A stretch of DNA of 64,000 bases from Luteithermobacter gelatinilyticus (GTDB lineage Bacteria; Pseudomonadota; Alphaproteobacteria; Sphingomonadales; Emcibacteraceae). A model generated the notes under the pieces. That model made no database searches. It worked only from the letters and a program-made list of their open reading frames with translations, and had not been told where the DNA came from. Positions 1 through 64,000 of the stretch are shown here, one piece after another (positions within the stretch are counted from its first letter, which is position 1; each line of letters opens with the position of its first letter). Both the position numbers and the translations under genes were made by a program. Where the stretch lies: the NCBI RefSeq assembly GCF_005849285.1, contig NZ_CP040517.1:1742501-1806500 (forward strand), given 5' to 3'.

Positions 1-342
1 CCCATGTTGGGGCTGCCCGGTAACCCGGCCTCGGCCTATGTCTGTGCATTGGTCTTTTTGCTCCCGGCCCTGCATCGCCTCCAGGGGCGTCGGTCAAGTG
101 GCGCGCAAAAGGTGATGGTCAGCCTATCCTGTGCCTTGCCCGCCAATGGCCCCCGGCAACATTACTTGCGGGCCCGCATTGACTCCGATGCGCAAGGTCG
201 GCTTGTGGCGGACCTTGCCGGCGCTCAGGACAGCGGCTGGCTTAGCCCTCTGGCCCGCTCCAATGGCCTTCTGATTCGCCCGCCCCAGGCCCCGGCTGCC
301 GCCCAAGACGCCCTGATCCCGGCGCTGATGTTGCCTGAGTGA
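1..342 (+). CDS. moeA: Molybdopterin molybdenumtransferase MoeA, 3' end (partial)
   Basis: The reading frame is open at the left edge, so only about the last 113 residues are present. MoeA inserts molybdate into adenylated molybdopterin to make molybdenum cofactor in the cytoplasm. The diagnostic piece is the GLPGNPASAY motif near the left edge, the conserved loop at the end of the MoeA catalytic domain. The remainder corresponds to the small C-terminal MoeA_C beta domain, ending with a run of proline and alanine and the stop at 340-342. It lies directly upstream of lexA on the same strand, a common alphaproteobacterial neighbourhood. The first ATG visible is internal and is not the start. 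Confidence 0.88.
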   Translation, partial: PMLGLPGNPASAYVCALVFLLPALHRLQGRRSSGAQKVMVSLSCALPANGPRQHYLRARIDSDAQGRLVADLAGAQDSGWLSPLARSNGLLIRPPQAPAAAQDALIPALMLPE

Positions 343-374
343 GGTCTGAAAAAGATTCAGTTTTGTGCTTTTGC

Positions 375-418
375 TTGACATAAGACCAAAAACAGAACAT
401 AAAAGAACAAAAGAGAAC
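375..418 (+). promoter_or_regulatory. lexA promoter with triple GAAC operator
   Basis: A perfect -35 box TTGACA (375-380) is followed 17 bases later by CATAAA (398-403) as a -10 candidate. Three direct GAAC repeats at 395-398, 405-408 and 415-418 overlap and follow the -10. Alphaproteobacterial LexA binds direct repeats of GTTC/GAAC, usually with a 7-base spacer; here the spacer is 6 in both intervals. The position suggests LexA autorepression. The spacing is the odd point. Confidence 0.6.
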
Positions 419-434
419 CACACAGGAGGCAGAG

Positions 435-1109
435 ATGCTGACCAAAAAGCAGCGGGATCTTTTGTTATTTATTCATGAGCGCTTGCAGAACACCGGTGTC
501 GCCCCGTCTTTTGATGAAATGAAAGATGCCCTTGAGCTGAAATCCAAATCCGGCATTCACCGCCTGATTAATGCCCTGGAGGAACGGGGCTTTATCCGTC
601 GCCTGCCCCACAAGGCGCGCGCCCTTGAAATTCTGCGGCTGCCGGATCAGGAAATTCCCGTCCCGACCGCCTCCGGGCAGAATGTGTTCCGTCCCGATTT
701 TTCCGCCAAAACACCACCGCAGGCCCCGTCAACTGTGGAAATCCCTCTGCATGGACGTATTGCCGCAGGCACACCGATTGAGGCGCTGGAACAGTATGAA
801 AATATTGAAATTCCCGCCAGCATGATCGGCGGCGGAAGCCATTATGCCCTGGAAATTGATGGCGATTCCATGGTGGAGGCTGGCATATTGGACGGGGATA
901 CCGTGATTATCAAACGTTGTGACACGGCCGATAACGGGGCCATTGTCGTAGCCCTTGTGGATGAGCAGGAAGCCACCCTCAAAACCCTTTACAAAAAAGG
1001 TCCTGATGTGGCACTGGAACCGGCAAACCGAGATTATGAAACCCAGGTATATCCTGCAAACCGGGTCCGGATTCAGGGGCGCCTGGTGGGACTATTGCGC
1101 AAATACTGA
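435..1109 (+). CDS. lexA: LexA repressor of the SOS response
   Basis: LexA represses DNA-damage genes and cleaves itself when RecA filaments form. The 224-residue protein has an N-terminal winged helix-turn-helix (about 1-68), a linker, and a C-terminal S24 peptidase fold. The self-cleavage bond is A111-G112 in the IAAG segment, and the catalytic dyad is Ser145 (in GDSM) with Lys183. The ATG at 435 is preceded by a perfect AGGAGG. The promoter region carries GAAC repeats, so the gene is probably autoregulated. It converges on comEC, with a hairpin repeat between the two. Confidence 0.97.
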
Positions 1110-1166
1110 CGTCCGCTGTCCCCGGAAGAACGAAGCCCTTTCAAGACACGAGCCGGGAGGGTGGCG

Positions 1167-1199
1167 TTTAGAGTGAATCTTATCACAATTCATTTTAGC
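1167..1199. repeat. Hairpin repeat copy A (lexA/comEC convergent junction)
   Basis: On the minus strand this reads TAAAATGAATTG, then TGATAAG, then ATTCACTCTAAA. The arms pair imperfectly through G-U pairs. It belongs to the seven-copy family described under findings. The comEC stop codon (1190-1192) lies inside one arm, and the element sits between two convergent genes. Confidence 0.75.
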
Positions 1200-3376
1200 G
1201 GAGATATCGTCCACGGACGCTGTCCCCGCTCGCCAACAACAGTTTTTACAACAACGGCGCCCTGCTTGTGTTCAGGCAGCCACAGGGCATGACCGCCTTT
1301 TTCATAAAAATCCCACCTATCAAGCACCAGACGAGCCCGCGGGCATACTGTTTTCACCGCCACCAGGCTGATAACAATGTCTGCCCGCAAGCAATCCTCC
1401 CTCAGAGCCAGTTCATCCCGTACCAAAGCGATCAGAAAACCATTCTCCCTGCCTTCTTGACCTTTATCCGGGCGGAATAGGCAACTCAGCGCATCACAGC
1501 TGATTTCCGGGGTTGCCGTCCCCCCGATCCCGGCATAATCCCACTTTTCTGCGCTCTCCTGCCCATAATACCGAGCCCAGCTTTCCCGGGTAATACGACT
1601 GCCCTGTAGGGTGGACAGTTTGATACCGCCTTCTGCCGTCACGACGCCAATCATGCGGCCTTTATTGTCAACTAGGATGTCAGGCGGGTGTTGCAGGAAT
1701 GCCATACTCACCCCCGCGGCAACCAATACTCCCCCGAGAAGCCGCAACCGACTTTGCCACAAGGCCAGCCACAATCCCCCCAGAACCATCAGCACCAGCG
1801 CGGCAAGACCGATATCAGGCAACAGGCTGACGGCAAAGGGATGCTGTGCCACCCAGCCTGCCACAAAAATAATCAACTCCAACCCCAACGACATGGGATA
1901 AAGCGCCAAAGCCTCCAGCCCCACGGGCATTAACATCAAACATATCACGATCCAGGGCATGACCCATATTGCCATCACCGGCATGGCGATCAGATTAGCC
2001 AACAACCCCAGATGCACAATCTTGTTAAAATGATACAAGGCCACCGGACCAATCGCCAGTTCGGCCACAAAAGTGGTGAGTATGACCGTCAGCAGATAAA
2101 ACCCACTCCGCCAGAGCCAGCCCCGGTTCTTTTGTGCCATTTTCCGGCCGAGCGCCCCGCCCCATCGTTCATATACCGCCACCAACGCCGTCACAGCGGC
2201 AAATGACATCTGAAAACTTACCGACAGCAACGCTTCTGGCGTCATTGCCAGAATGAGACTGGCAGCCAGCGCCACAAGCCGGAGGGAAATTGCGCGTCGG
2301 TCGGTGAGAATGCCAAGAAAAACGATCGTAACCATGATAAAGGCACGTATGGTGGGAATGGAGCCGCCGCTAATCAACAGATAAATCCCCCCGCCCCCAA
2401 GCGCCAAGCAAGCCGCCCATTTCCGGATCGGATATCTGAGTGCCACCCAGGGAATACAGGCCAGGAGCAGGCGGGCAAGATAAAATATCGACCCCGTAAA
2501 TAATCCCATATGCAACCCCGAAATGGCCAGAAGATGGGCCAGGCCCGCATCCCGCATATGTTCCGCTACCGGTTCCGGGATACCGCTGCGGTTTCCTGTG
2601 ATCAGGGCTGTCGCCAGGCCGCCACTCTCTCCGTCCAACCGGGACAGCACCCGCTGGGCCAGAATATGCCTGATCCGCTCCAGATCAGTAAAATGTGGCG
2701 GTGGCCGAGACAGGCGCTCAATCCTTCCCATCCCATAACCCACAGCACCGATGCGCTTGAACCAGAGTTGACGCCCAAAATCAAATTCCCCCGGAATATT
2801 CGGAGCCGGCGGTGGCATCACCACAGCGTTCAGCCGGATATGATCACCGGGCAGAATCCCCCCTTCAGGGAGAATATCGGAATCATTTCCCCTGATCACC
2901 AGACGTACCCGCAGGGTTTTCCCGGCGCTTTCCGGGTGCAAGGCCGTCGGCAGCGCCACTCCATCCAGCACAATTCGGATGACACCGCCTGTTGTCCTGT
3001 CCACCGTGTTGAGTATGCCTTCCAGCAATAGCGGACGGCTTTTTTGTATCACTGTAGGGGTAGCAAGAAGTGCGGTCCGCAAGAGGGCCAGTTGAAACCC
3101 CACAACGCCAAATAACACTGCCCAGAGGATACAGGAGACCCAGAAATACCGCCGCCGGGCCCACAGGGCCGCCACAAGCAGTGGTCCCAGGATAATCAGC
3201 CCCCCAAAAGGCTGAGGTTCCTTGTCGAGCGAAAAATACAGGCCAATGCCAGCGGCCAGGCATACGGGTCCCCAGAGAAATACCCTTGGCCGTTCGCGCT
3301 CCAGTATGCCCTCGAAGAAGCCGGGAACTGTAATTTTTCTCCCCCCCAATCGGCCAAAAAAGACCCTAAATAACAA
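1190..3376 (-). CDS. comEC: ComEC/Rec2-family DNA uptake channel protein
   Basis: ComEC forms the inner-membrane channel through which single-stranded DNA enters during natural transformation. The 728-residue protein has N-terminal membrane segments, a soluble DUF4131 region (about 100-230), and the Competence domain with the signature HLLAISGLHMG near residue 285, followed by many membrane helices. The C-terminal third corresponds to the metallo-beta-lactamase-like domain but shows no HxHxDH motif, as in many alphaproteobacterial members. The start is uncertain: 3376 is TTG with no clear ribosome binding site, and another TTG lies at 3349. Whether the cell is transformable cannot be told from this gene alone. 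Confidence 0.88.
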   Translation of the reverse strand: MLFRVFFGRLGGRKITVPGFFEGILERERPRVFLWGPVCLAAGIGLYFSLDKEPQPFGGLIILGPLLVAALWARRRYFWVSCILWAVLFGVVGFQLALLRTALLATPTVIQKSRPLLLEGILNTVDRTTGGVIRIVLDGVALPTALHPESAGKTLRVRLVIRGNDSDILPEGGILPGDHIRLNAVVMPPPAPNIPGEFDFGRQLWFKRIGAVGYGMGRIERLSRPPPHFTDLERIRHILAQRVLSRLDGESGGLATALITGNRSGIPEPVAEHMRDAGLAHLLAISGLHMGLFTGSIFYLARLLLACIPWVALRYPIRKWAACLALGGGGIYLLISGGSIPTIRAFIMVTIVFLGILTDRRAISLRLVALAASLILAMTPEALLSVSFQMSFAAVTALVAVYERWGGALGRKMAQKNRGWLWRSGFYLLTVILTTFVAELAIGPVALYHFNKIVHLGLLANLIAMPVMAIWVMPWIVICLMLMPVGLEALALYPMSLGLELIIFVAGWVAQHPFAVSLLPDIGLAALVLMVLGGLWLALWQSRLRLLGGVLVAAGVSMAFLQHPPDILVDNKGRMIGVVTAEGGIKLSTLQGSRITRESWARYYGQESAEKWDYAGIGGTATPEISCDALSCLFRPDKGQEGRENGFLIALVRDELALREDCLRADIVISLVAVKTVCPRARLVLDRWDFYEKGGHALWLPEHKQGAVVVKTVVGERGQRPWTISPLK

Positions 3377-3534
3377 ATAGTTTTAATTTTTTAACACATC
3401 GGGCTTCCTTTTTCCGATATAATTATGCTAGAAATCTGCCAAACCTGTTGGATGTGGTGAGTATATAGACAATACCTCCTATCATACGTATCTCCACACA
3501 CCATGAAATTCAGAGAGTAAATGATCGGGGTTAT

Positions 3535-4953
3535 ATGGTAACTCAGAACAAAAAAGTTGTGACCCGTTTTGCGCCTTCGCCGACCGGTTTTCTGCATATC
3601 GGAGGCGCCCGGACCGCCTTGTTTAACTGGCTGTTTGCCAAACATCACAATGGCAAGTTTCTGCTGAGAATCGAAGATACCGACCGCAAGCGCTCAACCC
3701 AAGAAGCCATCGACGCCATTTTCGATGGCATGTCTTGGCTGGGGCTGCATCACGACGGCGACGTGGTCTATCAGTATGCCAACCGTGAACGGCATGTGGA
3801 AGTCGCTCAGAAGTTACTGGCCGAAGGCAAAGCGTATTATTGTTATTGTTCTGCAGAAGAGCTGGAAGAAATGCGGGCCAAGGCCCGCGCCGAAGGACGC
3901 CCCATCAAATATGACGGCCGCTGGCGCGACCGGGATCCGTCCGAAGCTCCCAAAGGTGTTGCCCCGGTGGTGCGCTTTAAGGCCCCGCAAACCGGCGAGC
4001 AGGTCATTCACGATCACGTCCAGGGCAAGGTGACGGTCGCCAATGAGCAGCTTGATGATATGATCCTGTTGCGGGCGGACGGTTCCCCCACCTATATGCT
4101 CTCAGTTGTCGTGGATGATCATGATATGGGTGTGACCCATGTGATCCGAGGTGATGACCACCTGACCAATGCGTTCCGGCAGGCACAGTTGATCCGGGCA
4201 CTGGGCTGGGACCTGCCAGAATACGCCCATATCCCCCTGATCCATGGCACGGACGGCGCCAAACTGTCCAAACGGCACGGCGCTCTCGGGGTGGACGCCT
4301 ATCGCGATATGGGCTTCTTGCCCAGCGCGCTGAAAAATTACCTGCTGCGGCTGGGTTGGGCCCATGGGGATGATGAAATCATTTCCGAAGCCCAGGCCAT
4401 CGAATGGTTTGGCCTGGAAGGAATTGGCAAGTCCCCTGCCCGTTTTGATTTCGCCAAATTGGAAAACCTGAACGGGTATTATATTCGCGAGGTGGAAAGC
4501 AACGACACACTTGTGACATTGATCCGCGAACCTGTGGAAAAACAAATTAACCGGGCGCTCACGGAACAGGAAATCGCCCTTCTAGTGAATGCTATGGATG
4601 AATTCAAGCCACGGGCCAAGACCCTCAATGATCTGGCAGAAAGCACGGTGTTTCTGTTTGCAAGCCGCCCCCTCGCGCTGAATGACAAAGCGAAAAAATT
4701 ACTGAATGACGCGGCCCGCCACATGCTGGGCAAACTGTTGCCCCGGCTGGAACAGGTGGAAAACTGGAAAGTACCGGCACTGGAAAACGAAATCAAATCC
4801 TTTGCCGAAAATGAAGAATTAAAACTGGGCAAAATTGCCCAACCCTTAAGAGCTGCCCTTACGGGCAGCAATATGTCGCCTGGTATATTTGATGTTCTCG
4901 TATGGCTCGGCAAACAGGAAAGCCTGGAGCGAATCAAGGATCAGGCGCAATGA
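3535..4953 (+). CDS. gltX: Glutamyl-tRNA synthetase
   Basis: This class I aminoacyl-tRNA synthetase charges tRNA-Glu, and in lineages using the transamidation route also tRNA-Gln. The 472-residue length is typical. The ATP-binding HIGH-type motif appears as HIGG at residues 21-24 within [13 protein letters not shown], and the KMSKS-type loop as KLSKR at 243-247. A C-terminal helical anticodon-binding domain follows. Alphaproteobacteria often carry two gltX paralogues of different tRNA specificity, and the sequence does not settle which this is. It precedes gltA on the same strand with a 158-base gap. Confidence 0.96.
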
Positions 4954-5111
4954 CCGTCTCTCAGGGACGGTATCGGGAAAAGATTGTCGACATATAGGTC
5001 AGCCTGTAATGGGCCCTTCATATATGTTGGCTAATCATAACGACGCGGAAAATGGCCTGACATCAGGGTCCGTAGACTGCATAACAGACTGAAGGAAAGG
5101 AAGTGGGATTT

Positions 5112-6428
5112 ATGTCGAATACAAGCGAAAAACTAGTTTCATCAGAAACTGCCAAACTGACAATTGGGGACAAAACCACTGAACTGCCGATTTTCAAAGG
5201 ATCCACGGGGCCTGATGTCATTGATATTCGGTCTCTTTATAAAGAGACCGGTATGTTTACCTATGACCCGGGTTTTACCTCCACGGCCAGCTGTGAATCC
5301 AGCATCACCTATATTGACGGTGATGAAGGTATACTTTTGTATCGGGGCTACCCCATTGATGAACTGGCCAACAAAAGCGACTTTATGGAAGTCGCTTATC
5401 TGTTGCTGCATGGAGAGCTCCCCAATCAGGCGGAAAAGGAAAAATTTGTTCATGACATCACTTATCACACCATGATTCATGAACAGATGACCAAATTCTT
5501 CTCTGGTTTTCGCAGGGATGCGCATCCCATGGCCATAATGGTCGGTGTTGTGGGCGCCATGTCCGCCTTTTATCATGACAGCACGGATATCAGCGATCCG
5601 ATCCAGCGCAAAATCGCCTCCTATCGCCTGATTGCCAAAATGCCGACCATTGCGGCCATGTCCTATAAATATTCCGTGGGGCAACCCTTTGTCTATCCGC
5701 GCAATGACCTGAATTATGCGGAAAACTTCCTGTATATGACATTCGGCGTGCCCACATGCGAACCTTACCAAGTCAATCCGATCCTGTCCAAGGCCATGGA
5801 CAGGATCTTTACCCTGCATGCGGATCACGAACAGAACGCCTCCACCTCTACTGTCCGTCTGGCCGGCTCTTCCGGGGCCAATCCGTTTGCCTGTATCGCC
5901 GCCGGGATTGCCTCTCTGTGGGGGCCGGCGCATGGCGGCGCGAATGAAGCCTGCCTGAATATGCTTCAGGAAATCGGTCACACCGACAACATTCCGGAAT
6001 ATATCAAACGGGCCAAGGATAAAAACGACCCGTTCCGTCTGATGGGATTTGGTCACCGCGTTTATAAAAATTATGACCCCCGCGCCAAGGTCCTGCAGGC
6101 AACGGCTCATCAGGTGCTTGCTGAACTGGGGATCGAAAATGATCCGCTGCTGGATGTGGCCCGGGAGCTGGAGCGCATTGCCCTGGAAGACGAATATTTC
6201 ATTGAGAAAAAACTTTACCCCAATGTGGACTTCTATTCCGGAATCATCCTGAAAGCCATGGGCTTCCCCACTGAAATGTTTACGGTGTTGTTTGCGCTGG
6301 CCCGCACAGTTGGCTGGGTTGCCCAATGGGGAGAAATGATTGAGGACCCGACCCAGAAAATCGGTCGTCCCCGCCAGCTTTACACCGGCGCCACAGCCCG
6401 GGAATATATACCAATAGATCAACGCTGA
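5112..6428 (+). CDS. gltA: Citrate synthase (type II)
   Basis: Condenses oxaloacetate with acetyl-CoA at the entry of the TCA cycle. The 438-residue protein matches the Gram-negative type II form. The catalytic residues are recognisable: His274 in HGGANEA, His315 in GHRVYKN and Asp373 in VDFYSG. The ATG at 5112 was chosen because the purine-rich AAGGAAAGGAAG lies at the right distance; a GTG nine bases upstream is less well placed. A strong intrinsic terminator follows. In many relatives the lipid A genes lpxB-lpxI-lpxA lie just beyond gltA, but they are absent here. Confidence 0.97.
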
Positions 6429-6457
6429 TCCGCAGCGGAATACCCCTCCTAAAAAAG

Positions 6458-6484
6458 AAAGCCCGGCTTCAGCCGGGCTTTTTC
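6458..6484 (+). terminator. Intrinsic terminator of gltA
   Basis: AAAGCCCGGC pairs with GCCGGGCTTT around a TTCA loop and is followed by a T run. It starts 29 bases after the gltA stop codon. Confidence 0.93.
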
Positions 6485-6497
6485 TGTTTACGAGAGA

Positions 6498-6540
6498 TCC
6501 TAGAGTGAATTGATGAACGCATCATTCACTCTAGGTTTTT
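6498..6540. repeat. Hairpin repeat copy B (gltA/gloA convergent junction)
   Basis: Perfect 12-bp arms CCTAGAGTGAAT (6499-6510) and ATTCACTCTAGG (6524-6535) extend by GATG/CATC with one bulged T. A run of five T follows on the plus strand, so this copy could also act as a second plus-strand terminator behind gltA. It lies between the convergent genes gltA and gloA. Confidence 0.8.
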
Positions 6541-6567
6541 ACTCCGGATAGCGATGCGTCATCGCCT

Positions 6568-6960
6568 TTACTGTTCGATAAGTTCGATCATATATCCGTC
6601 GGGGTCCTTGATAAAAGCGATAACCGTTGTCCCGTGTTTCATGGGTCCGGGTTTGCGCGTCACTTCGACCCCCGCCGCATCAAGCTCCTCGCAGACTTTA
6701 TAGATGTCCTTGACCCCAAGAGCGATATGACCAAATCCATTGCCCAGATCATACCGTTCCTCCTGGCCCCAATTATGCGTAAGCTCGATAACCGTATTGT
6801 TTTTTTCATCGCCATATCCCACAAAAGCCAGGGTAAACTTGCCTTCGGGATAATCCTTTTTACGCAGCAACTTCATCCCCAGCTTATTGCAATAAAAGTC
6901 CAGCGACCTGTCCAGATCCATCACACGGATCATGGTATGCAGCAAACGAAATTCGCTCAT
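6568..6960 (-). CDS. gloA: Lactoylglutathione lyase (glyoxalase I)
   Basis: Converts the hemithioacetal of methylglyoxal and glutathione into S-lactoylglutathione. The 130-residue protein has the two VOC beta-alpha-beta-beta-beta modules. The four metal ligands are visible as His8, Glu59, His78 and Glu126, and the repeated aromatic and IELIE segments fit GloA rather than other VOC enzymes. The ATG at 6960 follows GGAGGT at good spacing; an upstream in-frame start would add 16 unconserved residues. It occupies the place between fabZ and gltA where lpxA-lpxI-lpxB usually stand in related genomes. Confidence 0.93.
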
Positions 6961-6994
6961 GGAAGACCTCCATTTCGGATAAAGCCTAAATTTT

Positions 6995-7459
6995 TCAGCT
7001 TTCGGCAATCATCGCCGTATAAGTGGCTTCCGCCACGACCTGCCCGGCCACTTTTCCAATCCCCTTGAATTTCCATACACTGCGGCGGTTTTGCTCTTTA
7101 CTGACATGAAGCTCAAGCCTGTCTCCGGGCACAACAGGCTTCCGAAACTTGGCGCCTTCGATAGACATGAAATAGACGAGCTTGCCTTCTGCTTCCTCAC
7201 CAAGGCTGAGCATGACAAGCGCCGCCGCAGTCTGAGCCATGGCTTCCACAATAAGAACCCCCGGCATCACCGGTTTCTGAGGAAAATGTCCCTGGAAAAA
7301 AGGTTCATTCATCGTCACATTCTTAATGCCCGTGGCCGCCTCTCCCGGCACAATATCCTGCAACCGGTCCACAAGAAGCATGGGATACCGATGCGGTATG
7401 ACTTCCATAATCCTTACTACATCAACTTCTGCCGGGATTTCTTTGATTTCCTCGTTCAT
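6995..7459 (-). CDS. fabZ: (3R)-hydroxyacyl-ACP dehydratase FabZ
   Basis: Dehydrates beta-hydroxyacyl-ACP in fatty-acid elongation. The 154-residue hot-dog fold protein carries the catalytic His58 in [11 protein letters not shown] and Glu72 in VEAMAQ. It normally lies between lpxD and lpxA in a lipid A operon. Here the upstream neighbour is ompH, separated by a 147-base gap containing a terminator, and the downstream neighbour is gloA, so it is probably transcribed from its own promoter in that gap. Confidence 0.96.
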
Positions 7460-7540
7460 GATATTCCATTCTTTCTTGTCGTGGATCTTGAGAACAATTG
7501 CCGACTAAATAAAGCTTTTACTCCTCAAGCGCAAGTTTGA

Positions 7541-7573
7541 TGAAAACAAATACCCCGCGTCAATGCGGGGTAT
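7541..7573 (-). terminator. Intrinsic terminator after ompH
   Basis: Perfect 9-bp stem ATACCCCGC/GCGGGGTAT with a six-base loop. On the minus strand it is followed by TTTGTTTTC. It closes the pyrH-to-ompH operon and separates it from fabZ. Confidence 0.9.
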
Positions 7574-7606
7574 AAGTGTACCATCAAAATAGGTGACGGC
7601 TTTTTC

Positions 7607-8182
7607 TTACTTGCCTTCAACCTGGGGCAATTCCACCTTAACAGTGGGCAGAACCTGATCCAGTTGCTCAATGACCTTTGTGGTCACGTCAAGCCCCGGC
7701 ACCTGCTCAATAATCAGGCTCTTATCCATAATTACTGTGGCCCCGTGTTCATTGAGTACTTTCTGCAAAATGGGCTTCAGGGCCCGCTGCACTTCGTTCT
7801 GGGCATTGACCAGAGCGGCCTCCATTTGCCGCTGTTTGAGCTGAACTTCCCGCTGCACGGCAACAACCTTGCCCTGGAATTCCCTCACCTTGGCCTCATA
7901 GGCCTCCTTCTGCATAATGGATCTCTGGGTTTTAAGAGATTCCTCTTCTTCTTTCAGCTGTTTTTCCTTCGCCGCAATTTCATTCTGAAATTTCTGGCGA
8001 ATCTGGTCCAGCTGTGCCTGGATATCCTTACCGGCAGCAGAATTGAAACGCACCATGCGCGTGTCAATCACCGCAATGACTGCTTTAGGTAAAGTTTCCG
8101 CATAGAGGTGTTTGATTCCTGCCATAAACCCGATGGTTGAAGCAAGCGCCACCACCGTTGCTAATCTTGTAAAATGTCTCAT
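7607..8182 (-). CDS. skp: Periplasmic chaperone OmpH/Skp
   Basis: Skp trimers hold unfolded outer-membrane proteins in the periplasm and pass them to the Bam complex. The 191-residue protein starts with a signal peptide (cleavage likely after LYA, about residue 28) and has a long charged helical region rich in Glu, Lys and Gln (about 55-140) forming the Skp tentacles. Its start codon overlaps the bamA stop by one base (TAATG), showing translational coupling. lpxD, the usual next gene, is missing; a terminator follows instead. Confidence 0.93.
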   Translation of the reverse strand: MRHFTRLATVVALASTIGFMAGIKHLYAETLPKAVIAVIDTRMVRFNSAAGKDIQAQLDQIRQKFQNEIAAKEKQLKEEEESLKTQRSIMQKEAYEAKVREFQGKVVAVQREVQLKQRQMEAALVNAQNEVQRALKPILQKVLNEHGATVIMDKSLIIEQVPGLDVTTKVIEQLDQVLPTVKVELPQVEGK

Positions 8183-10506
8183 TAAAACCTTGTTCCGATG
8201 TTAAATTGGAAAAATTCTGTTTTGTCCGCCTCATCTTTAAGCAATGCCTTGGCAAAGTCAATCCTGAAGGGACCAAAAGGCGACATCCAGGAAAAACCGA
8301 TACCAGCGGATACCCGCGGAGAAACGCTGTCCCCGATGACCTGGTGAGTAAGGCCAGTGGCCGCATTCACCAGAGATGGCGGCTCATCAATTCCAAACAA
8401 CGCCCCCGCATCAACAAAGGCGCTGGCCTCGATCCCCATTTCCCGTGCCCCTGCCCCCAATGGTACAAACAGTTCGATGGATCCCGTATAATAGGTATTT
8501 CCGCCAAGAGCATCGCGGGTGATGCTGTCACGCGGTCCAACCCCTCCCCGTTCAAATCCGCGCATTTTCGGGGTTCCAAGGAAAAACCGGTCACTCAGAC
8601 GCACATCATCACTGATGCCGAAGACATTGCCCCCTTCTACGCCTACATTGAAGACCCAGTTGCCGAAGAACGGATGATAAAAGTCATAACTCGCCCGGCT
8701 GCGCAGATATTTAGTGTTGCCGCCAAGCCCCGCAAAGTCCTGGTTAAAGACAAGCCGCTGCCCCCGGCTGGGATGCTGACGATTATCCAGCGTATCATAA
8801 GACAACCCATACCCGATGGAGGAAGTGGTGAAATCTCCCCGGTTACTTTCTAGATAGGGACTGCTGGAGATAAATGTGGTTTCCACTTTGTCCCGACGGA
8901 AGGTATACCGCGAACTCATCACAATATATTCGGTCACCGGAAACGCGGTTCTCAGACTCGCGCCATAGGTCTGCTGAGTGAAATCAGCTTCAAGGAAGTC
9001 TGTATCCCGAACAAAAAGATCAACACCGGCCACCACGGCCCGATCCATGAAATAAGGCTCTGTAAAGCTGATATCTACTTCCTTGCGGAAACTGGAGATT
9101 CGCGTACCAAGACGCAGGCTCTGCCCCTTGCCCATAAAGTTTCGCTCCCCGATACTGAAATCGAAAAGGAAATTTTCACTGCTTGAAAAACCGGCCCCCA
9201 CGGACAATTCACCTGTGGCCTGTTCTTCGACAGTCACTTCAAGAATGGTCTTGTCCGGCGCGCTGCCTTCGACCTGTTCGATGGTGGCTTCCTTGAAAAA
9301 ACCCAAGCTCTTGATGCGGATTTCCGAACGCTTCACCTTCGCAGAGTTATAGGCATCGCCTTCCACAAGACGCATTTCCCGACGGATTACCTTGTCATGG
9401 GTGCGCACATTACCGGTAATATTAATTCGCTCCACATAGACCCTGGGCGCCTTGTTCACCACATAGGTAATGTCCACAGTCCGTTCCTTACGGTTACGCC
9501 GGACTCTGGGGCGGACGTCCACGAAGGCATACCCCTTAAGACCGGCCACATCGGTCAACAGTTCGACTGTCCGGTCAATCTGGGAAGAATTGTAGATGTT
9601 GCCTTCTCTGGTCACCACCAAAGGCTCCAACAATTCGGATTTCAGGTCAGGAATTCTGCTGTCAACGGTTATTTTGCCGAAAGAATAAACCTCACCTTCT
9701 TCAACGGTAATATTGATAAAGAAATGCTCCTTGTCCCGGGCCAGCTCCGCGACCGCCGAAGTAATGCGGAAATCCGCATACCCTTTGGATCGGTAAAAAT
9801 CACGCAGCAACTGTTTGTCATAAGCCAGGCGATCGGGGTCATAGGTGTCTTCAGAGGTCAAAAACTTCCACCAGCGGCTTTCCTTGGTCGCCATGACGCC
9901 GCGCAGGTCGTCGTTATTAAAGGCTTTGTTGCCCATAAAGTTGATTTTGCCGATTTTGCTTTTCGGCCCTTCGCTGATCTCAAAAACCAGATTCACCCGG
10001 TTCTGATCCAGCTGGATAACCTTGGGCTCGATGGTCGCCGCAAACCGTCCCCCCCGGCGATACACTTCCAGAAGCCGCTGCACATCCGCACGCACCTTGG
10101 CCCGCGAGAATACGATCCGCGGCCTAAGCTGGATTTCTTCATACAGCTTGTCGTCTTTTTTGTATTTGTTCCCCTCGAAAGCGATACGGTTGATGATCGG
10201 GTTTTCCACCACTTCCACCACCAGGGTATTGCCGGCTCGGCCGATTTTTACGTCTGAAAACAGCCCGGTATTGAAAAGTCTTTTAAGTGAAATATCGACT
10301 TTCTGCTCATCATAATCCTCCCCCTCGGAAACAATCAGGTAGGATTTAATGGTTTCGGCTTCGATCCGTTGGTTCCCAACGACCTGAATAGACTGAATCG
10401 CATCTCCATAGGCGCCGGTTTGCGCCAGACCACCCGATACAGGTCCCAGAAATGAAAATGTTAATGAACAAACAAATCCAAGAGTAATAAAAAAGCGATT
10501 TTTCAC
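8182..10506 (-). CDS. bamA: Outer-membrane protein assembly factor BamA
   Basis: The central Omp85 component that folds beta-barrel proteins into the outer membrane. The 774-residue protein has a signal peptide ending near LAQ, five POTRA domains (roughly 30-425) and a C-terminal 16-stranded barrel finishing in phenylalanine (NIGTRF). Barrel motifs such as GFERGGVGPRD are present. The start is GTG at 10506, preceded by AGGAAA at good distance. It lies 46 bases after rseP and overlaps ompH. Confidence 0.97.
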   Translation of the reverse strand: MKNRFFITLGFVCSLTFSFLGPVSGGLAQTGAYGDAIQSIQVVGNQRIEAETIKSYLIVSEGEDYDEQKVDISLKRLFNTGLFSDVKIGRAGNTLVVEVVENPIINRIAFEGNKYKKDDKLYEEIQLRPRIVFSRAKVRADVQRLLEVYRRGGRFAATIEPKVIQLDQNRVNLVFEISEGPKSKIGKINFMGNKAFNNDDLRGVMATKESRWWKFLTSEDTYDPDRLAYDKQLLRDFYRSKGYADFRITSAVAELARDKEHFFINITVEEGEVYSFGKITVDSRIPDLKSELLEPLVVTREGNIYNSSQIDRTVELLTDVAGLKGYAFVDVRPRVRRNRKERTVDITYVVNKAPRVYVERINITGNVRTHDKVIRREMRLVEGDAYNSAKVKRSEIRIKSLGFFKEATIEQVEGSAPDKTILEVTVEEQATGELSVGAGFSSSENFLFDFSIGERNFMGKGQSLRLGTRISSFRKEVDISFTEPYFMDRAVVAGVDLFVRDTDFLEADFTQQTYGASLRTAFPVTEYIVMSSRYTFRRDKVETTFISSSPYLESNRGDFTTSSIGYGLSYDTLDNRQHPSRGQRLVFNQDFAGLGGNTKYLRSRASYDFYHPFFGNWVFNVGVEGGNVFGISDDVRLSDRFFLGTPKMRGFERGGVGPRDSITRDALGGNTYYTGSIELFVPLGAGAREMGIEASAFVDAGALFGIDEPPSLVNAATGLTHQVIGDSVSPRVSAGIGFSWMSPFGPFRIDFAKALLKDEADKTEFFQFNIGTRF

Positions 10507-10552
10507 CGGTACTGTTTCCTGCTTATTTATATTCTTTGTTTATATAAGCCGG

Positions 10553-11662
10553 TTATCCCACCAAGCCCATAATGTCATTCAGCGTGGCAAACACCATTAA
10601 CCCGAGAATGAGAATCAATCCAATACGAAATCCTAATTCCTGGGTTTTTTCACTCAGTTTTCTCCCCAAAGCTGCTTCGAAACCGTAAAACAGCAGATGT
10701 CCCCCATCCAGCATCGGTATCGGCAAAAGGTTGATAATACCCAAATTTATCGAAATCATGGCAATAATCGAGATATAGGAAAATATGCCTTGCTCAGCAG
10801 ATTGGCTGACCACCTGAGCAATCTTGATTGGCCCGCCCAGTTCCTTGGCGGAACGGTCTCCGAACAAGATCTGCCCCAACCCCCGAAACGACATTTGAAT
10901 AATGTCCCAGGTCCGTTCGACGCCGGCCCAGAATGCTGCGGGCACACTAAGCTCACGGATTTCTGAACGCCCTACGGAACGCACCCCGATAAGGGCAACC
11001 CGTTGAATATTTCCGTACCCGTCATCCACTTCTTCAAGGCGCGGGGTCAGGCTCACTTCAATGAGACGTCCGCCCCGGTCAATCTCCAGACTGACCGGTT
11101 CCTCCAGATTGAGCATGATTCGGGTTTTGATGTCATTAAAGCTTTCGACAGCAACCCCATCCACAGAAACAATACGATCATTCGGCTGTAATCCGGCCTG
11201 TTCAGCGGGGCTTCCGGGCACCACCTCATCCACAATCGGCGGCGTATAGATCTGCCCAAAAGTTATGTAAAACGAGGCCAGAATCAATACCGCCAGCAAC
11301 AGATTTGCAAAAGGACCGGCAAAAACAATCGCCGCGCGTTGCGGTAGGCTTTTATAATGGAAGGCGACCTTTCGTTCTTCCTCACTCATATGGGGAAGGG
11401 AGCCATCAGGAGTGCTGGCGGCACTGGCATCGCCAAAGAATTTGACATATCCCCCCAGCGGAATATAGCTGATCTTCCAGCGGGTTCCTTTCCTGTCAGT
11501 CCAGCCCCAGATTTCGCGACCAAACCCGATGGAAAACACCTCTACCCGCACACCGCACATCCGGGCCACAATGTAATGGCCCCATTCATGGATAAAAACC
11601 AGAACGGAAAGGGCGACGATAAACGCCCCGGCATAAAATATAAACGAAAATAGAGTATCCAT
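10553..11662 (-). CDS. rseP: RIP metalloprotease RseP (site-2 protease family)
   Basis: An inner-membrane zinc protease that cleaves transmembrane anti-sigma factors and leftover signal peptides. The 369-residue protein has the HEWGH zinc motif (His25, Glu26, His29) in its first helix, a PDZ domain (about 115-200), and the second active-site motif LDGG in the C-terminal membrane region (NLLPIPMLDGG). It starts 9 bases after dxr, in the same operon as bamA, the classical arrangement linking envelope stress sensing to barrel assembly. Confidence 0.96.
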   Translation of the reverse strand: MDTLFSFIFYAGAFIVALSVLVFIHEWGHYIVARMCGVRVEVFSIGFGREIWGWTDRKGTRWKISYIPLGGYVKFFGDASAASTPDGSLPHMSEEERKVAFHYKSLPQRAAIVFAGPFANLLLAVLILASFYITFGQIYTPPIVDEVVPGSPAEQAGLQPNDRIVSVDGVAVESFNDIKTRIMLNLEEPVSLEIDRGGRLIEVSLTPRLEEVDDGYGNIQRVALIGVRSVGRSEIRELSVPAAFWAGVERTWDIIQMSFRGLGQILFGDRSAKELGGPIKIAQVVSQSAEQGIFSYISIIAMISINLGIINLLPIPMLDGGHLLFYGFEAALGRKLSEKTQELGFRIGLILILGLMVFATLNDIMGLVG

Positions 11663-11671
11663 GACCCGTCT

Positions 11672-12853
11672 TTATTTCTCTATCAGTTCGCCGGCAACAC
11701 GTCTTGCTTCCTGATCCACATCCATCACAGTTTGCAAACATGTCAAAGGGGATGCCCCTATCGTCTCCAGCGTTGTTTCAACGATCCCGGCAATATCCAG
11801 GAACCCTATTTTCCCCTCCAGAAATGCATATACGGCAACTTCATTCGCCGCGTTGAGGATAGTAGGCGCACTTCCCCCGGTTTGCAATGCCTCTCTTGTC
11901 AATTTTAGGGCCGGGAACTTGTTAGTATCGGGTTCGGAGAAGTCCAACCGGCCCAACTCCGCCAGGTTAAGCTCTTTTGCCGGGGTTTCGATCCTTTCCG
12001 GCCAAGCCAGGGCATAGGAAATAGGCGTGCGCATATCGGGTGACCCTAATTGCGCCAGGACGGAGCCATCCACATAAGACACCATGCTGTGAATAACGGA
12101 TTGCGGATGTACAAGGATATTGATCTGATGTTCTTCTACCGGGAACAGGTGATATGCCTCGATCAGCTCCAGCCCCTTATTCATCATGGTGGCTGAATCC
12201 ACAGAAATCTTGGCCCCCATATCCCAGTTGGGGTGGGAAACGGCTTCACGGGGGCTGACATACGCCATTTCCTCGCGGCTTTTGGTGCGGAACGGCCCGC
12301 CCGAAGCGGTCAGGGTGATATGGGCCACCTTCTTCGGTTGGGCAAAATCAAAAACCTGAAAAATCGCATTATGCTCTGAGTCCACCGGCAGCAGGGTCGC
12401 ATGATGATCACGCACCTCTTTCATCATCAATTCCCCCGCACAAACCAGGCATTCCTTATTGGCCAGCGCAACCGTCGCGCCCCGACGCACCGCATTGAGC
12501 GTCGGCCGCAGCCCCGCGGCGCCGACGATGGACGCCATCACCCAATCCGCCTCCATCAGGGCCGCCTCGCTCAGCGCCTGCTCACCTGCTGCGGCGATAA
12601 TGCCGGTTCCCGCCAGAGCGGTCTTCAGCTCCGCATATTTCGTTTCATCGGCCAGGACCGCCATGCGGGCCCCGAAAGCGATAGCCTGTTTTGCAAGTTT
12701 TTCTACATTGCTGTTGGCGGTCAGAGCCAGAACTTCAAACCGCTCCGGATGCCGCCGGATTAAATCCAGCGTATTGCAACCAACTGACCCTGTGGATCCC
12801 AGAACGGTAACCCTGCGAACCGCATTGTCCTGTTTTGCATCCGGCATTCCCAT
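11672..12853 (-). CDS. dxr: 1-deoxy-D-xylulose-5-phosphate reductoisomerase
   Basis: Second step of the MEP isoprenoid pathway, making 2-C-methyl-D-erythritol 4-phosphate. The 393-residue protein has an N-terminal NADPH-binding GSTGSVG motif (about residues 18-24), a catalytic region with VDSEHNAIFQ, and the conserved MNKGLELIEA segment. The ATG at 12853 follows GGAG by ten bases; a second ATG two codons later is possible. It starts 13 bases after cdsA, so undecaprenyl and phospholipid precursor genes are co-transcribed. Confidence 0.96.
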   Translation of the reverse strand: MGMPDAKQDNAVRRVTVLGSTGSVGCNTLDLIRRHPERFEVLALTANSNVEKLAKQAIAFGARMAVLADETKYAELKTALAGTGIIAAAGEQALSEAALMEADWVMASIVGAAGLRPTLNAVRRGATVALANKECLVCAGELMMKEVRDHHATLLPVDSEHNAIFQVFDFAQPKKVAHITLTASGGPFRTKSREEMAYVSPREAVSHPNWDMGAKISVDSATMMNKGLELIEAYHLFPVEEHQINILVHPQSVIHSMVSYVDGSVLAQLGSPDMRTPISYALAWPERIETPAKELNLAELGRLDFSEPDTNKFPALKLTREALQTGGSAPTILNAANEVAVYAFLEGKIGFLDIAGIVETTLETIGASPLTCLQTVMDVDQEARRVAGELIEK

Positions 12854-12866
12854 GAAATTCAAGCTC

Positions 12867-13643
12867 CTACAGCATGAAATAATAATAGGCGGCAACAACC
12901 GGGGCCACAAAAATAATTCCATCCACCCGGTCCATAACTCCCCCGTGGCCGGGAATAATAGCCCCGGAATCCTTGACGTTGAAATGCCGTTTCAGGGCGG
13001 ATTCAACCAGGTCTCCGACCTGGCTCCACAACGCCATGAGACAGGCCGCAACGGCCATCATCAGCAAAGGTGTAAATGCCATGACATATGCCGCTAGGGT
13101 TCCGGTTATCCCGGCAAACACCATACCGCCAATCAGTCCCGCCCAGGTTTTTTTCGGGCTAATTCGGGGCGCCAGCTTTGGCCCGCCAATCTTTTTACCG
13201 GCAAAATAGGCACCGGTATCCATCGACCAGACAATAATCATCATCCATAAAACAATCAAGCCGCCCTGTTCTTCATAATGGCGCAGATAGATCAGCCCCA
13301 CCCCCGGCAGAACGGCATAAAGCAGGCCCACAAGGCCCCAGACAAGGCTGGCACCACTCCGCCATGCGACAAGGAGCAAAACCGCCACATACGCCGCGAC
13401 CCACTCCCCCTTCGGCGAGATTGCCTCACTGGTGGCATAAGCCGCCGCCAGCAGTCCTGCAACCTGCACCGCAAAGAGGAGCCAGGGGGTGCGTCCTTCA
13501 CAAATGTTGTCCCATTCAAACAGAATCAGCCCAGCCATCAGAACCACAAGCAGAAAATACGGCAGGCCGCCATACAGAATCGCCCCAACAGCGATAGGCA
13601 ACATAACGCCTGCGGACAATATTCTGATGGTAAGGTTATTCAT
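12867..13643 (-). CDS. cdsA: Phosphatidate cytidylyltransferase
   Basis: Makes CDP-diacylglycerol from phosphatidate and CTP in the inner membrane, the branch point for phospholipids. The 258-residue protein has about seven membrane segments, the SPKKTWAG segment and the C-terminal signature ending in HGGVMDRVDG. The ATG at 13643 was chosen because the family begins with the membrane helix shortly after it and AGGG lies just upstream. It follows uppS by 32 bases. Confidence 0.95.
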   Translation of the reverse strand: MNNLTIRILSAGVMLPIAVGAILYGGLPYFLLVVLMAGLILFEWDNICEGRTPWLLFAVQVAGLLAAAYATSEAISPKGEWVAAYVAVLLLVAWRSGASLVWGLVGLLYAVLPGVGLIYLRHYEEQGGLIVLWMMIIVWSMDTGAYFAGKKIGGPKLAPRISPKKTWAGLIGGMVFAGITGTLAAYVMAFTPLLMMAVAACLMALWSQVGDLVESALKRHFNVKDSGAIIPGHGGVMDRVDGIIFVAPVVAAYYYFML

Positions 13644-13675
13644 GGGCGCCCTGACACATCCGACATGCGAGCGGC

Positions 13676-14425
13676 TCAGGGCCGCGCCCCGTAGCGGCGT
13701 TCGCGTTTGTTGAATTCCTCTATGGCGCCCTGAAGAATATCCTCGTTGAAATCGGGCCATAAAGTATCAATAAAGATAAACTCCGAATAGGCCGCCTGCC
13801 AGAGCAGAAAATTGCTCAACCGCTGTTCGCCACTGGTGCGAATGATCAGATCCGGATCCGGTATGTCCGCCGTATACAGATGATCGGAGAAGAGTTTCTC
13901 ATCAATCATGTCGGGGTCAATGTCCCCGGCCTTGACCTTGCGGGCAATTTCCCGAGCGGCACAGACGATTTCTGCCTGTCCCCCGTAATTTAGGGCAAGG
14001 ATAAGCTGTAATCCGGTATTCTGGCGGGTTTTTTCTTCCGCCTCAGCAATCAGCTTGAGGATCGAAGGACTCAACCGGTCACGCCCGCCGATAAAACGCA
14101 GACGCACATTCTGACGGTCCAGTTCGGTGACTTCATTCTGAAGGTAATGGCTCAACAGCCCCATCAGATCCCTCACCTCATCTTCGGGCCTTTTCCAGTT
14201 TTCCGATGAAAAGGCATAGAGGGTCAGATAGTTCACCCCCAGCGAGGAACAGGTCCGGACACAGTTCCGGACCACTTCGGCCCCCTTGCGGTGTCCGGCA
14301 ACCCGCGGCAAGAGGCGCTTTTTGGCCCAACGTCCATTGCCATCCATAATGATGGCAATGTGTTGCGGCGGGGTCAGCGCCCCTGCCTTGGCCGAAATTC
14401 TGCTTGCCTCTTTCACCACGTACAT
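13676..14425 (-). CDS. uppS: Undecaprenyl diphosphate synthase
   Basis: Adds eight isoprene units to farnesyl diphosphate to form the C55 carrier for peptidoglycan and other surface glycans. The 249-residue protein shows IIMDGNGRWA with catalytic Asp28, and the C-terminal RTSGEQRLSNFLLWQ signature. The ATG at 14425 has AGGA eight bases upstream; an upstream TTG at 14452 would overlap frr and is less likely. Part of the pyrH-frr-uppS-cdsA-dxr run. Confidence 0.95.
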   Translation of the reverse strand: MYVVKEASRISAKAGALTPPQHIAIIMDGNGRWAKKRLLPRVAGHRKGAEVVRNCVRTCSSLGVNYLTLYAFSSENWKRPEDEVRDLMGLLSHYLQNEVTELDRQNVRLRFIGGRDRLSPSILKLIAEAEEKTRQNTGLQLILALNYGGQAEIVCAAREIARKVKAGDIDPDMIDEKLFSDHLYTADIPDPDLIIRTSGEQRLSNFLLWQAAYSEFIFIDTLWPDFNEDILQGAIEEFNKRERRYGARP

Positions 14426-14448
14426 GCACAAATTCCTGTAAAATCCCG

Positions 14449-15009
14449 TCAAACTTGCATGATTTCTTTTTCTTTGGCGGCTGTCAGCCGGTCAATTTCG
14501 GCGATTTTTTCATCAGTCAGTTTCTGAACCTTGTCGGCCAGAACTTTTTGTTCATCTTGACTGATTTCACCATCTTTTTCCAGCTTCTTGATGTGATCCA
14601 TGCCGTCGCGTCGCACGTTACGCACGGCAACACGTGCCTGTTCCGCATATTTCCCGGCAACCTTGGTCAGTTCCTGACGACGTTCTTCATTCAGCTCCGG
14701 TATCGGGATGCGCAAAGTTTGACCGTCGACGACCGGATTAAGGCCCAGTCCCGCGTTACGGATCGCCTTTTCCGCGGCGGCCACCATTCCCTTGTCCCAG
14801 ATCTGCACCGAAATCATGCGCGCTTCCGGTGTTGAAATCGTGCCGATCTGATTGAGCGGCATCTGTGAACCATACGCTTCAACCACGACCGGATCCAGAA
14901 GATTCACGGACGCGCGGCCGGTTCTCAGGCCGGAAAATTCGGTTTTCAGATTTTCAATAGCGCCCTGCATGCGCCGGTTCAGATCCTTTAAATCAAGCTC
15001 AGAAGACAT
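14449..15009 (-). CDS. frr: Ribosome recycling factor
   Basis: Releases ribosomes from mRNA after termination, acting with EF-G. The 186-residue length is exactly typical. The [15 protein letters not shown] region and the C-terminal helical hairpin with [15 protein letters not shown] are family hallmarks. The ATG at 15009 is preceded by GGAGGAA, and a GTG six codons upstream lies inside pyrH. It follows pyrH by two bases. Confidence 0.96.
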
Positions 15010-15011
15010 GA

Positions 15012-15737
15012 CTATTCCTCCTGACATATCTTGGTAAACTGGCCCTCATCCTTAAGGACTCGGGCGAATTCACCGGGTTCGTGAATTGAAAAAACAAGAA
15101 TGGGGATGTTATTTTCCCGGGCCAGCGCGATAGCCGAAGCATCCATGACCTTCAAATCCTTGGTCAGCACCTCACGATAGCCGAGCTGTTGATATCGTTT
15201 TGCGGTCGGATCCTTTTTGGGGTCCGCCGTATAAACCCCGTTGACCTGGGTGCCCTTCAGCAGGGCATCGCAATTCATTTCTGCTGCCCGCAACGCCGCC
15301 GCCGTGTCCGTGGTGAAAAAGGGATTGCCGGTGCCGGCCGCAAACACCACCACCCGGCCCTTTTCCATATGGCGGATCGCCCGACGCCGAATATAGGGTT
15401 CACAGACCGAAGCAATGGGAAATGCCGACTGAACCCGCGTATCCACATCTATATTTTCCAGCGCATTCTGAATCGCCAGAGCGTTCATCACCGTGGCCAG
15501 CATGCCCATATGGTCTGAGGAAGTCCGGTCAAACCCCCTGGCCACGCCGGTCATGCCCCGGAAAATATTTCCGCCGCCGACCACAAGACACACTTGCACC
15601 CCCATTTCCCGAACCGTTTTGATTTCCCCGGCCACCCGGGTCACCATATCCGGATCAATTCCGTATTCCTTGTCGCCCATCAGGGCTTCGCCGGAAAGCT
15701 TCAGGAGGACGCGTTTGTATCGAGCCTCATCAGACAT
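15012..15737 (-). CDS. pyrH: UMP kinase
   Basis: Phosphorylates UMP to UDP. The 241-residue protein belongs to the amino-acid kinase family, with KLSGEALMG at the N-terminus, GGGNIFRG near residue 57 and the [13 protein letters not shown] segment. The ATG at 15737 has AAGG eight bases upstream; a GTG three codons earlier is possible. It begins a minus-strand operon that probably runs through ompH at 7607. Confidence 0.95.
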
Positions 15738-15863
15738 TTTGGCCACCTTGATTCAGATAGTAGTTAACATCATGCCACCCGGATGATTTGAGTCAGACAG
15801 GGCACAACTTTATTGTTATTGTGCGCATCTTGCCTGAGCCGGGGGCATAAGTCCATGATGAAT

Positions 15864-15917
15864 AGAAAAATCGGGTCCATCTCTTCTGTATTTTTCACAC
15901 AGGAGAAATGAACCCGA
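15864..15917 (-). terminator. Intrinsic terminator of the rpsB-tsf operon
   Basis: Unusually long: an 18-bp stem (15871-15888 with 15900-15917) without mismatch if three G-U pairs are allowed, closing an 11-base loop. A run of five T follows on the minus strand. It begins 12 bases after the tsf stop codon. Confidence 0.92.
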
Positions 15918-15929
15918 CGAAATTTTCAG

Positions 15930-16856
15930 TTAATTGCCGGCAGCGGCAGCCACTTCGGCGGCAAAATCAGATTCTTCTTTTTGAATGCCTTCCCCCAGCA
16001 CCAGGCGAACATAACCGACAAGTTTGATGTCTTTCCCGGCTTTTTTGGCGACATTTTCAACAACCTTGGAGATTTTGGTCTCTCCGTCAATCACGAAGGT
16101 CTGTTCCAGCAGAACCACTTCCTCATAGAATTTACGGATCCGCCCTTCGATCATTTTTTCAATGATATTGTCCGGTTTGCCGGATTCACGGGCCTGTTCG
16201 ACAAGCACATTGCGCTCACGCTCCAGCAGCGCCGGATCAAGGTCCTCAACACTGAGCGATTGCGGCGCCGTGGCCGCCACATGCATGGCTAGCTGTTTGC
16301 CAAGAGCCTGAAGTTCCGCTTCGTCAGCCTCTGATTCCAGCGCCACCAGCACGGCGATTTTACCCATATTATCGGCAACGGCGCCATGAATATAGGACGC
16401 CACAACACCTTTATCCACTGACAGCCCGACAGCCCGACGGAACGTCATATTTTCGCCAATAGTCCCCACGGCTTCCTTGATTTCTTCTTCCACGGTGCGG
16501 TCCGTACCCGGATAGGGCGCATTTTTTGTTGCTTCATAATCCCCATTCTGGGTCAAAGCCACGCCAGCAATATTCCGCACCAGCGCCTGGAACTGCTCAT
16601 TACGAGCCACAAAATCGGTTTCCGAGTTTACTTCAACAGCCACGGCCCGAGGACCTTCGGCGGCCACAGCCACAAGCCCTTCGGCGGCCACCCGCCCGGC
16701 TTTTTTCGCGGCTTTGGCAATACCTTTCTGACGCAACCAGTCAATCGACGCTTCCAGATCCCCATCGTTTTCCGCAAGAGCCTTTTTACAATCCATCATA
16801 CCTGCGCCGGTCTTTTCGCGCAGCTCCTTCACAAGTGCAGCAGTAATTTGAGCCAT
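15930..16856 (-). CDS. tsf: Elongation factor Ts
   Basis: Nucleotide exchange factor that reloads EF-Tu with GTP. The 308-residue protein starts with the UBA-like domain, including the diagnostic [16 protein letters not shown]. The two core domains follow, with HVAATAPQ and the C-terminal coiled-coil region. It lies 107 bases after rpsB, the universal arrangement, and ends at a strong terminator. Confidence 0.97.
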
Positions 16857-16963
16857 TTTTCTTCCTTGATGCGTTCTTTAAAATTAACGAATTACAGGCC
16901 CCGGATCAGAGCGGCCCAAACACCGCCACACAGATTTGGGACCTGTAACACCAATGAATTTCT

Positions 16964-17848
16964 TTAAGAAGCCTGCTGTTCGCCGGCTTCAGCGTCTTTG
17001 TCCGTGCCTTCTTCCTGGGCAGTCTCTTCTGCGGCGACTTCGACAGACGCTTCTTCCTCTGCGCCCTCAGCCTGATCATCGGCCGGCGCCCCTTCTTCCG
17101 TCGGCAGGGTTTCTACGGCAACGTCTTCAGACGCCCCAATATCCACACCCTGCTCTGTCAGTTCTTGCTGAATGCCATCAAGAACCGCATCAGCGACCAG
17201 ATCGCAATACATCTGAATGGCGCGGGTGGCATCATCATTGCCAGGGATCGGGAAGTCCACATTGTCCGGATTGCTGTTGGTGTCCACCACGGCTACAACC
17301 GGAATACCCAGCTTCTTGGCTTCCTGAATCGCCAGTTCTTCCTTATTGGTATCAATCACAAACAGGATATTGGGCAGCCCCCCCATATCTTTGATCCCGC
17401 CAAGAGACCGTTCCAGCTTCTCCTGTTCCCGGGTCAGCTGCAGGATTTCTTTTTTGGTCAATCCGGAATGTTCCTGACCCAGAATCTCCTCAAGATGCTT
17501 CAGACGCTTGATGGAATTGGAAATCGTCTGCCAGTTGGTGAGCATCCCGCCGAGCCAGCGATGGTTTACATAAAACTGGCCACAACGTTTTGCCGCTTCG
17601 GCGATGGGTGCGGACGCCTGGCGCTTGGTCCCGACAAACAGCACTCGCCCGCCAGCAGCGGTGACGTCACGGATCTGCTCCAACGCCCGATGCAGCAGCG
17701 GTACGGTAATAGACAGATTGATGATATGAACCTTATTGCGAACCCCGAAAATATATTCGCCCATACGGGGGTTCCAACGGTGAGCCTGATGGCCAAAATG
17801 CACACCAGCTTCCAGCAGCTGGCGCATGGTAAAACTTGGCAACGCCAT
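16964..17848 (-). CDS. rpsB: Small ribosomal subunit protein S2
   Basis: Structural protein of the 30S subunit, bound near the mRNA exit. The 294-residue protein has [14 protein letters not shown] at the N-terminus and the FVGTKRQA and [11 protein letters not shown] signatures. Beyond about residue 230 it carries a long acidic extension rich in Glu and Ala, seen in several alphaproteobacterial S2 proteins. The ATG at 17848 is preceded by AGGAGAAA. The 5' region contains several stable hairpins that could form an autoregulatory leader. Confidence 0.97.
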
Positions 17849-18155
17849 ATGTTTTCTCCTTTTCCGGTTAATCCTCCGCGAGTTTGGCTTCCCGATCCCT
17901 TCGGGAAACACCGGAAAGTCGGCCCCGATATGTGGGGGACTAACTTCATACCCGCGTGCGAAGTAAAGGCGTCTTACGCCGAAATGATCAGAAGATCAAG
18001 AAAAATATACAGCCGCCGCAGCTTGGGGGCTTTTATGCATTGATGACCGCGTCATCGTGACCTCTCGAAGCCCCCTGCCGTCGCTCCCGCGCAGGCGGGA
18101 GCGGCGATCCCGCCATGTTGTCTTATAAAAAAAGCTGGCGTGCCGCGCCTTCTCC
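17849..18155 (-). promoter_or_regulatory. rpsB 5' leader and upstream region
   Basis: No gene is seen here. On the minus strand upstream of rpsB there are hairpins at 17889-17907 (7-bp stem TTCCCGA/TCGGGAA) and 17968-17980 (GGCG/CGCC), and a longer pairing ACTTC/GAAGT at 17943-17964. Further out, GATGAC/GTCATC (18042-18056) and a 9-bp stem CGCTCCCGC/GCGGGAGCG (18082-18103) resemble intergenic palindromic repeats. S2 autoregulates through its leader in other bacteria; that role here is inference. Confidence 0.4.
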
Positions 18156-18191
18156 AAAAAAACAGAACGGCACTGGGATAGAGCCGCTCTG
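18156..18191 (-). terminator. Intrinsic terminator of the PEP-CTERM gene
   Basis: On the minus strand CAGAGCGGC pairs with GCCGTTCTG (nine pairs, one G-U) around an 11-base loop, followed by seven T. It lies about 250 bases after the stop codon at 18440, so the transcript has a long 3' tail. Confidence 0.8.
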
Positions 18192-18297
18192 TCGAGATTA
18201 AAGGTTTCTTTTTGTTTTGGTTATACCTTCTTTATTTATCTTTATGTCTGTCAGGCACCCGGTTCGCCTCACAGGGGGAATACCCCTCCTCTCTTTA

Positions 18298-18329
18298 TTT
18301 CGGTTGTTCCGGATTTCGGTTGTTCCGGT
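18298..18329. repeat. 16-bp tandem duplication
   Basis: A 16-base unit beginning TTTCGGTTGTTCC occurs twice head to tail (18298-18313 and 18314-18329), differing only in the last base. Confidence 0.85.
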
Positions 18330-18420
18330 CCTTTCTTTGCCCTGACATTTGTCAAGTGATAGTTATCAGGAAACGGTAGCCGGGACCGCGCTAATATCTC
18401 AAGCAGGTCCCGGACCCGTT

Positions 18421-18444
18421 CATCGTTTCAGGCATCGTTTCAGG
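18421..18444. repeat. 12-bp exact tandem duplication over the PEP-CTERM stop
   Basis: CATCGTTTCAGG is repeated exactly at 18421-18432 and 18433-18444. The stop codon of the PEP-CTERM gene (18440-18442) lies inside the second unit. Confidence 0.9.
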
Positions 18445-19249
18445 ACCGCACCCGGCGGCGCATGACACCGATTCCGACCAGGCTCATCCCCAGCAGGCCA
18501 AGAATGGCCGGTTCGGAAATTCTCATGGCGGTTACATTGACCTGGGTTTGCAGGGTTGTGAACCCGTCTTCAGCGGCGGCAAACCCCCGGCATCCCGGCG
18601 CCAGCCCCACAGAGGCACAATCATCCGCGTCCAGATTGTCCAGAGCGCCCAGATCCAGAGTCACCGTATATTTATATTCGTCGATGATGAAACTGAAAGA
18701 CAGGTTTTCCGGGTTGGTCAGTGCATAAATATCCGCGCACGGATCGCCCAGCGGATTGGCGCAAGGTTCTGCATTGAGGGTTTCCTCAAACACCACAAAC
18801 AAATCAAATTCCACCGCCGGCAAAGAAGAACCGGCCGGCATTGTTGGCGTCATCACCACAGAATCCTCTATGGTCACGGAAGTCAGGCTGTCGCCCGTGA
18901 TCACATTATTATAATGGGTGAGTGTCGCCGCATCCTTGGCGGGGCCGTTGGTGACCAGTCCCGTCACTGTGGTAACCCCCGTAGAGCCGGCTGTCGGGTT
19001 ATTGACATCGGCAACAAAGTTCTGATCACTCAGGACCAGGTGGCTTTGTTGGTTCTCGGGGTTTGCCGGCGTACCCCAGGACAGTACCGTTCCCGTATTG
19101 GTCACGGCCGCAGCCGGTTCCTCATCAACAAACGCCGCCGTGGCTTCCAGGGTCCATTCGGTAATCAAAGCCGCTTGTGCGGCCTGACCGATCACCATAC
19201 TGCCCAGCGCAACGGTGACGCCATACATAATTTTCTTCAGATTGTTCAT
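18440..19249 (-). CDS. THxN-type PEP-CTERM sorting-signal surface protein
   Basis: A 269-residue exported protein: signal peptide ending in AQA (about residue 26), an extracellular region of mostly beta character with four cysteines (163, 171, 211, 220), and a C-terminal PEP-CTERM-like tail. The tail reads SEP at 245-247, a hydrophobic helix, then MRRRVRS. THYN at 111-114 fits the THxN subfamily of PEP-CTERM proteins as I recall it. Such proteins are cleaved and anchored by an exosortase, not encoded here, and are linked to exopolysaccharide or floc formation. The ATG at 19249 has a perfect AGGAGG. A sigma-54 promoter candidate lies about 240 bases upstream. The exact function is unknown. Confidence 0.8.
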   Translation of the reverse strand: MNNLKKIMYGVTVALGSMVIGQAAQAALITEWTLEATAAFVDEEPAAAVTNTGTVLSWGTPANPENQQSHLVLSDQNFVADVNNPTAGSTGVTTVTGLVTNGPAKDAATLTHYNNVITGDSLTSVTIEDSVVMTPTMPAGSSLPAVEFDLFVVFEETLNAEPCANPLGDPCADIYALTNPENLSFSFIIDEYKYTVTLDLGALDNLDADDCASVGLAPGCRGFAAAEDGFTTLQTQVNVTAMRISEPAILGLLGMSLVGIGVMRRRVRS

Positions 19250-19502
19250 TACAACCTCCTCAACCAGTGTCGTTAAGTTTTGTACCGGGAACAGACCTTT
19301 CTCCCATTTCTCCCCTTGAAAGATTTGACCTGGCTTCCTCAAATACGCCAGAGACAAAACCAAAGACACAGATACTGGAGATACGGAACTAAAGATACGG
19401 AACTTGATCAGGGATAAGGATGAACCAAGACTGTTCGCAAAAAAATCAAAAACTGGGCTTTGCAGCCTGATATCATAATTTCATGAATGATGCTGTTAAG
19501 TA

Positions 19503-19519
19503 GCAAATACCATGCCATC
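19503..19519 (-). promoter_or_regulatory. Candidate sigma-54 promoter of the PEP-CTERM gene
   Basis: On the minus strand the sequence reads TGGCATGGTATTTGCT. It keeps the GG-N10-GC spacing of -24/-12 elements, with two differences from the TTGGCACG-N4-TTGCW consensus. The rest of the 558-base gap 19250-19807 holds no gene, only a 14-base-period repeat at 19380-19404. Confidence 0.5.
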
Positions 19520-19807
19520 TTTAAAAGGCTCATATATTATAAGAAGTTGCGGATATACCCTGTCCCCGCATGGCCACAACTGTAATAAATTCCGACACCC
19601 CTTTTGCCGAAAAACAAGGCGCAGCGCGGTATAAGAAATATTTTTTATCTTTATTTCAAGGCATTAGGAAAATAATCTAGATCGTAAAGCAGGAGCGACA
19701 GCTGTCAAAAATCTTTACACATTATTTTAAGGCAGAAAAAGACATTGTCTTACAATATCTTGGCAAGGAGCCCCCAAGACACCCGCAAAATGCATCAGAA
19801 TTTCCGA

Positions 19808-20626
19808 TTATTTCACGGGTTTATGGGCCATCCCGGGGTGAGTGTTCTTCTGATCCACTTCATCATATCCTGCATCTTCGCGGATTTTCCGGAACACGCC
19901 CTGCGCGCCCTTGACGATTTCCGGTTTAACCGTGACAATCCGATTGTCCGTCAATTGGTGCAGCGCCTCGGCAACGGTTCTGGCCCGACCCAGTTTTTTC
20001 AGATTCATCATGGTTGGAAACATCAGGGTCCCCCTGGATTCCTCGATCAGTTCAAGCGGCCGGACCCAGCGGACCTCAACCGCTTCCCTGCCATCGGGGC
20101 TGGCCACCTGCCCTTCCGGGGCCATGCACAGAAAGAACCGGGTATCAAAGCGTTTGGGATATTGTTCAGGCGTGATCCAGTGGGCAAAAGGACGGCAGTC
20201 CCGCACCGATAACTTCAGGCCGGTTTCAGCCAGAAATGTCCGGACATCAAGACGGTTTTCCAGAAATTTCCGACGGTATTTCCGGTCCAGTTCCGCCCGA
20301 ACCGCCTCATCAACCAACCGGCCGTTGCGTTCCCCAATAAGAAGACCGGTTTCTTCAAAAACCTCTCGCAACGCAGCGTAGCGCATGCCCCGAAACATCT
20401 GAGGCAGGTCGTCCTGATGGGACTCGGGGTCTGCTTCTTCTGCTTGCCGATCCGCGGGATCCACCTTGCCACCGGGAAAAACATAGGCCCCGCCGGCGAA
20501 TTTGATATTCTGGTGGCGTTTCACCATCAAAATTTCAAGCGTGCCGTATTCGGGGTGACATTCCGCACCGTCCCGGATGATCATAATCGAGGCGGAATCA
20601 ACAGGTTTTACAGGCGTATCAGTCAT
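19808..20626 (-). CDS. Nudix hydrolase, NUDT19-like
   Basis: Predicted pyrophosphohydrolase acting on a nucleotide or CoA derivative; the substrate is not determined. In the 272-residue protein the Nudix motif is split. GGKVDPAD begins near residue 52, and REVFEETGLLIG follows about 30 residues later, so an insertion separates the leading glycine from the catalytic REXXEE helix. This layout is typical of the NUDT19/RP2 group rather than MutT. It lies between the PEP-CTERM gene and dnaE on the same strand, with its own ATG, and no operon partner is evident. Confidence 0.8.
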   Translation of the reverse strand: MTDTPVKPVDSASIMIIRDGAECHPEYGTLEILMVKRHQNIKFAGGAYVFPGGKVDPADRQAEEADPESHQDDLPQMFRGMRYAALREVFEETGLLIGERNGRLVDEAVRAELDRKYRRKFLENRLDVRTFLAETGLKLSVRDCRPFAHWITPEQYPKRFDTRFFLCMAPEGQVASPDGREAVEVRWVRPLELIEESRGTLMFPTMMNLKKLGRARTVAEALHQLTDNRIVTVKPEIVKGAQGVFRKIREDAGYDEVDQKNTHPGMAHKPVK

Positions 20627-20769
20627 GAAGGCAGTCCCGGCGGTTTCATATTCATTGTCAACTCCATCAAGCTATAAGCCCCGTTACAGGCGAAGGAAAG
20701 GTGAATGTCTTTTCAGGATGAGAATAAATCTGCATACCCCCTGCTTGAACCAGGCTCTGGCAAAAATTA

Positions 20770-24285
<3,516 letters not shown>

Positions 24286-24314
24286 CAATTACATGACTTC
24301 TTTAAAGTGAAACT

Positions 24315-24719
24315 TTAAGATTGGAAATACCCGATAATACCCGCGGCAAGAACAGATTCGCACAAATATTGACCTGCATAAATCATATAAAGGCGAAAGC
24401 TCCGTCCCTCAAAAGCAAAACTGAGCGAAGAATTGGCCGCCAGAAGGCCGATCCCGACGATCAGGCCCATCACCAGACTCCCTGTGAAGTCCAGATTGGC
24501 CGCGGCAATAATAACCGCCAGGCTCAGCGCAAAAACCACACATACACCGCCGGCCAGAATCATTTCCCGTGTCGGATCACTCAGCGTTTCAGGCGACAGG
24601 CCGACTTCCTTCATCCAGACCTTACCAAACAGGAACGGGGAATACCACAGACCGCCAAGAATGAATTTGGCGACTGCCGCAAGAAAAATCGCCAACATAT
24701 TCAGTGAGTCAAGTCCCAT
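24315..24719 (-). CDS. DUF1761 family membrane protein
   Basis: A 134-residue integral membrane protein with four predicted helices. The N-terminal segment with GGLWYSPFLFGKVW is the hallmark of the DUF1761 family, whose function is not known. The ATG at 24719 is followed at once by the first helix and preceded by AGGGG; upstream in-frame starts would add an unconserved soluble stretch. It lies between lolD (65 bases upstream) and dnaE (29 bases downstream) and may be co-transcribed with either. Confidence 0.85.
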   Translation of the reverse strand: MGLDSLNMLAIFLAAVAKFILGGLWYSPFLFGKVWMKEVGLSPETLSDPTREMILAGGVCVVFALSLAVIIAAANLDFTGSLVMGLIVGIGLLAANSSLSFAFEGRSFRLYMIYAGQYLCESVLAAGIIGYFQS

Positions 24720-24784
24720 GATTCGCCCCTTTTCCCTAGCCCAGAATATCCACCCTTGATGTCGCCAACTATCACGATGAGAGG

Positions 24785-25507
24785 TTATGCCGGGTGCAGC
24801 GTCCCTTCGCGCAGTATAACACATCGATCCATTTTCTGGGCAAGATCGTAATTATGGGTGGCAATCAGCGCGGCCGTCCCCTCCTCCCGGGAGATACCCA
24901 GCAGAACCTTCAGCACCTCTTCCCCGGTGGCTTCATCCAGGTTTCCGGTCGGTTCATCGGCCAGCAGGATTTTGGGTTTATTGGCCAGCGCCCGGGCAAT
25001 GGCGACCCGTTGCTGCTCGCCACCAGATAGGCGGCTGGGGCGGTGCTTCAATCGTTCCCCCAGCCCCATCTTTTCCAACAATTCCCCGGCCCGCGCCTCG
25101 GCCTCCTTTCTGGGGCGGCCGGCAATCATCTGGGGCATCATTACATTTTCCAGGGCGGTAAATTCTGGCAGCAGATGGTGAAACTGATAGACAAACCCGA
25201 TCTCGTGTCGGCGGATCCGGGTACGCCGGAGATCCGACAGTGCATTACACGCCACCCCGTTGATGATCACCTCGCCCTGCTGGGCTTTTTCCAGGAGTCC
25301 GGCGATATGAAGCAAGGTGGACTTGCCCGCCCCGCTCGCTCCCGTCAACGCCACCATTTCCCCCCTGTTCAGGTGAAAGTCGACACCCCGGAGAATATGC
25401 AAATCCACGTCACCCTGGAAAAAATGCCGATGAATCCCCCTCAACTCCAGCGCCACGGAAGTTTCGTGTCCTGTCATCTTCGTCGCCACGGTTTCCGTCT
25501 TGTTCAT
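24785..25507 (-). CDS. lolD: Lipoprotein-releasing ABC transporter ATPase LolD
   Basis: ATPase of the LolCDE complex, which extracts outer-membrane lipoproteins from the inner membrane and hands them to LolA. The 240-residue protein has Walker [10 protein letters not shown], signature LSGGEQQR and Walker [13 protein letters not shown], and shares the MacB/LolD subfamily features. The ATG at 25507 follows GAGGAGATATC, a strong site; the alternative ATG at 25537 falls inside a tandem duplication and has no ribosome site. It directly follows lolC/E. Confidence 0.95.
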
Positions 25508-25526
25508 GATATCTCCTCGCTCATAT

Positions 25527-25566
25527 CCCTCATTCATATCTTAGGCCCCTCATTCATATCTCAGGG
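25527..25566. repeat. 20-bp tandem duplication at the lolC/E-lolD junction
   Basis: A 20-base unit beginning CCCTCATTCATATCT occurs twice (25527-25546 and 25547-25566) with two differences. The lolC/E stop codon (25550-25552) lies in the right unit, so the coding end LRYE-stop has been copied once beyond itself. Confidence 0.85.
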
Positions 25567-26806
25567 CCTCGACGGGGTCGGTTTTTGCCGCCCGCCAGGC
25601 AGGATATAGCGTGGCAAGAAACGTCAATGTGAGTGACACCGTAACCACGGCGATCACTTCATCGGGCTGGATGATGGCTGGAATTTCCGAAATAAAGCGG
25701 ATTTCCGCGTTCCACAATTCCGCGCCGGTGGCCGTTTCCACGAAATCCACTATATTTTGAAGATTATCGGCCACCACGACACCGCCCGCCAGCCCCAGAA
25801 AAGTGCCCAGAATACCGATCAGGGATCCGGCAATAAAAAACACCCTGAGAATAGAAGCGCGTGAAGCTCCCATGGTTCTAAGGATAGCAATATCCTTGTT
25901 TTTGCTTCGCACCAGCATGATCATGGTGGAGATGATATTAAACACAGCCACCAGAATGATCAGAGTAAGAATGATGAACATCACATTGCGTTCAATTTGC
26001 AGCGCATTAAAAAAGCTGCGATTGAGCACCCGCCAGTCAATCAGTCGTCCCTGAAGCCCCAACTCCCGGATTCGTTGCTGAACGAAGGGATAGGTCTCCT
26101 CAATGAGATCCGGATGAGTGAGCGTGAGTTCCAGATACTGAACGCTGTTCTCATACTGGAAATATTTCTGGGCCTGATCCAGAGGAATAAAAAAATAGCT
26201 GCTGTCGTAATTATATTCGCCGACTTCAAATATGGCCTTGATTTCATAACTGGCTAGGCGCGGTACGGTGCCGAAGGCTGTAACCCGTCCCTTGGGCGTA
26301 ATCAGGGTGATCAGACTGCCAATCTCCAGCCCGTAAGTATCCGCCAGGCGTTTACCAATGATAATATCGTGCTCCCCTGTCCCGAAATCCGTCAGGGACC
26401 CCGCCACGATGTTTTCTGCCACCAACGGGCGATGGCGCAGGTCTTCGGGCCGGATGCCCCGCACCATGGCGCCGGTGGCATAGTCGCCAAAAGACGCCAT
26501 CACCTGCCCCTCGATCACCGGGTCCACCCGTACCACATTCTCCACAGTCGATAAGGCAGAAGCCGCCGCATCATAATCCGTCATGCGTCCGGCATAGGGC
26601 TGATACAATAAATGGCCCTTGAAGCCGATGACCTTGGACAGGATTTCCTCCCGAAATCCCCCCATGACTGACATGGTAACAATCAGGGCAGCCACACCCA
26701 GAAAAATCCCGACCAACGAAAAAATCGCAATGACGGAAATAAATCCCTCATGCCCTTTCAGTCTCAAATACCGGAAGGCCAAAGTCCACTCAAAGGCCCG
26801 AAACAT
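25550..26806 (-). CDS. lolC: Lipoprotein-releasing ABC transporter permease LolC/LolE
   Basis: Membrane subunit of the lipoprotein-releasing complex. The 418-residue protein has one N-terminal helix starting FRYLRLKG, a large periplasmic domain of the MacB-PCD type (about 50-250), and three C-terminal helices of the FtsX permease domain. The family motif VMGGFREEIL is at about 47-56. Alphaproteobacteria usually carry one permease here that serves as a homodimer, so LolC and LolE cannot be told apart. It starts 202 bases after proS. Confidence 0.93.
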   Translation of the reverse strand: MFRAFEWTLAFRYLRLKGHEGFISVIAIFSLVGIFLGVAALIVTMSVMGGFREEILSKVIGFKGHLLYQPYAGRMTDYDAAASALSTVENVVRVDPVIEGQVMASFGDYATGAMVRGIRPEDLRHRPLVAENIVAGSLTDFGTGEHDIIIGKRLADTYGLEIGSLITLITPKGRVTAFGTVPRLASYEIKAIFEVGEYNYDSSYFFIPLDQAQKYFQYENSVQYLELTLTHPDLIEETYPFVQQRIRELGLQGRLIDWRVLNRSFFNALQIERNVMFIILTLIILVAVFNIISTMIMLVRSKNKDIAILRTMGASRASILRVFFIAGSLIGILGTFLGLAGGVVVADNLQNIVDFVETATGAELWNAEIRFISEIPAIIQPDEVIAVVTVSLTLTFLATLYPAWRAAKTDPVEALRYE

Positions 26807-27008
26807 AAACCGTCCTTTCCCGGCTTTCGACAGAGCCGAAATTATACATCATGGCGCGTGAGCACAACGAATACAACAAGACAAACTGCTGCGGCCATGA
26901 CTGATTGGGCCATGCCATTGCCGTCTGTGGACCGCCATCCCCCTGCCCCGAAACAGGCGGGATCGCGATGACGCCTGACGAACATTGCCCTCACGCCGCC
27001 TGCCCCCG

Positions 27009-28319
27009 TTATGCCTTTGCGGCAAATCTGTTCAACACCTCGTCCACCGCCATTTCTTCACGCTGACCAGTGCGACGGTTTTTGATCTCGACCACACCTT
27101 TCTCCAGCCCCTTGGGCCCCACCACCACCTGCCAAGGCAGTCCAATCAGATCCATATTGGCAAATTTCATGCCGCCCCCAACATCCCGGTCATCATAGAG
27201 CACCTCAATGCCGGCCCTGAGCATTTTTTCATACAGATCCTCACTGGTCCGGGTACAGGCCTCATCCTTGGCCCGGAGATTCACCAACCCCACCTGGAAC
27301 GGGGCGACAGCTTCCGGCCAGATTATACCGGCCTCATCGTGATTGGCCTCGATCAGCGCCCCCACAAGACGGGAGACCCCGATGCCGTAAGAGCCCATTT
27401 CCACGGTTAGCAGATTGCCATCCGGTCCCGTAACCCGGGCATTCATGCTGTCGGAATATTTGGTCCCGAAGTAGAAAATGTGCCCCACTTCGATGCCTTT
27501 GGCCACCCTTAAGTCTTCCGGGGCCACCGGGCAGTTCGCGGGATCGTGTTTTTCCTCTTCCATGGCATACAGGCTTTGAAGCTGGCGAATGGTTTCGGGA
27601 TCAATATCCCCGGTCAGTTTATCCAGTTCGAAACCTTCGATCGCCTTGTCATAATACAGCGTGCTTTCACCGGTCTCCGCCAGGATCTGAAATTCGTGGC
27701 TCAAGTCTCCGCCAATCGCGCCGGTATCCGCCTTCACCGGAATGGCCACCAGTCCAAGACGGGCAAAGGTGCGCAGATACGCCACATACATTTTGTTATA
27801 GGAATCACGCGCCCGCTCCTGATCGAGATCAAAGCTGTAAGTATCCTTCATCAGAAATTCCCGGCCGCGCATAACCCCGAAACGCGGACGGATTTCATCA
27901 CGAAACTTCCACTGGATATGATACAGAAGCTTCGGCAGGTCCTTGTAACTTTTGATGTTGTTCCGGAACAGATCCGTGATCATTTCCTCATTGGTCGGCC
28001 CATACAGCATTTCCCGGTCATGCCGGTCAGTAATCCGCAGCATTTCCTTACCATAGGCATCATAACGACCACTTTCCTGCCACAGCTCCGCCGACTGGAT
28101 TGTCGGCATCAACAACTCCTGCGCCCCGGCCCGATTCTGCTCTTCACGTACAACCTGTTCGATGTTGCGTAATACCTTTAGCCCAAGCGGCAACCAGATA
28201 TATATGCCGGCGCTCGTCTGGCGGATCATGCCAGCCCTCAGCATCAATCTGTGAGAAGCGATCTGAGCTTCAGTGGGCGTTTCTTTTAACGTGGGCAGAA
28301 AATATGTGGACAGACGCAT
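27009..28319 (-). CDS. proS: Prolyl-tRNA synthetase (short alphaproteobacterial form)
   Basis: Charges tRNA-Pro. At 436 residues it lacks the roughly 180-residue INS editing domain of the E. coli enzyme, as is usual in Alphaproteobacteria. Class II motifs are visible: [12 protein letters not shown], the motif 2 region [21 protein letters not shown], and GIGVSRL for motif 3. A C-terminal anticodon-binding domain follows. The ATG at 28319 has no strong ribosome site. The 26807-27008 gap upstream of lolC/E holds a degenerate palindromic sequence near 26930-26980. Confidence 0.95.
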
Positions 28320-28401
28320 TTTTTAACTCTGTTTTCTGTTTTTCGCAGTGATGAGTTTTGACTATAGTCTCTGTTATTAACAGGCTTTTTGCGGACTGCA
28401 A

Positions 28402-28845
28402 TTATCTTTTCAGGGGAAGCTCAAGTTTTTCTGCCTCCCCTTCGGCACACAGCCGATGAATTTGAGCATAATAGGCTGGCGCTATCGGTTTGCCATTGAA
28501 ATAGGCCAGGCCGTCGCGCACCTCCACATATCCCAGAATCATTTCCTGTTTCAATCCCGGATGACGGGCATAAAGCGCATTGTCCAGTTCTTTTGCCGTA
28601 TCAAGAACCAGATAAAATGAAATTTCCGGCAAGACGTCAAACGCCCGGTTGTTCTCAAGATCCGCTGGGGGCACTTTGCGCCCCTTCACATCCACCCCGG
28701 GCCGGTAGGTCACATCTTCTTCTGGAACATGGCGGGTCAAAGAAACACAATCCTGTTTTTTGATAAGAATCGCCTGACCAGCCAGGGCCGTCTCCTGAAG
28801 CAGAAAAAGTCCAACTGTCATTGTGGCAAAAAACGCACATCTCAT
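28402..28845 (-). CDS. Conserved hypothetical exported protein
   Basis: A 147-residue protein with an N-terminal signal peptide (hydrophobic to about residue 20, ALA then GQA near the cut). The mature part contains one cysteine early (CVSLTRHVPEEDV), a segment YRPGVDVKGRKVPPADL and a C-terminal mixed region. I do not recognise a named domain. Similar small exported proteins occur beside proS in other Alphaproteobacteria, as far as I recall. It lies downstream of a terminator, so it has its own promoter in the 384-base gap 28846-29229. Periplasmic location is inferred. Confidence 0.7.
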   Translation of the reverse strand: MRCAFFATMTVGLFLLQETALAGQAILIKKQDCVSLTRHVPEEDVTYRPGVDVKGRKVPPADLENNRAFDVLPEISFYLVLDTAKELDNALYARHPGLKQEMILGYVEVRDGLAYFNGKPIAPAYYAQIHRLCAEGEAEKLELPLKR

Positions 28846-29104
28846 CAGTGATCCTTTCTATCCCCCTTTATTGTATACAATTTTTTCACCTGACCCGCAT
28901 GTTGCAATTTTACAACAAAGTGGGAAAAATTGAAGTTTCATTAAATTTTAAAGATGACAAGCCGAAAGGACTGAACTAACGTTTCTGTCAAACGGGAGGC
29001 CCAAGTTTGGGGAGGGAAAAGCCTACACAAAACCAAACACGGGTAACATAAAAAAAGAAAAAGAAAAACCGGCAGAACGGTCTTAATAAAAATAAATAGA
29101 AAAT
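28846..29104. other. Intergenic stretch, no gene recognised
   Basis: AT-rich with long A runs. On the plus strand a purine-rich stretch (about 28990-29050, including GGGAGG and GGGGAGGG) leads into the perfect terminator at 29105-29136, so a small plus-strand RNA is possible but not supported by any recognised family. The region must also contain the promoter of the minus-strand gene at 28402-28845. Confidence 0.3.
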
Positions 29105-29136
29105 AAAAAAAGCAAGGTCATGACCTTGCTTTTTTT
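29105..29136. terminator. Bidirectional terminator after the nuo-to-DUF1467 operon
   Basis: A 32-base perfect palindrome: seven A, GCAAGGTCA/TGACCTTGC, seven T. It works in both directions in principle. On the minus strand it closes the long operon ending with the DUF1467 gene. Confidence 0.93.
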
Positions 29137-29174
29137 ATGGCTGTTCCCTTTTGAAAGCGGGCTGGCCGTGTCGG

Positions 29175-29216
29175 CTTAGAATGAATTGAGCCAACCTATG
29201 CACAATTCACTCTAGA
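29175..29216. repeat. Hairpin repeat copy C (3' end of DUF1467 gene)
   Basis: Arms TTAGAATGAATTG (29176-29188) and CAATTCACTCTAG (29203-29215). On the minus strand the 14-base centre is TGCATAGGTTGGCT, identical to copy G except for one base, so the two copies share an ancestor well beyond the arms. Confidence 0.85.
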
Positions 29217-29242
29217 CAATCTGGTCACTCTAGACAATCTGG
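29207..29242. repeat. 18-bp exact tandem duplication
   Basis: TCACTCTAGACAATCTGG occurs twice head to tail (29207-29224, 29225-29242). The second unit holds the DUF1467 stop codon (29230-29232); the first overlaps the right arm of hairpin repeat C. Confidence 0.92.
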
Positions 29243-29478
29243 ATCAGTTCGTATTTAACCACCATCCAAAAACACAGCCAGACAATAAAAGCCAATCCGG
29301 TGGTAATCAGCATCTTACGGCCAATCTGTGGTTTGACTGGAGCGCCTTTTTCGATGCCCTCGGGCAGGTTCGCCTGGTCTTCGCTTTCATGATGATTGCG
29401 AACGCCGAACGGTAAAACCATAAACAGGATCAACCACCAGGAAATCGTGAAAACCACAATATGACTGACGACACTCAT
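29230..29478 (-). CDS. DUF1467 family membrane protein
   Basis: An 82-residue protein with two membrane helices joined by a short hydrophilic loop containing FGVRNHHESED. This pattern (two helices, WWLILFMVLPFGVR) is the DUF1467 family, found almost only in Alphaproteobacteria next to mce and proS; its function is unknown. The ATG at 29478 has AAGGAG upstream. It follows mce by 16 bases and is the last gene of the run that begins with nuoA. The stop codon lies within an 18-bp tandem duplication next to a hairpin repeat. Confidence 0.85.
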   Translation of the reverse strand: MSVVSHIVVFTISWWLILFMVLPFGVRNHHESEDQANLPEGIEKGAPVKPQIGRKMLITTGLAFIVWLCFWMVVKYELIQIV

Positions 29479-29494
29479 CAGGCGCTCCTTGACC

Positions 29495-29899
29495 TCAAAC
29501 CTCTTCCAGTTCCACCAGCGTGCCACAGAAATCCTTGGGATGCAAAAAAAGCACCGGCTTACCATGGGCACCAATCTTGGGTTCACCATCCCCCAAAATA
29601 CGCATCCCGTCCGCTTTCAGCTTCTCTGCCGCCGCCCTGATGTCTTCAACCTCGTAACAGACATGATGAATGCCGCCGGCCTGATTTTTGGCCAAGAAAC
29701 CTGCAATGGGGGAGTTTTCGCCCAAAGGATACAACAGTTCGATCTTGGTATTGGGCAGTTCCACAAAAACCGTGGTTACGCCGTGATCCGGCTGATCCAC
29801 GGCTTCTGAAACCTTTGCCCCGAGCGTATCCCGATACAAGGTTGTCGCTGCATCAAGGTCCGGCACGGCAATAGCCACATGGTTCAGTTTTCCAATCAT
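29495..29899 (-). CDS. mce: Methylmalonyl-CoA epimerase
   Basis: Interconverts the (S)- and (R)-forms of methylmalonyl-CoA so that propionyl-CoA can enter the TCA cycle as succinyl-CoA. The 134-residue VOC-fold protein has metal ligands His7, Glu54, a His at 78 or 79, and Glu130. The end DFCGTLVELEE is characteristic. The ATG at 29899 follows GGGAGAA; earlier in-frame starts are poorly placed. It lies 36 bases after rnj. Confidence 0.93.
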   Translation of the reverse strand: MIGKLNHVAIAVPDLDAATTLYRDTLGAKVSEAVDQPDHGVTTVFVELPNTKIELLYPLGENSPIAGFLAKNQAGGIHHVCYEVEDIRAAAEKLKADGMRILGDGEPKIGAHGKPVLFLHPKDFCGTLVELEEV

Positions 29900-29935
29900 T
29901 GTTATTTCTCCCAATTGCACGATGTTTCTTTTTCG

Positions 29936-31615
29936 TCATTTCAGACGCGACAGGCTGACCACGGTGACAGGGCCTGTTTCGCGTTCGGTATATGTTTTCG
30001 CGGCCCGGCGGGCGGCAATTCTCACTTCTTCCTTCAGAAAACTGTCATCCTTCAGAGCCCGGGCAGGAAGCCTGTTCAAAACGTCCTCCACATTGCGGCG
30101 TATCTGCCGTTCCAGCCCCCCGTCCCCCTCATCCGCCAGCCCCAGAATGGTGATTTCGGGCACACAGGCCAGTTCCAGGTTCCGGTCCAGAACCACAGAC
30201 ACAACCAGACCCCCATTATACATCAGCCGCCGTCGGGTCACGATGGCCTCATCCTCGTCGGAAATCAGAAACTGACCATCCAGCGCCACCCGGCCATGTT
30301 CCACCTCATCAATGATTGCAGCTTCACCCGGCGCCAGCCGAATTAACGCGCCATTGCGCGGCACCACCACCTGCCCGACGCCAAGATCCCGGGCCAGTTC
30401 CGCCTGACGGGTCAGATGGCGCAGTTCCCCATGCACCGGCACGGCGATTTCGGGACGAATCCAGCGATACATTTGGGTCAGTTCCTGCTGTCCCGGATGA
30501 CCGGACACATGCACAAAAGCATCCTTTTCCGTGATCACCTCTGCGCCCTTTTCGACCAACAGATTATGCAGCCGTCCCAGCACCAGCTCGTTGCCCGGGA
30601 TAATTTTGGAGGAAAAGACCACCGTATCCCCCGCATTCAATGCAATATGGCGATTGGTGTCCTGAGCAATACGCATCATTGCCGCCCGTGCCTCTCCCTG
30701 ACAGCCAGTGCAAATATACAACACCTTGTCATCAGGCAGATAACCAGCTTCCTCTTCATCAATCACCGGTGGGAAATCCTTCAGATACCCAACTTCCCGC
30801 GCAGCGGCCACATAACGTTTCAGCGACCGCCCCACAAGACAAAGATGGCGTTGACCGGCTTCGGCCACCCGGGCCAGTGTTTCCACCCGGACCACATTGG
30901 AGGCAAAAGTGGTGCAGAAAACCTTGCCCTTTTTATCTGAAAGCAGGCGGATCAGGCTCTCTCGCACCGCCTTTTCCGATCCTGTGGGTTGTGTATTGAA
31001 GACATTGGTCGAATCACAGACCAAGGCCAACACGCCCTCGTCCCCCATCCGCTTCATTGCTTTGTGATCCACAGGATCACCGATCAGCGGGTCCGGATCC
31101 AGTTTCCAGTCTCCGGTATGAAACACACTGCCCAGCGGCGTTTTGATCCGCAGGGCATTTGGCTCCAGAATGGAATGGGTAAGCGCCACCATCTCGATGC
31201 TGAAAGGGCCAAGCTCTATTCTTCCGCCCAAGGGCACCTCATGGACTACGGCCTCTTTCTCCAGCCCCAGCTCCTGCAATTTCCCCTGCAAAATCCGGGC
31301 GGTAAAGGGAGTGGCGTAAATCGGGCATTGAAGTTGCGGCCAGAGATAAGCCACAGCCCCAACATGATCCTCATGGGCATGGGTAATGACCAGTCCCAGA
31401 AGACGGTCCCGGCGTTTTTCAATAAAGCTGACATCCGGCATAATCAGATCAATCCCCGGCAGATAAATATCCGCGAAGGAAATGCCACAATCCACCATCA
31501 GCCAGTCCTGATCCCCCAGCGGACCATAGGCGTAAAGATTGAGATTCATACCAATCTCACCAGATCCGCCCAAAGGCAGAAAATGAAGCTCGGGAGTATG
31601 TTTTGATTTAGCCAT
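29936..31615 (-). CDS. rnj: Ribonuclease J
   Basis: Metallo-beta-lactamase/beta-CASP nuclease with 5'-exonuclease and endonuclease activity in RNA maturation and decay. The 559-residue protein has the metal motif HAHEDH at 79-84, the beta-CASP domain in the middle with FASNVVRVETL, and a C-terminal domain. Alphaproteobacteria often keep RNase J alongside RNase E. The ATG at 31615 starts two bases after the coaX stop, with no clear ribosome site, so it probably depends on coupling; a GTG at 31621 is an alternative. Confidence 0.95.
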   Translation of the reverse strand: MAKSKHTPELHFLPLGGSGEIGMNLNLYAYGPLGDQDWLMVDCGISFADIYLPGIDLIMPDVSFIEKRRDRLLGLVITHAHEDHVGAVAYLWPQLQCPIYATPFTARILQGKLQELGLEKEAVVHEVPLGGRIELGPFSIEMVALTHSILEPNALRIKTPLGSVFHTGDWKLDPDPLIGDPVDHKAMKRMGDEGVLALVCDSTNVFNTQPTGSEKAVRESLIRLLSDKKGKVFCTTFASNVVRVETLARVAEAGQRHLCLVGRSLKRYVAAAREVGYLKDFPPVIDEEEAGYLPDDKVLYICTGCQGEARAAMMRIAQDTNRHIALNAGDTVVFSSKIIPGNELVLGRLHNLLVEKGAEVITEKDAFVHVSGHPGQQELTQMYRWIRPEIAVPVHGELRHLTRQAELARDLGVGQVVVPRNGALIRLAPGEAAIIDEVEHGRVALDGQFLISDEDEAIVTRRRLMYNGGLVVSVVLDRNLELACVPEITILGLADEGDGGLERQIRRNVEDVLNRLPARALKDDSFLKEEVRIAARRAAKTYTERETGPVTVVSLSRLK

Positions 31616-31617
31616 GA

Positions 31618-32412
31618 TCACATTTTGGATTTTGAGTTGCGCACATAAATCTCAAAAAGCCCACGTGTGGTCAATTCCTGATCGACAATTTCAATAATGT
31701 CGGTGGCGTCACTGAACAGCGGCGCCAGCCCGCCAGTTGCCAACACCTTCATCGGTTTTGCCGTCTCTGTTTGACGAAATTCCGCCTGAATGCGGGCCAC
31801 AATCCCCTCAATCAGTCCCACATAGCCCCAAAAGATCCCCGACTGCATGGCGCTGATGGTCCCGGTGCCGATCACCTGCGGCGGTCGTTCGACGGCAATA
31901 CGCGGCAATTTGGCCGCCGCCATATGCAGTGCTTCCACCGAAAGGTTCACTCCCGGTGAAATCACCCCGCCATGATAGTTTCCATGTTCGTCAATCACGT
32001 CGAAAGTGGTCGCCGTACCGAAATCAATAATGATCATCGGGCCACCATAAAGCCTTTGCGCCGCCACAGCATTCACCAGCCGGTCCGCGCCTACTTCCCG
32101 GGGATTGTCCAGCTTGACCTTAATGCCAAGCTCCACGCCATCTTCGCCCACCACCAGCGCCGTACAGTTAAAATACCGCCGACACAACAGCTGCAGCGGA
32201 AATAGCGCCTGGGGCACCACCGTCGCGATAATGGCTCCATTAATGCGACCCGGATCCACATTTTCCAGATTCATAAGCTGTGCCAGCCAGACCATATATT
32301 CATCGGCCGTGCGGCTCGCGGAACTGGAAATACGCCATTTGTGGCGCAGTTCCTTACCGTCATGGAGCGCAAAAACGATATTGGTATTCCCCGCATCAAT
32401 GGCAAGCAGCAT
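31618..32412 (-). CDS. coaX: Type III pantothenate kinase
   Basis: First step of coenzyme A biosynthesis. The 264-residue protein belongs to the ASKHA fold and shows DAGNTN at residues 6-11, GADRLVNA near the middle and DFGTATTFDV for the second phosphate loop. The type III enzyme is insensitive to feedback by CoA in characterised members. It lies 11 bases after birA and two bases before rnj. Confidence 0.96.
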   Translation of the reverse strand: MLLAIDAGNTNIVFALHDGKELRHKWRISSSASRTADEYMVWLAQLMNLENVDPGRINGAIIATVVPQALFPLQLLCRRYFNCTALVVGEDGVELGIKVKLDNPREVGADRLVNAVAAQRLYGGPMIIIDFGTATTFDVIDEHGNYHGGVISPGVNLSVEALHMAAAKLPRIAVERPPQVIGTGTISAMQSGIFWGYVGLIEGIVARIQAEFRQTETAKPMKVLATGGLAPLFSDATDIIEIVDQELTTRGLFEIYVRNSKSKM

Positions 32413-32423
32413 GTCTGATCCCT

Positions 32424-33203
32424 CTAGGATGATCTGGGAGCGAAAAAAACATCACCGGCGGTGATTATTCTCTGGCCCGTATCTGTTTCAACTTTTAACC
32501 CGCCGGTAACATCAAGGTCAATAAATCTTCCGGTAAATTCCTCCTGCGGCAGGCGAACCGTGATGTTTTGCCCAAGCCCCTCTGCCTTGTCCAGCCACGC
32601 TGTGCGGATAACGGAAAAGCCATCGCCTTTCCAGCGCCCGATCCAGTAGGCCATAGAAGACGCCAGAAGCTCCAGAGCCTGTTCGGACGTGACGTTCATC
32701 CCTGCCGCCATATTCAGGCTGGTCGCCGGATAGAGGGCCTTTTGCGGGTGCGAAGCAAGGTTGACACCAATGCCGATAATCACAAATTCCGGCACGGATG
32801 AACCTTTCGCCGCTGCGGCCTGGGATTCCAGCAGGATCCCGGAAACTTTCCGGCCGTCCAGCAGCACATCATTGGGCCATTTGCATCTGGCCCGACTGTC
32901 GGACTGCACCAGATCCGCCACCACATCCCGAACGGCAAGGGCCGCGACAAAAGACAGTTGTGATGATGTCACGACGTCACCTTCCCCTTTCAACAACAGG
33001 GAACAAAACAGATTTCCCCGTTCAGAAACCCATTCCCGTCCTCGACGGCCACGGCCCGAAGACTGTTCCCGCGCCATAATCCATAACGGCGGCGTTGCCC
33101 CCGCAGTGGCCTGTCGTTTGGCTTCTTCATTGGTGCTGTCCAAAACGTCAAATGCCTGAAGGCCGTAACCCTCAGGCATTGAAATGTGTGTTTTTATCGT
33201 CAT
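32424..33203 (-). CDS. birA: Biotin-[acetyl-CoA carboxylase] ligase
   Basis: Attaches biotin to the BCCP subunit of acetyl-CoA carboxylase. The 259-residue protein has the catalytic domain only, with the biotinyl-AMP loop SSGRGRRGREW (about residues 48-58) and KWPNDVLLDGRKVSGIL. It lacks the N-terminal DNA-binding domain of E. coli BirA, so it should not be a repressor. It starts 21 bases after nuoN. Confidence 0.95.
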   Translation of the reverse strand: MTIKTHISMPEGYGLQAFDVLDSTNEEAKRQATAGATPPLWIMAREQSSGRGRRGREWVSERGNLFCSLLLKGEGDVVTSSQLSFVAALAVRDVVADLVQSDSRARCKWPNDVLLDGRKVSGILLESQAAAAKGSSVPEFVIIGIGVNLASHPQKALYPATSLNMAAGMNVTSEQALELLASSMAYWIGRWKGDGFSVIRTAWLDKAEGLGQNITVRLPQEEFTGRFIDLDVTGGLKVETDTGQRIITAGDVFFAPRSS

Positions 33204-33224
33204 CGGCTCAGGCCATGAAAAACA

Positions 33225-34694
33225 TCATGACAACAGCGCCCTTGCCGCAGCCTGCGCACCTTCAAGGATTGGCGTTGAAACCTGCGGCAGAACAAAAACC
33301 AGCACCAGGGCAGCTGAAACCCCCATCACCAGACGCATTTCAAGGGACTGTTGCGGCAGGAACGCTTCCACCGGTTTGTCGAAATACATCACCTTGACAA
33401 TGCGCAGGTAATAATAGGCGCCAATCACACTGGCCAGCACCCCGATCACGGCAAGGCCATACAGGTCGGCATGAATGGCAGCGGCAAAAACATAAAACTT
33501 GCCCCAGAACCCGGCCAGCGGCGGAATCCCCGCAAGGGAAAACATAAGAATGGCCAGCACAGCCGCCATGCCCGGCCGGGTCTGCGCCATGCCGGAAAGA
33601 TCGGCGATGTCCTCGACCATGCCGTCCTTGCGCCGCATGGACAGTATCACACCAAAGGTGCCGATATTCATCACCAGATAAATGGTCATGTAAATGATCA
33701 GACCGCTAATGCCTTCTTGCGTGCCGGAAGCCAGACCCACCAGGGCAAACCCCACATGACCAATGGAAGAATAGGCCATCAGACGCTTGATGTTGGTCTG
33801 CACAATGGCCGCCGTGGATCCCAGAATCATGGAGGCAATGGCCATGAAGACCAGGATCTGGTGCCAGGAGTCTTCCAGCGCCCCGAACGGAACAAACAGA
33901 ACCCGCACCAGCAGAGCCATGGCCGCCACTTTTGGCGCCACGCTGAAGAATGAGGTAATCGGCGTCGGGGCGCCTTCATAAACGTCCGGGGTCCACATAT
34001 GGAACGGTACCGCAGAGACCTTGAACGCCAATCCCGCCAGAACAAACACCAGCCCGACAATGGCACCGATTGTGCTGTCCTGTGCCGCATGGGCCGTCGT
34101 CTGAGTCAGCGCCTCGGCCACCGTCATGAAATTGGTGCTGCCCACAAAGCCGTAGACCAGGGAACTGCCATAAAGCAGCATGCCAGAAGACAAGGCGCCG
34201 AGCACAAAATATTTCAGGCCGGATTCGGTGGACCGTTCTGAATCCCGACGAACGGCGCTCAGCACATAAAGACTCAAGGACTGCAACTCCAGCCCCATAT
34301 ACAGCGAAATCAAATCATTGGCCGAAACCATCACCAGCATGCCAAGAGTCGCAAGCATCATCAGGATGGGAACTTCAAAACGTTCCTCCTTCAGCTCACG
34401 GAAATATTGCAGGGACATGATCACCGCCAGAATGGCGGCCAGCAACACCAGCCCCTTCATAAAACCGGTAAAGCCGTCCACCACAAACATCTGGGCAAAT
34501 GTCAGGGCGCGCCCTTCCCCGTTGCCCAGGACAAAGAACAGCGTTACCATCATCACAGCCACAGCAAGCCAAGACACCAGGCCCGTGGACCGGTTGCCCC
34601 GAAACACGCCTAGCATCAACAGCGCCATAGCGCCGAGGGCCAGCAGGATTTCCCCCATGGCGGGAGCAAGATCAGGAAGCATTGTTTGTGTCAT
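33225..34694 (-). CDS. nuoN: NADH-quinone oxidoreductase subunit N
   Basis: Antiporter-like proton-pumping subunit in the membrane arm of complex I. The 489-residue protein has about 14 membrane helices, with the proton_antipo_M domain around residues 115-420 including a conserved lysine in [14 protein letters not shown]. It is last of the fourteen nuo genes, 19 bases after nuoM and 21 before birA. Confidence 0.96.
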
Positions 34695-34713
34695 TTCTTC
34701 TTCTCTCTTTTCC

Positions 34714-36222
34714 TTAACGCGCAGCCTCAGCCAGCCTGAAGGCGTTCATGGCAGTTTCATGATTCTGGATCAGATGCTCAACGGACACATGGACAAAATC
34801 CAAGAAAGAGGACGGATAAATCCCCATCCACAGGGTAAAGATCACCAATGGTGCAAAGACCAGAACTTCCCTGGGGGTCATGTCCCGCAATGCCTTAAGC
34901 TCCTCTTTCACCAGATCCCCAAATACCACACGCCGGTACAGCCACAGCATATAGGCAGCCCCAAGGATCAGACCTGTTGCGGCAAAGAAAGTGGCCCAGA
35001 CATTAACTTTGAACAGCCCCGCCAGCACCAGGATCTCACCGACGAAATTGGCCGTCCCCGGCAAGCCCACGGACGCCATGGTGAAAAACATGAAGACCAG
35101 GGCATATTTCGGCATGTTATTGACCAACCCGCCATAACGGGCAATTTCCCTTGTATGCATACGGTCATAAATCACCCCGACACACAGGAACAAGGCGCTG
35201 GACACAAACCCGTGGGCCAGCATGACAATAATCGCGCCCTCGATGCCTTGCGTGTTAAAGGCAAAGATCCCCAGCGTCACATAGGCCATATGCGCCACCG
35301 AGGAATAGGCGATCAGCTTTTTCATATCTTCCTGCATCAACGCCACCAGCGAGGTGTAGACGACCGCCACACAGGACAGCGTATAGACCAGCCACGCGAG
35401 TTCTTCGCTGGCCACCGGGAACATGGGCAGGCTGAACCGCAGGAACCCGTACCCGCCCATTTTCAGCAGAATACCCGCCAGGATCACAGAACCGGCCGTA
35501 GGCGCCTGAACGTGGGCATCCGGCAACCAGGTATGAACCGGCCACATGGGAACCTTGACCGCAAAAGAGGCGAAAAATGCCAACCACAGCCAGGTCTGGG
35601 CGTCCACCGCAAAATTATATTCCATCAGCGCTGGAATGTCCGTGGTGCCGGCCTCAAGATACATATACAACAACGCCAGCAGCATCAGCACTGACCCCAG
35701 CAGCGTATACAGGAACAGCTTGTATGAGGCATAAACACGTTCCTTGCCGCCCCAGATGCCAATGATCAGGAACATGGGGATCAGGCCGCCCTCGAAAAAC
35801 AGATAAAACAGAACAATGTCCAGGGAGCAGAACACACCCAGCATAAGGGTCTCAAGGACCAGGAAGCTGATCATATATTCTTTGATGCGCACCTTGACTG
35901 AATCCCAGCTTGCCAGGATACACAGCGGCATGATCAGCGTGGTCAGCAGCACAAACAGCACTGAAATGCCATCCACGCCCATATGGTAACTGATACCGCC
36001 GCCCAACCATTCAGCCTTTTCCTCGAACTGGAACCCCGGATCGGTTTTGTCAAACCCGAACCACAGCACCAGCGAAAAGACGAAGGTGGCCAGCGTGGTC
36101 AACAGCGCCGCATTTTTGGTGTTGCGCGCAACGATTTCTTCTTCGCCGCGGATCAGCAGAATAAACAGCACTCCGACAAGCGGCAAAAAGGTAATGGCCG
36201 AGAGGAAAGGAAAATGTTCCAT
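34714..36222 (-). CDS. nuoM: NADH-quinone oxidoreductase subunit M
   Basis: Antiporter-like subunit of the complex I membrane arm. The 502-residue polytopic protein has the [16 protein letters not shown] motif and [13 protein letters not shown], both typical of this family. It follows nuoL by three bases. Confidence 0.97.
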
Positions 36223-36225
36223 GAT

Positions 36226-38151
36226 TTAATTCCCCCCCACGATAAACCAGGTTGTGAAGGCCGCCACGCCGATCAGCATGGCAAAAGCATAATGATACAG
36301 ATATCCGGTTTGCATTTCCCTGAACTTCCGGGCTAGTGCAACAACGGTCGCGGACACCCCATCAGGACCGTAACGGTCGATGGTTCCCAGATCTCCTTTT
36401 TTCCACAGAAACGCACCTAAGCGCTTTGCCGGTCGGACAAAAAGAAAATCATAGATTTCATCCACATACCATTTGTTGAGGAACAGATTGTAAAGATATT
36501 TGAAGGTCCGGGCCGCCGCCGCCGGCGTTTCCGGCGCCAGAATATAGCTATAAAATGCGACGGCAAAACCGGTAACCATGGCAATGAACGGTGACCAGAC
36601 CACCCAAGCCGGCACATGATGTGCCGCTTCCATGACATTGTCCCCCAAAACCTTAAGCGACGTGCCCCAGAAGTCCTCATAATGATGGCCGGTGAAATAT
36701 TCACTGAAGACAAAGCCAGAGGCAATGGCACCAACCGCCAACAGGTAGAGCGGAATCAGCATTACCTGCGGACTTTCATGCACATGATCCTGCACCTTCT
36801 TGCTGGCGCGGCTTTCCCCAAAGAACGTCATGAACACCAGCCGCCAGCTGTAGAAGCTGGTAAACAGCGCCGCCAAAACCCCCATGGCAAAAGCATAATC
36901 GCTCATGCTAGCCGAAGACGCAAAGGCGGATTCAATGATCATGTCTTTGGAATAATACCCCGCGAAGAACGGGAAACCGGTCAATGCCAGGGTACCAATG
37001 GTCATCATGGCAAACGTAATCGGGATCTTCTTCCACAGCCCTCCCATTTTGCGCATGTCCTGTTCATCGCTCATGGCATGGATCACCGACCCAGATCCCA
37101 GGAACAGAAGCGCCTTGAAAAAGGCATGGGTAAACAGATGGAAAATCGCCGCGCCGTAAGCCGATACCCCAAGCGCGAAAAACATGTATCCCAGCTGGGA
37201 ACAGGTGGAATAGGCGATCACTCGCTTGATGTCATTCTGGGCCACACCGATGGTCGCAGCGAAAATCGCCGTGGACGCACCGATAAATGTCACAAAGGCT
37301 AGGGCATCCGGGCTGTATTCAAAAATCGGGGAGCAACGCGCCACCATAAACACGCCTGCGGTCACCATGGTTGCCGCATGGATCAAGGCGGACACCGGTG
37401 TCGGGCCCTCCATGGCATCCGGCAGCCAGGTATGTAGCCCCAGCTGTGCCGATTTGCCCATCGCGCCAATAAACAGCAGAATGGAAATGGTGGTGATCAG
37501 ATCAAGCTCCATGCCCAGGAAATAAATGACGTTGTCCGTATAGTCGGGCACGGAGGAAAATACCGTCGTGAAATCCAGGCTGCCAAATGCCATGAAAATG
37601 GCAACAATGCCAAGGGCGAAGCCGAAGTCGCCGACCCGGTTCACCACAAATGCCTTGATGGCAGCCGCATTGGCGGACGGTTTTTTGTACCAGAAACCGA
37701 TCAGCAGATAAGAGGCCAAGCCAACACCTTCCCAGCCAAAAAACAGCTGCAGGAAGTTATCCGCCGTCACCAGCATCAACATGGCGAAAGTGAACAGGGA
37801 CAGATAAGACATGAAGCGCGGAATGTGCGGATCATGGCTCATATAGCCCACAGAATAAATATGCACCAGCGCCGACACTGTCGTGACCACTACCAGCATC
37901 ACAGCCGTCAGTGTGTCGATCCGGAACGCCCAGTCCAGTTGCAGATCCCCGGACGAAATCCAGTTCAGCACGGTCACATACGCCTCCTGATGACCCAGCG
38001 CCACCTGGCCAAAGGCGATCCAGCTGAGCAGCGCGGAAATCACCAGAAAACTGCAGGTGACAATTTGCGCCCCCCGGTCACCGATCTGCTTGCCGAAAAA
38101 ACCGGCGATAATCGCCCCAAGCAGGGGCAGGAAGACAATTGCCTGATACAT
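36226..38151 (-). CDS. nuoL: NADH-quinone oxidoreductase subunit L
   Basis: The distal antiporter-like subunit with the long lateral helix that runs along the membrane arm. The 641-residue protein shows FFGWEGVGLASYLLIGFWY, LHTWLPDAMEGPTPVSA and IKRVIAYSTCSQLGYM, plus the C-terminal extension. It begins five bases after nuoK. Confidence 0.97.
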   Translation of the reverse strand: MYQAIVFLPLLGAIIAGFFGKQIGDRGAQIVTCSFLVISALLSWIAFGQVALGHQEAYVTVLNWISSGDLQLDWAFRIDTLTAVMLVVVTTVSALVHIYSVGYMSHDPHIPRFMSYLSLFTFAMLMLVTADNFLQLFFGWEGVGLASYLLIGFWYKKPSANAAAIKAFVVNRVGDFGFALGIVAIFMAFGSLDFTTVFSSVPDYTDNVIYFLGMELDLITTISILLFIGAMGKSAQLGLHTWLPDAMEGPTPVSALIHAATMVTAGVFMVARCSPIFEYSPDALAFVTFIGASTAIFAATIGVAQNDIKRVIAYSTCSQLGYMFFALGVSAYGAAIFHLFTHAFFKALLFLGSGSVIHAMSDEQDMRKMGGLWKKIPITFAMMTIGTLALTGFPFFAGYYSKDMIIESAFASSASMSDYAFAMGVLAALFTSFYSWRLVFMTFFGESRASKKVQDHVHESPQVMLIPLYLLAVGAIASGFVFSEYFTGHHYEDFWGTSLKVLGDNVMEAAHHVPAWVVWSPFIAMVTGFAVAFYSYILAPETPAAAARTFKYLYNLFLNKWYVDEIYDFLFVRPAKRLGAFLWKKGDLGTIDRYGPDGVSATVVALARKFREMQTGYLYHYAFAMLIGVAAFTTWFIVGGN

Positions 38152-38156
38152 TCTTA

Positions 38157-38465
38157 TTATCCTTTCATCAGATGGATGTCTTCCACGGCGATGGTGCCGC
38201 GGTTGCGGAAATAAATCACCAGAATGGCAAGGCCAATGGCGGCTTCACCGGCCGCCACGGTCAGGATGAACATGGCGAAGACCTGGCCCATCATATCCCC
38301 CATATAGGCCGAAAACGCCACCAGGTTGATGTTGACCGCCAGCAGCATCAGCTCGACGGACATCAGAATGATAATGACATTCTTTCTGTTCAGGAAAATA
38401 CCGAAGATACCAAGGGTAAACAAAATGGCAGCAACGGTCAGGTAATGTGCTAATCCGATTTCCAT
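38157..38465 (-). CDS. nuoK: NADH-quinone oxidoreductase subunit K
   Basis: Small three-helix subunit of the membrane arm. The 102-residue protein has the conserved glutamates in the second and third helices ([10 protein letters not shown] and [13 protein letters not shown]). It lies 15 bases after nuoJ. Confidence 0.96.
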
Positions 38466-38480
38466 ACTTCTACCCCTTAT

Positions 38481-39092
38481 CTAAGCGCCCTGACCGGGTT
38501 TGACTTTTACGATTTCATAGGCATCGCTGCGACGGCGACGCACCTGTTCGGAAATATTCTGCTTTTTGACGCCGGGCCGCTTGCGGTGCGTGAGCACAAT
38601 AGCGCCAATCATGGCCACAAGCAGAATCATGCCCGCCATCTGGAACAAGAAGATATAATCCGTATACAAAAGGCGCCCCATGGCGACAGTGTTGCTGACC
38701 TCCTCCGTAATCGGGGCCTGCGTCGCAGAAAGAGTGGTCATGTTGTCCGAAAACTGCCAGCCGGCCACCACGAGGGCAATCTCCGCCAGCAGAATAAGGC
38801 CGATGGTCGCCCCGATCGGCAGATAAGACTGGAATCCTTTACGCAGTTCCACAAAATCAATATCCAGCATCATCACCACAAACAGGAACAATACCGCCAC
38901 GGCGCCCACATAGACGATCACCAAAATCATGGCAAGGAATTCGGCACCCAGCAGTAGGAATAAGGCCGCCGAATTAAAAAACGCCAGGATCAGGAAAAGC
39001 ACCGAATGAACGGGATTACGGCTGGAGATCACCATTAGGCCGGACAACACCGTAATCGTGGCAAAGATATAAAAACAGATTGTAACGATCAT
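38481..39092 (-). CDS. nuoJ: NADH-quinone oxidoreductase subunit J
   Basis: Five-helix subunit of the complex I membrane arm. The 203-residue protein contains the VYVGAVAVLFLFVVMML helix with its pi-bulge region, and a basic C-terminal tail (KRPGVKKQN, RRRRSD) facing the cytoplasm. It starts nine bases after nuoI. Confidence 0.95.
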   Translation of the reverse strand: MIVTICFYIFATITVLSGLMVISSRNPVHSVLFLILAFFNSAALFLLLGAEFLAMILVIVYVGAVAVLFLFVVMMLDIDFVELRKGFQSYLPIGATIGLILLAEIALVVAGWQFSDNMTTLSATQAPITEEVSNTVAMGRLLYTDYIFLFQMAGMILLVAMIGAIVLTHRKRPGVKKQNISEQVRRRRSDAYEIVKVKPGQGA

Positions 39093-39101
39093 GGTCTTTC
39101 C

Positions 39102-39590
39102 TTACCGGTATGGAGCGTCGAGTTCGATATTCTTGGCAATTTCGCGTTCCCAGCGTTCCCCGTTGGCCAAAAGCTTTTCCTTGTCATACATCAGCTCCTC
39201 GCGGGTTTCCGTGGCGAATTCGAAATTCGGCCCTTCCACAATGGCGTCCACCGGGCAGGCTTCCTGACAGTACCCGCAATAGATACATTTGGTCATGTCA
39301 ATGTCATAGCGGGTCGTACGGCGGCTGCCGTCTTCACGGGGTTCCGATTCAATGGTAATCGCCAACGCCGGGCAGATCGCCTCGCACAGTTTACAGGCGA
39401 TGCAGCGTTCCTCCCCATTGGGATAGCGCCGCAAGGCATGTTCGCCACGGAAACGCGGACTCAGCGGACCTTTTTCGAATGGATAGTTAATGGTCGCTTT
39501 CTTGCGGAACATATATTTTAACGTCAACCACATTGCTGAGCAGAATTCGCTCAACAGAAATGTGCGTGCTGCGTGATCTAGAAACGCCAT
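39102..39590 (-). CDS. nuoI: NADH-quinone oxidoreductase subunit I
   Basis: Carries the two tetranuclear clusters N6a and N6b in the connecting arm. The 162-residue protein has two ferredoxin motifs, [12 protein letters not shown] and [12 protein letters not shown], and the [10 protein letters not shown] segment before them. Length and an N-terminal amphipathic stretch match the alphaproteobacterial/mitochondrial TYKY type. It lies 15 bases after nuoH. Confidence 0.97.
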
Positions 39591-39605
39591 AATATCACCC
39601 GTCTC

Positions 39606-40658
39606 CTAGCCAATCTTGTCCGTAAAGGCAAGCAAGTAGAGGCCTGTCAAAAATACCCACAGTAACGAAATCGGCAGAAACACCTTCCATCCCAGACGCA
39701 TCAACTGGTCATAACGATAACGCGGAACCGTCGCCTTGACCCAGGCAAAGACAAAGAAGAAAAACCAGATCTTTGCAAACAGCCAGATCGGCCCCGGAAT
39801 GTAATACAACGGCGCCCAGTCAAAAGGCGGCAAATACCCGCCAAAAAACAAAATGCTGGTCATGGCGCACATCAACAGGATGTTGGCATATTCCCCAAGG
39901 AAAAACAGGGCAAAGGCCATGGAGGAATATTCCACCTGATACCCCGCCACCAGTTCCGCTTCCGCTTCGGGCAGGTCAAAGGGCGGCCGGTTGGTTTCCG
40001 CCAGTGCAGAAATAAAGAAAATCACAAACATGGGAAACAGCGGCGACAACCAGAAACCGTTCACTCCAAGAAAGGTGTTGCGCTGGGCTTCCACAATGTC
40101 TACCAGATTGAGGCTTTGCACCACCATCAGCACCGTCACCAGCACAAAGCCGATCGAGACTTCATAAGACACCATCTGCGCCGCAGACCGCAACGAGCCG
40201 AGAAAGGCATAACGCGAGTTACTGGCCCAGCCGGACATGATGATGCCATATACGCCCAATGAAGAAATAGCAAACAGGTAAAGCACACCCACATTGATGT
40301 TGGCCAGCACCATTTCCGCACTCCACGGAATGACCGCCCAGCCCACCAGGGCCAGAATAAAGGTCAAACACGGCGCCAACAAGAAGATGCCCCGGTTGGC
40401 ACCGGCCGGAATGATCGTTTCCTTAAGAAACAGCTTCAGGCCGTCAGCAAAGGACTGCAAAAGCCCGAAAGGGCCCACCACATTAGGGCCCCGGCGTAAC
40501 TGCATGGCGGCCCAGACCTTACGGTCCACATAAACGCTCATGGCCACACATAACAGCAGCGGCAAAACAATCAGCAGAATCCAGCCGATAATGTTCAGGG
40601 TGTAAACCAGCCCTGAATTCAGCGAAACACCGAGCAGATATTGAAATAAATCACCCAT
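39606..40658 (-). CDS. nuoH: NADH-quinone oxidoreductase subunit H
   Basis: Membrane subunit forming part of the quinone chamber. The 350-residue protein has eight helices, the [14 protein letters not shown] and [23 protein letters not shown] motifs. The ATG at 40658 overlaps the nuoG end by eight bases and has AGGA upstream; a longer in-frame start would add 12 residues inside nuoG. Confidence 0.96.
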
Positions 40659-42711
40659 GGGTTCCTGTCGCCTCCTCAGCTTCAGTATGGCCATTAAAAA
40701 TCGCGCTGCATTCTTCCATGATCCGGGAAGCGCGGGCGATCGGATTGGTCAGATAAAAGTCGGTTACCGGATAGACAAAGGGCTGATCCAGAATGTCTCC
40801 CGCTGTGCCGAACTCACCCCAGGAGCTTTGCGGTTTAACGTCCAGTTCAGCGAAATGCGGGTAGTCGGCATACAGTTTTTCCCGAAGCTGTCCCAGCGTA
40901 TCAAAGGGAAGGGTTTTGCCCAGTACATCGGACAGCGCCCGCAGGATTGTCCAGTCCTCTCGTGCGTCGCCGGGGCCAAAGATTACCTTCAGCGCCATCT
41001 GCACGCGGCCTTCTGTATTCACATACAGACCGGATTTTTCCGTATAGGCCACACCCGGCAGAATCACATCGGCGCTTTTCACACCTTCATCCCCGTGGCT
41101 CCCCTGATAAATAACAAAGGCCTTGTCCAGACGGCTTGAATCAAACTCATCGGCGCCCAGGTTGAAGACCACTTCGATATCCCCGTTTTCCACGCCATCG
41201 AAGATCGCCTCTATGCCGCCCTCACTGGTCAGGCCCAGATCCAGCCCCCCCACCCGGGCCGCCGCCGTATGCAGTACGTTAAAGCCGTTCCAGTCGTCGC
41301 GAATCATGCCGAATTTTTCGGCAATATCCCGCGCAGTCTTGAGGATGGCAGCACCGTCTTCACGGGCCAGCGCCCCCTGTCCCAAAATCAATATGGGTTT
41401 TTCGGCGGCTTCAAGAACTTTTGCAAAATCATGGCTGCCGGACAGGATATCGTTGAGCACAACCGCGCTGTCACCCAGATGATCCAACTTATAGGTCAGA
41501 TCAACTTTCGGCCCCACTGCTGCGATCCGGAATCGCGGATCATAGGTCCGGCGTCTAATACGGGCATTGATAATCGGCGCTTCCTTGCGCACGTCACTAC
41601 CGATGATCAGGCAGGCATCCGCCTCATCAATTCCGGCAATACCCGTATTGAACAGATATGCCGCCCGTGGCGCGGCGGGCAGTTTGGCGCCATCCTGACG
41701 GCACTCAAGTTTTGTCGCCCCCAGAGAGGTCAGTAGACCTTTAAGGGCATACATGCTTTCCACATCCTGAAGGTCACCAACAATACCGGCGATTTTGCTG
41801 CCATCAAGGCCTTTGAGCCTGTGGGCAATGGTCTCAAATGCCTCTTGCCAACTGGCTTCCACCAGTCTGCCGTCCTTACGCACATAAGGGCGGTCCAGAC
41901 GGCGAGCTTTCAGACCGTCCACGGCATGGCGTGTCTTGTCGGAAATCCATTCCTCATTCACATCTTCATGAAGACGCGGCAAAATCCGCATCACTTCCCG
42001 TCCGCGGCTGTCGGCCCGAATATTACTGCCAACGGCATCATGAACGTCGATGGTTTCCGTGTGCTTCAGCTCCCAGGGTCGGGCCTTGAAGGCATAGGGT
42101 TTGCTGGTCAATGCGCCCACGGGGCACAGATCCACCACATTGCCGGACAGTTCAGAACCAAACGCCTGTTCCTGATAAGTGGTGATTTCCATATTCTCCC
42201 CCCGCCCCACGGCGCCCAAAGCCGGAACACCGGCCACTTCATCGGCAAACCGCACGCACCGGGTACAGTGAATACAGCGGGTCATGATCGTCTTGATCAG
42301 CGGCCCCATGTATTTTTCCTTAACCGCCCGCTTGTTTTCATGGAAGCGATTCTGCCCCATGCCATAAGCCACTGCCTGGTCCTGTAGGTCACATTCCCCG
42401 CCCTGGTCGCAGATCGGGCAATCCAGCGGATGATTAATAAGCAGGAATTCCATCACCCCTTCGCGGGCTTTTTTCACCTTTGGCGTATTGGTGCGGATCA
42501 CCATGCCATCACCTGCGGGCATGGCGCAGGACGCAATCGGTTTGGGTGCTTTTTCCATTTCCACCAAGCACATGCGGCAGTTCCCGGCAATGGACAATCG
42601 CTCATGGTAACAGAAACGGGGAATTTCAATCCCGACCGCCTCACAGGCCTGTAAGACGGTCATACCGTCTTCTACAGTTACCTCAATTCCGTCAATCGTC
42701 AGCGTTGGCAT
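40651..42711 (-). CDS. nuoG: NADH-quinone oxidoreductase subunit G
   Basis: Large iron-sulfur subunit of the peripheral arm. The 686-residue protein begins with a [2Fe-2S] ferredoxin domain ([15 protein letters not shown]), then [18 protein letters not shown] and [10 protein letters not shown] for the tetranuclear clusters. A molybdopterin-oxidoreductase-like domain without cofactor follows. Its length matches the mitochondrial 75-kDa type rather than the longer enterobacterial NuoG. Nine bases after nuoF. Confidence 0.97.
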
Positions 42712-42720
42712 ATCCTACTC

Positions 42721-43998
42721 CTACGCAGCCTGTTTTTTATATTCTTGGATGCGGCGTTCCACCTCGGGGCGGAAATGACGCATCAGGCCCTGGATCGGCC
42801 AAGCCGCGGCATCGCCCAGCGCACAAATGGTGTGCCCTTCCACTTGTTTGGTCACATCCAGCAACATGTCAATCTCTTCCAGTTCTGCATTGCCGGTGAC
42901 CAGACGTTCCATGACCCGCCACATCCAGCCGGTGCCTTCACGACACGGCGTACACTGGCCGCAGCTTTCATGTTTGTAAAAAGCGGACAGCCGGGCAATG
43001 GCCTTGACGATATCCGTGGACTTGTCCATCACAATCACTGCCGCCGTGCCAAGACCGGACTGCACATCCCGCAGGCTGTCAAAATCCATGCGCACATCAT
43101 CACAGATGCTTTTGGGCAACACCGGAACCGAGGATCCCCCCGGAATCACCGCCAGCAGGTTGTCCCAGCCGCCGCGCACGCCCCCGCAGTGTTTTTCGAT
43201 CAGCTCCTTCAGGGGAATACCCATTTCCTCTTCCACCGTGCAGGGGTTGTTCACATGGCCTGAAATGCAGAACAGCTTGGTTCCAGTATTATTCGCCCGT
43301 CCCAGTCCCGCAAACCAGGCCCCGCCCCGACGCAAAATAGTGGGCACTACAGCAATGGATTCCACATTATTCACCGTGGTCGGGCAGCCAAACAGCCCCA
43401 CATTGGCCGGGAATGGCGGTTTGAGGCGCGGTTGACCTTTCTTGCCTTCCAGACTTTCAATCAGCGCAGTTTCCTCACCGCAGATATAGGCTCCAGCCCC
43501 CCGGTGCACATAAATATCGAAATCATAACCGCTACCGGCGGCATTTTTGCCAATCAGCCCCGCCGCATAGGCTTCCTCAATGGCCGCTTCCAGAACTTTG
43601 GCTTCCTGAACAAATTCGCCACGAATATAGATATAGGCTGCGACAGCGCGCATGGCGAAACCGGCCAGCAGGCAGCCTTCGATCAGCTTGTGCGGATCAT
43701 GGCGCATGATTTCCCGATCCTTGCAGGTGCCCGGCTCGCCTTCGTCTGCATTGACCACCAGGTAATTCGGCCGGCCGTCGCTTTCCTTGGGCATGAAGGA
43801 CCATTTCAGCCCCGTGGGAAAGCCCGCCCCGCCCCGGCCGCGCAAACCGGACGTTTTCACTTCCTCAATAATCCAGTCACCGCCTTTTTCCATCAGCGCC
43901 TTGGTACCGTCCCAATCGCCGCGTTTCTTTGCAGCCTCAAGCCCCCAGCTCTGAAAACCGTACAAATTGGTGAAGATACGATCCTTATCTGCAAGCAT
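42721..43998 (-). CDS. nuoF: NADH-quinone oxidoreductase subunit F
   Basis: Binds NADH and FMN and carries cluster N3. The 425-residue protein has the glycine-rich NADH site [13 protein letters not shown] (about residues 54-66), the FMN-binding [19 protein letters not shown] region, and the cluster motif [10 protein letters not shown]. The start overlaps the nuoE stop by one base (TAATG). Confidence 0.97.
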
Positions 43999-44633
43999 TA
44001 TCCCTCACCTCCTTTACCGACATCCCCGGAAGCTGTATCCTTCGCAAAATCCTTCAACGTTGTGGGCCCGCCCATGGGACAGCAGGTAAACCGCGCCGTC
44101 TGGGGCCCGGCCTTGGGTTTTTCCCCCGCCTTGATGGCCCGGATAATCTGTTTCGTGCTGTCGGCATCAAGGTCTTCATAATATTCACCGCCATAGGCCA
44201 TCACCGGCGCATTCACACAGGCCCCGGCGCATTCCACTTCCAGAAGGGTAAATTCACCATCTTCCGTAGTTTCACCAAATCCAATGCCCAGCTCTTCCTT
44301 GCAGGCGGCCACCACATCGTCAGCCCCCCTGAGCCAGCACGGGGTCGTGGTGCATACCTCGATCACATGTTTGCCCACCGGTTTCAGGTTGTACATGGAA
44401 TAAAAGGTCGCCACCTCATGTACCCGGATATAGGGCATGTCCAGCATATCCGCGATATATTCCATGATCGGCACGGTAATCCAGCCGTTATTCTGCTCCT
44501 GCGCCTTGTGCAGCAGAGGCATTACTGCGCTCTGCTGGCGGCCTTCAGGATATTTGGCAATCTGTTTCTTCGCCCATTCCAGATTTTCCGGCGTGAACTC
44601 GAACTTTTCTGTTGGCTTGATACTCACGCTCAT
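43998..44633 (-). CDS. nuoE: NADH-quinone oxidoreductase subunit E
   Basis: Carries the [2Fe-2S] cluster N1a beside NuoF. The 211-residue protein has the thioredoxin-like fold with cluster ligands in [10 protein letters not shown] and [11 protein letters not shown]. The acidic and glycine-rich C-terminal tail after about residue 165 is longer than in E. coli, as usual in Alphaproteobacteria. The start overlaps nuoD by four bases (ATGA). Confidence 0.96.
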
Positions 44634-45808
44634 CGGTCAATTTCTCCGAACACAATATCATAAGACCCGATCAGGGCCGGAACGTCGGCCAGCATATGCC
44701 CCTTGGCAAGATGGTCCATGGACTGCAAGTGGGCAAATCCCGGCGCCCGGATTTTACAGCGATATGGCATATTAGATCCGTCAGATACCAAATAGACGCC
44801 AAACTCGCCTTTCGGAGCCTCCACGGCAACATAAACTTCGCCTTCCGGCACCTTGAAGCCTTCGGTATACAGCTTGAAGTGATGAATCAGGGCTTCCATG
44901 GAATTTTTCATTTCCGCCCGGCGCGGCGGCGCTACTTTTCGATTCTCCGACAGGACCGGTCCCTCCGGCATTTTCTCAAGACACTGTTTGATGATGTTTA
45001 CACTTTGCAGCATTTCTTCCAGCCGCAAGATGAAACGGTCATAACAGTCGCCATGTTTGCCGATCACCACATCAAAATCCAGCTCATCGTAACAGTCATA
45101 AGGCGCAGCCTTGCGAATATCCCAGGCGATACCACTGCCACGTAACATGGGACCGGAAAAGCCCCAGGCCTGGGCGTCTTCTGCGCTGACCACACCAATA
45201 TCCACATTGCGCTGCTTGAAGATCCGGTTTTCCACCACCAGAACCTCCATTTCCGCAAGGATCTTTGGATACTCTTCACAGAATTTCATGATCCTGTCCG
45301 CCAGACCGGCCGGCATATCCTGATGAACGCCGCCAGGACGGAAATAGTTGGCGTGCAGCCGTGCCCCGCAAACCGCCTCATAAAATTCCATCAGCTTTTC
45401 CCGTTCCTCAAACAACCACAGAATCGGGGTCAGCGCCCCCACATCCATGGCATGGGTGGTCACATTCAGAATGTGATTGAGGATCCGGCCAATTTCCGCA
45501 AACATCACCCTGAGATACTGACCACGTTTGGGCACTTCCAGCCCGAGCAGTTTTTCAATGGCCAGCACAAAGGCGTGTTCCTGATTCATCGGCGAGACAT
45601 AATCAAGACGGTCAAAATAAGGGATCGCCTGCAAGTAGGTTTTGTGTTCGATCAGCTTTTCCGTCCCACGGTGCAACAGACCGATATGAGGATCGCTGCG
45701 CTCCACCACCTCGCCGTCAAGCTCCAGAACCAGACGCAGCACACCGTGCGCTGCCGGGTGCTGAGGTCCGAAATTCAGGTTGAAATTCTTGATATCAACT
45801 TCGGTCAT
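44630..45808 (-). CDS. nuoD: NADH-quinone oxidoreductase subunit D
   Basis: The 49-kDa quinone-site subunit. The 392-residue protein shows [13 protein letters not shown] at the N-terminus, [13 protein letters not shown], and the C-terminal DPVMGEVDR-type end, here [11 protein letters not shown]. The ATG at 45808 overlaps the nuoC stop (TGATG) and is preceded by GGAGGG. NuoC and NuoD are separate genes, unlike the fused E. coli form. Confidence 0.97.
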
Positions 45809-46452
45809 CACTTACCCTCCTGCCCTTTGGCTTTCTCAGCAGCCTGTCCTTCAGCCTTCTCATCTCCGGGCAGAATATATTTGGCCCCTTCCCAGGGACT
45901 CATAAAATCGAATTTGCGAAATTCCTGCGCGAGCTTCACCGGCTCATACACCACACGTTTCTCTTCCTCGCTATAACGCAGTTCCACATAACCGGTAAGC
46001 GGGAAATCCTTGCGCAGCGGGAATCCCTGAAATCCATAATCAGTCAGGATACGGCGTAGATCCGGATTGCCGTCAAACATGATGCCGTACATGTCCCAGG
46101 CCTCCCGCTCATACCAGCCGGCGGAAGGAAACACCTCAACCACAGAGGGAACGGGGGTTTCTTCATCGGTCTGCACCTTGACCCGGATGCGCTGATTCTG
46201 GGTAATGCTCAGGAGATGATACACCACATCGAAACGTTTGCCGCGCTGCGGATAATCCACACCACACAAATCAATCAGTTGGGTAAACTTGCAGTTGGTA
46301 TCATCCCGCAAAAAGGTGAGCACTTTGACGATCTGGTCCGCCCGCGCCAAAAGTGTGAGTTCATCAAGAGCCACAATCGTACCGGTGACTTCATTGGGCA
46401 GGGCCCCTGCAATATGTTCGCCGAGCTCTTTGAGCGTCTCTTCAATACTCAT
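45808..46452 (-). CDS. nuoC: NADH-quinone oxidoreductase subunit C
   Basis: The 30-kDa subunit of the peripheral arm. The 214-residue protein has ERAWDMYGI-type motif, here [20 protein letters not shown], and the [12 protein letters not shown] segment following it. The C-terminal 25 residues are Glu/Lys/Ala-rich and poorly conserved. It lies 15 bases after nuoB. Confidence 0.96.
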
Positions 46453-46467
46453 ATCGCCTCTCCCGCC

Positions 46468-47037
46468 TTAACGATCAATGGAGGCCGTACGGCGGATTTT
46501 TTTCTGCAATTGCAGAATACCGTACAGAAGCGCTTCGGCCGTCGGTGGACAGCCCGGCACATAAACATCCACCGGCACAATACGATCACAGCCGCGCACG
46601 ACCGAATAGGAATAGTGATAATAACCGCCGCCATTGGCACAGCTACCCATGGAAATTACATAACGGGGTTCGGACATCTGGTCATAGACCTTGCGCATGG
46701 CGGGGGCCATCTTGTTGGTCAGCGTGCCGGCCACGATCATCACATCCGACTGGCGCGGTGAAGCCCGGGGGGCAAAGCCGAACCGTTCCACATCATACCG
46801 GGGCATGCTGGCATGCATCATTTCCACAGCACAGCAGGCCAGCCCAAAAGTCATCCACCACAGGGACCCGGTTCGGGCCCAGGCAATCACATCATCAAGC
46901 GAGGTGACGACGAATCCCTTGTCAGCCAGCTCATCGGAAACGGACTTAAAATACGCATCCTGCTCAAGACCGGCCAGTTCCGCCTTGAGGTCGGCTGAGC
47001 CCACAGCAGAGCCCGGAGATGATAGTTGCTGAGACAT
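46468..47037 (-). CDS. nuoB: NADH-quinone oxidoreductase subunit B
   Basis: Holds cluster N2, which donates electrons to quinone. The 189-residue protein shows [11 protein letters not shown] with the paired cysteines, [10 protein letters not shown] and [14 protein letters not shown]. The ATG at 47037 follows GGGAGTAAAC; upstream in-frame ATGs fall inside nuoA. It starts two bases after the nuoA stop. Confidence 0.97.
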
Positions 47038-47039
47038 GT

Positions 47040-47405
47040 TTACTCCCATTCCAGAGCCCCTTTCTTCCACTCATAGATAAAACCGATGGTCAGAATACCG
47101 AGGAACACCATCATGGACACAAATCCAAAAATGCCGATATGTCCGAGCGCCACGGCCCAGGGGAAGAGAAAGGCCACTTCCAGGTCAAAGATGATAAAAA
47201 GGATAGAGACCAGATAAAACCGCACATCAAACTGACGGCGCGCGTCGCCAAAGGCTTCAAAACCACACTCATAGGCCGAAAGCTTTTCCGCATCGGGGGC
47301 TTGCTTGGCCAGCAGCATGGGAAGCGTGAGAAAGACTCCCGACAGCACAATGGCGATCACAAAGAAAATAAGAATTGGAAGATATTCGAGCAGCATTTCG
47401 TTCAT
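47040..47405 (-). CDS. nuoA: NADH-quinone oxidoreductase subunit A
   Basis: Three-helix membrane subunit and first gene of the complex I operon. The 121-residue protein contains [25 protein letters not shown] split across the loop after helix 1, the family's best mark. AGGTAGGG lies before the ATG at 47405. The promoter should be in the gap 47406-47902. Confidence 0.96.
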
Positions 47406-47902
47406 CTGTGCCCTACCTTTTCATAACTATAGTCCTCAGGCAGGTTTTCCACCCATCCACCAGAACCACTGCCTAAAAGATTCCGGCGCCTCGCAGGATT
47501 TGGACATACATAACGCAGTCAGGTTCAAGATGAAACATATAACTTGTTTTGCGCCAAATCCCCCGCCGACCACCCGTTGTGATCAACGTGAACGTTATGG
47601 GCCTGTTAATAGACTCTCAGAGGAGAAATTGCCAATAATTTTTTGGTAAAATCGGAAATAAAAATACCCCCCGCAAGACAACGCAGATCCCGCATGAGTC
47701 GGAACAAAATAATCCGCGTTGCCAAATTCCCCCACCCCCCTTCTGAAACCTATTCACAATTCACTCTAAAAGACAACACAAAACCGATGCGCCTTGTGGC
47801 CTTTTATACCAGGGCTTCTGCAAACGGATCCTGAAAAAAAGGTAAGCTCCTGAAATACGGAGATAAATTTAAAAGACTAGAAAAAAGAAGATAAGGAAGT
47901 TA
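47406..47902. other. Gap between tRNA-Asp and nuoA
   Basis: No gene is supported here. The stretch probably contains the nuo operon promoter, which I could not place with confidence. It holds one truncated copy (D) of the hairpin repeat family at 47746-47770. Confidence 0.4.
47746..47770 (-). repeat. Hairpin repeat copy D (truncated)
   Basis: On the minus strand it reads TTTAGAGTGAATTG followed by TGAATAGGTT. This matches the left arm and about ten bases of the centre of copies C and G. The right arm is absent, so this is a decayed or partial copy. Confidence 0.6.
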
Positions 47903-47979
47903 TGGCGGGAGTGACGGGGCTCGAACCCGCGACCTCTGGCGTGACAGGCCAGCGCTCTAACCAACTGAGCTACACCCCC
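47903..47979 (-). tRNA. tRNA-Asp (GTC)
   Basis: A 77-base cloverleaf on the minus strand: acceptor GGGGGTG/CACTCCC, anticodon stem CTGGC/GCCAG with loop CTGTCAC giving anticodon GTC, and an encoded CCA end. It sits between tRNA-Val and nuoA, a common alphaproteobacterial arrangement. Confidence 0.97.
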
Positions 47980-48088
47980 CGGGTGCGTGCGACTGATTTA
48001 GGGGATGACCCCGATCAAGTCAAGCAACTTTTTTTGTTTTTTTACACGACAAAACAAACAAACTAAGTTGCTGTAATCTTTGAAGGAA

Positions 48089-48164
<76 letters not shown>

Positions 48165-48237
48165 GTTTTTTCCTTCATCACGGCGTCTTGTCACCGTGTG
48201 GCTGCATATCTAACGCCTGTTCACAAACTTGTAAAGA

Positions 48238-48277
48238 ATAAAAAAGACGGTTGGCAAAAAAAATGCCAACCGTCTTT
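48238..48277 (-). terminator. Intrinsic terminator of hupB
   Basis: Perfect 14-bp stem AAAGACGGTTGGCA/TGCCAACCGTCTTT with a seven-base loop, followed by T residues on the minus strand. It starts 14 bases after the hupB stop codon. Confidence 0.93.
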
Positions 48278-48291
48278 AAAAACAAGCAGAA

Positions 48292-48567
48292 TTACTTGTT
48301 TACAGCGTCTTTAAGCGCTTTACCTGCCTTGAATTTCGGCTGTTTGGAAGCCGGAATCTGGATTTTTTCGCCTGTGCGGGGGTTACGACCCTCGCTCGCA
48401 GCACGTTCTGCGACACTGAAAGTCCCAAAACCTACAAGGCGAACTTCGTCACCAGAGGACAGAGATTCAGTAATAGCATTGAAAACACCGTCCACAGCCT
48501 GTGCTGCATCTGCTTTAGAGATATTAGCGGCTGAAGCGACGCTGGCGATAAGATCGTTCTTATTCAC
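48292..48567 (-). CDS. hupB: DNA-binding protein HU
   Basis: Histone-like nucleoid protein that bends DNA as a dimer. The 91-residue product begins [11 protein letters not shown] and carries the DNA-arm motif [15 protein letters not shown], the HU/IHF signature. The start is GTG at 48567, supported by GGGGAAG upstream and the standard HU length; a longer ATG frame would add an unconserved N-terminus. The lon-hupB order is typical. Confidence 0.96.
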
Positions 48568-48725
48568 TATCTTCCCCTTTTTGTGAGTATACTTGAACTG
48601 GTTATGAAGCGGTTGCAGTTTAGACAGCATTTTTTGTTCCGTCAAAGGGAAAACCCACCAAAACTGCGGTTTTTTGCAATAAAGTTTGCTTGACATTGAC
48701 AGAAAAAAACTTTTACGGCCCATAA

Positions 48726-48756
48726 AAAACGCCCGGTTTCCACAACCGGACGTTTT
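48726..48756 (-). terminator. Intrinsic terminator of lon
   Basis: AAAACGTCCGGTT pairs with AACCGGGCGTTTT (one mismatch allowed as G-U) around a five-base loop on the minus strand, and is followed by further T. It lies 78 bases past the lon stop. Confidence 0.85.
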
Positions 48757-48833
48757 AAAGACGGCTATCGTCCCATCCATAGGGTTCACTGGCCAGGACT
48801 CAGTTTTGCAGCCCCTCGAAAACGGCCCCGGTT

Positions 48834-51227
48834 TTAATGGCGCACCCGCTCTTCAAAATCAGAATCGTCGGCATTTTCAGCCAGTGGCGCAACCGGTTCC
48901 ACATCTTCCGGATCAAGCGGAATAAGCGGGGAAACCAGAGCATGTTCCAGCACTTCTCCCACCGCGGAAACCGGCACGATTTCAAGTCCCTTTTTCACAT
49001 TATCCGGAATTTCGGCCAGATCCTTTTCATTGTCGATGGGGATCAGCACCTTCTTGATCCCGCTTCTGAGCGCCGCAAGGAGTTTTTCCTTCAGTCCGCC
49101 AATGGGCAGCACCCTGCCCCTCAGACTGATTTCGCCAGTCATGGCCACATCCCGGCGCACGGGATTGTTGGTCAGAACTGAAACGATAGAGGTGATCATG
49201 GCCACCCCGGCCGACGGGCCATCCTTGGGGGTGGCTCCTTCGGGCACGTGAATATGAATATCCGTCTTGTCAAAAGTGCCCGGCTGGATGCCGTAATCCA
49301 GAGCCTTGGAGCGAACATAGCTCATGGCCGCGCGGATCGATTCCTGCATCACATCGCCGAGTTTTCCGGTAATGGTGGTCCGTCCTTTACCCGGTGAAAC
49401 AATCGCTTCGATGGCCAGGATATCCCCACCCACTTCTGTCCAGGCAAGACCGGTGGTCACCCCGACCATATCGGTATCTTCCAGTTCTCCGAAACGGAAG
49501 CGTTTCACACCGGCATATTTTTCCAGATTGCGGGCGGTGATGTGGACGCTTTTCTTTTTGCCAATCACGATTTCCTTCACCGCCTTGCGCACCAGATTGG
49601 CGATTTCACGCTCCAGGTTACGCACTCCGGCTTCGCGGGTGTAATAGCGGATCAGGTCCCTCAGCGCCGCTTCGGAAATAGACCATTCATTTTCTTTAAG
49701 ACCATGATCTTTCTGCTGCTTCGGCACAAGATGCCGTTTGGCGATTTCCACCTTCTCATCCTCGGTGTATCCCGACAGGCGAATAATCTCCATACGGTCC
49801 ATCAAGGGCTGCGGCATGTTCAGGGTATTGGCCGTGGTGATAAACATCACATCGGACAAGTCATAATCCACTTCAAGATAGTGGTCGTTGAATTTGCTGT
49901 TCTGTTCCGGGTCCAGAACCTCAAGCAGGGCAGACGCCGGATCACCGCGATAATCAGCGCCCATCTTATCAATTTCATCGAGCAGAAACAGCGGATTACT
50001 CGATCCGGCTTTTTTCATGTTCTGGATAATCTTGCCGGGCATGGACCCGATATAAGTCCGGCGATGCCCGCGAATTTCGGCCTCATCACGCACGCCGCCG
50101 ACAGAAAAGCGCACAAAGTTACGCCCTGTCGCCGTGGCAATCGACTTACCAAGAGACGTTTTCCCGACACCCGGCGGCCCCACCAGACACAGAATCGGCC
50201 CTTTAAGCTTCTTGGCCCGTTGCTGAACCGCCAGATATTCCAGGATACGCTCCTTGACCTTCTCAAGGCCATAATGATCCTTGTTCAGAATCTCCTCAGC
50301 CTGTTTGAGATCGCTTTTGACTTTGGATTTTTTGCCCCACGGCAAAGACAGAAGCCAATCCAGATAGTTACGAACCACTGTCGCCTCTGCGGACATAGGG
50401 CTCATGGATTTCAGCTTTTTCAGTTCCGCATTGGCTTTTTCGCGGGCTTCCTTGCTGAGTTTGGTTTTCTTGATTTTTTCTTCAAGCTCGGACAGCTCAT
50501 CACGGCCGTCTTCGGATTCCCCCAGTTCCCGCTGAATGGCTTTCATCTGCTCATTCAGATAATATTCGCGCTGGGTTTTTTCCATCTGGCTTTTGACGCG
50601 ACGGCGAATCCTTTTCTCCACCTGCATCACGCCGATTTCCGCCTCCATATACCCCAGAATCTTTTCGAGCCGCTGCTCCACATCAGGGTTTTCCAAAAGC
50701 TCCTGTTTGTCGGCAATCTTCAGCGACAAATGAGATGTGACCACATCCGCAAGCTTTTCCGGTTCTTCTACCTGTTTTACAGAGGCCAGCACCTCGGGCG
50801 GAATTTTTTTGTTCAGTTTAACGTATTGATCAAATTGCGAAACCACGGAACGGGCCAGAGCTTTGACCTCATTCTTTTCCGCACTGACCGTCGGAATATT
50901 TTCCACTTCCGCTTCAAAAAAAGCGTCATTATCCCGGTATCTTACAATACGGGCACGACGGTCTCCTTCCACCAGAACCTTGACCGTGCCATCAGGCAGC
51001 TTCAGCAGTTGCAGGACATTGGCTAATGTCCCCACCTGATAAATATCCTCGGTCCCCGGATCGTCCTGATTGGCGTCTTTCTGGGACACCAACAAAATCT
51101 GCTTATCCTCTTCCATGACATTTTCAAGGGCTCGCACAGATTTTTCGCGCCCGACAAACAGCGGCACGATCATATGTGGAAACACCACAATGTCTCTTAG
51201 AGGCAAAATCGGAAATACAGTGCTCAT
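48834..51227 (-). CDS. lon: ATP-dependent protease Lon
   Basis: Hexameric AAA+ protease degrading misfolded and regulatory proteins. The 797-residue protein has the N-terminal LON substrate domain ([14 protein letters not shown]), a coiled-coil stretch, Walker [10 protein letters not shown] near 349, and the catalytic dyad Ser672 in DGPSAGVAM with a lysine near 715 in GGLKEK. It sits between clpX and hupB with its own terminator, forming a proteostasis cluster with clpX, clpP and tig. Confidence 0.97.
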
Positions 51228-51450
51228 AGGCGTCTATTCTACTCGCTAAGTTGAGATATAACTGTGTAATTCATACACAGGAAGTAAGAACGAACCAGGA
51301 AAGTTTCAAGAGCGAAACGGGTTTTTCTGCGCCGGAACGCGGGGCCTGGCGTGTTATCGCCCGCAAGCAATCGCCCCCCTTTACGCCTCATCCCATCCGG
51401 TACAGTCCGGCATGAGTCGGCGTGGACCGACAGGTCCGGGCAAAAACCCC

Positions 51451-52719
51451 TCAGGCCCCTGCCCCGACTTCTTCTTTTTTCTTGTCAGTATAGATATAAA
51501 GCGGTTTGCCTTTGCCTTCGACCACGTCGCTGTTGATCACAACTTCTTCGACACCTTCAAGGCCCGGCAATTCAAACATGGTATCCAGCAAAATATCTTC
51601 CATGATGGACCGCAGACCACGCGCCCCCGTTTTCCGGGCGATGGCCCGACGGGCAATGGCCAAAAGCGCATCATCGGTGAAGGTCAGCTCGACATCCTCC
51701 ATGGCAAACAGGCGCTGATATTGTTTGACAAGCGCATTTTTGGGTTTGCTGAGGATTTCGACCAAGGCATTTTCATCCAGATCCGTCAGGGTCGCCAGCA
51801 CCGGCAACCGGCCAATAAATTCAGGAATGAGCCCGAATTTCAGCAGGTCCTCAGGCTCCAGATCCATCAACAATTCACCGATTTTCTGCTCTTCGGCGCT
51901 GCTAACCTTGGCCCCAAAGCCGATGGATTTTCCTTCACGGCGTTGGGCAATGATCCGGTCCAGTCCGGCAAAGGCCCCGCCACAGATAAACAGGATATTG
52001 GTCGTATCCACCTGCAGGAACTCCTGCTGCGGATGTTTGCGCCCACCCTGAGGCGGCACGCTGGCGACCGTGCCTTCCATGATTTTCAGCAAGGCCTGCT
52101 GCACCCCTTCGCCGGACACGTCGCGGGTAATGGAGGGGTTGTCGGATTTACGGCTGATTTTATCCACTTCGTCAATATAGACGATCCCGCGCTGGGCCCG
52201 TTCCACATTATAATCAGCGGCCTGCAGCAATTTCAGGATAATGTTTTCCACATCTTCACCCACATACCCCGCTTCGGTCAGGGTCGTGGCGTCGGCCATG
52301 GTGAAAGGCACATCAATAATCCGGGCCAGTGTCTGGGCCAGCAATGTTTTACCACATCCCGTGGGCCCCACCAGCAGAATATTTGATTTCGCCAGCTCCA
52401 CATCGTTATTGCTGCCCGCATGTTGCAGCCTTTTGTAATGATTGTGAACCGCAACAGACAAAACCTTCTTGGCCTGGTCCTGGCCAATTACATAATCATC
52501 AAGCACGGAAAGAATTTCCAACGGTGTCGGCACACCATCACGGGATTTGGACAGCGCCGTCTTGTTTTCTTCCCGGATAATATCCATGCACAATTCGACG
52601 CATTCGTCGCAAATAAACACGGTAGGTCCGGCAATCAGCTTTTTGACTTCATGCTGGCTTTTGCCGCAGAAAGAACAATAAAGAGTACTTTTTGATTCGC
52701 CAGAATTTGTTTTAGTCAT
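51451..52719 (-). CDS. clpX: ClpX ATPase, specificity subunit of ClpXP
   Basis: Unfoldase that feeds substrates into ClpP. The 422-residue protein has the N-terminal zinc-binding domain (Cys15, Cys18, Cys37, Cys40), Walker A GPTGCGKT, Walker B YIDEVDKI and the ClpP-docking loop region around IGF. In Alphaproteobacteria ClpXP degrades cell-cycle regulators such as CtrA. It is separated from clpP by a 370-495 base gap, so co-transcription is not certain. Confidence 0.97.
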
Positions 52720-53214
52720 ATGGTCCTGTTCCTAATAGCTTCCTGATATATGCTACTCCGACTGGGTACAAAATCTCAATACCTTTTATGCCCCGTTGTC
52801 ACCATCCGCCTGCACCGCCGGACCTCTGCGCCATCATCTCAATGCCAAGCCTAACGCCGGCTAAGATAAAACAGAATAGATTGCGGTCTGCTCCCTATAG
52901 TTAAGGCTTTTTCTGCACATTACAATGGATAAATTCAGTGTAATGGGGAAGTGGAAAAGAATTGATTAACAGAAATGGCAACTTACCGATTATCTGTCTC
53001 GAGTCATTCTCGCCCCGGCGAAAAACAGGAATAAAATATAATGAAATATGATGGGAGGAAACCGTTCTGCCAGGGCACCCCCGCTTATGGCGAGGAAATC
53101 CAGACAGGAAATCCGGACAGGCCGTACCGGGCGTACGGCCGTGCCAGAACCTGTCGAGACCGAACCAAACCCGTCCATGATTCAGGCTTGACCCAGCCCC
53201 CGAGAACCGCCCCC
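52720..53214. other. Gap between clpP and clpX
   Basis: No gene is supported. It contains two stable hairpins: TCGCC/GGCGA at 53010-53021 beside ATTC/GAAT flanks, and the perfect GGCCGTAC/GTACGGCC stem at 53120-53140. These resemble degenerate intergenic palindromes rather than terminators, as no T run follows. The clpX promoter probably lies near 52720-52950. Confidence 0.4.
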
Positions 53215-53844
53215 TCAGTCTTCGGAGGGCACATCCTCGCGTTTGACATAAACCTGATCAATCAGTCCAAACTCCCGGGCCTCCTCGGGAGACATGAATT
53301 TGTCCCGATCCATTGCCGTTTCAATCACATCAAGCGGCTGACCGGTATGTTTGACATAAATATTATTCAGTCGTTTGCGCAGTTCCAGAATCTCCCGAGC
53401 CTGAATTTCAATATCCGCCGCCTGCCCCTGGGCGCCGCCGGAAGGCTGATGAATCATGATCCGGGAATTGGGCAGCGCAAACCGCTGTCCCGGCTCTCCC
53501 GCCGCCAGCAGAAGAGAGCCCATGGAACAGGCCTGGCCAATACAAATCGTTGTCACTTTGGGGCGGATATATTGCATCGTGTCATAAATCCCCAGCCCCG
53601 CGGTCACCACACCGCCCGGCGAATTAATATAGAAGGCAATATCCTTTTTGGGATTTTCGGCTTCAAGAAACAGAAGCTGGGCCGTAATCAGGCTTGCAAC
53701 AGCATCATTGACCTGCCCCGTCAGAAAAATGATTCTCTCTTTTAGAAGACGGGAATAAATGTCGTAAGAACGCTCCCCGCGGCTTGTCTGCTCCACCACC
53801 ATGGGAATCAGGGTGTTCATGTAGGTCTCTGGCATGTCACTCAT
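53215..53844 (-). CDS. clpP: ClpP protease, proteolytic subunit
   Basis: Serine protease that forms the double-heptamer barrel of ClpXP and ClpAP. The 209-residue protein has catalytic Ser107 in QACSMGS, His132 in IMIHQPSGG and Asp181 in DRDKFMSP. The ATG at 53844 gives the standard N-terminus ([20 protein letters not shown]) with AAGGA upstream; the longer frame would add 35 unconserved residues. tig lies upstream on the same strand, the universal tig-clpP-clpX-lon order. Confidence 0.97.
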
Positions 53845-54007
53845 ATTGGTCGTCCTTGCTTTGATCAATAGGCCCGATCTACCCCAACCGGGTTCAGATC
53901 CATACTTCTCAGATAAACAAGCGGGCATCGCGACCGACGCCCGCCTCATTACTTTAAATATATTTTCCTGACGTTTGCAACGCTATATCTGTCAGGCCCG
54001 AAATCAC

Positions 54008-55609
54008 TCAGGCATCATCTTTTTTGGCTGCGGTTTTCTTGGGTGCAGCCTTTTTGGCTGGAGCTTTCTTAGCAGCGGTTTTCTTCGCAGCCGGTTTCTT
54101 TGCAGCAGCCTTCTTGGCCGGTGCTTTTTCTTCCGCACCATCCTCCGCAGCGTCTTTGGCCGGTGCCTTTTTCGCTGCAGCCTTCTTCGGTGCGGCTTTT
54201 TTGGCGGCCGGTTTCTTTGCGGCGGCCTTCTTCTTAGCCTTGGCGGCCGCCTCAGCAGTTTCGTCATCGGCCTCAATTGCGGCAATCAGGTCATCCCGGC
54301 TAACTTTCTTCTCAGACACTTCCGCCTGCTCAAGAATAAAGTCCACCACCTTTTCTTCATAAAGCGGTGCACGGATCTGGGCCAAGGCATTGGGATTTTT
54401 CTGATAGAATTCAAAAACCTGTTTTTCCTGGCCCGGGAAACGCTGGGCTTCCTGGGCGATCTGACGGGTTACCTCGTCCTGGGTCACCGTAATCTCATTT
54501 TGTTGACCGATCTCAGACAACAGCAACCCCAGCCGCACACGGCGTTCGGCAATGGCTTTGTATTCTTCTTTCACATCGTCTCCCGGCTCTTCCACCTCTT
54601 CGGGTTTCAGATCCGGGTTTTCCTGGACAGCGTCGCGGTACAGATCCATTTTCAACTGATTCCAGATCTGTTCAAATTCCATCTCCACCATCCCGGCCGG
54701 AACCTCAAAGGAGACCTGTTCGGCCAAAGCATCCAGAAGCGAACGCTTCAGGCATGTGCGGGACAGGTTATCTGTTTCAGCAGAGAGCTGCTTCTTAATG
54801 GCATCCTTGAGTGCATCCAGATTTTCCAGTCCCAGTTTCTGAGCCAGTTCGTCATCCAGTTTGGCGTCTTCCGGTTTCTGAACTTCCTGAACGGTTACTT
54901 CGAAGACAGCCGCTTTGCCTTTCAGGTGTTCGGCATGATAATTTTCCGGAAACGTGACATTCACGTCCTTTTTATCCCCGGCCTTAACACCGATAAGCTG
55001 CTCTTCAAATCCCGGGATGAAGGTGTTGGAGCCCAGCACGAGCTGATGTCCTTCACCGCTGCCACCGTCAAAAGCTTCACCATCAATCTTGCCGACAAAG
55101 TCGATGACAACAGCGTCGCCTTCTTTGGCTTTATAGGTTTTGGCAGCTTTTTTATAGTTTTTCTGCTGGCTGGCAATACCTTCCAGAGCGGTCTGAACCT
55201 GTTCTTCTTCCGGCTCCGCCACCAGTTTTTCCAGCTTCAGCTTGGTCAGATCGGGAATGGAGAATTCGGGAACGATTTCCACCTCCATCGCATATTCCAG
55301 ATCCTTGCCCACATCATAAGATTCGTCGATCTCGATTTTCGGCTGCATGGCCGGGCGCAGCTTTCTTTCTTCCAGAACTTCCTGGGAGGTACTGTGGATG
55401 GTTTCTTCCAGAACCTGTCCCATCATATTTTTGCCATGAAGCTTTTTCAGCAGCGAAAGAGGTGCTTTGCCCGGGCGGAATCCCGGCATTTTGATGTTGG
55501 CGCGAACCTTTTCCAGTTCCGCGTCAACCTTTGCATCGATGTCCTGCGCCGAAATAACGACCTTGAACCCGCGCTTCAAACCTTCTGAGTGTGTTTCCGT
55601 TACCTGCAT
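54008..55609 (-). CDS. tig: Trigger factor with a lysine/alanine-rich C-terminal tail
   Basis: Ribosome-associated chaperone and peptidyl-prolyl isomerase. The 533-residue protein has the ribosome-docking signature GFRPGKAP (44-51), an FKBP-like domain (about 160-245) and the helical C-terminal chaperone arms to about 448. Residues 452-533 form a repetitive tail of AAKKPAAKK- and APKK-type units, interrupted by an acidic patch DAAEDGAEEK. This makes it clearly longer than the usual 430-450 residues. The tail resembles histone H1-like tails and may bind RNA or DNA; that is inference. Confidence 0.95.
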   Translation of the reverse strand: MQVTETHSEGLKRGFKVVISAQDIDAKVDAELEKVRANIKMPGFRPGKAPLSLLKKLHGKNMMGQVLEETIHSTSQEVLEERKLRPAMQPKIEIDESYDVGKDLEYAMEVEIVPEFSIPDLTKLKLEKLVAEPEEEQVQTALEGIASQQKNYKKAAKTYKAKEGDAVVIDFVGKIDGEAFDGGSGEGHQLVLGSNTFIPGFEEQLIGVKAGDKKDVNVTFPENYHAEHLKGKAAVFEVTVQEVQKPEDAKLDDELAQKLGLENLDALKDAIKKQLSAETDNLSRTCLKRSLLDALAEQVSFEVPAGMVEMEFEQIWNQLKMDLYRDAVQENPDLKPEEVEEPGDDVKEEYKAIAERRVRLGLLLSEIGQQNEITVTQDEVTRQIAQEAQRFPGQEKQVFEFYQKNPNALAQIRAPLYEEKVVDFILEQAEVSEKKVSRDDLIAAIEADDETAEAAAKAKKKAAAKKPAAKKAAPKKAAAKKAPAKDAAEDGAEEKAPAKKAAAKKPAAKKTAAKKAPAKKAAPKKTAAKKDDA

Positions 55610-55731
55610 TGATCGCTCTGTTTCATTTAGATGTTGATCCTGGGCTGCGCCGACAGCCTGATATTAAACTCTATTCACCTCTGTTTTCAAAAGAATCCAG
55701 ACGCTCTGCCCGGTTCTTTTCTATATGACAC

Positions 55732-55816
55732 TGGTGCGGGTGGAGGGACTTGAACCCCCACGTCCGAAGACACCAGAACCTAAATCTGGCGCGTCTACCA
55801 ATTCCGCCACACCCGC
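55732..55816 (-). tRNA. tRNA-Leu (TAG)
   Basis: An 85-base class II tRNA on the minus strand: acceptor GCGGGTG/CACCCGC, anticodon stem CCAGA/TCTGG with loop TTTAGGT giving anticodon TAG, a long variable arm, and an encoded CCA. It lies just upstream of tig. Confidence 0.97.
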
Positions 55817-55913
55817 CTGTTGGCTCAATGTCACATAAGGCTTTGGCGCCTCTGATATAGGATGGTTTGGATCATGTCCAGATATTTTTCTCCCTGCCCG
55901 CCTGCCGGCCGCC

Positions 55914-57470
55914 CTATTTGACCTGATCGGCCAAATCAGTCAGCACCGCCGGAATCTGGGCGGCAATATCCTCAGACACCAGTCCCGGCCCGAACCGGAC
56001 CGCCGCCGCGCCATGACACCATACGGCCGCCGCTGCAGCCTCAAAGGCCGGCATGCCCTGCGCCAGCAGCCCCGTCACCAGCCCCGCCAGCACGTCACCA
56101 CTACCGGCCGTGGCCAAGGTCGGCGGGGCATTTTCCGCAATAAGGGCGCGCCCGTCCGGCGCCGCCACTACTGTATCGGGCCCTTTTAGCAAAATCACTG
56201 CACCGCTGCGCTCGGCCGCCGCGCGTGCACTCCGCAATTTGTTATATCCCGGCTGTTTTGCCGACAAATCCGGAAACAGCCGCGCAAATTCCCCGTCATG
56301 AGGCGTCAACACCGCTTGCGCGCCGACGGCCTGGCGAGCTTCCTGCTGCAATGCCCCAAAAAGCTGTTCCGGGTTATCCTGAAAAACCGTCAACGCATCC
56401 GCATCCAGCACCGCATGACGATTGTGAGACAACACCCGCAGCACCCTGAACCATGTGACCTGATCAACCCCGTTGGCGGGCCCCACACACCATACATTCA
56501 ACCTCTCGTCCCGCAATAGCGTCTCGAAGGTTTCCGCACTGTCCAACGGCTTGACCATCACCGCAGTGAGTTGTGCGGCATGCGCCGGAACAGCATTTTC
56601 CGGACAGACCACGCTGCACAGCCCCGCCCCAATCCTGAGCGCCGCGGTCGCCGCCAGGCGCGCCGCGCCTGTATGGGCCAGCCCCCCGCTCATGACGATA
56701 GCATGGCCCCGGTTGTATTTATGCCCCGAGGACACAGGCCAGGGAAAATGATCAAGCCAGGCCCGCGGCGTATTGATCGCTGTCAGGGGGGCGATATCAT
56801 CCAGAACCCGTGGAGAAATACCAATATCAGTGACAAAAATATCCCCACAAAGATTTTTGCCCGGATATAATACATGTCCGGGTTTGCGCCGGAAAAACGT
56901 GACCGTGACATCGGCATCAAGACAGCTCCCCTGCCCGGTTTTCGGATCCCGGGCAACCTGGCCGCTGTCGCCCTCAAGGCCACTGGGTACGTCCACCGCG
57001 ACCCGGACAGCCGGCATTTCATTGGCCCTCATCACCACGTCCGCCGCTACTCCCTGCAATGGCCGGTCCAGCCCCGCCCCAAACAGGGCATCGACGATGA
57101 TCCGGTGATCTTCTTTCAAAACATCAGGGGACAACTCCTGAATTTTATCCCCTGCCTCCTCCCGCCACCGCCGGGCCATGACCGCCGCATCCCCCCTCAA
57201 GCGGCTCGCCTTTCCCAACAGCGCCAGCTCAACGGGCCATCCCGCCGCCCGAAGATGCCGCGCCACAACAAAACCATCCCCGCCATTATTGCCGGGGCCG
57301 CACAGGACCATCACCGGCCCCTGGTCGTATAAATCAAGGATTTTGCGAGCAATGGACAAACCCGCAGCCTCCATAAGCTGAACACCGGGAACCCCTGCTT
57401 CCATGGTCAGACGATCCGCCATGGCCGTTTCCGCAACCGTCAGGAGGACGTCACCAGGTGGATATGTCAT
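55914..57470 (-). CDS. nnr: Bifunctional NAD(P)H-hydrate repair enzyme
   Basis: Repairs damaged NAD(P)HX. The N-terminal YjeF_N domain (about 1-215) is the epimerase, and the C-terminal carbohydrate-kinase-like domain (about 225-515) is the ADP- or ATP-dependent dehydratase. The epimerase shows GPGNNGGDGFVVARHL, and the dehydratase GSGDVLAGLVTGLLAQG and VLTPHDGEFARLF. The 518-residue length fits the fused bacterial form. Hairpin repeat copy E lies just before its start. Confidence 0.95.
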   Translation of the reverse strand: MTYPPGDVLLTVAETAMADRLTMEAGVPGVQLMEAAGLSIARKILDLYDQGPVMVLCGPGNNGGDGFVVARHLRAAGWPVELALLGKASRLRGDAAVMARRWREEAGDKIQELSPDVLKEDHRIIVDALFGAGLDRPLQGVAADVVMRANEMPAVRVAVDVPSGLEGDSGQVARDPKTGQGSCLDADVTVTFFRRKPGHVLYPGKNLCGDIFVTDIGISPRVLDDIAPLTAINTPRAWLDHFPWPVSSGHKYNRGHAIVMSGGLAHTGAARLAATAALRIGAGLCSVVCPENAVPAHAAQLTAVMVKPLDSAETFETLLRDERLNVWCVGPANGVDQVTWFRVLRVLSHNRHAVLDADALTVFQDNPEQLFGALQQEARQAVGAQAVLTPHDGEFARLFPDLSAKQPGYNKLRSARAAAERSGAVILLKGPDTVVAAPDGRALIAENAPPTLATAGSGDVLAGLVTGLLAQGMPAFEAAAAAVWCHGAAAVRFGPGLVSEDIAAQIPAVLTDLADQVK

Positions 57471-57490
57471 GATCCATGCTTCCTCGCAAT

Positions 57491-57531
57491 TAGAGTCATA
57501 GAGTCAATCTCATCACAATTCGCTTTAGACA
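57491..57531. repeat. Hairpin repeat copy E with an 8-bp tandem duplication
   Basis: On the minus strand TAAAGCGAATTG, TGATGAG and ATTGACTCTA follow each other, the same arrangement as copy A with more changes in the arms. The outer sequence TAGAGTCA is duplicated exactly (57491-57498, 57499-57506). Confidence 0.65.
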
Positions 57532-57611
57532 GATGCGGAACAATTTTCGCATCCGGAAAACAAGATTGTCATTCCGAGCAAACAAAAATGCAATCCGGAA
57601 TCCGCCCCGAT

Positions 57612-57637
57612 ACAGATATTCATTACAGATATTCATT
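57612..57637. repeat. 13-bp exact tandem duplication
   Basis: ACAGATATTCATT occurs twice head to tail (57612-57624, 57625-57637) in the gap between nnr and the DUF885 gene. Flanking sequence (near 57565-57600 and 57655-57695) resembles degenerate intergenic palindromic repeats. Confidence 0.9.
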
Positions 57638-57756
57638 TTTATCTGCATGAAGTTATCATGACATCGAAATGGACCCCGGATCAAGCCCCACGGTTGTCTG
57701 GAAAAATAATCAAGGGCAAACTGTCCTGAAAAAGTCAGCAGCCTGTCGTTCTGCGC

Positions 57757-59616
57757 CTATGAGCTTCTGCCATGTTGACGCGCAATCCAGTCCATGACTT
57801 TTTCTTCGAGGATAGACAGCGGCAATGCCCCGTCTTTCAGCACCACGTCATGATATTCACGGATGTCAAACTTGTCCCCTAGTTCGGCTTTTGCCCGTTC
57901 CCTGAGCTCAAGAATTTTCAACATGCCGATTTTATAGGCCGTCGCCTGGCCCGGCATAACAATATACCGTTCGATGGCCTTAACCACATCCCCTTTGGGA
58001 TTGGGGGTATTTTTCAACAGATAGTCAATGGCCTGTTCCCGGGTCCATTTTTTATAATGGATGCCGGTATCCACCACCAGACGACAGGCCCGCCACAACT
58101 CCATTGCCAGCCGGCCGAAATCGGAATACGGGTCTTCATAAAAGCCCATTTCCTTCGGCAGAAGCTCCGAATACAGACCCCAGCCTTCCGTATAGGCCGT
58201 ATAACCGCCGAATTTGCGGAATTTGGGGATGTTTTCCAGCTCCTGCATGATTGCCAGTTGCATATGATGCCCCGGAATGCCTTCATGATAGGCCAACGCC
58301 TCCATCTGATAGGTGGGCATGTCCGACATTTTATAAAGATTGGCATAATAAATGCCCGGACGGCTGCCATCCGGCGCCGGGCGGCTGTAAAACGCTTTGC
58401 CGGCGGATTTTTCCCGGAACGGCTCTACCGCCTTGACCAGAAGGTCTGCTTTGGGTTTGGTCAGGAACACCTCATCCAGGCGGGATTTCATCGTATTAAT
58501 GATGGCTTTCGCCTTTTCCAGATACGCCTGTCGCCCTTCTTCCGTTTCCGGATAATAAAAACGTTTATCCGTGCGCGTAAATTCAAAGAAATCCTGCAGG
58601 CTGCCATCAAAACCCACTTTTTTCATGATGTCGCGCATTTCCCCATGAATGCGGGCCACTTCCTTAAGCCCCAGCTCGTGGATTTCTTCGGCCGTCATAT
58701 CGGTCGTGGTGATTTTGCGCAGGCGGAAATTGTAATATTCCTCCCCATCCGGCAGTTTCCAGGCGCCATCATCAGTGGTGGTTGCCGCCTGCTGGCGCTT
58801 GGCAATTTCGATCAGCTTTTCATAAGCCGGCCTCACAGAATTCAGCAATGCGGCTTCGGCACGCGCAATCAATTCGGCTTTCTTGTCCTCGCTGATTTCT
58901 ATATTGTCCAGCTTTTTCTTGAGATCGGCCAGCAGCGTATTGTCCTCACCGTCATCAAAAGGTGCCCCGCTCAGGATATTCTTGGCATCATCTATGACAT
59001 AATCATAAACAAATTTCGGCGGCAGAATGCCCTTCTCCTCACGAATGCGCAGTTGCTCGAAACGCTGTTCCGCCATATCCTTGAATTTTTCAAGGCGGGA
59101 AACATATCCTTCTGCCGCCTGCTCATCCTTGATCACATGAAAATTGACCAGAAATGCCGGGGTCTGTGACTGCCAGCCATACATCTGATTCAGCGGGTAA
59201 GAATGATGCCGCCAGCGATAGGCTTCGATTTCCTCCTCTAGAGCCCGCTCCATCAGCCGGTAGCTGAGCTTTGTGGCTTCGTCCAGTTTGTCATAATCAA
59301 ATTCGGATTTGAGCCGCGCCAGGTTTTTCCTTGCCCGATCCAGCTCCTTTTGCGCCTGTTCTTCGGAATAATCATCCCATTCGCCGGAGTTCTCCATCAT
59401 GCCCAGATAAGTCTGAAATTCCGGGCTGTCATTGACAGATTCCATGAAGACCGCTTCAAAAAACTGATTAGCGCGCTGTGATTCTGTCTGAACTTCGGCC
59501 TGAGCGGCAGCTTGCGACTCACTTGTTTCGGTATGAACCGTTTTATTCGCCTCGGAACAGCCGGAAAGAGCCAACAACGCCATGACGGCTACAGTAGAAA
59601 GCATATGTGATTTCAT
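57757..59616 (-). CDS. DUF885 family lipoprotein, predicted metallopeptidase
   Basis: A 619-residue protein with a lipoprotein signal peptide: hydrophobic segment to about 18, then lipobox LSGC with Cys20, so it is probably anchored to a membrane facing the periplasm. The C-terminal half has the DUF885 hallmark YHEGIPGHHMQ (about residues 430-440), which looks like a zinc-peptidase HExxxGH-type site, and a downstream glutamate in GWGLYSE. The family is thought to act as carboxypeptidases or oligopeptidases, but few members are characterised. Neighbours give no further clue. Confidence 0.85.
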   Translation of the reverse strand: MKSHMLSTVAVMALLALSGCSEANKTVHTETSESQAAAQAEVQTESQRANQFFEAVFMESVNDSPEFQTYLGMMENSGEWDDYSEEQAQKELDRARKNLARLKSEFDYDKLDEATKLSYRLMERALEEEIEAYRWRHHSYPLNQMYGWQSQTPAFLVNFHVIKDEQAAEGYVSRLEKFKDMAEQRFEQLRIREEKGILPPKFVYDYVIDDAKNILSGAPFDDGEDNTLLADLKKKLDNIEISEDKKAELIARAEAALLNSVRPAYEKLIEIAKRQQAATTTDDGAWKLPDGEEYYNFRLRKITTTDMTAEEIHELGLKEVARIHGEMRDIMKKVGFDGSLQDFFEFTRTDKRFYYPETEEGRQAYLEKAKAIINTMKSRLDEVFLTKPKADLLVKAVEPFREKSAGKAFYSRPAPDGSRPGIYYANLYKMSDMPTYQMEALAYHEGIPGHHMQLAIMQELENIPKFRKFGGYTAYTEGWGLYSELLPKEMGFYEDPYSDFGRLAMELWRACRLVVDTGIHYKKWTREQAIDYLLKNTPNPKGDVVKAIERYIVMPGQATAYKIGMLKILELRERAKAELGDKFDIREYHDVVLKDGALPLSILEEKVMDWIARQHGRSS

Positions 59617-59800
59617 TGAGACGTATCCCCTTATATGTGTTTTTTGAATGAATTACTCAGCCAGCAGAGATTATCAGATGAAGGGAATTTGTACAGACTG
59701 AAGGGACTTATCTGAAACAATCTGATTGGCTGCCCCCAAAAATTCGGGCTTGCAACTCAATCAACAGCGCAGGTATGCAAGGGGATCAGAAAGAAGGGAA

Positions 59801-59878
59801 TGGGGCGAGTGACCGGGATCGAACCGGCGACCTCAAGAGCCACAATCTTGCGCTCTAACCGACTGAGCTACACCCGCC
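59801..59878 (-). tRNA. tRNA-His (GTG)
   Basis: Cloverleaf on the minus strand with the extra G at -1 (59878) paired to C73, the identity element of tRNA-His. Acceptor GCGGGTG/CACTCGC, anticodon stem CAAGA/TCTTG with loop TTGTGGC giving anticodon GTG, and encoded CCA. Confidence 0.96.
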
Positions 59879-60102
59879 CCAAGAAGAATACCGCCCTTTT
59901 ACGTTCAGTTTCGACAAGCGTCAAGAAAAGTTTTTACTGGACCCCAAACTAGGGCAAAAAATACCAGAAAAAAGGCGCAGCATTCTGCGGAACAGCTCCA
60001 AAACCTCCCAGATTGCCTATTATTTCATCAAAAAATGCACTTTTTTTAATCAATCTGGGGCCTGCCCCCACAAGAATACCTTGATTACCCACCTTTCGCA
60101 AA
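59879..60102. other. Region upstream of the glnB promoter
   Basis: No gene is supported. It probably includes NtrC binding sites for the sigma-54 promoter; only a half-site TGCAC (60034-60038) is visible and no full palindrome was found. Confidence 0.25.
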
Positions 60103-60119
60103 TTGGCACGATACGTGCT
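60103..60119 (+). promoter_or_regulatory. Sigma-54 promoter of glnBA
   Basis: TTGGCACG-ATAC-GTGCT matches the -24/-12 consensus at all but one defined position, with GG-N10-GC spacing. It lies 111 bases before the glnB start and would give a leader of roughly 100 bases. Nitrogen control through NtrC is the expected regulation. Confidence 0.85.
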
Positions 60120-60214
60120 TATATGAGCTGCGTACGGGAAAATCACAAACCGCGCATGGATATCATGCGCCTGAATCTTCCCATACATGAATTTAACCAT
60201 ATAAGCCCTTTTAG

Positions 60215-60568
<354 letters not shown>

Positions 60569-60634
60569 CGCAACGGTCTGTGGCGTTTGGTCAAATCAGT
60601 AATACCCATAACCAACTTACAGGAAAACAAGAGA

Positions 60635-62044
60635 ATGTCCGACGTAAAAACTATTCTTGAGACCATTAAGGAAAAAGAAATCGCCTTTGTGGATCTTCGT
60701 TTCACGGACCCCAAAGGAAAATGGCAGCACCTGACCATGGACGCCAGCGTCGTGGATGAGGACATGTTCGAAGATGGTGTCATGTTTGATGGATCCTCCA
60801 TTGCCGGGTGGAAAGCCATCAATGAATCCGACATGATTCTGAAACTTGATCCGGCATCAGTAACCATGGACCCGTTTGTCGCCCAGCCCACCATGGTGAT
60901 TTTCTGTTCCGTGGTCGAACCCTCCACCGGCGAAGGTTATAACCGGGATCCGCGCTCCACTGCCGCCCGGGCCGAAGCCTATCTGAAATATTCCGGCATC
61001 GGTGATACCGCCTATTTCGGACCGGAACCGGAATTCTTCATGTTCGACCATGTAACCTTTGATGTTCAGTATAACAAAGCCTTTTACGAACTGGACGACG
61101 TGGAAGGCCCCTATAACTCCGGCAAGGATTACGAAGGTTCCAACTATGCCCACCGCCCGGCCATCAAAGGCGGATATTTCCCGGTAGCTCCAGTGGATTC
61201 CGCCAGCGACATTCGCGGCGAAATGGTCTCCATCATGAAAGAGCTGGGCCTGCCGATGGACAAACACCATCACGAAGTAGCAGCCTCCCAGCATGAACTG
61301 GGTATGATGTTCGGCACCCTGTTGCAGACTGCCGACCGTGTACAGATCTATAAATATGTGGTCCATCAGGTCGCGCACAGCTATGGCAAAACCGCAACCT
61401 TTATGCCCAAACCCGTGGCCGCCGACAACGGTTCCGGCATGCATACCCACCAGTCCATCTGGAAAGACGGCAAACCTCTTTTTGCCGGCAGTGGTTATGC
61501 CGACCTGTCCGATACGGCACTATATTATATTGGTGGCATCATCAAACACGCCAAAGCCATCAACGCCTTCAGCAACCCGTCCACCAACAGCTACAAGCGG
61601 CTGACTCCGGGCTTTGAGGCGCCGGTTCTGCTGGCCTATTCCGCCCGTAACCGCTCCGCTTCCTGCCGGATCCCCTACGCAACAAGCCCGAAAGCCAAAC
61701 GGATTGAGATCCGCTTCCCGGACCCGACAGCCAACCCGTATCTGGCCTTTTCCGCCATGCTGATGGCCGGCCTGGACGGCATCGAGAACAAAATTCATCC
61801 GGGCGATGCCATGGACAAGGATCTTTATGCTCTGCCGCCGGAAGAGCTGAAGGAGGTGCCGACGGTTGCCGCTTCCCTGCGCGAAGCCCTTGAGGCACTG
61901 GATGCGGATCGTGAATTCCTGAAAAAAGGTGATGTCTTCAGCGATGACCAGATCGACGCCTACATCGGCCTGAAGATGGAAGAAGTGGAAGCCGTGGAAC
62001 TCACACCGAACCCGAAAGAGTTCGAACTGTATTATTCCGCCTAA
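60635..62044 (+). CDS. glnA: Glutamine synthetase type I
   Basis: ATP-dependent amidation of glutamate. The 469-residue protein is the type I-beta dodecamer form, with [16 protein letters not shown], the ATP-binding [16 protein letters not shown] region and the adenylylation target Tyr398 in [10 protein letters not shown]. The ATG at 60635 gives the conserved N-terminus ([16 protein letters not shown]) with AGGAAAAC upstream. Regulation is at two levels: the operon promoter, and adenylylation controlled by PII. Confidence 0.97.
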
Positions 62045-62100
62045 GGTCTTGCGGAAGTTTTTGTTCTGATATAAACCTCTGCATGTGCATGAAATTGGGG

Positions 62101-62133
62101 GCCGGCCTTGCGTTAGTAAACGTCGAGGCCGGC
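62101..62133 (+). terminator. Probable glnA terminator hairpin
   Basis: GCCGGCCT (62101-62108) pairs with AGGCCGGC (62126-62133), with an inner CGTT/AACG pairing in the loop. It lies 57 bases after the glnA stop but lacks a clear T run, so termination strength is uncertain. Confidence 0.55.
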
Positions 62134-62176
62134 CTTCTGCATTTACGGATCTTATCAGAAAATTAATGACTCGGTG

Positions 62177-62207
62177 CTTAGAGTGAATGACGGCTTTCAC
62201 GTCTGCA
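62177..62207 (+). repeat. Hairpin repeat copy F (diverged)
   Basis: Begins CTTAGAGTGAATGACGGC and folds back onto TTTCACGTCT with a bulge. The left arm matches the family and the right arm is much altered. It lies between glnA and the hypothetical gene at 62254. Confidence 0.5.
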
Positions 62208-62253
62208 CCATGGCATAATGAACATCTAATTCTGTAGAGAAAATCTGTACTCC

Positions 62254-62778
62254 ATGAACACCGGCAGCTCTGAAAATACAGCTTATCTCGAATTTCAGAA
62301 GAAGGTTTCAGGACAAAATATCAATCCTCAAACCTTGCTGGCGACCGATTACCTTAACCATTTTAATGAAGTTCACATGTTGCTGGAAATGCTGCCGGAC
62401 ATGCCGGAATGTCTGGAAGATGTCCAACACTGGAGTCCGAAAAGTTATCAGGAACATTTTCGGGACAGCGTGTTTCAGGCCAAAGACCTGGCCATTGAGG
62501 CCTATGAACATGCCCCTGATGAACATCGCCTGCCCTTTGAAAAAATTGTGCAGCGCATGGATGCCTTGATTTTGCAGACCGTCGCCCAGGTTTCCGCGGC
62601 CGTCGCCGAAAAAAACGGGACCGAACTGCACAAAATCATCAAGAATTACAGCCCGAAAATGCAGAAATTGATTGATGAGTGCAGCGCCATTATCAATGGT
62701 GCCCGTCCGGTTGTGCATCAGGAAGACATCGACAGCTATTTTTCCGAAACATCCAGGGCCGACGACCTGTTTGACTAG
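62254..62778 (+). CDS. Conserved hypothetical protein
   Basis: A 174-residue soluble, mostly helical, acidic protein without signal peptide or membrane segment. The best-conserved looking parts are NHFNEVHMLLEMLPDMPE (about 35-52) and PKSYQEHFRDSVFQAKDLAIEAY. I do not recognise a named family, although similar proteins seem to recur in Alphaproteobacteria as unannotated genes. It follows glnA on the same strand and converges on tetR. Its TAG stop codon is part of hairpin repeat copy G. The ribosome binding site is weak. Confidence 0.8.
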   Translation: MNTGSSENTAYLEFQKKVSGQNINPQTLLATDYLNHFNEVHMLLEMLPDMPECLEDVQHWSPKSYQEHFRDSVFQAKDLAIEAYEHAPDEHRLPFEKIVQRMDALILQTVAQVSAAVAEKNGTELHKIIKNYSPKMQKLIDECSAIINGARPVVHQEDIDSYFSETSRADDLFD

Positions 62779-62815
62779 AGTGAATTGTGCATCGGTTGGC
62801 TCAATTCACTCTAAA
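62775..62815. repeat. Hairpin repeat copy G (convergent junction before tetR)
   Basis: The best copy: perfect 12-bp arms TAGAGTGAATTG (62776-62787) and CAATTCACTCTA (62802-62813), with centre TGCATCGGTTGGCT. It lies between two convergent genes and contains the upstream gene's stop codon. Confidence 0.88.
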
Positions 62816-62817
62816 CC

Positions 62818-63471
62818 TTATCCGTCAAGGCCTGAACCGCGAAAACCAAGCTCACAGAACTCAACAATCCTGTTCCGGGTATCCTGCCAGTTCCTGGCCT
62901 TGCAATGGCCATGGGATAGGATGCCGATCCTGTCAATATGATTAATGGTGTGATGCATCACCCCAAGTATGAAATGAATCCGCCAGTAAATATCCTCATC
63001 CGACATATCGGGATACAGATCCTTGATATGCGGCACGAATTTGTCAAAAACTGCCACCTCCTCTTCAAGAACATTGGCCATGTCGCTGGCTTCTTCCAGA
63101 TAGGCGCGGGCCAGAAAACGAATATAAACCCCCGTTTCCTCATCATACAGCCACCGAATGGGCGGCGAGATCAACGCGCTGATAATCTGCCGGATTGGCA
63201 GTGGGTTACCCTGTGTTTCAGCAGCTTGGGCATATTCAGCCAGCAACTCAAGACGTTCCCGGTTCATGGCCTTGGCCCGGCGCACATACACCGCCTGGAA
63301 CAATCCCTGTTTTGATCCGAAATAATAATTGACCGCGGACAGGTTAACACCGGCCTCCGTGGTCACTGTTCTGACAGAAACGCTCGCAAAGCTGCTGGTG
63401 GAAAACAGTTTTTCTGCTACATCAAGGATGCGTTCCCTAGAGTCCTGCCTCGTATTTGTTTTTTTGTCCAT
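62818..63471 (-). CDS. TetR family transcriptional regulator
   Basis: A 217-residue repressor-type protein with an N-terminal helix-turn-helix (about 10-55, with AGVNLSAVNYYFGSKQGLF as the recognition region) and a helical ligand-binding domain that resembles the CerR-like C-terminal group. It is divergent from the RND adaptor gene at 63699, 227 bases away, so it is likely to control that efflux system and itself. A palindrome AAAC-N4-GTTT lies 50 bases before its start. Confidence 0.92.
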   Translation of the reverse strand: MDKKTNTRQDSRERILDVAEKLFSTSSFASVSVRTVTTEAGVNLSAVNYYFGSKQGLFQAVYVRRAKAMNRERLELLAEYAQAAETQGNPLPIRQIISALISPPIRWLYDEETGVYIRFLARAYLEEASDMANVLEEEVAVFDKFVPHIKDLYPDMSDEDIYWRIHFILGVMHHTINHIDRIGILSHGHCKARNWQDTRNRIVEFCELGFRGSGLDG

Positions 63472-63517
63472 CTCGCGGTCTTTATATTCATTATAAGGTG
63501 TTATGGATGTATCTGCA

Positions 63518-63540
63518 TTTAAAACAGACGTTTAAAACCA
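63518..63540. promoter_or_regulatory. Candidate TetR operator between tetR and the efflux gene
   Basis: AAACAGACGTTT (63522-63533) is a palindrome of the AAAC-N4-GTTT type. It is flanked by a 13-base-period direct repeat of TTTAAAAC (63518 and 63531). The position in the divergent gap suits an operator; the assignment is inference. Confidence 0.4.
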
Positions 63541-63698
63541 GTGTACGCTCATATCACTTTTTTGTTAAGTCCGAAAGAAAATTTCTGTCCTATTCTCAGT
63601 CGGTCCATAAAAAAAAGTAGGCTTTGGCCGCCATAACGATTATTAAAGGATAACATCACTCCACCCTGTATATTTTGACAAGTGTGAACCATAAATTG

Positions 63699-64000
63699 AT
63701 GAAAAAGTCTTATCTGACAGCATTGGGCATTGTTTTATTAATTATCCTTTGGGTTCTTTCCGGTGTTCTGTTTCAAACGGAGGAGGCACCGGGAAACGAA
63801 GCCGCAGATAAAGCGTTATCTGCAGATGGCTCATCCCGGGATATCATGACCGTGAGTGTGCACAGCCTTGCCCCTTTGCCATATACTCGAAAAATTATTG
63901 TCCGCGGCCATACCGAAGCCATTCGCCAGGTCACCCTCAAAAGCCAGACCAAGGGGCGGGTGGAAGCTTTGCCCGCTGCCGAAGGGACACGAGTGAAAAA
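63699..64000 (+). CDS. RND efflux periplasmic adaptor, 5' end (partial)
   Basis: The frame runs off the right edge after about 100 residues. It starts MKKSYLTALG with a single hydrophobic segment to about residue 27, then a polar linker rich in Ala, Glu and Gly. The first beta-strands follow, with RKIIVRGHTEA, VTLKSQTKGRVEALPAAEG: the beta-barrel entry and first half of the lipoyl domain of AcrA/HlyD-type adaptors. The protein joins an inner-membrane RND pump to the outer membrane. The ATG at 63699 is preceded by a weak ribosome site. Confidence 0.82.
   Translation, partial: MKKSYLTALGIVLLIILWVLSGVLFQTEEAPGNEAADKALSADGSSRDIMTVSVHSLAPLPYTRKIIVRGHTEAIRQVTLKSQTKGRVEALPAAEGTRVK

Follow-up and report, generated by a model that had tools for sequence, protein, structure and literature searches.

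Gene content of the lexA-rpsB block

The window, i.e., the whole 64 kb stretch of DNA that was analyzed, contains a complete block of genes in the order lexA-comEC-gltX-gltA-gloA-fabZ-ompH-bamA-rseP-dxr-cdsA-uppS-frr-amino-acid kinase-tsf-rpsB, as revealed by Pfam and NCBIfam searches. With the same searches the identities of dxr, the cdsA-like and uppS-like genes, frr, tsf, rpsB, lexA, comEC and gltX were checked. The amino-acid-kinase gene between frr and tsf is presumably pyrH, judging from its position. The following features were distinguished in the part of the block that extends from gltA to rseP:

5103..6428, plus strand: gltA, citrate synthase, the right-hand border of the block (PF00285, E = 3.9e-144)
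6458..6481, minus strand: terminator-like hairpin between gloA and gltA, with a 10-pair stem and a T tail
6568..7008, minus strand: gloA, lactoylglutathione lyase (TIGR00068, 180 bits, cut-off 120)
6961..6994, minus strand: gap of about 34 bp between fabZ and gloA, the site of lpxA-lpxI-lpxB in LPS-positive relatives (from the sequence and the 80 FabZ loci described below)
6995..7459, minus strand: fabZ, 3-hydroxyacyl-ACP dehydratase, which is kept (TIGR01750, 192 bits, cut-off 155)
7460..7606, minus strand: gap of 147 bp between ompH and fabZ, the site of lpxD in many LPS-positive relatives (from comparison of the 80 FabZ loci)
7573-7550, minus strand: terminator-like hairpin inside the ompH-fabZ gap
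7607..8182, minus strand: ompH, Skp-like periplasmic chaperone (PF03938, E = 1.1e-20)
8182..10506, minus strand: bamA (TIGR03303, 779 bits, over the cut-off)
10553..11662, minus strand: rseP, M50 site-2 protease, the left-hand border of the block (PF02163, E = 2.6e-71)

As read from the sequence, the likelier start of gloA is the ATG at position 6960.

The preliminary description of this region had claimed that the synteny from lexA to rpsB is intact, that lpxD is absent between ompH and fabZ, and that lpxA-lpxI-lpxB are absent between fabZ and gltA. All of this was borne out by the gene calls, by the two short gaps and by the hairpin in the ompH-fabZ gap. Furthermore, the LpxD, LpxA, LpxI and LpxB proteins of Caulobacter sp. 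BP25 and Nisaea had no tblastn match at an E-value of 1e-6 in the whole 64 kb window.

Organization of fabZ loci in other genomes

For comparison we used the best 80 of 585 FabZ loci, which come from named genomes. The order lpxD-fabZ-lpxA was found in 57 of these 80 loci, and the full order lpxD-fabZ-lpxA-lpxI-lpxB in 31 of them, some loci being cut by contig ends. In 12 of the best 80 loci the surroundings of fabZ are free of lpx genes; these are L002, L008, L020, L030 (Kordiimonas), L041, L045, L051 and L057 and, from sphingomonads, L058, L060, L063 and L070. Two of them, L002 and L008, have the same gene order as the window, with gloA between fabZ and gltA. In L030, L045 and L051 fabZ adjoins gltA, and gloA is missing. 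L045 and L051 belong to MAGs labelled Hyphomicrobiales and Paracoccaceae and contain no lpx genes at this site.

According to the preliminary description, gloA stands in the block instead of the lpx genes. This turned out to be wrong. Both lpxB and gloA are present in 12 of the 80 FabZ loci, and in eight of these 12 (L005, L009, L012, L014, L017, L022, L026 and L035) the start of gloA is less than 100 bp from lpxB; in L026 and L035 gltA follows directly after gloA. The adjacency of the two genes in eight LPS-positive loci rules out gloA as a substitute for the lpx genes. Since gloA is found near lpxB in such loci, the present gloA is an ancestral neighbor of lpxB that was left behind by the deletion.

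Distribution of lipid A genes in the host genome, its order and its class

The host genome is a single contig of 3,145,891 bases with a completeness of 99.3%. We found no full lpx set elsewhere in it. In family profile searches LpxC, LpxB, LpxD and WaaA had no match in this genome, and the LpxA-family profile gave a single match (28.2 bits, cut-off 231), which is GlmU (NF010933, 674.9 bits). The LpxA-family profile, which within the order was applied to the host genome only, also matched all 14 control genomes, four of them over the cut-off. Thus, the genome search for lpxA, lpxB, lpxC, lpxD and waaA that the preliminary description had proposed yielded none of these genes.

The survey of the host's order included 40 genomes, the host among them, from 19 genera and eight families. 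LpxC, LpxB and LpxD were each found in 0 of the 40 genomes; the controls for these searches include matches in E. coli and Caulobacter. An assembly gap as the cause is ruled out, since the host genome consists of one contig and the three genes are absent in 40 of 40 genomes.

A WaaA domain was revealed in three of the 40 genomes, the host being negative. In these three LpxC-less genomes the WaaA/Kdo-transferase N-terminal domain is over the cut-off (G003:C4:328131-328628; G032:C39:54342-54860; G038:C9:553522-554040), and the genes have no known lipid A acceptor.

In a draw of 389 genomes from the whole class, LpxC was present in 340 and missing from 49. Therefore, the absence of LpxC is not the normal state of the class. 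Among the 20 listed of the 49 LpxC-less genomes, 13 lie outside the host's order, and the host together with six other members of the order is also included. Large and complete alphaproteobacterial genomes from outside the order are found among those without LpxC (e.g., G111, G090, G088 and G131).

Among the 25 genomes holding FabZ loci, LpxC was over the cut-off in 16. The remaining nine include Kordiimonas, with one weak partial match (20.8 bits, under the 27-bit cut-off), three Sphingobium, one Sphingopyxis, and the Parvibaculum MAG of locus L029. The latter has no LpxC, yet lpxD, lpxA, lpxI and lpxB are present in it, so single draft genomes can mislead; its LpxC gap probably reflects an incomplete genome.

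Serine palmitoyltransferase and the ceramide gene cluster

The parallel to sphingomonads drawn in the preliminary description holds. The proposed search for serine palmitoyltransferase (SPT) revealed a gene in the host genome that scores 627.7 bits with NF047599 (cut-off 500), and its best PDB match is an SPT as well (2x8u, E = 3.9e-155). A cluster of ceramide genes surrounds it. In total, the aminolevulinate-synthase profile TIGR01821 had five matches in the host genome; among the four that are listed, one passes as ALAS, one is the SPT, and two SPT-like candidates were rejected as BioF (70809-71867) and Kbl (2891726-2892901, beside Tdh). SPT matches at E ≤ 1e-120 were found in 38 of the 40 order genomes, 37 of them over the cut-off. 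All 34 order genomes with at least 90% completeness and at most 5% contamination contain SPT.

The cluster around the host SPT (L098) contains genes for a fatty acyl-AMP ligase, a CerR-like epimerase/dehydrogenase, an acyl carrier protein (ACP), a DAGK-like ORF, LptF, LptG, a fatty acid hydroxylase and a GNAT protein. The DAGK-like ORF (320 aa) matches DAGK_cat with an E-value of 0.0033 and 17.5 bits, under the cut-off of 23.6, and is 25% identical to part of the Caulobacter cluster; it may be a CpgB-type ceramide kinase. The GNAT protein (406 aa; Acetyltransf_1, E = 8.7e-8) is 44% identical to a stretch beside lptG in Caulobacter locus L188 and is a putative CerS. No glycosyltransferases over the cut-off were found among the cluster ORFs scanned.

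The ceramide cluster is flanked by a gene of an MFS_1-like transporter that adjoins recX (L098:14328-15545:+) and is a candidate lipid flippase. An MFS_1-like gene was also observed in the SPT neighborhoods of six of 20 relatives. Its identification with the Caulobacter flippase was dropped, as no homologue was found at an E-value of 1e-3 in the Caulobacter stretch compared.

Content and position of the Lpt genes

LptD was found in all 40 order genomes. The host genome contains two LptF/LptG genes in total, both located inside the ceramide cluster: LptF (TIGR04407, 248.8, cut-off 230) and LptG (TIGR04408, 265.4, cut-off 240). We compared the SPT neighborhoods of 20 of the other 39 order genomes, covering all eight families. 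Both LptF and LptG are near SPT in 15 of these 20 relatives, LptF alone is found at a contig edge in one, and neither is present in four (L142, L148, L151 and L152, of which L142 and L148 reach contig ends). LptF and LptG are wholly missing in three of the 40 order genomes (G009, G020 and G031), all of them drafts.

Extra LptF/G-family genes beyond one pair were observed in G026, in Kordiimonas (G052:C5:17432-18487; L183, L198) and in G035:C2 (L206). The extra copy of Kordiimonas is a lone, fast-evolving LptF-like gene with an end branch of 1.75.

In LPS-positive genomes the genes lptF-lptG-lptD-surA-pdxA-ksgA are located beside the divergent pepA-holC. The gap between pepA and lptD is 2360-2579 bp long (4931 bp in Gluconobacter) and is filled by lptF-lptG in six of six comparable LPS-positive loci; Thalassospira L194, with lptF-lptG-lptD and no pepA match in range, and Azospirillum L191, where lptD was not found at this place, fall outside this comparison. 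In contrast, in 22 of 22 LPS-less genomes (of the 40, from all eight families) the gap is 59-312 bp long and has no lptF/G match. Thus, judging from these intervals, the LPS-type lptF-lptG pair, i.e., the extractor for LPS, seems to have been deleted just as neatly as the lpx genes.

Origin of the surviving LptF/G copies

The LptF/G tree was built from 67 sequences taken from the host, from 18 further genomes of the order and from 11 named genomes. The copies from LPS operons form one clade for F (support 100/99) and one for G (100/99). The copies of the order group with those from the Caulobacter and Gluconobacter SPT clusters, with support of 99/97 for F and 92/76 for G; with three long rows taken out (two of L196 and one of L198) the values are 98/94 for F and 94/86 for G. 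According to the AU tests, a position of the order's copies as sister to the LPS type is not rejected (F, p = 0.236; G, p = 0.132), and this is also the case without the long rows (p = 0.131 for F, the only one rerun). Only four columns for F and three for G separate the types of LptF/G, with L198 and L206 left out, and these are not informative. As kinship with the LPS type is not rejected, the argument rests on position and gene content more than on the tree.

In the same tree the LptF/G of Kordiimonas nest in family f5 and those of Sphingobium in f6, and the family of the host is f1. Thus, the host's order probably contains both Kordiimonas and sphingomonads. The LptG from the sphingolipid cluster of Gluconobacter (L196:7613-8737) has an exceptionally long branch (2.14), which may mean an altered function.

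Proposed explanation and alternatives

We consider it quite likely that lipid A was lost in the ancestor of the order and replaced by sphingolipids, which are exported by the LptFG encoded in the cluster together with LptD. On this proposal no lipid A would be made by the host, with lpxD and lpxA-lpxI-lpxB gone from the block and lpxA, lpxB, lpxC, lpxD and waaA not found in the genome. A single loss in the order's ancestor seems most likely, given that lpxB, lpxC and lpxD are missing across the order. The outer leaflet would be built on ceramide lipids instead of lipid A. A specialized, AasR-like acyl-ACP synthetase and an AcpR-like acyl carrier protein, recognized by homology and synteny, are expected to feed serine palmitoyltransferase. 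The sphingolipid may then be completed by a ceramide synthase of the GNAT type and a CerR-like reductase, possibly together with the DAGK-like kinase. Export would reuse the Lpt machine, the cluster LptF-LptG serving as a putative inner-membrane extractor that feeds the kept LptD. Since the loss of lipid A genes is combined with a sphingolipid cluster that has its own lipid-export genes, the outer membrane of the host and of the relatives examined is, as predicted from sequence, probably built on sphingolipids.

The preliminary description had left two ways open, namely that the organism may lack lipid A or carry relocated genes. The lack is supported by our data, and relocation is rejected for LpxC, LpxB, LpxD, WaaA and LpxA. 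It is true that single lpx genes do move, as some LPS-positive relatives, e.g., Azospirillum (L009, L012 and L017), do not have lpxD between ompH and fabZ. However, with four of these families unmatched in a single-contig genome, GlmU accounting for the LpxA match, and LpxC, LpxB and LpxD each absent throughout the order sample, it is hardly credible that the lpx genes were relocated elsewhere and lipid A is still made. Another question is whether lipid A was lost once or on several separate occasions in different families of the order. The 49 LpxC-less genomes of the class draw, with 13 of the 20 listed outside the order, indicate that such a loss is repeatable. Nevertheless, none of the 40 genomes from eight families contains LpxC, and the site between pepA and lptD lacks lptFG in all 22 genomes, again from all eight families, with no intermediate among those examined; repeated loss is therefore distinctly improbable.

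The third alternative concerns transport. Lipid A would be absent, and LptF/G and LptD would carry another glycolipid or polymer, sphingolipids taking another route. The accessible part of PMC11087976 (2024) states that no flippase or transporter has been identified for bacterial sphingolipids, and the AU tests leave open the origin of the surviving LptF/G, both of which leave room for such a cargo. On the other hand, the only lptFG pair of the host lies in the ceramide cluster and these genes lie in the SPT neighborhood of 15 of the 20 relatives, and PMC11324152, in its accessible part, proposes that LptC2F2G2 of Caulobacter moves phosphosphingolipids, which is itself a proposal. We regard a different cargo as unlikely.

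Returning to the ancestral replacement of lipid A by sphingolipids, we lean slightly towards a more specific version of it, namely that the ancestor lost lipid A together with the LPS-type LptF/G and that the paralogous, sphingolipid-dedicated LptF/G took over LptD. In Caulobacter and Gluconobacter the LptF/G of the sphingolipid cluster still exists side by side with the LPS pair. With such a takeover the entire Lpt bridge of the order would be a sphingolipid exporter.

Lipid A is essential in most cases, and what allows its occasional loss has yet to be explained (PMC10964400). An order-wide loss of lpx genes with a paired loss of lptFG was not found in the literature searched. With both lipid A and the LPS-type LptF/G missing and the cluster LptF/G and LptD kept, the order presents a natural genetic experiment with named genes. 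The relatives outside sphingomonads, e.g., Kordiimonas, are predicted to be endotoxin-free.

Comparison with known systems

It is already known that Sphingomonas is free of LPS and has glycosphingolipids in its place. The host shares with this type the lack of LpxC and of lpx genes near fabZ, seen in the three Sphingobium and one Sphingopyxis genomes mentioned above, and a rhodobacterial SPT that is accompanied by an ACP and an acyl-AMP ligase. The host differs from this type in its family, f1, since the LptF/G of Sphingobium nest in f6 of the tree, which suggests separate families. It differs also in that its ceramide genes and lptFG form a single cluster; the ceramide genes of S. wittichii and Z. 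mobilis are scattered, according to the accessible part of PMC11324152.

The same part of that source describes a phosphosphingolipid cluster of Caulobacter (CC_1168-CC_1152) with LptC2/LptF2/LptG2. The host cluster is similar to the cluster of Caulobacter sp. BP25 (L188, L207), with tblastn identities of 56% for SPT, 46% for the AasR-like protein, 44% for GNAT, 38% for ACP, 37% for the CerR-like protein, 32% for LptF and 28% for LptG, all in one region. However, both Caulobacter genomes have retained LpxC as well as another lptF-lptG pair, of the LPS type, between pepA and lptD, whereas the lptF-lptG of the host cluster is its only pair.

Rhodothalassium salexigens is similar to the host in that, according to the accessible part of PMC11762602, it reportedly lacks LPS, contains dihydroceramides and has a gene for SPT; the lpx genes are not named in that part of the text (0 occurrences). 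Unlike the host, it is phototrophic and is assigned to a different named order (PMC11762602, same part). Finally, PMC7179689, as far as its accessible part goes, restricts sphingolipids to Sphingomonadales in its own sense, with Kordiimonadales and Emcibacterales kept apart. The SPT and cluster genes that we found in Kordiimonas (L197) predict otherwise.
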